Positions 1 to 31,817 of a stretch of DNA of 31,817 bases are shown in pieces (positions within the stretch are counted from its first letter, which is position 1; each line of letters begins with the position of its first letter). Source of the DNA: Campylobacteraceae bacterium. GTDB taxonomy: Bacteria; Campylobacterota; Campylobacteria; Campylobacterales; Sulfurospirillaceae. A model generated the notes under the pieces. The model made no database searches. It had not been told where the DNA came from and saw nothing but the letters and a program-made list of their open reading frames with translations. The stretch is from contig JALUMJ010000094.1 in the NCBI GenBank assembly GCA_027040375.1, positions 1 to 31,817 on the forward strand. The letters are read 5' to 3'. A program made the position numbers and the translations under genes.

Positions 1-135
1 AAAAAACTTGAAAAAAAGTATGATTTTCATATATGGAAAAAGATAGATAAGGAAAATTCAGCGATAAGGCTCGTAACATCTTGGGCGACAAAAGAAAATA
101 TTGTTGATGAGTTTATAAAAAATATAAAAAACTAA
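1..135 (+). CDS. Low-specificity threonine aldolase, C-terminal fragment (partial)
   Basis: Reading frame 1 is open from the left edge to a TAA at 133-135 and gives 44 residues. The tail contains IRLVTSWATKENIVDEF, which closely resembles the usual C-terminal end of PLP-dependent low-specificity threonine aldolases (beta-eliminating lyase fold), where an RLVTSWAT-type strand is followed by a short helix. That family cleaves threonine or allo-threonine to glycine and acetaldehyde in the cytosol. The PLP lysine and the rest of the protein lie outside the window, so the assignment rests on this tail only. The gene is followed directly by a strong hairpin terminator and is convergent with ackA. 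Another fold-type I PLP enzyme cannot be excluded. Confidence 0.6.
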   Translation, partial: KKLEKKYDFHIWKKIDKENSAIRLVTSWATKENIVDEFIKNIKN

Positions 136-141
136 AGGCAT

Positions 142-180
142 AAGCCTTACAATTTCAATCTACATGTAAGGCTTGTTTTT
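142..180 (+). terminator. Rho-independent terminator between the threonine aldolase gene and ackA
   Basis: A perfect 10-bp inverted repeat, AAGCCTTACA (142-151) and TGTAAGGCTT (165-174), with a 13-base loop is followed by GTTTTT (175-180). It starts 7 bases after the stop codon of the rightward gene. The U-tract is clear for rightward transcripts. On the other strand the hairpin is followed, a few bases later, by the T-rich complement of the aldolase 3' end, so it may also stop ackA transcripts. Confidence 0.85.
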
Positions 181-182
181 AG

Positions 183-1382
183 TTAGGAAATTAAAGATTT
201 AACTTGCAGAGCAATTTCCAACTCTTCGTTTGTTGGAATTACTAAAACTTTTACCTTGCTATCTTTTGTATTGACTTCTAGTATCTCTTTTGCTCGTTGG
301 TTGTTTTTATTTATATCTAAGGATATTCCAAGATTTTCTAAATTTGAGCAACTCTCTTTTCTTACTTCTGTATCATTTTCTCCGATACCGCCAGTAAAAA
401 TCAAACAATCAACTCTACCTAAAACCGCAGAATATGAGCCAATATATTTTTTAATTCTATAGTTAAACATTTCTAATGCCAACTTAGCTCTTTGTTCTCC
501 TTTTTTAGCCATTTCGCCGATTTCTCTCATGTCATTGTTTCCGCATATGCCTTTTAGTCCACTTTGCTTGTTTAGCATATTATCAAGTTCATCTATGTTT
601 AAGCCTTCAACTCTTGAGAGATAAAAGATGATAGCAGGGTCTATATCACCGCATCTAGTACCCATGATTAAACCCTCTAATGGTGTTAGACCCATAGAAG
701 TATCTATACTTTTACCGTTTTTTACAGCACTCATACTAGCACCGTTACCAAGGTGAAGAGTGATGGCATTTAATTTATTGGCATCAATGCCCAGATATTT
801 GGCCGCCTCTTTAGCTATAAAATGATGTGAAGTACCATGAAAACCATATCTTCTTACACCGTCTTTTTTATATGTATCATAAGGAAGAGCATACATGTAA
901 GCATGTTTGGGAATACTAGAATGAAATGCAGTATCAAAAACTGCAACTTGAGGAACATTTGGACAATGCTCAATGGAGCTTTTAATACCATCTAGATTTG
1001 CGGGATTGTGGAGAGGAGCCAAAGGTATGAGTTTTTCTATTTGCTCTATTACTTTCTCATTTATGATTGTAGGTTCTGAAAATTTCTCTCCACCATGCAC
1101 AACTCTATGTCCTATTCCATCTAACTCACACAAATCTTTTATAATTTTAGATTCGATTAATAAAGCATTCATAATTTCAAGTCCAAATTTATGATTTGCA
1201 ATAGCTGTGTTTTTTTCTAATTCACAGTTTTTTCCCTCTTTATCTTTAAACTTTATTTTTGCATGAGAATCTCGCTCTCCTATTTGCTCTATAATTCCGC
1301 CAACTAAAGATTCATTTGTATTTGCATTAAATAATTGAAATTTTATCGAAGAACTTCCACTGTTTAAGACTAAAATTTTCAT
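183..1382 (-). CDS. ackA: Acetate kinase
   Basis: This 399-residue protein has the full acetokinase signature set and is of normal length. It catalyses reversible phosphoryl transfer between ATP and acetate, giving acetyl phosphate, in the cytosol. Visible motifs are NSGSSS (7-12), HRVVHGG (92-98), FDTAFH (149-154, with the catalytic Asp150), YGFHGTSH (179-186), LHLGNGAS (209-216), the long TSMG...GTRCGDIDP segment (228-249, with Arg243) and FTGGIGEN (329-336). The ATG is preceded by AAGGAG about 8 bases upstream, inside the end of pta; only 3 bases separate the two genes, so they form a pta-ackA operon. Together they interconvert acetyl-CoA and acetate, yielding ATP in one direction or activating acetate in the other. 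Nothing is odd about the sequence. Confidence 0.98.
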   Translation of the reverse strand: MKILVLNSGSSSIKFQLFNANTNESLVGGIIEQIGERDSHAKIKFKDKEGKNCELEKNTAIANHKFGLEIMNALLIESKIIKDLCELDGIGHRVVHGGEKFSEPTIINEKVIEQIEKLIPLAPLHNPANLDGIKSSIEHCPNVPQVAVFDTAFHSSIPKHAYMYALPYDTYKKDGVRRYGFHGTSHHFIAKEAAKYLGIDANKLNAITLHLGNGASMSAVKNGKSIDTSMGLTPLEGLIMGTRCGDIDPAIIFYLSRVEGLNIDELDNMLNKQSGLKGICGNNDMREIGEMAKKGEQRAKLALEMFNYRIKKYIGSYSAVLGRVDCLIFTGGIGENDTEVRKESCSNLENLGISLDINKNNQRAKEILEVNTKDSKVKVLVIPTNEELEIALQVKSLIS

Positions 1383-1385
1383 ATA

Positions 1386-3479
1386 TTATTCTCCTTGTGC
1401 TTGTATGGCTGTGATGGCGACTGTATTTACAATGTCAGCTACCAAACAACCCCTGCTTAAATCATTTACTGGTTTGTTGAGTCCTTGCAAAACTGGTCCT
1501 ATAGCTATAGCGCCCGAGCTTCTTTGTACTGCTTTGTAGGTATTGTTTCCCGTATTTAAATCTGGGAAGATAAATACAGTTGCCTTTCCTGCGACTTTGC
1601 TATTTGGAAGTTTTGCTTTTGCTACTTTCGCATCTATTGCTGCGTCATATTGAATCGGTCCTTCAACCAACAAATCAGGCATCTTATCTTTTACTATTTT
1701 CGCAGCAGCCCTTACTTTTTCAACTTCATCACCTTTTCCAGAATTACCAGTAGAGTAAGATAACATAGCAACTCTTGGCTCAATTCCAAAGATTTTTGCT
1801 GTTTGTGAAGATGTCATAGCTATCTGTGCTAATTGTTCATCATTTGGATCTTGATTTACAGCGCAATCTCCATATACTAAAACTTTTGTATCTAAACACA
1901 TAAAAAATACGCTAGAAACGATAGAGATATTTGGCTTGGTTTTGATTATTTGAAGAGCAGGTCTTATCGTGTCTTGTGTTGTGTGGATAGCACCTGAAAC
2001 CATACCATCTGCATCACCACTATGAACCATCATAGTAGCAAAATAGGTGTCAAGCTCAAGTGATTGTTTTGCAACCTCTTTGGTTAATCCTTTTTTCTTT
2101 CGTAACTCGTAAAAGCTATCTATATATTTATCCATCAAAGGAGAGGTTTTTGGGTTGATAAATATAGCTTTAGATATATCTATTCCTAAAGTCTTGCTTT
2201 TTTCTGCAATCTTTTTTTCAACACCCAATAAGATTATATCGGCAACATCTCTTCTAAGAAGCATCTCTGTAGCTCTTAATATCCTCTCATCATCACTCTC
2301 AGGAAGTACAATTCTCTTTTTATTGGCTCTTGCTCGCTCAAACAAACCAAACTCAAACATGATAGGAGTGACAGTATCGCTTGTTATATCAGATACAATT
2401 TTATTGCCAAGATATACAGTATCAACATTTGAAGAAAAAAGCCCCATTGCTAAAGCAATTTTTCTTTCACTTTGTGGAGTTATGGTAGCTGGTACATCAT
2501 TCACCTTCATAGCAGTCGTATAAGTATCTTCTTCAACGCTTAAAATTGGCATAGTGCACCTATCAAAGCCACTAAATAATTTTTTTACAGATTTATGCGG
2601 TAGTAGTCCACCTGTTAGCAATATGCCAGATATGGTTGGATAATTTTTTGAGAAAACAGAACTAAGCGAGCCAATGATGATATCAGACCTGTCACCTGGG
2701 ACTATAATCAAATCACCATCTTCTATGTATTCTAAAAAATTCTCCAATTTCATAGCCGCTATTTTACTATGTCTTACAACTCTTCTTAAGTCTTTTTCTT
2801 CTCCTAGAATTTGTATGCATCCAAGATTTTTCTTGATTTCCGCAACTGTTGGAGTATCAAGTTCCTCTACTTCTTCTAAGAGATAAACTGGAGTCTCTTT
2901 TGTGTTTAAAGACAACAAATTTCCTCTAAGTTCATTTGTAATTTTTGGATCTATTCTATTTACAAATGTTGCAATATGCGTACAACCTGAACTCTTAATA
3001 GAATCTGTTTCTATTGAAATTTCATCAAAAATCTCAAGAGCACTTTTTTCTTTGCCTTTTAATACACTTATATATGGGGTGCCTAGGTTTTGTGCGATGG
3101 ATATATTTATATCAAAATCTACAGTTTGAGAAAAAGATGAATTATGCAATCCCTCTACTACAACAAAATCATACTCTTTTTCAAGTTTTTTAAATTTTTC
3201 CAATAGTGATTCGATAAAGTCATTAAATCTATTTTCAGCCATAAATTTTTCAACTTCATGCGTTTTAAAGCCAAATGCATCTTCATAGCGCATATCCAAC
3301 GAATACTTCTCCAAAACAAATGAAATATCATGATCTACTTCGTTATTATCATCTATAACAGGCCTAAAAAATGCGACCTTACCAAGTTTTCCTTTTAAAA
3401 GCTCCATTATCCCCATAGTGATAATCAAACTCCCTGTTGCTGGCTCCAATGATGAAATGTATAAACTATTTGATTTCAC
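1386..3479 (-). CDS. pta: Phosphate acetyltransferase, long form
   Basis: The 697-residue protein is the long, three-domain type of Pta that converts acetyl-CoA plus phosphate to acetyl phosphate plus CoA. Residues 1 to about 210 form a BioD/P-loop-like N-terminal domain; its nucleotide loop (EPATGS, 12-17) lacks the lysine, as is common in long Pta proteins. Residues of about 215-330 fit a DRTGG-type regulatory domain. The catalytic PTA/PTB domain runs from about 374 to the end, starting with RANKKRIVLPESDDERI and containing FPDLNTGN and RSSGAIAIGPVLQG near the C-terminus. The start codon is GTG (3477-3479), supported by a strong AGGGGGA ribosome-binding site just upstream. It is the first gene of the pta-ackA pair. 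A 79-bp fold-back element lies 29 bases upstream of the start, probably in the 5' untranslated leader. Confidence 0.97.
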   Translation of the reverse strand: MKSNSLYISSLEPATGSLIITMGIMELLKGKLGKVAFFRPVIDDNNEVDHDISFVLEKYSLDMRYEDAFGFKTHEVEKFMAENRFNDFIESLLEKFKKLEKEYDFVVVEGLHNSSFSQTVDFDINISIAQNLGTPYISVLKGKEKSALEIFDEISIETDSIKSSGCTHIATFVNRIDPKITNELRGNLLSLNTKETPVYLLEEVEELDTPTVAEIKKNLGCIQILGEEKDLRRVVRHSKIAAMKLENFLEYIEDGDLIIVPGDRSDIIIGSLSSVFSKNYPTISGILLTGGLLPHKSVKKLFSGFDRCTMPILSVEEDTYTTAMKVNDVPATITPQSERKIALAMGLFSSNVDTVYLGNKIVSDITSDTVTPIMFEFGLFERARANKKRIVLPESDDERILRATEMLLRRDVADIILLGVEKKIAEKSKTLGIDISKAIFINPKTSPLMDKYIDSFYELRKKKGLTKEVAKQSLELDTYFATMMVHSGDADGMVSGAIHTTQDTIRPALQIIKTKPNISIVSSVFFMCLDTKVLVYGDCAVNQDPNDEQLAQIAMTSSQTAKIFGIEPRVAMLSYSTGNSGKGDEVEKVRAAAKIVKDKMPDLLVEGPIQYDAAIDAKVAKAKLPNSKVAGKATVFIFPDLNTGNNTYKAVQRSSGAIAIGPVLQGLNKPVNDLSRGCLVADIVNTVAITAIQAQGE

Positions 3480-3508
3480 GCTTCCCCCTATAAAATATTG
3501 TATGTATC

Positions 3509-3587
3509 AGACTTCTTGCAAAACTTTTTCGTGAGGCTCAGACCGAAGGGAGGATTTGTCTCTAAGAAATAGTTTTGTAAGAAGTCT
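3509..3587. repeat. MITE-like fold-back element upstream of pta
   Basis: The ends are imperfect 22-bp inverted repeats, 3509-3530 and 3566-3587, which match at 20 of 22 positions when one is reverse-complemented (outer end AGACTTCTT). The 35-base centre carries GACCGAAGGGAGG. There is no coding capacity and I see no clear target-site duplication. The size, terminal repeats and intergenic position fit a miniature inverted-repeat element derived from a DNA transposon. The hairpin could also act as a weak terminator for the murF operon that ends at 3658, or as a 5' leader structure for pta. No transposase with these ends is in the window. Confidence 0.6.
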
Positions 3588-3657
3588 AGTGTTGAAATAA
3601 TACTATAAAAGTATAACAAACTTATAATAAAATAGATTTAGTTATTTCACCGTCTAT
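3588..3657 (-). promoter_or_regulatory. Probable pta-ackA promoter region, upstream of the fold-back element
   Basis: This very AT-rich stretch lies between the end of murF and the fold-back element. Read leftward it contains TTATACTTTTATAGTATTATTT, giving several TATAAT-like -10 boxes, which suits the AT-rich, poorly conserved -35 style of epsilonproteobacterial sigma70 promoters. If the promoter is here, the hairpin element is transcribed as part of the pta leader. This is inference from composition; no start site can be fixed. Confidence 0.35.
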
Positions 3658-5091
3658 TTACATAAAGGTTGGGGCATCATTTGAAAAGAGTATCAAGTCA
3701 TTTTGATATGTATTTTGTGCGAGTACGGCTTGTAGCTTATCTTTATCTTTCAATATAATTTTATCTGCTTTTTTTATAAATTTATTTAATATTTTTTGAT
3801 TTATTTTGCCTGTGATTATTACCAAATCAAATACTTCATCAATTTTTAAAGATAATTTTTCATTTGACTCAATATTGCTCTCTACGATTCCTGGTGTCAC
3901 TATAACTTTTCTGCCTTCATAACTTGATATCAACTCATAAGAGCTTATCATTCCTTGCAAATTTCCATTGTAGCTATCATCTATGATTATTTTACCATTT
4001 GCTTCTATTTTTTGAAGTCTATGTTCTACTGTGGATATATTTTTTATTCCATTTTGTATCAAATCCAAGCTAAGACCAAGATACAAAGAAACAAGGATCA
4101 CCACTTCTAGATTATTTGCGTTAAAAGCACCAAGCAAAGATGTATGAAATTTTTCAATCTTATCTTCTAACATAATCTCAAAATCTATACCATTTAAACT
4201 AGCAATTATATTTTTAAGATTATTCCCATAAATTATAATTGCATCATTATCTTCAACATTTGCGCTCACATGTACAAAAGATTTTTCTAATCTATTTGAG
4301 TTTAAAAGCTCCATTTTTGTATTTCTAATATTTTCTAAACTTTTAAAATACTCGATATGTTGCTCACCTATCTGCCCAACTATTGCCACATGTGGGTTTA
4401 TAAATCTTGCAATCTCATCTATATCGCCCTGCTCTCTAGCCCCAGCTTCCACGATATAAAAATCCACATCTTTTTCTAAATTATTATTAATATCTTGGAC
4501 AATACCTGTCAATGTATTTATGCTTCTTGGAGTTTTATGTACTTTATATTTTAACGACAAAATCTCAAATAAAAAGTTTTTTATACTTGTTTTGCCATAA
4601 CTCGCCGTTATAGCGATTATCTTTAAATTTTTATTTTGGTATAATTTTTTACTAGCACTTTTTTTGAAACTTTGAAAAAGAATTTTTTCATACAAATAAC
4701 TAGCCCCATAGGAAAAAAATAGAGGAAATAAGATGCCATATATCACGCATTTGGGATTAAAGTAACATAAAATATCTTGAAAAATAGTAGCTAAAATTAA
4801 AAAGAGAAAAAATCTCTTCACCCTAGAAGTAAATACAAGCTTCTTATCTAACTTCCTATACCACAAGTACATCGTCGGCAACAGAAGCAGATATAGATAA
4901 AACACAAAATATAAACCACTTGCGTAATACACAAATGCAGGAACTATGAAAAAATAAAAATGCCAATCAATCCTATTGTAGTGCAAAACAACTCGCTCTA
5001 ACTTATAACTATACCATTGCATCGCACTTATAAAGTAATATCCCAAAGCCAAAACAAAAACTATATGTGAAAATAGATAAAAATATGCCAC
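3658..5091 (-). CDS. murF: UDP-N-acetylmuramoyl-tripeptide--D-alanyl-D-alanine ligase with N-terminal membrane domain
   Basis: The protein has 477 residues. About the first 135 are strongly hydrophobic, with four or five likely membrane helices (about 5-23, 45-60, 61-77, 92-107, 113-135). The Mur ligase domain then starts with the ATP loop TASYGKTS (162-169) and later contains DDSYNGN, the MurF-type DDSYNANP motif. It is predicted to ligate D-Ala-D-Ala to the UDP-MurNAc tripeptide. The usual soluble MurF N-terminal substrate domain appears to be replaced by the membrane region; the syntenic C. jejuni gene is also annotated as MurF. The start is GTG (5089-5091), with AAGGA 7 bases upstream inside the hydrolase gene, which it abuts. 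It is the last gene of the operon that includes ddl. The exact acceptor substrate is inferred from the family and the context. Confidence 0.85.
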   Translation of the reverse strand: MAYFYLFSHIVFVLALGYYFISAMQWYSYKLERVVLHYNRIDWHFYFFIVPAFVYYASGLYFVFYLYLLLLPTMYLWYRKLDKKLVFTSRVKRFFLFLILATIFQDILCYFNPKCVIYGILFPLFFSYGASYLYEKILFQSFKKSASKKLYQNKNLKIIAITASYGKTSIKNFLFEILSLKYKVHKTPRSINTLTGIVQDINNNLEKDVDFYIVEAGAREQGDIDEIARFINPHVAIVGQIGEQHIEYFKSLENIRNTKMELLNSNRLEKSFVHVSANVEDNDAIIIYGNNLKNIIASLNGIDFEIMLEDKIEKFHTSLLGAFNANNLEVVILVSLYLGLSLDLIQNGIKNISTVEHRLQKIEANGKIIIDDSYNGNLQGMISSYELISSYEGRKVIVTPGIVESNIESNEKLSLKIDEVFDLVIITGKINQKILNKFIKKADKIILKDKDKLQAVLAQNTYQNDLILFSNDAPTFM

Positions 5092-5808
5092 TTACAAATC
5101 CTTCAAAAAATCTTTACAAATTTTCTCTGCATTCTTTAAAAAGAAAAAATGATCACCTTCATAAACTCTTAATTTGCTATCTTTAATCAAGCTTTTAATT
5201 TTATATGCATTATCAATAGGCACAGCCTTATCGCTTTTACCCCAATACACTAGAGCTCTTTTTTGAAAATCAGCAAATACTTCACTAAAGTCCTCATTTA
5301 CAACCTTTTTAAGTGTTTCATACATGTTTTGACTCAAGCCATCCACATCTTTTGTTGCAAATATTTTATAAAATCTATCGCCGAATATTGGTCTTAACAA
5401 TTTAAATATCTTAATTTTTAGTTTTGTTTTTAGTGATTTTGGGTTTGGTATGCCAGCAGTACTTAAAAGAACTAAAATTTCAGGGTTTAAAAGAGTTGCT
5501 ACTTTCCCCCCAAAAGAGTGTCCAAAGATTATTTTTTTGCCTACATGTAAAGACTCTAAAAAAAGATTTATAATATTTGAGTAATCTTTGGTGTCTAGTG
5601 CCTTAGCTAAGTTTGAGTTACCAAAGCCAGGCAAATCTATAAAAATCTGTCTATATTGACCTAAGTGTTTAGAAAAAGAGTCTCTCATAATCTCTTTATT
5701 GCTTCCCCAACCATGCAAAAATATAATCGTATTTTCTTTAGTATTATTATGCATTTCATAACTAATATTATATATTATAGTGTTATATATTATTTCTCGA
5801 GTTGCCAT
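5092..5808 (-). CDS. Alpha/beta hydrolase
   Basis: A 238-residue alpha/beta hydrolase fold protein with no signal peptide. HGWGS (32-36) supplies the oxyanion region, GHSFGG (96-101) the nucleophile elbow with Ser98, and the likely acid and base are Asp193 (YWGKSDKAVP) and His220 (EGDHFFFL), so the triad is intact. A lid-like helical insert, rich in basic residues, lies at about 120-180. The substrate is unknown. The gene abuts the small antitoxin-like gene upstream and murF downstream, in the same order as the C. jejuni Cj0797c-Cj0796c-Cj0795c region as I recall it, so a role linked to envelope precursors is possible but unproven. BioH-like or other carboxylesterase activities are equally compatible with the motifs. 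Confidence 0.85.
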   Translation of the reverse strand: MATREIIYNTIIYNISYEMHNNTKENTIIFLHGWGSNKEIMRDSFSKHLGQYRQIFIDLPGFGNSNLAKALDTKDYSNIINLFLESLHVGKKIIFGHSFGGKVATLLNPEILVLLSTAGIPNPKSLKTKLKIKIFKLLRPIFGDRFYKIFATKDVDGLSQNMYETLKKVVNEDFSEVFADFQKRALVYWGKSDKAVPIDNAYKIKSLIKDSKLRVYEGDHFFFLKNAEKICKDFLKDL

Positions 5809-6024
5809 TTATTTCTTAGTTTTGTTATAGATTTTTTCTAGTATCTCGACGGCTTTCTCCATCTTTTCAAATTTTTCCACACTTATAACTACAGCTTCAA
5901 AATTGTTATTTCTAACTATCACTATTTTTTCTTTCTCTTTTCTAGCTATACTTTTCAAAATTGAGCTAAAATTCCTAACTGCATCAGTTGCTGTTATTAT
6001 TTCATCTTGAGTATAACTGACCAT
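5809..6024 (-). CDS. Phd/YefM-like small protein (solo antitoxin-type)
   Basis: This 71-residue protein has the layout of the Phd/YefM antitoxin family. An N-terminal segment (TATDAVRNFSSIL) corresponds to the DNA-binding and dimer part. It is followed by the strand KIVIVRNNNFEAVVISVEKFEKM, matching the family pattern in which a basic stretch and a 'VI' strand lead to a helix. The C-terminal helix is short and lysine-rich. No toxin gene of the Doc, YoeB or RelE type lies next to it: the neighbours are ddl (3 bases upstream) and the alpha/beta hydrolase (abutting). A small gene occupies the same place in C. jejuni as I recall it, so it looks like a conserved housekeeping resident rather than a mobile toxin-antitoxin unit. 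It could be an operon autoregulator. Confidence 0.75.
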   Translation of the reverse strand: MVSYTQDEIITATDAVRNFSSILKSIARKEKEKIVIVRNNNFEAVVISVEKFEKMEKAVEILEKIYNKTKK

Positions 6025-6027
6025 TGT

Positions 6028-7062
6028 TTATTTTCCTTTTGCAGCTTGTATGTGATGAATATATTTATATGTTTTTGGAACATCTATTTGCTTTGGAAGA
6101 CTTGATGCTAAGTCTAAAATAACAGAATTAAAATCATCAAAAAGATAATTTGCCATACTTCCTGGTACTGGATTTATCTCGTTTATATAAACTTCATCAT
6201 CTATCACAAAAAAATCACACCTTACAAGTGCTCCGCCAAAGAGTGGTCCATATAATTTTTCAAATGCTTTTTGCATTTGTTGGATTAATTCTTGATTTAA
6301 ATTTGCTTCATTTACTCGCTTGGTTCTGGAAAAATCCAAATACTTTTTATCAAAATCCAAAAATTCCTCTTTTTGAGGTTCTTCTATTATAGAAAATTTA
6401 TATTTACTGCTCTTATATCCTGCTAAATTATACTCTTTTATGTCTTTTATAAAAGGTTCAACCAAAACAGTATCATCATATTCAAAAGCAGTATCAAGTG
6501 CATAACTTAGCTCATCTTCGCCATAAACTATACTGATTCCAATAGAGCTACCAAGCCTAAGTGGCTTCAAAATGACTGGATAGTCCAACTCTATATCTGC
6601 TGATTCATCTTTTTTAATCACTTGATATGGTAAGGTTTTCACTCTAAACTCTTTTGCGTAAAGTTTCGTAAAAAGTTTGTTGTAGCTTATAGTACATGCT
6701 TCATTTCTTGGTCCGATATACGAAATACCAAAGAAATCTAGCATTGAAGCTATCTTTCCATCTTCACCATCTCTTCCGTGTATAACATTTAAAACTACAT
6801 CAAAATCAATCTTTTTTTCACTCATCATTGTTTTGTGATAAAAACCACTATTTTTTATGTAGAGTTTTTTATCTTTTTTATATTCGCCACTACTAAATCT
6901 TTTTGATGTTATTTTATCTGTTGGAATTAAATAAAAATTTCTGTCATAATCACAAAAAATATAAACCAACTCCTCTTTTAATATCTTTTTTAGAGCAATT
7001 GCACTAACTATGCTAATCTCGTGTTCAAAACTATTTGCTCCAAACAATACAGCTATTTTCAT
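6028..7062 (-). CDS. ddl: D-alanine--D-alanine ligase
   Basis: A 344-residue ATP-grasp enzyme that joins two D-alanines for the peptidoglycan stem peptide, in the cytosol. The N-terminus reads LFGANSFEHEISIVSA, where the glutamate and histidine sit in the first D-Ala site. Further motifs are HGRDGEDGK, the ATP-grasp segment DYPVILKPLRLGSSIGISIV, and the metal-binding EINPVPGSM near the C-terminus. Length is close to the usual 305-350. It starts with ATG 21 bases downstream of ruvA and is followed by the Phd-like gene after 3 bases. It supplies the dipeptide used by MurF, encoded three genes downstream in the same operon, so co-transcription makes functional sense. Confidence 0.96.
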   Translation of the reverse strand: MKIAVLFGANSFEHEISIVSAIALKKILKEELVYIFCDYDRNFYLIPTDKITSKRFSSGEYKKDKKLYIKNSGFYHKTMMSEKKIDFDVVLNVIHGRDGEDGKIASMLDFFGISYIGPRNEACTISYNKLFTKLYAKEFRVKTLPYQVIKKDESADIELDYPVILKPLRLGSSIGISIVYGEDELSYALDTAFEYDDTVLVEPFIKDIKEYNLAGYKSSKYKFSIIEEPQKEEFLDFDKKYLDFSRTKRVNEANLNQELIQQMQKAFEKLYGPLFGGALVRCDFFVIDDEVYINEINPVPGSMANYLFDDFNSVILDLASSLPKQIDVPKTYKYIHHIQAAKGK

Positions 7063-7083
7063 TTTATCAAATTCCTATTATTT

Positions 7084-7638
7084 TTATAATTTTTTAAGTG
7101 CTTCTTTTATGAGTTCCGTCGTATCGCTACTTTTACAACTTAAAAGAATCTTCTTTATACGCTCTTTTTTAAACCCTAAACTCTCTAGTGCCAAAGTCGC
7201 TTCGGTATGGGAAGAACTTTTGGCTCCAGCTTGCAAAGAATCTAAAGAGAAATCACTCAACTCAACCAATATCCTCTTTGCACTCTTTGGTCCAATTCCC
7301 GGAACTTTTTTAAATGCCTCAACACTTTGGCTGGCTAATGCATTTGCAAAATCCGCTGAAGTCATAGTTGAACATACCGCAAGAGCGGTTGTTGGTCCTA
7401 TACCATTTAATTTTATAACTGTATCAAAGATATATTTTTCATCCATGTCATAAAACCCAAAAAGAGAGTGATGATCTTCACGCACTATAAAGGTTGTAAA
7501 CAAAGAAACTTCATCCGAAGTCACCTTAGAAGAAGTAAACAATGAAACGAGTATCTTGTAAGTAATACCACTTGCAGTTCTTACATGTAAAAATGTTGGC
7601 TCTTTCTTAACTACAACTCCTTGGACACCGATAATCAC
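7084..7638 (-). CDS. ruvA: Holliday junction DNA helicase subunit RuvA
   Basis: A 184-residue protein of normal RuvA length and domain order. It has an N-terminal OB-fold (about 1-62), two helix-hairpin-helix motifs, LNGIGPTTA (77-85) and VPGIGPKSAKR (112-122), and a short C-terminal domain (about 145-184) that contacts RuvB. RuvA tetramers bind the four-way junction and load the RuvB motor for branch migration. The start is GTG (7636-7638), which overlaps the stop of the fapA-like gene by 4 bases (GTGA), so translation is probably coupled. RuvB and RuvC are not in the window. The same gene order occurs in C. jejuni as I recall it. Confidence 0.96.
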   Translation of the reverse strand: MIIGVQGVVVKKEPTFLHVRTASGITYKILVSLFTSSKVTSDEVSLFTTFIVREDHHSLFGFYDMDEKYIFDTVIKLNGIGPTTALAVCSTMTSADFANALASQSVEAFKKVPGIGPKSAKRILVELSDFSLDSLQAGAKSSSHTEATLALESLGFKKERIKKILLSCKSSDTTELIKEALKKL

Positions 7639-9560
7639 GAACTATACTCGCTTGATCTATTTATTTCAAAGTTGTCATCATCTACTTTCTTTAAAGAAAT
7701 TTCTCTTATGATTTCGTTGTCTTTTGTGTTGTAAGTAAGTTCAATTGGAGGAGAAATTAACTTAAATTTTATCTCATTATATTCTTTCCAGATACCGTGA
7801 TTTACAATTTTAGCTGAAAATATCTGACCTTGCGAGCCGCTCAAATCTTCTTTTAGCGAAATTAAACTATGTTTTTCTTCTTTATACTCTTTTAGTGTAA
7901 GGTTGTATTCATTTACCATTTTTTGATATTCTTTGATTTTGCCCATAAGCGTCTTAGGAGGATTTATATTTCTTTTTCTAAGTTCTATTATCTTCTTTTT
8001 AATGTCTTCAACGATAGATTTACTATTCATTATAAGTCTTTTTTTATTTTCTAAATTTTTTGGATATGGCTTTAATTTTATACCTATTTTTTTAATCTTA
8101 CCATCTATATCTTTAATTCTTTCTTTAAACTCTTTTGTTGAAGATGGGTCAATCATAAGCTTATTGTTTTTACCTGTTACTTTTTGTATATCAATCAAAT
8201 TGCTAGCTTTCAAAGATGCATTTGAGGTTAACTCTTCTACATAAATATTTTTTGCATTTATAGTCCCTCCGATTGCATTTTTGACATTTACTGTATCACC
8301 ACTTACGGTTCCACCCTCTAGCCTACCAATCTCTATATTTTTACCAATAATAGTGCCCCTGTGAACTGATATACTTACCTCATCAGCTTCTATTTTTGCT
8401 GTTTTATGAGTTTGCCCTTTTATCTCTACAATTCTTGCTTTTATGAATGCGCCACTAGCAACATTTCCTTCTATATGAATTTCAGAAGTCTCGACTTTCA
8501 TGCCAGGTCCAATTGCGTCTTTAAAGATATCGCTCTCTTTTACATTTATTTTTACATCAGAGTTTATATCAGTCTCAATAGAACCGGTTGTTCTAAAATC
8601 AACTGATTTTATATCCATTTGTTCAGCTATATCATATATAGAATTATCAAAATTAACATATCCATTTTTATTTGCAAGATAAAGAATCTTATCGTCATCC
8701 TCTTTTTTTATTATATTTTCCGTATGAGCAATTACAATTTCATTTTCTGATTTTGGCTCAGACACACTTAAAAATCTTCCTTGACAATTTCTCCCAGGAA
8801 TTCCTACTTTTGCCTTAATATACTCGATTATAGTCTCACCTTTTGACACTGCTAGTACAAAACCTCTTCTAGCATAATCAACTCTATCTTGACCATCTTT
8901 TGCTTCAATTTTATTTTTATAATGAAAAAGAATCCTACTATTTATCGCTGGAACTTTTTCTAGTCCCTGACAAGCCACAAAGGTACAATCGCTATCTAGT
9001 AAATTATTAATACTTATATTTGCTACTATTTTTTTAACTTCTACATACATTTTTTCATCTCGAATACCAACTAAAATATTTGCACGAGCTTTTTTCATAT
9101 TTATATTTTCTATAATTCTAGATTCTAGTTTGGTAAAATATTTTACATCTAAATTTCTCTTAACAGTAACAACAATCTTAGTTAAAGTTTTATTTCCACT
9201 TAGCGTTATTTCTGGGACCAATCCATCTGTATCAATTTCTTTTTTATTGAAGACTTCCACCTTAAAATGCTGTTTAACTTTAAGTTCAGGATTTAATAAA
9301 AAATCATTATCATCAAAGAGATTTTTATCTTTTTCGGTAATTTCAGTATATTCGCCACCTTTTTGTGTTCTATAGGCAGTGGTAACCTTTAGTACCTTAA
9401 ATGTTAATTCTCTTGGAGTTATGTTATTTGCTGATGCTATATTTTTAATCTCGTCATTGATATTTTGCGTATCAATAATTATAGATTTAAATTCTTCTTT
9501 CTTATTAGCATTTTCTTGCTGGTTATCGCTAGAACCTGCTATTTTATCAAAAAAACCCAA
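7635..9560 (-). CDS. FapA/DUF342 family polymer-forming protein
   Basis: A 641-residue protein (from the TTG start) of the DUF342 family, called FapA in flagellar and Vibrio contexts. The centre, about residues 230-450, is a repetitive glycine/valine-rich beta-helix (short repeats such as VEIKGQTH, IIGKNIEIG, VNVKNAIGGTINAKNIYVEEL). It is followed by a lysine/glutamate-rich coiled coil (about 470-590) and a small C-terminal beta region. It is soluble, with no signal peptide. FapA-type proteins help place polar flagella or chemotaxis components; that role here is inferred. The start chosen is TTG at 9558-9560 because AAAGAGGGG ends 6 bases upstream; an in-frame ATG at 9582-9584 would add 8 residues but has no ribosome-binding site. 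It is first in the leftward ruvA-ddl-murF operon. Confidence 0.85.
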   Translation of the reverse strand: MGFFDKIAGSSDNQQENANKKEEFKSIIIDTQNINDEIKNIASANNITPRELTFKVLKVTTAYRTQKGGEYTEITEKDKNLFDDNDFLLNPELKVKQHFKVEVFNKKEIDTDGLVPEITLSGNKTLTKIVVTVKRNLDVKYFTKLESRIIENINMKKARANILVGIRDEKMYVEVKKIVANISINNLLDSDCTFVACQGLEKVPAINSRILFHYKNKIEAKDGQDRVDYARRGFVLAVSKGETIIEYIKAKVGIPGRNCQGRFLSVSEPKSENEIVIAHTENIIKKEDDDKILYLANKNGYVNFDNSIYDIAEQMDIKSVDFRTTGSIETDINSDVKINVKESDIFKDAIGPGMKVETSEIHIEGNVASGAFIKARIVEIKGQTHKTAKIEADEVSISVHRGTIIGKNIEIGRLEGGTVSGDTVNVKNAIGGTINAKNIYVEELTSNASLKASNLIDIQKVTGKNNKLMIDPSSTKEFKERIKDIDGKIKKIGIKLKPYPKNLENKKRLIMNSKSIVEDIKKKIIELRKRNINPPKTLMGKIKEYQKMVNEYNLTLKEYKEEKHSLISLKEDLSGSQGQIFSAKIVNHGIWKEYNEIKFKLISPPIELTYNTKDNEIIREISLKKVDDDNFEINRSSEYSS

Positions 9561-9603
9561 TACACGCCCCTCTTTGTAAATCATCTAACTAGATATCGGT
9601 TTG

Positions 9604-9609
9604 ATTATA
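9604..9609 (-). promoter_or_regulatory. -10 box for the fapA-ruvA-ddl-murF operon
   Basis: Read leftward, the sequence TTGTATAATC contains a perfect TATAAT with an upstream TG (extended -10), about 45 bases before the TTG start of the fapA-like gene. No good -35 is visible, as usual for this phylum. The same 77-101-base divergent gap must also hold the murJ promoter; rightward AT-rich boxes such as TATATAAAAG (around 9619-9627) are candidates. Confidence 0.5.
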
Positions 9610-9661
9610 CAATATTTTATATAAAAGCTCCATTTAACGCTCATTTTGCTATCATTGCTAT

Positions 9662-11065
9662 ATGTTTTTAAAATCATTTTTTACCAATAGCGCTGGTATC
9701 TTAGTATCTAGAATTTTTGGCTTTATCAGAGATTTGCTCAGCGCCTCTATATTGGGTGCCAATCTATACAGTGATATTTTCTTCATCGCTTTTAAGTTAC
9801 CCAATCTTTTTAGAAGAATTTTTGCGGAGGGTGCTTTTACTCAAAGCTTTATCCCAAACTTTGCAAAAGCGAAAAAGAAGTCACTTTTTTCTTATAAAAT
9901 TTTTATTCGTTTTATACTATTTTTACTTCTATTTTCTCTTTTTGTAACTCTATTTAGTGATTTTTTTACTAAACTCATAGCTATAGGCTTCGATGAAAAG
10001 AAGATAAAACTCGCCTCAACTTTTGTAGCTATAAATTTTTACTATCTTCCTTTGATATTTTGTGTCTCATTTTTTGCGGCACTCTTGCAATACAAAAATC
10101 ACTTTGCAACCACATCTTTTTCAACAGCACTTTTAAATATATCTCTCATAACTGCCCTTTTGTATAGTAGAAATTTAAATAAGCAAGACATAGTATATGC
10201 CATGAGTTACGCTGTACTTATCGGTGGAGTTTTGCAAGTCATAGCACACCTGATAGCACTCAAGAAAAAAAGATTATTGAAGATTTTTGTAGTTGGTTAC
10301 AGATTATCTAAAAAAAGCAAAAAGCAAAAACAATCAAAGATATTTTACAAATCTTTCTATCATGCAATTTTAGGAAATTCAACCGCCCAAATTTCTGCTT
10401 TTTTAGATACTTGGTTAGCTAGTTTTTTAGCCAGCGGGAGCATAAGTTATTTATATTATGGTAATAGAGTTTTCCAACTTCCACTTGCTCTTTTTGCTAT
10501 CGCTTTAAGTGTTGGAATATTTCCAAAGATTGCAAGAATGTTAAAAGCCAATGACGAACAAAACGCACTTAAATTGATGGAAAAATCTTTTTGGTTTTTA
10601 ACTTTTACTCTTAGCATCTCTATGGTAGGAGGCATTATTTTAAGTGATGAGATCACAAAACTTCTTTTCCAAAGAGGCTCTTTTACGGACATAAATGCAC
10701 TTCATACATCGCAAGTGCTTAGCATGTATATGATTGGGCTATTGCCTTATGGGCTTTCTAAAATCTTCTCTTTGTGGCTTTATTCAAAAAATCAACAAAA
10801 GATAGCAGCTAAAATCTCACTATACTCGCTTGGCTCAAATGTGCTTTTATCACTTGCACTCATAAAGCCTTTAGGTGTAGCAGGGTTAGCCCTTGCTAGC
10901 TCAATATCTGGATTTGTTTTGTTTATTTTTACTATCAATTCATTTGGAGTAAAACAATTTTTAGATATAATTTCACTTAAAAAAATTTTACAACTTTTAC
11001 TTATTTTAAGTGTTGAAGTTGCCCTACTTTTATGGTTTAAGGATATAATAGATGTTTATATATGA
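9662..11065 (+). CDS. murJ: Lipid II flippase MurJ (MviN family)
   Basis: A 467-residue polytopic membrane protein with about 14 hydrophobic helices. The N-terminal segment is typical of MurJ/MviN: NSAGILVSRIFGFIRDLL, then FKLPNLFRRIFAEGAF, with the conserved charged residues that line the cavity in this MOP-superfamily flippase. A later YGNRVFQLPLALFAIALSVG segment is also characteristic. It moves lipid II across the inner membrane for peptidoglycan assembly. It is slightly shorter than the E. coli protein (about 511), which is common in this phylum. The ATG at 9662 has no obvious Shine-Dalgarno, but the family's N-terminus begins here. The 3' end overlaps cysS by 14 bases. The neighbouring divergent operon encodes Ddl and MurF, so peptidoglycan steps cluster here. 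Confidence 0.95.
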   Translation: MFLKSFFTNSAGILVSRIFGFIRDLLSASILGANLYSDIFFIAFKLPNLFRRIFAEGAFTQSFIPNFAKAKKKSLFSYKIFIRFILFLLLFSLFVTLFSDFFTKLIAIGFDEKKIKLASTFVAINFYYLPLIFCVSFFAALLQYKNHFATTSFSTALLNISLITALLYSRNLNKQDIVYAMSYAVLIGGVLQVIAHLIALKKKRLLKIFVVGYRLSKKSKKQKQSKIFYKSFYHAILGNSTAQISAFLDTWLASFLASGSISYLYYGNRVFQLPLALFAIALSVGIFPKIARMLKANDEQNALKLMEKSFWFLTFTLSISMVGGIILSDEITKLLFQRGSFTDINALHTSQVLSMYMIGLLPYGLSKIFSLWLYSKNQQKIAAKISLYSLGSNVLLSLALIKPLGVAGLALASSISGFVLFIFTINSFGVKQFLDIISLKKILQLLLILSVEVALLLWFKDIIDVYI

Positions 11066-12458
11066 TTCAGTTTTGAAAAAAAAAGTACCATTTGAACCGA
11101 TAGTTAAAAATGAAGCAAAGATATATGTTTGCGGACCCACTGTTTATGATGATGCACATCTAGGGCATGCAAGAAGCTCTATCGCTTTTGATTTACTAAG
11201 AAGAGTTTTAATAGGGCTTAATTACAAGGTTATTTTTGTTAAAAATTTTACAGATATTGATGATAAAATCATAAAAAAGATGAAAAACAGTGGCAAAACA
11301 CTTCAGGATTTAACAAACTTTTACATAAAACGGTATAAAGACGAGATGCATGAGCTAGGTGTCAGCGACGCAGATATTGAACCAAAAGCTACAACTACCA
11401 TAGATGAAATCATAGAATTTGTGCAAGATTTATTAGATAAAGACAATGCTTACATGTTAGATGATGGCATATACTTCGATACTACAAAAGATGAAAAATA
11501 CCTAAGCATTTCTCACATGCAAATAGATACACAAAATCTTCAAGCAAGAGCCAATACAAATGATAGCAAAAAAAATCCAAAAGATTTTGCGTTATGGAAA
11601 TTCTCTAAACTTGGTGAGCCAACTTACAAGGCAAGTTTTGGAGACGGAAGACCTGGCTGGCATATCGAATGCTCTTGTATGATTGAAAAACACATAGCAA
11701 ATCTTGACGCTCCTTACCAGATTGATATACACGGTGGTGGTATGGATTTACTTTTTCCTCACCATGAAAATGAAGCGGCTCAAACAAGGTGTCATAGTGG
11801 GCAAGAGCTAGCAAAATACTGGATGCACAATGGATTTGTAACGATAAATGGCGAGAAAATGAGTAAATCTTTAGGAAACAGTTTTTTCCTAAAAGATGCT
11901 TTGAATATTTATGATGGTGAGATATTGAGATTTTATCTACTCTGTACTCATTATAGGGCAAATTTTAATTTTTCCCAAGAAGATTTATTGATAAATAAAA
12001 AAAGATTAGACAAAATTTATAGACTTAAAAAGAGAGTGTATGGATTAAAAAGTTCTCTTGTTGATAAAGATTTTAAAAAGAGATTAATGGACGCGCTAAG
12101 CGATGATTTAAATATATCAGTGGCTCTTTCGGTGGTAGATGATATGCTAACAACTGCAAATGAAAAACTTGATAGTGAACCAAAAAACAGAGCATATAAA
12201 CAAGAAATTAATGCAAACATAGAACTTTTAGATAACATTTTAGGCATAGGTTATAAAAATCCTTATAGTTATTTCCAGCTTGGAATCACAGCAGATGAAA
12301 AGCAAGTCATAGAAGATTTAATTCAAAAAAGAGATGAAGCAAAGAAAGATAAAGATTATAATAAAGCAGATGCCATAAGGGATGAATTAACGAAATTAAA
12401 AATCTCACTTATGGATACGCCAAATGGCACACAATGGGAAAAAATTGATGAACAATAA
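11052..12458 (+). CDS. cysS: Cysteine--tRNA ligase
   Basis: A 468-residue class I aminoacyl-tRNA synthetase of normal length. Motifs are CGPTVYDDAHLGHA (27-40), which combines the zinc ligand Cys28 with the HIGH-type HLGH (36-39), a second zinc-site cysteine at Cys207 in HIECSC, HHENE (237-241), and KMSKS (269-273). The C-terminal part is helical and lysine-rich, as expected for tRNA anticodon contacts. It attaches cysteine to tRNA-Cys in the cytosol. The ATG at 11052 lies inside the end of murJ and has AAGGA about 10 bases upstream. The gene also overlaps the start of the ABC exporter gene, so murJ, cysS and the exporter are likely co-transcribed and translationally coupled. Confidence 0.98.
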   Translation: MFIYDSVLKKKVPFEPIVKNEAKIYVCGPTVYDDAHLGHARSSIAFDLLRRVLIGLNYKVIFVKNFTDIDDKIIKKMKNSGKTLQDLTNFYIKRYKDEMHELGVSDADIEPKATTTIDEIIEFVQDLLDKDNAYMLDDGIYFDTTKDEKYLSISHMQIDTQNLQARANTNDSKKNPKDFALWKFSKLGEPTYKASFGDGRPGWHIECSCMIEKHIANLDAPYQIDIHGGGMDLLFPHHENEAAQTRCHSGQELAKYWMHNGFVTINGEKMSKSLGNSFFLKDALNIYDGEILRFYLLCTHYRANFNFSQEDLLINKKRLDKIYRLKKRVYGLKSSLVDKDFKKRLMDALSDDLNISVALSVVDDMLTTANEKLDSEPKNRAYKQEINANIELLDNILGIGYKNPYSYFQLGITADEKQVIEDLIQKRDEAKKDKDYNKADAIRDELTKLKISLMDTPNGTQWEKIDEQ

Positions 12459-14169
12459 TCTAAAAAAATTGTTAAAAAGATTTACCCCCTATTTTAAAGA
12501 TTATATACCGTATTTTATCTTCGCAATTATCGGTATGATTATGACTTCAAGCGGAACTGCGGCTTCTGCTTACCTTGTTAAGCCTCTACTAGATAAGATA
12601 TTTATAGCAAAAGATATCCATATGTTGCATCTTCTTCCTTATGCTATCATAGTGGTATATGTTGTTAAAGAAGGTGGCAGATATCTTCAAACTTACTTTA
12701 CTGAGCGCATAGGGCAAGATATAATCAGAAGATTTAGGGATACGCTGTTAAGCAATATACTCACGCTAGATTTGTCTTTTTTTCACAAATATCGCACGGG
12801 TGAACTTATAAGCAGAAATACAAATGATGTAGAACGGATAAAATCTGTAGTTTCCAATCTAATTCCAGAATTTTTTAGAGAATTTTTTACAATTGTTGGA
12901 CTTGCTGGGGTTGTGATATATCAAAGCAAAGAGTTGGCTTTTTTCTCTTTGATAATTATGCCCCTTGCAATTTATCCACTTAGCAAACTAGCAAAAAAGA
13001 TGAAAAAGATTTCGAGAATGTCTCAAGAAAAGATTTCTGATATCACAGCAAAACTTAGTGAGATATTTAATAATATAGAAATCATAAAAGCAAACTGCGC
13101 AGAAGAACATGAGCATAAGCTTTTTCAAAATGACAATAAAAAATACTTTAATTTAACGATGAAAAGTGTAAAAATTTCAGCGATAATCAGCCCTATCATG
13201 GAGACTTTAGGAGCTGTAGGAGTTGCTACTGTTATCATAATAGGTGGAAAAGAAGTCATAGAAGGAACTATGAGTGTTGGTAGTTTTTTCTCGTTTTTGA
13301 CTGCTCTTTTTATGCTTTATACTCCGATAAAAAGAATTTCAAGTTTATATAACCGCCTTCAAGACGCTGTAGCGGCTAGTGAAAGGATATTTTTCTTGCT
13401 CGACTTAAAACCAGAGATAAAAAGTGGAAATCAAGAGATACCTAAGATTATAAAAAATATATCTTATAAAGGCGTAGTCTTAAAATATGATGATAAAATC
13501 GCACTTAATGGCATCAACTTGGATATAAAACAAGGTGAGTTTATCGCAATGGTTGGAAATAGTGGTGGTGGAAAGAGTTCACTTGTTAATTTGTTGATTA
13601 GGCTTTTTGACCCATATAGTGGTAGCATTTCGATTAACAATATAAATCTAAAATCTTTTTCATTAAAAAGTCTTCGAAACTCTGTAGCAATAGTCACTCA
13701 AAGAGTTTATATATTTAACGAAAGCGTTGCTTCAAATATCGCTTATGGTGAGGAAATTGATGAGCAAATGGTGATAGATGCACTTAAAAAAGCAAATGCT
13801 TATGATTTTATCGAGAATTTAAAAGATGGGATTTATACCACTTTAGATGAATTTGGAACAAATCTTTCAGGCGGTCAAAGGCAAAGGATTGCGATAGCAA
13901 GAGCTATTTATAAAGACCCTAAGATATTGATACTTGATGAGGCAACTAGTGCGCTTGATAGTAAAAGCGAACAAAAGATAAGTAAAGCCATAGAAAATCT
14001 CATAAAAGATAAAATCACACTCGTTATCGCTCACAGACTAAGTACAATCAAAAAAGCCGATAGAATAATTGTACTAAAACATGGAAAGATTGAAGCAATA
14101 GGAACAGATAAAGAACTTGAACTTAGCTGCGATGAGTATCTAAAACTTAAAGGCGTACGAGATGCTTAA
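12448..14169 (+). CDS. msbA: MsbA-type ABC exporter (fused membrane and ATPase domains)
   Basis: A 573-residue half-transporter that should work as a homodimer. Residues 1 to about 310 form a six-helix exporter membrane domain. The ATPase follows, with Walker A GNSGGGKSS (370-378), signature LSGGQ (473-477), Walker B ILILDE (493-498) and the switch histidine in IAHRLS (529). The closest recognisable type is MsbA, which flips lipid A-core across the inner membrane; the syntenic C. jejuni gene is annotated msbA, but the substrate cannot be proved from sequence. I chose the ATG at 12448, which overlaps the cysS stop by 11 bases and has GGGA 8 bases upstream. An ATG at 12424 would add 8 residues without a better ribosome-binding site. 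Confidence 0.88.
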   Translation: MNNNLKKLLKRFTPYFKDYIPYFIFAIIGMIMTSSGTAASAYLVKPLLDKIFIAKDIHMLHLLPYAIIVVYVVKEGGRYLQTYFTERIGQDIIRRFRDTLLSNILTLDLSFFHKYRTGELISRNTNDVERIKSVVSNLIPEFFREFFTIVGLAGVVIYQSKELAFFSLIIMPLAIYPLSKLAKKMKKISRMSQEKISDITAKLSEIFNNIEIIKANCAEEHEHKLFQNDNKKYFNLTMKSVKISAIISPIMETLGAVGVATVIIIGGKEVIEGTMSVGSFFSFLTALFMLYTPIKRISSLYNRLQDAVAASERIFFLLDLKPEIKSGNQEIPKIIKNISYKGVVLKYDDKIALNGINLDIKQGEFIAMVGNSGGGKSSLVNLLIRLFDPYSGSISINNINLKSFSLKSLRNSVAIVTQRVYIFNESVASNIAYGEEIDEQMVIDALKKANAYDFIENLKDGIYTTLDEFGTNLSGGQRQRIAIARAIYKDPKILILDEATSALDSKSEQKISKAIENLIKDKITLVIAHRLSTIKKADRIIVLKHGKIEAIGTDKELELSCDEYLKLKGVRDA

Positions 14170-14249
14170 ATATGTTCTTAATGATAAATTTAGTACAATA
14201 TTTGTCTTATTTAATTAAAAATATTTAAGAGAAAAATAAAGGTTTTTAA

Positions 14250-14654
14250 ATGCTACTAACAAAAGCTAGTGAATATGCTCTTTTATCTTTGATAATTATC
14301 GCAAAACAAGATAAACCTCATGATGTCGAAGCTCTTTCAAAAGAACTAGGCATATCTAAAAGTTTTTTAGCAAAGATATTACAAACTTTTGCAAAAAATA
14401 ATCTTTTAAAATCTTTTAAAGGCACTAAAGGTGGATTTCTTCTTGCCGTGCCAGCGGATGAGTTATCCATAAAAACCATCATTGAGTGTGCAGAAAAAAA
14501 GCAAGCAAAAGTTTTTGAGTGTTCATCATCAGAATCAAAATGCCCTAGTGGAAAAGAAGAATTTTGCAAAATTTTACCAGTTTTAACAAAATTACAATTT
14601 AAGATTGATCTCTTTCTTGATAGCATCACACTAAAAGATTTAATCGAAAAATAA
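14250..14654 (+). CDS. Rrf2-family transcriptional regulator
   Basis: A 134-residue Rrf2 protein with an N-terminal winged helix-turn-helix: [14 protein letters not shown], then [32 protein letters not shown] (about 32-63). Its C-terminal part has cysteines at 80, 91, 98 and 106. The last three (spacing CX6C and CX7C) resemble the iron-sulfur ligand cluster of IscR/NsrR-type members, so it may sense iron-sulfur status, oxygen or nitric oxide. It has its own upstream gap of 80 bases (14170-14249), which is AT-rich and holds probable promoter sequence, and AAAGG 7 bases before the ATG. Its stop codon overlaps the AAGG preceding flhA, so the two are probably one transcript. Targets are unknown; autoregulation is typical for the family. 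Confidence 0.9.
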
Positions 14655-14667
14655 GGCAAAAAAGATA
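14653..14667 (+). promoter_or_regulatory. Ribosome-binding site and possible non-canonical ATA start of flhA
   Basis: AAGG (14653-14656), which overlaps the stop of the Rrf2 gene, is followed 8 bases later by ATA (14665-14667). The ATA is in frame with flhA and begins a 24-residue extension that matches the expected FlhA N-terminus. No ATG, GTG or TTG exists in this frame between the preceding in-frame stop (14641-14643) and 14737. Whether ATA really initiates here is inference. Confidence 0.4.
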
Positions 14668-14736
14668 AAAAAGAAAAGCTTTATCTCAATATTTGGCACA
14701 CTGTTTGCCCCAATATTAAAATCCAAAGACTTAGTT

Positions 14737-16833
14737 ATGGTTATATTTGTCATAGCAATCTTAGCTATCATAATAGTACCGCTTCCAAGTTATGCACTAG
14801 ATTTCTTTTTGACCATATCTTTGTCTATTTCGGTTTTAATCATTTTGATAGCACTTTATATACCAAAACCAACTGATTTAACAACTTTTCCGACACTTAT
14901 ACTCATAATCACCCTTTATAGACTCTCTTTAAATATAGCAACTACTAGAATGATTTTAAGCAATGGACACAAAGGTCCAGGGGCTGTTAGTGATATAATC
15001 GCCAGTTTTGGTGAGTTTGTTGTTGGGGGAAACTATGTCATAGGTGTTATAGTTTTCTCTATTTTAGTTTTGATAAACTTTATGGTTATAACCAAAGGTT
15101 CAACTAGGGTTGCGGAAGTAGCAGCTAGATTTACACTAGATGCGATGCCTGGAAAGCAGATGGCAATAGATGCAGATTTAAATGCTGGTTTGATTGATGA
15201 AAAAACAGCAAGACAAAGAAGAGAAGAAATCATACAAGAAGCGAACTTTTATGGTGCGATGGATGGTTCTAGCAAATTTGTAAAAGGTGACGCGGTAGCT
15301 GGAATCATAATCACGATTATAAATATAATAGGTGGTTTTTTAATCGGTGCATTTCAATATGATCTAGATTTGGCTACGAGTGCAAAAACTTATACAATAC
15401 TTACGATTGGTGATGGTTTGGTATCGCAACTTCCAGCTCTCATCAGCTCAACTGCAACTGGTATCATCATAACTAGAGCAAACAAGGGTGATGAAAATTT
15501 TGCAACTGGCGCTATGAACCAACTGTTTGGGGATTATAAAACACTTTTTATCGTTGGTTTTATTTTGATTTTATTTGCATTGGTTCCTGGTTTACCTACC
15601 TTGTCATTGGGTTTTGTTGGTTTAATATTTTTGACACTCGGGTATCTTATGAAAAAAAGTGTGGAAGATGGCTTTTCTATAAGTAATTTACTAGCTCCAA
15701 AAATTGATACAAAAACCCAGCAAGAAACTGGGGCGCAACAAACAGCACCAACTAAATCAAAAACACAATTAAAAGAGGAAGAAGAAAAAGCGTTAAACGA
15801 TATACTGAAACTTGAAATTTTGGAACTTGATCTTGGATACCAACTTATAAAACTAGCTGACGCCTCACAAGGTGGTGATTTGCTAGATAGAATTAAAAGC
15901 ATGCGAAGAAAAATAGCTACAGATTATGGCTACTTGATACCACAAGTTAGAATTCGTGATAATTTACATCTTCAGCCAAATGAATATCAGTTTTTGCTAA
16001 AAGGTGCTGAGATTGGTGATGGTGAGATATATCCAGATAAATTTTTGGCGATGGATAGTGGCTTGGCGATGGAAAAGATAGACGGAATGGCAACAAAAGA
16101 ACCAGCATTTGGGCTTGATGCTTTATGGATTGAAAAAGACACAAAAGAAGATGCCATCATAAAAGGTTATACTATTGTTGACCCTGCAACTGTTATCTCT
16201 ACTCATCTAAGTGAGCTTATCAAGAAATATTCTGAAGAACTTTTGACTAGACAAGAAGTGCAATCTCTAATAGAAAAAACAAAAGAAAATTTTCCTGTTG
16301 TTGTGGAAGATTGTCTTAAAGTTGCAAATATAGGGTTAATTCAAAAAGTTTTAAAAGCACTATTGCACGAGAGAATTCCTATAAAAGATATGCTTACAAT
16401 CTTAGAAACCATAAGCGATATAGCTGAAATCACTAAAAATGTAGAAATCATTGTGGAGCAAGTTCGTTCGAAACTTTCAAGAATTATAACAAAAATATAT
16501 AAGGATGATGAGGGTGTTATAAAACTTTTAACATTTAACACTACAACGGAACAAAAGATTTTGGATGCCTTACATGACAGAGATGGCGTGAGAGATTTGA
16601 TACTAAACATCGGGCAGATAAATACGCTTGTGCAAGCCATGAGTGATGAAGCGGCAAAAGTGTTGCAAAAAGGTGTTGCACCAGTTATAATAGTTGTTGA
16701 TCCACTTTTAAGAAAATCTTTAAGTGATATTTTTGAAAAATTCAACCTTGATGTGGTGGTCTTAAGCCATGCAGAGATAGACTCAAATGTAAAATTTGAG
16801 GTTTTAGGAACTATAGAAATTGAAAATTTATAA
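14737..16833 (+). CDS. flhA: Flagellar export gate protein FlhA
   Basis: FlhA forms the nonameric export gate of the flagellar type III secretion apparatus in the inner membrane. The protein has an N-terminal half with about eight membrane helices, the FHIPEP signature [20 protein letters not shown] and onward (131-165), a linker rich in glutamine and threonine (about 325-345), and a large cytosolic domain that receives substrates and chaperones. From the first canonical ATG it has 698 residues, but the frame stays open upstream and encodes [11 protein letters not shown] directly before the ATG, which matches the start of other FlhA proteins; beginning at ATA 14665 would give 722 residues, near the roughly 724 of C. 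jejuni. I list the ATG start because no canonical codon lies further upstream. The gene follows an Rrf2 regulator. Confidence 0.96.
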
Positions 16834-16841
16834 GGGAACAC

Positions 16842-17891
16842 ATGAATAAAAATGATACATGTAAAATTTACCATTTATCGCATACAGATTTAGATGGATA
16901 TGGATGCCAAATGGTATCAAATCACTATTTTAACAACATAGGATTTTATAATTCAAATTATGGAAGAGAGATAAATGAAAGATTTAACGAGATATTTAAT
17001 GACATACAAAAAGACGGATATCAAAAAAATATAATACTCATAACTGACTTAAACCTAACACCAGAACAGGCAAAGGATTTTGATTCAAGAGTAAAAATAA
17101 CATCAACACAGACTATGATTCTCTTACTTGACCACCATAAATCTGGTCAAGATTGTGCAAATGCTTTTGAATGGTACTACCTTGATGATACTAGATGTGC
17201 GACAAAAATAACTTATGATTTTTTCTCAAGTTTATATAAAAAAGATGAAAAATTATCAAATTTCGTAGATGTTGTAAATGCTGTGGATATATGGCTTGAT
17301 TATAAAGATGAGTTTGAGCTAGGCAAAGTTTGTCTCGGGCTAGTAAGTGGTGCTAGAGAGATAAATAGAATCATGTTTCCAAGTGAGAATTCTAAGTATA
17401 TATTTGAAATATTGAGTAAAATTCAACCATTTTTCCAGCTAGAGAATGCTCATATAGCACTTGATGAAAATCTTCATAAAATTAAAAAAGAGATTTTAAA
17501 AGATAAAAATGATGATACACTAAATAATCTTATCTCCAAATTTAATGTAAAATTATTAACTAAAAACAGAGATGAGATGTCCATAAAATACATGGGACAC
17601 AAGGGGATATTGACTTACAACATAGGAAATGTATCCGTCATAGGAAATGACTTTTTAAAAGCAAATCCAGATTTTGATTTCTTTATGGATATAACTTCTA
17701 GAAAAACGGTTAGTTTTAGAGCAAATGGAGTGGTGGATGTAAGTAAAATGGCCGCAAAGCTTGCAAATGGAGGAGGACATCCAAATGCTAGTGGTGGGCT
17801 ATTTAGCGGATTTAAAGATAGTTTTATTTATAACAATATAAAAAAACAGGTAATTGACTTAATAACTAAAAAAACAGGAAGTGTAAAATGA
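16842..17891 (+). CDS. DHH-family phosphoesterase
   Basis: A 349-residue DHH/DHHA1 phosphoesterase. The metal-binding motifs are SHTDLDGYG (13-21), the aspartate in ITDLNL (about 69), DHHKSG (97-102) and the C-terminal DHHA1 motif GGGHPNASGG (310-319), so both lobes of the active site are intact. Family members degrade short oligoribonucleotides (nano-RNase), phosphoadenosine phosphate or cyclic dinucleotides. This one lacks PAS or GGDEF domains and membrane segments, so it is a cytosolic enzyme of the short type; the substrate cannot be chosen by sequence. AAGGGA precedes the ATG. It begins 8 bases after flhA and overlaps the next small gene by 4 bases (ATGA). Confidence 0.88.
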   Translation: MNKNDTCKIYHLSHTDLDGYGCQMVSNHYFNNIGFYNSNYGREINERFNEIFNDIQKDGYQKNIILITDLNLTPEQAKDFDSRVKITSTQTMILLLDHHKSGQDCANAFEWYYLDDTRCATKITYDFFSSLYKKDEKLSNFVDVVNAVDIWLDYKDEFELGKVCLGLVSGAREINRIMFPSENSKYIFEILSKIQPFFQLENAHIALDENLHKIKKEILKDKNDDTLNNLISKFNVKLLTKNRDEMSIKYMGHKGILTYNIGNVSVIGNDFLKANPDFDFFMDITSRKTVSFRANGVVDVSKMAAKLANGGGHPNASGGLFSGFKDSFIYNNIKKQVIDLITKKTGSVK

Positions 17892-18130
17892 GAGAAGAAG
17901 ATTTAGATTTGGATATAGAAGAGTTGGCTTTACAATTAACAGATATGCTTAGCGTTGCACTGTATTTCGCAGGTGTTCAAGAAGAAAAATTGCAACAGGC
18001 AACTGATGCTTATATAGATGCTATAGATGAAGTGTTAGGAGACGATGACGATATGGAAATGGGTCCGCCAGAGATAATCAGCATCATTAATCATCTCAAA
18101 AAAACGCAGCCTGACTTATTTTTTAGCTAA
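17888..18130 (+). CDS. Small acidic protein of unknown function, coupled to the DHH gene
   Basis: An 80-residue, strongly acidic protein that I do not recognise. It starts with REEDLDLDIEELALQL, contains an aromatic and hydrophobic helix (LSVALYFAG), and has the acidic run GDDDDMEMG near residue 55, followed by a helix and a short hydrophobic end. It looks largely helical and has no signal peptide, membrane segment or cysteine. The ATG overlaps the stop of the DHH phosphoesterase gene (ATGA), which indicates coupled translation and possibly a partner role for that enzyme. Its last 15 bases overlap the 3' end of cmoA on the other strand. Codon use and coupling support it as real. Confidence 0.75.
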   Translation: MREEDLDLDIEELALQLTDMLSVALYFAGVQEEKLQQATDAYIDAIDEVLGDDDDMEMGPPEIISIINHLKKTQPDLFFS

Positions 18131-18820
18131 AAATGTTACAAAGTTGCCCCATTTAAATATAACTTCAACTTGTTTAAATTTAGCATCTTTAATCATTTTT
18201 ATATTTTCTTTTTGAGTGTAAGGTACTAAAACATTCTCCAAGGCTTCTCTTTTTTGCGAAATTTCAAATTTACTATAGCCTTGGGATTTTTTAAAGTCAT
18301 AATATATGTCTATCATTTGTTTATCTAGCTTTTTGTCTTCAAATATAACTTTTTCGCTAAATATAAAGAGTCCATCATCCTCTAACCCCTCGTAAATTTT
18401 ATTTATCAAGTGAATTCTCTTCAGTGGTCTTACAAATTGTAGCATATAATTTGCGATTATTACATCACACTTTTTAAAGTTTAAACCCAATATATCAGCA
18501 TTCACAAGAGTAATCCGCGCCCCATAAGCAGCAACTTTTTTTCTTGCATGTGAAAGCATTGCATCAGAGTTGTCATAACCAATCAAATCCAAATTTTTAT
18601 CGCTTTTTCGACTTAATTCTAACAATGTATTTGCAGTGGAACATCCAAGGTCTATAATAATAGAATGATCACTAACATTAGCATCAATAACTTCACATAT
18701 CAACGATATAACTTCTTTATAAAAAGGAATTGATCTATCTAGCATGTCATCAAATACACTAGCCACTTTTTCATCAAACTCGAACTGCTTCTCTATGCTT
18801 TGACTAAAAACTTTATCCAT
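18116..18820 (-). CDS. cmoA: Carboxy-S-adenosyl-L-methionine synthase CmoA
   Basis: A 234-residue class I methyltransferase-fold protein whose motifs fit CmoA. These are the SAM loop DLGCS (57-61), YDNSDAM (81-87), a YMLQF segment in the position of the family's 'TLQF', FSEKVIFED, and YSKFEISQKREALENVL, the last being very characteristic. CmoA converts SAM and prephenate to carboxy-SAM, which CmoB uses to make 5-oxyacetyluridine at the tRNA wobble position. CmoB is not in the window. It is slightly shorter than the E. coli protein (247). Its start abuts ribF, it is the last gene of the long leftward operon, and its 3' end overlaps a gene on the opposite strand, with no room for a terminator hairpin between them. 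Confidence 0.93.
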   Translation of the reverse strand: MDKVFSQSIEKQFEFDEKVASVFDDMLDRSIPFYKEVISLICEVIDANVSDHSIIIDLGCSTANTLLELSRKSDKNLDLIGYDNSDAMLSHARKKVAAYGARITLVNADILGLNFKKCDVIIANYMLQFVRPLKRIHLINKIYEGLEDDGLFIFSEKVIFEDKKLDKQMIDIYYDFKKSQGYSKFEISQKREALENVLVPYTQKENIKMIKDAKFKQVEVIFKWGNFVTFLAKK

Positions 18821-19607
18821 CTATAAAAGCGCCTTCTTAATATCTTTAGAAATCTGTAATTTTAGCTCACTTAAGTTTTCAAACTTTTTATTTTCTCTTA
18901 TGAAATCTAAAAAACATATAGTTGTGCTTTTTACGCTTTTAACATCTTCATTGATTACATGTGACTCGCATGAATACTTGCCATCTGTACTCTGCCTTAT
19001 CCCAATAAATGTGACCGAGGGGTAAAATTTGTCATTTATCTTTGTTTTGGTTTTATATACACCATCTTTTGGCAATAAATAGTTTTTTGTGTCTATATTT
19101 AAGGTTGGTACTAACTCTTTTTTTCCTAATCCTTGCCCCTTAATCACAATACCATCAATACAATAATTTCTACCAAGTAAAATATTTGCTTTTTTTATAT
19201 TCGCGTATTTTAACAAAGTTCTTATAGTTGAGGAATGAACTGATATATCATCTATAAAAAATTCCTTCACTACATCAATCTTGCCTTTAAAATATTTTTT
19301 CAAATCCACTAAATTACAAGACCTATTTACACCAAATTTAAAATCATATCCAACAATAATTTTATTTAGGTTTGGAAACTTGCTCATCAAAAATTTTATG
19401 AAACCGATACAATCAAGTTCTTTTATATCTTCAAATTTTATATAAAAACATGGATAATCCACATATCTACTTCTATTTTTATTTGGCGTAAGATTTGCTC
19501 GTCCTCTGTCTATCACCAGCAAAGCGCCATTTGGACTTAATCTGTCTATCAATTGTTTATGTCCTAAATGCAAACCATCAAAGTTTCCGATAGCAATCGA
19601 GTCAATG

Positions 19608-23011
<3,404 letters not shown>

Positions 23012-23012
<1 letters not shown>

Positions 23013-24154
23013 CAAAAAGAACCCTCTAGTGCATTTTGTACTTTTATAGCTTGAAAATGCTCTTTTACATCATGAACACGCACTATGCTAGCACCATTTC
23101 TCAAAGCTTCAAGGTGAAGTGTCAACGAACCAGCAAGCCTGTTTTCAACCAAGCTTGGAGTTATCATGTCAATCATAGATTTTCTGCTAGCCCCAACTAA
23201 AATAGGGAAACCAAAGTGTAAAAAATGCTCCATATTTTTGATAAGAGACAAGTTGTGTCCAAGTGTCTTTCCAAAACCAATTCCCACATCTAAGATTATA
23301 TTTTTTATACCAAATTCATCTGCTATCTCAATTCTTTGCTTAAAAAAATCATCTACATCCAACATCACATCATCATAAGTTGGATTTTTTTGCATATCTT
23401 TTGTGCTTCCAAGTTTATGCATGATAACCACTGTTGCGTTATATCTCGAAGCCACTTTTGCCACTTCTTTATCTTGCAAAGCAGTTATATCATTTACTAT
23501 GCTAAAACCCTTATTTAGTGCGTAATCCAAAGATTTAGGAGAGTAGCTATCAAGTGAAAACTGTGCATATTTGAAAAGGTTTTTTTTATAAACAGTATCG
23601 ATGATATCCTTAACTCTATTAAATTCTTCATCCCCACTCACAGGAGTACTTCCCGGTCTGCTAGACACACCACCGATATCGATGATATTAGCACCTTCTT
23701 CAATCATATTTTCTATTTTAGCTTCGGCATTATTGTGATTAAATCTACTTTTGGAAAAAAAGCTATCTTCGTTTGCATTTAAAACACCCATTATTTGAGT
23801 TTTTCTTTTTTTTCTAGCAGGAAATTTACTAATTTTTTCAGAAAGTTCTTTTAGTCCAAAAGGCTGGATTTTCTCTTTTTTGGATAATTTATGTAATTGG
23901 TCAGCAGTAGCCATCAGCAAGGCATCGGTATATTTTTCTTCACATGTGACACAATTTTTAGGGACTGCCAAATCAGCACCAAGCGAAAGAGCATCTTGTT
24001 TTAGTATATTTGCAGCTGGTGTTCTTAGATTTTTTATGTAGAAAAACTCTACTTTTGATTTTGCACACAATATCTTTGAGCCCTCTTTCGTAGTTCCCAA
24101 TTTTTGCAAAAAAACATCGAGTGAAATATCATTTGAAATTTTATACAATTCCAC
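23012..24154 (-). CDS. folP: Dihydropteroate synthase with N-terminal extension
   Basis: A 380-residue dihydropteroate synthase, which condenses 4-aminobenzoate with the pterin pyrophosphate in folate synthesis and is the target of sulfonamides. The TIM-barrel catalytic domain begins near residue 120. Its motifs include MGVLNANEDSFF (in place of the common MGxLNxTPDSF), ANIIDIGGVSSRPGS and a C-terminal VRVHDVKEH. The first 115 or so residues form an extension with no motif that I recognise; epsilonproteobacterial FolP proteins such as that of Helicobacter pylori are similarly long. The start is GTG (24152-24154), one base after the holB stop, with AAGGG five bases upstream. An overlapping ATG one base away is out of frame. 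Confidence 0.94.
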
Positions 24155-24155
24155 A

Positions 24156-24782
24156 TCAACCCTTTTTTAGATAAATTGTTAAAAGAAGAGAGATTAAAAT
24201 ATTGTTTGGCCTTGTGTTTAATTCAGCGAGTTGAAGCAATTTTTCAAAATGTTCCATCTCTTTTGTATTAAACGAGATTTGATTTTCACGAATTGCGATA
24301 TTAACGATACCTTGAATCAAACTTTTTAAATCATTTTTGCTAATCCTAGAATTTTCTTTAACAAAATCATATATCTTAGCTAAGTCAAGATTTTTAATAT
24401 CAAGATTGATATCGATTTTATTTTCATTTGATTTTAGCTCTTTAGATAAAAGTCTTGAACGGATTGTTGGCAAAAATATATTTTTAGTTTCACAAACAAG
24501 GATAAAAATGATATTTCTTGGTGGCTCTTCTAAGATTTTTAAAAGTGAATTTTGAGCATAAATATTGTAAGATTTTGCTCCTAAAATTAAAATTTTTGTG
24601 TCCGACTCTGCTATATAAGCTTCTTTTACTACATTTTTTGCATCATCAAGTAAAAAATCATCTTTTGAATCTTTTGTGAAATATTTACAATTTTGCCCAG
24701 CTAACTCCTCTTTTAAGGAATCATAAGCGATTTGTAGATTTTTGCAAACTAGTATGTAACTTTGCAATCTTTGTTCATTCAC
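24156..24782 (-). CDS. holB: DNA polymerase III delta' subunit (short form)
   Basis: A short clamp-loader protein (208 residues from the chosen start, against about 334 in E. coli). The core reads ILILGAKSYNIYAQNSLLKILEEPPRNIIFILV, followed by LPTIRSRLL: the clamp-loader 'NALLKTLEEPP' and 'LPTIxSRC' motifs. The Walker A loop and zinc module are absent, as expected for delta'-type subunits of this phylum. It would bind the tau/gamma subunit and help load the beta clamp. The start is uncertain: GTG at 24780-24782 overlaps the hobA stop by 8 bases, while an ATG at 24813-24815 would add 11 residues and overlap hobA by 41 bases; neither has a strong ribosome-binding site. Its place between hobA and folP matches the syntenic C. 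jejuni gene. Confidence 0.87.
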   Translation of the reverse strand: MNEQRLQSYILVCKNLQIAYDSLKEELAGQNCKYFTKDSKDDFLLDDAKNVVKEAYIAESDTKILILGAKSYNIYAQNSLLKILEEPPRNIIFILVCETKNIFLPTIRSRLLSKELKSNENKIDINLDIKNLDLAKIYDFVKENSRISKNDLKSLIQGIVNIAIRENQISFNTKEMEHFEKLLQLAELNTRPNNILISLLLTIYLKKG

Positions 24783-25326
24783 TTTCAAAGTCAACTTCGG
24801 CAAAAAGCAAGGCATTGATACTTTTATCTAAAAGCTTATATAACTGTATTAGTTTTATATCTAGATTTTCATCATTTGAGTTTAGAAAAAAACTATTTTG
24901 CAGTTGCTCATCCATAACCCAAACAAAGCTATCATTTCTTCTTTTTATTATTTGCATCTTAATATTGTTATTTTTACCTATATAAAAATATGTATAACCA
25001 TTAGGGAAAGCTTGATAGAGCATATTTTCGAGTAATTCTATATCCATATTTGTTTTTATATTCCTCAAATTTGGATACAAAGATTTCAAAGAGAAAAAAG
25101 GAAGAAGTGGCCTATTTTTTGCCAGTTTATTTATGTCTTTTAGTATATATTCACAAAACCACTCTCTATCATCATCAGTTACGAGTATAATAGTATGTCC
25201 ATCAAGTAGGTTTTTAAGCATTGAAATATTTAATGGCACCCACTCAAATCTCTTCTCTTCCATCCAACTCATGGCAGAGCTGTCTTTTCTTATATTATCA
25301 AGTGTCCATTTTAGGAATTTTTGCAT
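24775..25326 (-). CDS. hobA: DnaA-binding replication initiation factor HobA
   Basis: A 183-residue protein recognised as HobA by its N-terminal block LKWTLDNIRKDSSAMSWMEEKRFEWVPL and by its fixed place between lysC and holB in this phylum. HobA forms tetramers with a SIS-like fold that bind DnaA domains I-II and organise DnaA on oriC; it is the structural counterpart of DiaA in gammaproteobacteria, but without detectable sequence similarity. The central ILVTDDDREWFCEYIL segment is part of that core. It starts with ATG 12 bases after lysC and overlaps holB. oriC is not visible here. Its presence is the best single phylum marker in the window. Confidence 0.92.
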   Translation of the reverse strand: MQKFLKWTLDNIRKDSSAMSWMEEKRFEWVPLNISMLKNLLDGHTIILVTDDDREWFCEYILKDINKLAKNRPLLPFFSLKSLYPNLRNIKTNMDIELLENMLYQAFPNGYTYFYIGKNNNIKMQIIKRRNDSFVWVMDEQLQNSFFLNSNDENLDIKLIQLYKLLDKSINALLFAEVDFESE

Positions 25327-25338
25327 TAAAAAATCACA

Positions 25339-26541
25339 CTAATTATCGAGTTTATATGCGTCATGCAAAGCTCGAACAGCTAATTCACCATATTTTTCAC
25401 TTATAACCATAGAAACTTTTATCTCGCTTGTACTTATCATTTCTATATTTATACCCTCATCTGCTAATGTGTCAAAGGCGGTACATGCAACACCACTATG
25501 GGATTTCATACCAACACCAACAACTGAAACTTTTACGACTTCTTGATCAAACTCAAGACTCTGCGAAGCATTGATATCTTCCATGGATTGTTTTGTTGTG
25601 TCTAACTCATCTTTTGGCACTGTAAAACCGAGATTTGTTTCACCCTCAAGTCCAACATTTTGGATAATCATGTCAACATTAACACCATCCTCAGCAAGTT
25701 TTCTAAAAATTTCAGCTGCAATTCCAGGCTTATCTGAGACACCTCTTAATGTAACTCTGGCTTGATTTTTATCTATCGCTATACCGCTAACTAATGGTTT
25801 TTCCATAATGTCCTCTTCTCTTAATATGTATGTACCTTCATTGTCATTAAAACTACTTCTTGTCACTAATTTTACATTTAATTTTTTAGCAAGCTCAACT
25901 GACCTTGTTTGTAAAACTTTAGCACCTAAACTTGCAAGTTCTAGCATCTCATCATAGCTGATTTCTTTTAATTTTTTAGCTTTAGGCTCAATCCTTGGAT
26001 CGGTTGTATATATCCCATCAACATCAGTATAAATCTCGCAAAGATCGGCATTTAAAGAACCTGCAATAGCAACTGCACTTAAATCGCTACCACCTCTTCC
26101 TAGAGTTGAAACTTCTCCTACTTCTGTGATGCCTTGAAAACCAGCGACAACAACCATATTGCCTTTTTTGAGCTCTTTTTCTATAGGCTTCTTATCTATA
26201 TACTCAATCCTTGCCTTAGTATGCATGCCATTTGTCACTATACCCGCTTGTCTTCCCGTCATCGCGACAGTTTCAAAACCCATATCCGTCAAAGCAATAG
26301 CCAAGAGCGCACTAGTTACTCTCTCACCAGAGCTAAGCAACAAATCCATCTCTCTTCTTTTTGGAGTTTGACTAAATTTGCTTGCAAGCTCTACTAATTT
26401 ATTAGTCTCACCACTCATAGCAGACACTACAACTACTATATCATTGCCCTCTTTTTTACTTTTGGCGATTCGCTTAGCAACTTCTTTTATCCGTTCAACA
26501 CTACCAACACTAGTCCCACCATACTTTTGCACTATTAACAT
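25339..26541 (-). CDS. lysC: Aspartate kinase
   Basis: A 400-residue monofunctional aspartokinase that makes aspartyl phosphate, the first step to lysine, diaminopimelate, threonine and methionine. Motifs are the N-terminal QKYGGTSVG (5-13), ALTDMGFETVAMTGRQAGI, GRGGSDLSAVAIA and TDVDGIYTTDPRI in the kinase domain (1 to about 245). Two ACT regulatory domains follow (about 265-400; ARVTLRGVSDKPGIAAEIF and KVSVVGVGMKSHSGVACTAFDTLADEGI), which indicates allosteric control by lysine and/or threonine. There is no fused homoserine dehydrogenase. It begins with ATG one base after the rppH stop. No lysine riboswitch lies upstream because rppH intervenes directly. Confidence 0.97.
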   Translation of the reverse strand: MLIVQKYGGTSVGSVERIKEVAKRIAKSKKEGNDIVVVVSAMSGETNKLVELASKFSQTPKRREMDLLLSSGERVTSALLAIALTDMGFETVAMTGRQAGIVTNGMHTKARIEYIDKKPIEKELKKGNMVVVAGFQGITEVGEVSTLGRGGSDLSAVAIAGSLNADLCEIYTDVDGIYTTDPRIEPKAKKLKEISYDEMLELASLGAKVLQTRSVELAKKLNVKLVTRSSFNDNEGTYILREEDIMEKPLVSGIAIDKNQARVTLRGVSDKPGIAAEIFRKLAEDGVNVDMIIQNVGLEGETNLGFTVPKDELDTTKQSMEDINASQSLEFDQEVVKVSVVGVGMKSHSGVACTAFDTLADEGINIEMISTSEIKVSMVISEKYGELAVRALHDAYKLDN

Positions 26542-26542
26542 T

Positions 26543-27013
26543 TTATAAATAGCCCTCTTTTTTAAAATAATTTATAACTTCTTGATAAACTGGTCGTTTA
26601 AAATACGCAACCGTATCAAATATCTTTTTTCTTTTTACAAATTTGAAATCATCAAATTCTGGATGTTTGGTATCTAATTTTATCTTCGCATCATTTTTTA
26701 ATTTTACTAAAAAATAAGTCTGACTCTGTCCATCAAATGGATACATTCTTTTAGCTATGGTTTTAGGGAAATCATATCTTACTTCCTGCGGATACTTACA
26801 AAGTATCTCTATTTTATTTGTCCCAATTTCCTCTTCTAGCTCCCTATAAAGTGCCTCTTTTGCACTCTCTCCCTCATCGATTCCACCTTGTGGAAATTGC
26901 CAAACATCTTTTATGTCATTTCTTCTAGCTATGAAATATTCACATACAAAAGGATATTTGCTAGATAATATCACAGCAGCAACATTTGGTCTGTATTTTT
27001 TTATCTCATCCAT
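26543..27013 (-). CDS. rppH: RNA pyrophosphohydrolase (Nudix)
   Basis: A 156-residue Nudix hydrolase with a complete Nudix box (residues 43-65, GGIDEGES...REXXEEXG). Features typical of RppH/NudH are the N-terminal YRPNVAAVIL, VWQFPQGGIDEGE and the C-terminal FDDFKFVKRKKIF. RppH removes pyrophosphate from the 5' end of triphosphorylated RNA and so starts decay by RNase E or J; dinucleoside polyphosphate hydrolysis is the alternative activity. It is the promoter-proximal gene of the ten-gene leftward operon. Upstream of its ATG a weak leader region includes TAATATTATATC, a good -10, which lies in the left arm of the large palindromic element. Confidence 0.93.
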   Translation of the reverse strand: MDEIKKYRPNVAAVILSSKYPFVCEYFIARRNDIKDVWQFPQGGIDEGESAKEALYRELEEEIGTNKIEILCKYPQEVRYDFPKTIAKRMYPFDGQSQTYFLVKLKNDAKIKLDTKHPEFDDFKFVKRKKIFDTVAYFKRPVYQEVINYFKKEGYL

Positions 27014-27036
27014 ATTTTATCTTTCATTTATTTTGA

Positions 27037-27044
27037 TATAATAT
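27037..27044 (-). promoter_or_regulatory. Candidate -10 region of the rppH-lysC-...-cmoA operon
   Basis: Read leftward, GTAATATTATATC contains a TATTAT/TATATC -10-like box, 24 or more bases before the rppH ATG. It is inside the outer arm of the palindromic element. No upstream gene reads into this operon, because hemW is divergent, so a promoter is expected here. The box was identified by eye from AT-rich sequence. Confidence 0.35.
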
Positions 27045-27305
27045 TACTTCACCAACTAAATACACCAATTTTTGAAAAACAGAGACTTGGTGAGATGTGA
27101 ACAGAAAAATTTGTAGGACTAGCAATAGCTAATTCAAGAATTTTTCTGTTTGCAGATTGCCAAGTATCTGTTTTCCCTTCGGGTGCTTTAGTTTTGCCCA
27201 TATACTTCGTTAGATTCATTCAACTTAGCTTTGGCTAAGCCTTCATAAATCTGCCTCGTCTATGAACAAAACTAAAACATCAAAAGTTGATGTATTTAGT
27301 TGATG

Positions 27306-27320
27306 GAGTAATAATATCAA
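27306..27320 (+). promoter_or_regulatory. Candidate -10 region of hemW in the right arm of the palindrome
   Basis: The right arm reads GGAGTAATAATATCAA towards hemW and provides TAATAT-type -10 sequence about 20 bases before the ATG at 27336. The same motif faces outward in the left arm towards rppH. The leader that would follow is short and has only a weak ribosome-binding site. The assignment is inferred from composition and position. Confidence 0.3.
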
Positions 27321-27335
27321 AAAAGTGATTTGTAA

Positions 27336-28391
27336 ATGCTTATATATCTCCATATTCCATTTTGTGATAGCAAATGCCATTATTGTGCTTTTAACTCTTA
27401 TGTTGATAAGTTTGATTTAAAATCTTCTTACATGCAAGCTTGTGTGAAGCAGTTAATATATGAATTAAGTATTTTTAAGCCAAAGCCAAATAGTATAAAA
27501 TCTCTTTTTATAGGTGGAGGAACACCCTCTACAGTTAATCCTGAGCTTTATTTTGAATTTTTTAAAATCATCTTGCCATATTTAAAAAAAGATGCAGAGA
27601 TAACTAGCGAAGCAAATCCAAACTCTGCTACAAAGAAGTGGTTAAGTGGAATGAAAAAACTTGGTATAAATAGAATCAGCTTTGGCGTTCAAAGTTTTAA
27701 TGAAAAAAAATTAAAATTTCTAGGAAGAAATCACAGTAAACCACAAGCCATAAAAGCTATCAATCATGCAAATGAAGTAGGTTTTACAAATATATCGCTT
27801 GATTTGATTTACGGAACAAAGATGGATACAAAAAAGCTTTTGCAAGATGATTTAAAAATAGCTAAATCATTGCCTATCAATCACATCAGTGCTTATTCTC
27901 TTACGATAGAAAAAGATACACCTTTTGCGAAAACTCCTCAAGTCGCAATAGATTCGATAGGGCTTGCAAAAAAGTTTACAAATGACATACAAAATATTGG
28001 ATTTCCACAATATGAAATATCAAACTTTGGGACATACAATAGCATCCATAATCTTGGATATTGGGAGGGAGATGATTATATGGGTATCGGCTCAGGTGCA
28101 GTTGGTTTCTTGAAAAATAGAAGATTTTATCCATCTAAAAATATAGAAAATTTTATCCAAAATCCGCTTAAAAGAGATATTGAAATTTTAAGTAAAGACG
28201 ATTTACATGTAGAGAAGATTTTCTTAGGGCTTAGAAGCAAAATTGGGATAAATATAGATAAATTTAATAAAAAAGAGATGGAAAATATAAAAATTTTATT
28301 ACAAGAAAAAAAATTAAAAAGAAAGAATAATGTGATTTATAATACAGATTATTTTCTTAGCGATGAAATTTCACTTTTTATAACAAATTAA
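27336..28391 (+). CDS. hemW: Radical SAM heme chaperone HemW-like protein
   Basis: A 351-residue radical SAM protein with the cluster motif CDSKCHYC (Cys10, Cys14, Cys17; CX3CX2C) directly after the family's YLHIPFC start. It then has FIGGGTPS, ANPNS, NRISFGVQSF and LDLIYG, and a C-terminal HemN_C-type domain. The length of about 350 and the short N-terminus fit HemW, a heme-binding chaperone, rather than the longer coproporphyrinogen dehydrogenase HemN (about 450). Older annotations call such genes hemN-like. The ATG is fixed by the N-terminal motif, although the ribosome-binding site is weak. It converges on hemH with a 4-base overlap of the stop codons, placing two heme-related genes tail to tail. 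Confidence 0.9.
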   Translation: MLIYLHIPFCDSKCHYCAFNSYVDKFDLKSSYMQACVKQLIYELSIFKPKPNSIKSLFIGGGTPSTVNPELYFEFFKIILPYLKKDAEITSEANPNSATKKWLSGMKKLGINRISFGVQSFNEKKLKFLGRNHSKPQAIKAINHANEVGFTNISLDLIYGTKMDTKKLLQDDLKIAKSLPINHISAYSLTIEKDTPFAKTPQVAIDSIGLAKKFTNDIQNIGFPQYEISNFGTYNSIHNLGYWEGDDYMGIGSGAVGFLKNRRFYPSKNIENFIQNPLKRDIEILSKDDLHVEKIFLGLRSKIGINIDKFNKKEMENIKILLQEKKLKRKNNVIYNTDYFLSDEISLFITN

Positions 28392-29362
28392 TTATGTCTA
28401 TCCAATGCACCAACCTTTTTATCAGAAGAAGCTATGAGCATCTCATTGTATATCTTTATAATTGTTTCATCTATATCCTTGTTTGGAGCGCTTGCCACTC
28501 TATAATCTTCAAAGCCTAATTTATCGGCTAACTCTTTATATTCCATATCTAACTCATATTTTGTTTCTGAATTATCAATTAAAAAAGCTATAGGATATAT
28601 AATTACTTTTTTCTTTTGCAAAGATTTTAATTTATCATCCAAATAAGGCTTTATCCACGCTATTGGACCAAGTCTTGATTGGTAAGCTAGATGAGTTTTG
28701 TAAAAATTTACACCCTCTTTTAAAAGCTCTTTTCTTGCATAAAAAACATTTTGTTTTATATGTTTCATATAAAGATCACCCTTATCGATTATGCTCTGCG
28801 GTAAACCATGGGCTGAAAATATCAACTCAAATTCACTCGCATCATCACCACCTAAAGCCTCTTTTATCTTTTTAACGATAGTTTTGTTATAAAGAGTATC
28901 TTCGTAATAGTATTTGATTGTAAAAAATTTATCAGTAGATATTCCTAACTTTCTCGCTGCATCAAACAAATCATCTAGTGAAGATTGTGTAGTTGTAGTT
29001 GAAAAATGAGGATACAAAGGCACAACTAAAAATCTATCATAATCTCGTAAATCAGCAAGCACTTCAGACGCATACAAAGGTGTGTAACGCATGATATATC
29101 TTACATCAATATTTAGTTTTGACTTTAATGAGGAAACCAACTCCTTGGTATATCTGATTATCGGAGATTTTCCACCAAGTTTTTCATAGTTGCTTTTAGC
29201 TTCACTTAATCTATTTTTTACTATGTAATAAGCTATGAGTTTTCGCACCCACTTTGGAGCACCTATGATTGCTTTATCATTAAACATATTGTTTAAAAAA
29301 AGTTTTACTTCATCAAGGTTATTGGGTCCTCCCATATTTAAAAGAAGTAAGGCTATTTTCAC
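28388..29362 (-). CDS. hemH: Ferrochelatase
   Basis: A 324-residue ferrochelatase that inserts Fe2+ into protoporphyrin IX, the last step of the protoporphyrin-dependent heme route. The N-terminal LLLNMGGPNNLDEVKLFLNNMF is typical, as are YTPLYASE, VVPLYPHFSTTTTQS and the catalytic histidine in FSAHGLP. The later motif usually written SDHxETLxE appears as IDNSETKYELD: the glutamate is kept but the histidine is replaced by asparagine, which I believe is seen in other members of this phylum. No membrane helix is evident. The start is GTG, whose GTGA overlaps the stop of the flavoprotein gene, so the two are translationally coupled. Confidence 0.95.
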   Translation of the reverse strand: MKIALLLLNMGGPNNLDEVKLFLNNMFNDKAIIGAPKWVRKLIAYYIVKNRLSEAKSNYEKLGGKSPIIRYTKELVSSLKSKLNIDVRYIMRYTPLYASEVLADLRDYDRFLVVPLYPHFSTTTTQSSLDDLFDAARKLGISTDKFFTIKYYYEDTLYNKTIVKKIKEALGGDDASEFELIFSAHGLPQSIIDKGDLYMKHIKQNVFYARKELLKEGVNFYKTHLAYQSRLGPIAWIKPYLDDKLKSLQKKKVIIYPIAFLIDNSETKYELDMEYKELADKLGFEDYRVASAPNKDIDETIIKIYNEMLIASSDKKVGALDRHN

Positions 29363-30927
29363 AATTCTTCTATGCCAATTAGTGTATTTTTTTCAAATTT
29401 TCTATCAGTTTCTGGATAATCTATCCTAAAGTGAGAGCCTCTGCTTTCTTCTCTATTTAAAGCTGAACGAGATATCGCTTTAGCAACCAATAAAGCATTT
29501 TGTAATTCCAAAATATTTTTTATGGAAGTTGTTTTTTCAAGTTCCTCTTTTTGGATATTCTTCTCCATATCTTCAAAATTATCCAATGCTCTACTGATGA
29601 TAACTCCATTTCTTACGATACCAAGCTTTTTAAAGAGTATATAGCCTATCTTGTTTCTAGCTTCATTGACATCTATGCTTTTCGTCAATTTTCTAGCACT
29701 TTCAACCAACTCTATATCTTTCATGATGTCATAATAATCCACGCCATTGAATTTTTTTACTTTATTTGAAAATTTTATAGCCTCATAAGCAGAAATTTTA
29801 CCAAAAACAGCACCTTGACTAAGAGAATTTCCACCAAGCCTATTTGCACCATTCACTCCATTGTCCCCAGCTTCTCCGACTATAAATAGCCCTTCCATGC
29901 TAGTTCTTCCTATCGCATCAGTTTCGATACCTCCCATAGTATAATGGGCGATTGGCGACACAGGAATCAACTCTTTACTAACATCTATCTTCTTGAGTGC
30001 TTTTACTCTTTTTTTGATGCCTACTAATTTTGTATCCAAAATTTCTTGTGGAACTGATCTTAAATCAAGATAAACTTTTTTACCTTTTTGCATCTCCTTA
30101 AAAATCGCTCTTGTAACAAAATCTCTTGTATTTAATTCATCTACAAAAAATTCACCATTTTCATCAACGAGCCTTCCACCCTCAGCTCGCGCTGCTTCAC
30201 TAAGTAAAAAATTCGTTCCCTCAAGTCCTGTAGGATGAAATTGAACAAATTCTAAGTTCATGGCTTTCAACCCAGCCCTCAAACCCATAGCTATCGCATC
30301 ACCTGTTGCATCTCTTACATTTGAAGTATAATTTTTATACAAAGAAGCAAAACCACCGCTTGCCAAAATCACACTTTTCCCTTCACAAACAACTACTTTT
30401 TGAGTAACTTCATCCAAAAGCGTTACACCTGAGATTATATTGTTTTTTGATACTAGATTTATAGCCATATGGTTTTTTATGATATCAATTTCATACTCTT
30501 TTATAGTCTTATACAAAGCTTTCATGATGGCAGGTCCCGTTTCATCAGCAGCATATACAGTTCTTTTAAACTTTGAGCCACCAAATGGTCTTTGAGCAAG
30601 TTTGCCACTATCTAATCTGCTAAATTTAACACCATAAGTTTCTAAATCTCTCACCGCAGCTGGTGCTTGTTCACAAAAAGTTCTTATAGCTTCATCGTTA
30701 CCTAGTCCGACTGAACTTTTAAATGTCTCTTTACTGTGTTCAAATATATTATCATCATCTCCCATATTTCCAAATGCAGCATTTATACCGCCCTTTGCCA
30801 TAAAAGAATTATTAGCAGATGGAGATGATTTTGTGATAAGAGCCACATTTGCCCCAAGTTCTTTCGCCTCTATGGCTGCTCTCATACCTGCTATTCCACT
30901 ACCTACAACAACGATATCGTATTTCAT
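29359..30927 (-). CDS. Orphan fumarate reductase/succinate dehydrogenase/L-aspartate oxidase-type flavoprotein
   Basis: A 522-residue FAD protein of the SdhA/FrdA/NadB superfamily. The Rossmann motif VVGSGIAG is at 7-14. The substrate region includes FHPTGLEG, SEAARAEGGRL, TRDFVTRAI with the catalytic arginine, SPIAHYTMGG with the histidine, and NGANRLGGNSL near the second FAD contact. In SdhA/FrdA a histidine in SHTVAAQGG binds FAD covalently; here that position is Asn40 (NNSFMAKGG), so the flavin is probably non-covalent, as in NadB. No iron-sulfur or membrane subunit gene is adjacent, and nadA/nadC are absent. ANRLGG favours a fumarate reductase-like enzyme, while length and free FAD favour NadB. 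GAAGG precedes the ATG by 4 bases. It is co-transcribed with hemH. Confidence 0.85.
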   Translation of the reverse strand: MKYDIVVVGSGIAGMRAAIEAKELGANVALITKSSPSANNSFMAKGGINAAFGNMGDDDNIFEHSKETFKSSVGLGNDEAIRTFCEQAPAAVRDLETYGVKFSRLDSGKLAQRPFGGSKFKRTVYAADETGPAIMKALYKTIKEYEIDIIKNHMAINLVSKNNIISGVTLLDEVTQKVVVCEGKSVILASGGFASLYKNYTSNVRDATGDAIAMGLRAGLKAMNLEFVQFHPTGLEGTNFLLSEAARAEGGRLVDENGEFFVDELNTRDFVTRAIFKEMQKGKKVYLDLRSVPQEILDTKLVGIKKRVKALKKIDVSKELIPVSPIAHYTMGGIETDAIGRTSMEGLFIVGEAGDNGVNGANRLGGNSLSQGAVFGKISAYEAIKFSNKVKKFNGVDYYDIMKDIELVESARKLTKSIDVNEARNKIGYILFKKLGIVRNGVIISRALDNFEDMEKNIQKEELEKTTSIKNILELQNALLVAKAISRSALNREESRGSHFRIDYPETDRKFEKNTLIGIEEL

Positions 30928-31008
30928 TTTACCTTCTTCTTATATTATATTATAAATTATATTACTATTTTTTTTCTTTTTTTATGATAAATTAACATTA
31001 TTTGCTTA
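30928..31008 (-). promoter_or_regulatory. Promoter region of the flavoprotein-hemH operon
   Basis: This is a very AT-rich stretch. Read leftward, TTTATAATATAATATAAG lies about 15-30 bases before the ATG and offers several TATAAT boxes, followed by the GAAGG ribosome-binding site. A long A/T tract lies further upstream. Which box is used cannot be told by eye. Confidence 0.45.
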
Positions 31009-31053
31009 TGTGAAGGTACTGAAGTTGCTAGTGTTGTAATTGCTAGCATTTAT

Positions 31054-31105
31054 ACTTTGCATAATATACCCCTTGATGCACCAAAAGGGGTGTATCATGC
31101 AAAGT
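31054..31105. terminator. Strong hairpin downstream of the lipoprotein gene
   Basis: Two 21-base arms, 31054-31074 and 31085-31105, match at 19 of 21 positions (shared blocks ACTTTGCAT and ACCCCTT) around a 10-base loop. It starts 6 bases after the stop of the leftward lipoprotein gene, so it probably ends that transcript. The T-rich tail, however, is on the rightward side (GTTTTATTATTTT), and no U-tract follows in the leftward direction. It may therefore be a bidirectional terminator, an RNA 3' stabiliser or a small palindromic repeat. Confidence 0.6.
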
Positions 31106-31111
31106 GTTTTA

Positions 31112-31369
31112 TTATTTTAAACTACATCCATTTGCATTTACTTTATCTAATGCGGGTGTGTTTTTACATTTATCATATAAATCTATTACTCCGTCATTGT
31201 CTAAATCAAGAGCACAGCCATGTTCATCCACTTTCGCAAGTTTTGGGGTATTTTTGCAAGCATCAATGTGATTATATATACCATCATTGTCACTATCAAT
31301 ATTTAAGTTCTCTTGAGCACAACCAGCTAACAATATGGATATTATCGCAACTATATATATTGTTTTCAT
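31112..31369 (-). CDS. Small lipoprotein with thrombospondin type 3 repeats
   Basis: An 85-residue protein with a clear lipoprotein signal: MKTIYIVAIISILLAGC, with lipobox LLAGC and the lipidated Cys17. The mature part has two calcium-binding thrombospondin type 3 repeats, DSDNDGIYNHIDACKNTP and DLDNDGVIDLYDKCKNTP, each followed by a V(D/N)xxGC end, so the four cysteines could form disulfides in the periplasm. Such repeats usually link to an OmpA-like peptidoglycan-binding domain, which is absent here, so this is a short stand-alone form. The ATG overlaps the stop of the upstream gene by one base (TAATG), and its ribosome-binding site GGAGGAGG is formed by glycine codons of that gene. The function is unknown. 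Confidence 0.85.
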   Translation of the reverse strand: MKTIYIVAIISILLAGCAQENLNIDSDNDGIYNHIDACKNTPKLAKVDEHGCALDLDNDGVIDLYDKCKNTPALDKVNANGCSLK

Positions 31370-31817
31370 TAAAACATTCCTCCTCCACCCATTCCGCCGC
31401 CAGAACCGCCAGTGTCGCCCATACCATCATTTGAACTTGAATCACTCACACCTCCAAAACCATTATCTATACTAGAGGGTGTATTTTCTTTATTTTCTTC
31501 TTTATTTTGGTTTATTTTGTTTAGAACTTCAGTCATTTTTTCTTCTCTATCTTGACCTTTTTGCTCTGAAATTCTACCTTTTATTTCATTCATGTATTGG
31601 TATCTCTCTTTTTGAGGAGCTTTATTCATCTTTTCTATAAGTTCATCCATTGTTTTAGTTTTTGCAATATCTTGGCTAACTTGATTTTTGTCCATTGCTT
31701 TAGATAAACTTTTTTGAGCTATTTGTATATTTTCTTTAACTTGTGAGTTGTCGATACCTTTAACTGCTTCTAACATATTTTTTTGCGCTTGAAGCATATT
31801 TTTTTGAGTTGCATTAA
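31369..31817 (-). CDS. Coiled-coil protein with glycine-rich tail (partial, 5' end beyond window)
   Basis: The frame stays open to the right edge, so the N-terminus is missing; the first internal ATG is at 31795-31797, but NATQKN is encoded upstream of it. About 149 residues are visible. The first 110 or so are charged, glutamine- and lysine-rich helical sequence, including a short repeat (QKNMLQAQKNML), and look like a coiled coil. The tail changes to serine, aspartate and glycine, and ends GGSGGGMGGGGMF. I do not recognise the family. Its gene is coupled to the lipoprotein gene, so the two may act together in the envelope. Low-complexity sequence makes homology searches weak. Confidence 0.75.
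   Translation of the reverse strand, partial: NATQKNMLQAQKNMLEAVKGIDNSQVKENIQIAQKSLSKAMDKNQVSQDIAKTKTMDELIEKMNKAPQKERYQYMNEIKGRISEQKGQDREEKMTEVLNKINQNKEENKENTPSSIDNGFGGVSDSSSNDGMGDTGGSGGGMGGGGMF

Follow-up and report, generated by a model that had tools for sequence, protein, structure and literature searches.

The element and its genomic context

The window, a stretch of 31,817 nucleotides from a Campylobacteraceae genome, contained an rppH-like gene on the minus strand (26543-27013; E 1.2e-75 to an RNA pyrophosphohydrolase model) and a hemW-like gene on the plus strand (27336-28391; profile model, E 1.4e-98). The two genes are divergent, and the gap between them is occupied by a palindromic element of 268 bp. 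The element proper, assigned here to subfamily A (a label of this analysis), extends from 27044 to 27311 on the plus strand, ends that were deduced from copies with unrelated flanks and from an empty site. The first-pass annotation of this DNA had described a 288-bp branched palindrome at 27033..27320; the branched palindrome was real, while its extent had to be shortened, the outermost ~10 bp on each side being a palindrome of the target. Thus the extra outer pairing TTTTGATAT / ATATCAAAA is target DNA, and the empty site of the sister genome G007 reads TTTTGATATAATGATATCAAAA.

Between a left and a right TA target copy (27042-27043 and 27312-27313, no strand applicable), which were recognised from the empty site in the sister genome and from a flank survey of 115 elements, the element could be divided as follows. 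The left arm of the outer stem (27044-27075, plus strand) is the terminal inverted repeat and was delimited by inverted-repeat search, fold and double-sided changes. It is followed by hairpin 1 (27076-27174), which carries a module in forward orientation on the plus strand and corresponds to inverted repeat I2. A CCC-TTC-GGG mini-hairpin (27175-27183, plus strand), recognised by its conservation in 35 aligned sequences, forms the centre of the overall dyad. Hairpin 2 (27184-27279) carries the module forward on the minus strand, as indicated by folds of both strands. The right arm of the outer stem (27280-27311, plus strand) was found by inverted-repeat search, and a hairpin of its own, ACATCAA-AAG-TTGATGT, starts at its inner edge. 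This small hairpin, already described in the first-pass annotation, persists as a loop in arms-only copies (e.g. L091). The annotation was equally right on the nested inverted repeats and the mini-hairpin, I1 to I3 being recovered and both strands folding into the branched form, and on the non-coding nature of the element, no ORF of at least 60 aa being present between the flanking genes.

I1 and I2 were the two longest inverted-repeat pairs within 400 bp of each other in the window, and I3 (29 nt) was of the same length as one unrelated pair. RNA folding of the two strands yielded -117.7 and -122.2 kcal/mol (z = -13.5 and -15.1), which none of 100 shuffles equalled, and DNA folding of both strands gave z = -10.7 and -11.2. 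An Rfam scan of the window returned nothing above the gathering score of any family; a permissive scan of the element returned three weak matches of microRNA or sRNA type, the best of which (E 0.019) scored 23.8 bits, the cut-off being 72.

Distribution of the family

The 311-bp region used as query matched four further places in the same genome at E < 1e-6, and 17 of 60 genomes, this one included. A covariance model of the hairpin module, R1, was built from 54 sequences, among them hairpin 2 of the window. It matched hairpin 2 at 27196-27265 on the minus strand (82.4 bits) and hairpin 1, which had not been used for the model, at 27105-27145 on the plus strand (38.1 bits, E 7.2e-9). R1 matches were found in nine of the ten genomes of the genus, the own genome counted, at 2 to 66 matches each and 14 in the own genome, MAG-based copy counts being underestimates for repeats; the R1 search of the complete same-genus genome G009 gave no match. 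Within the order Campylobacterales, R1 matches were present in 136 of 398 genomes and in 39 of 87 genera; among the 343 genomes of good quality, 114 had a match. An exact-pattern scan of 84,980 species genomes retrieved 63 stretches, of which 59 bore a Campylobacterota name and the other four all came from a single 'bacterium' MAG (JAHJJU). Plasmid and phage records yielded no family match, and the hairpin pattern had no exact counterpart in IMG/VR viral contigs.

According to a simple ORF script, 55 of 89 placed copies were located between co-directional ORFs, 20 between divergent and 14 between convergent ones; eight copies overlapped an ORF by more than 100 bp. At one further locus (L053, 1236-1328 and 1343-1610) an element was situated ~15 nt from a selenocysteine tRNA gene. 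The family of dispersed non-coding elements is apparently previously undescribed: among the matches listed from a full-text literature that covered few subscription journals, no description of the 268-bp family was recognised.

Length classes and subfamilies

Parsing by known ends, a procedure that left out divergent subfamilies, gave 132 elements, or 115 after merging. Copies longer than 250 bp numbered 106, of which 104 measured 259-271 bp and 53 exactly 268 bp. The ends of the subfamilies were very unlike each other, starting with TTACTCCACC, AGGGCACCTCTA, TGAGACCACTG, AGTACCTAACC, ACTGACCTTACG and others. They are the least conserved part between subfamilies, which is the opposite of an ordinary MITE family and counts against a MITE-like reading. 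The architecture was shared: an outer stem, hairpin 1, the CCC/GGG mini-hairpin, and hairpin 2 as an inverted relative of hairpin 1.

Shorter forms were also encountered. Nine of the 115 elements were classified by length as single-hairpin forms of 150-175 bp, of which examples were folded. An identical 55-bp arms-only palindrome was present at three unrelated places of G001 (L231:2001-2055, L232:2001-2055 and L233:1967-2021) and is either mobile by itself or the product of recurrent deletion. L060:1501-1871 was chimeric, an A-type left half being combined with a B-type half; the junction apparently lies at a hairpin tip. Solo ends of ~15-40 nt of one end were seen in L257-L264, L272-L274, L276 and L239 (near 4502), several of them immediately upstream of a start codon and directed into the gene; they are possibly leftovers after hairpin deletion, L276 being rather a decayed arms-only copy.

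A single family hairpin was found between urtD and urtE, of a urea transporter, at L352:1501-1568, L351:1501-1569 and L345:1501-1571. These sites span three genera of one family (UrtD of L351 was assigned by position, the other five proteins by model). The conserved position suggests vertical keeping and perhaps a local use. In G352, one of the genomes concerned, another single hairpin was located directly upstream of ureG (L426:1501-1571).

Conservation of the fold and strand preference

Thirty-four elements of six subfamilies and one insert from a 16S rRNA gene (see below) were aligned over their whole length. CCC at element positions 132-134 and GGG at 138-140 were invariant or at least 90% conserved in these 35 sequences. 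Standard pairs made up 93.8% of 3102 pair cells, a figure raised by the prediction of the structure from the same alignment, compared to a mean of 62.9 and a maximum of 64.9 in 200 shuffles. Changes on both sides were observed in 83 of 89 pairs, including all 18 outer-stem pairs counted, and are not independent events since members of a subfamily are related. The 16S insert alone retained 75 of 88 pairs of this structure.

The hairpin module behaved likewise. In the 54 sequences, 95.3% of cells were paired against 73.5% in shuffled alignments (none of 500 shuffles reached the observed value), 19 of 20 pairs had changed on both sides, and pairing fell to 28-41% when the partner was shifted by one to three columns. 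Amid these changing stems, an internal loop, whose 5' side reads AGG and whose 3' side reads AACG, was invariant in all 54 modules. The CTAACG / GTTAG contained in the conserved loop brought integron attC sites into consideration; this candidate was dropped, as the opposite side of the stem is not the complement.

The element is roughly palindromic about the mini-hairpin, with a self-match of 62% to its own reverse complement. One orientation of the module gives the more stable fold, with a consensus energy of -15.35 versus -8.92, and the same holds for 47 of the 54 sequences taken individually. Because the inner hairpins are inverted relatives of one orientation-preferring module, they prefer opposite strands; because the two modules face opposite ways, whole elements have no constant strand preference. 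The plus strand indeed folded better in 19 of 34 elements of subfamily A, 21 of 29 of B, 3 of 5 of C, 10 of 20 of D and 10 of 14 of E. That the choice of strand was unclear, as noted at first, therefore holds for the whole element, and the inverted arrangement supplies the reason. A stem-by-stem wobble count favoured the plus strand for hairpin 1 and was nearly balanced for hairpin 2; it lumped stems and fixed internal loops together and was not relied on.

Insertion sites and mobility

Within single genomes, copies that are 97-99% identical have flanks that bear no relation to each other; the complete genome G176, for instance, has six of them. Empty counterparts were found for two loci. The first is the window locus itself in the sister genome G007, whose hemW is 92% identical in its first 465 bp. 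The same gap was read in eight relatives (G001-G003 and G005-G009), none of which had the 268-bp element, and G004 gave no match. Just upstream of hemW, G006 (L104) displayed a different palindrome of ~60 bp with short direct repeats on both sides, as judged by eye, which is perhaps an arms-only copy of another subfamily. The second empty site corresponds to the L031 locus of G004, which reads TAATTTTA, then the element, then TGAGAAAATTACC. In G003 (94% identical) and G002 (88%), both of which read TAATTTAAGAAAATTACC, the element was absent; at this second site the right copy of TA reads TG and the left flank has one extra T. As far as can be read from sequence, both empty sites fit insertion at TA with duplication of TA, a two-base duplication beside palindromic ends always leaving some freedom of parsing.

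The flanks of the 115 elements displayed TA on both sides in 68 cases, on one side in 38 and on neither in nine. The base adjoining the element was A in 96% and 94% of flanks and the preceding base T in 80% and 79%. The 47 copies without TA on both sides count against the TA-duplication reading. Direct repeats of at least 3 nt occurred in 12 of 115 elements against 9.5 in re-paired controls, those of at least 4 nt in five against 1.5 expected, and those of 6 nt in three against 0.24; the excess in the two longer classes goes beyond plain TA duplication.

The insertion target in the window (27031-27043 and 27312-27322) is itself palindromic, and a -10-like TATAAT adjoins the insertion point. 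Given the position of this motif, hemW transcription may now pass through the element. TATAAT was found beside the element in 9 of 230 flanks (control mean 1.8, maximum 7 in 200 draws) and with one mismatch in 44 of 230 (26.3, sd 4.3), the controls of both counts not being restricted to intergenic DNA; promoter targeting by the element is only suggested by these figures.

The window copy and that in L031 of G004 share 97.4% identity; for the gene adjoining L031, identity between the two genomes is 81%. Each copy has flanks in keeping with the genome that carries it (compared with G007 in the case of the window and with G003 in that of L031), which makes transfer between species likelier than MAG contamination. 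On these sequence comparisons, movement between species is the likelier history of the window and L031 copies.

A probable MITE-like family with a conserved interior

The element is dispersed, multi-copy, non-coding, of narrow length and absent from orthologous sites, and its fold is kept by covariation. It probably represents a non-autonomous MITE-like family of Campylobacterales, ~268 bp long, that would be moved in trans with duplication of TA and whose interior would be selected to fold. A non-autonomous mobile element was among the options of the first-pass annotation, and the test proposed there, a search for dispersed copies with variable flanks, gave such copies, to which the empty sites can be added. 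The covarying stems that it had named as support for an RNA were present as well, both in the hairpin module and in the whole element.

Like the bacterial MITEs described in passages on QMITEs (PMC10969869) and Correia elements (PMC2649163), the family is short and non-coding, has terminal inverted repeats, which were detected in the window element by inverted-repeat search and in the parsed copies, displays a small target duplication, is intergenic, and is expected to give stem-loop transcripts. Unlike these MITEs, its ends vary while its interior is conserved and covarying, its length is held at ~268 bp, it contains a pair of inverted modules, and no autonomous partner was found for it in the places inspected. 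The ends and the TA target suggest a double-strand-cutting transposase acting in trans: an enzyme of the TA-target kind, supplied from elsewhere, would act on the element ends. The interior, with its two inverted module relatives around CCC/GGG, would be selected for single-strand folding.

Covariation might instead be a by-product of hairpin-templated correction (intrastrand template switching), in which case the interior would be functionless and only the ends would matter for mobility. The arms-only form, identical at three places of G001, shows that ends may suffice, and the existence of single-hairpin forms points the same way. Such correction should, however, erase mismatches, and the AGG / AACG loop is nonetheless invariant in 54 of 54 modules; length, too, stays at ~268 bp across subfamilies. 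We therefore regard this account as unlikely, and retain the MITE-like family with an interior selected to fold.

Search for a transposase

None of the three transposase families searched for was a consistent companion of the element. By domain search, DDE_3 was detected in one of 15 genomes, and DDE_Tnp_1 in 7 of 12, G176, G272, G021, G023 and the own genome having none. Y1_Tnp was detected in 11 of 15, with five matches in the own genome and four in G176; a Y1 match was absent from G272, G021, G003 and G004, genomes with many or near-identical copies (G003 and G004 are ~90% complete). G009, G028 and G031 had Y1 matches without any R1 match. As none of the three was consistently present in the carrier genomes examined, DDE_3, DDE_Tnp_1 and Y1_Tnp are not favoured as the partner family.

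An autonomous element with shared ends was likewise not found among the matches listed in the places inspected. Inverted repeats around 21 DDE loci never started like the element ends, and A-type and B-type end patterns retrieved, among the matches listed, only complete elements, arms-only copies and solo ends. A facing end, sought in loci around single ends, was represented only by the far pairs of L237 and L239, whose matches are located inside ORFs and look like chance. Inward sequence read for 330 nt at 12 B-type places held no autonomous partner. Of 16 Y1 loci fetched, a hairpin match was present in one (L372); in this single case, an E-type element of G008 (L372:1022-1293) was situated ~200 nt from an IS200-like tnpA gene.

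These data also bear on a REPIN-like mode of mobility, in which the hairpins would be recognised as single-stranded DNA by a HUH transposase (Y1, TnpA-REP/RAYT-like) and the inverted hairpin pair would be the mobile unit. In sections of PMC3116915 and PMC8266576, REPINs and BIMEs with RAYT are described as intergenic, with inverted imperfect hairpins that form a larger hairpin and with compensatory changes, a description which the present family resembles; two strand-preferring imperfect inverted hairpins are described for REPINs in the first of them. The conservation of hairpins rather than ends and the frequency of Y1 domains, found in the own genome and G176 among others, agree with such a mode. 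Against it, Y1 distribution was inconsistent in both directions, as given above, the flanks show the dyad symmetry (TTA / TAA) that would be expected of a double-strand TA target, the stem had no conserved GTAG beside it, and a hairpin match was carried by only one of the 16 Y1 loci fetched. The hairpins are moreover ~95 nt long, compared to 20-40 nt for REPs, and have no GTAG/CGTC tag. REPIN-like mobility is thus considered improbable, and transposition of the MITE-like family at TA is preferred.

Inserts of the same build in 16S rRNA genes

In the complete genome G109, all three R1 matches at E <= 1e-5 were located inside 16S rRNA genes, of which two (L353 and L366) were assigned by covariance model and one (L432) by 16S motifs. 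Near model position 210 of the Rfam 16S alignment, L353 has 272 nt where the model has 7. The insert is a palindrome of 268 bp (1453-1720 in L353) with an outer stem of the family type, the mini-hairpin and both inverted hairpins. Each of the three loci gave R1 matches of 54.3 and 32.3 bits to the two hairpins in opposite orientation, although no insert sequence of G109 had contributed to R1, and 10 transposase loci included in the same search displayed no hairpin match. TA does not flank the insert, whose arms have no match among the named subfamilies. Judged by where the alignment puts it, the insert would lie in helix 10 of 16S rRNA.

Intervening sequences in Campylobacter and Helicobacter rRNA have been reported since at least 1994, according to references quoted in PMC3335488. 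Extracts of PMC12453555 and PMC11261738 describe Campylobacter 16S genes lengthened from 1512 to 1742 bp that carry structured helix 10 inserts; the latter, a 2024 paper, is quoted as leaving the role of the insert in one species undetermined and as suggesting lateral transfer. Published 16S inserts are strongly folded and have lengths of 230 (by subtraction), 235 and 355 bp, with no ORFs noted in the extracts of PMC12453555, PMC11261738, PMC3335488 and PMC5729898. H. fennelliae carries inserts of 355 bp in 16S and 271 bp in 23S, and 122 bp of its 16S insert resemble an H. canis 23S sequence in opposite polarity (PMC3335488, in part); such a polarity is expected of an inverted module. According to passages of PMC8708148, RNase III excises the 23S inserts of other bacteria.

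The insert of G109 thus links rRNA intervening sequences to the family by its size of 268 bp and its build. A difference is that the window copy is intergenic and not within an rRNA gene. From this one genome, we infer that helix 10 intervening sequences may be family members that landed in rRNA genes; the link, established for G109, is likely for the published inserts. The same extracts of the four papers on 16S inserts make no mention of their belonging to a dispersed genomic family, and among the matches listed in the full-text literature, with few subscription journals covered, none was recognised as connecting the rRNA inserts of Campylobacter with copies dispersed over the genome.

If the MITE-like family is indeed selected for its folded interior, folding most probably takes place as RNA. 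This was chosen over single-stranded DNA since 55 of 89 copies are located between co-directional ORFs, since copies exist in rRNA genes of one genome and since RNase III excises 23S inserts in other bacteria. Where a copy is transcribed, it would fold away and RNase III could trim it, as has been reported for the intervening sequences of rRNA; whichever strand is transcribed, the palindromic layout would offer one module in its preferred orientation, and a compact, trimmed transcript would make the insertion cheap for the host. Strand-wise folding of the whole element, where neither strand was better throughout, counts against an RNA reading. The combined proposal, a TA-mobile DNA selected for its RNA fold, with a transcript trimmed by the host, as the source of the Campylobacter and Helicobacter 16S (perhaps also 23S) intervening sequences, is advanced as tentative, with the balance somewhat against it.

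The reverse order of events was also considered, namely an RNA parasite that is cut from transcripts, reverse-transcribed and reinserted, with rRNA inserts as its home and intergenic copies as offspring. It would account for the shared length and build of the 16S insert, for the better folding of the module on one strand and for polar solo ends reading into genes in several of 12 places (by eye). TA target and duplication at two empty sites fit DNA transposition instead, and of the 89 placed copies, 34 have divergent or convergent ORFs as neighbours, which renders this origin very improbable.

Significance of the family

A regulatory RNA or protein-binding cruciform, another early suggestion, here taken as serving rppH and hemW, would suit the position between the two divergent genes and beside the -10-like TATAAT, but hardly deserves credence given that the element is missing from the locus in eight same-genus relatives, one of which (G006) has a different ~60-bp palindrome, and that copies elsewhere adjoin unrelated genes.

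The dispersed MITE-like family appears here as a small mobile element whose interior, not its ends, is held constant by evolution. Its invariant internal loop predicts a specific binding partner. Being of the same size class and build and having the same covarying hairpin, the 268-bp family gives rRNA intervening sequences a candidate source, an idea that is directly testable. If true, it would join two phenomena that have so far been described apart, a dispersed mobile element and the intervening sequences of rRNA genes.
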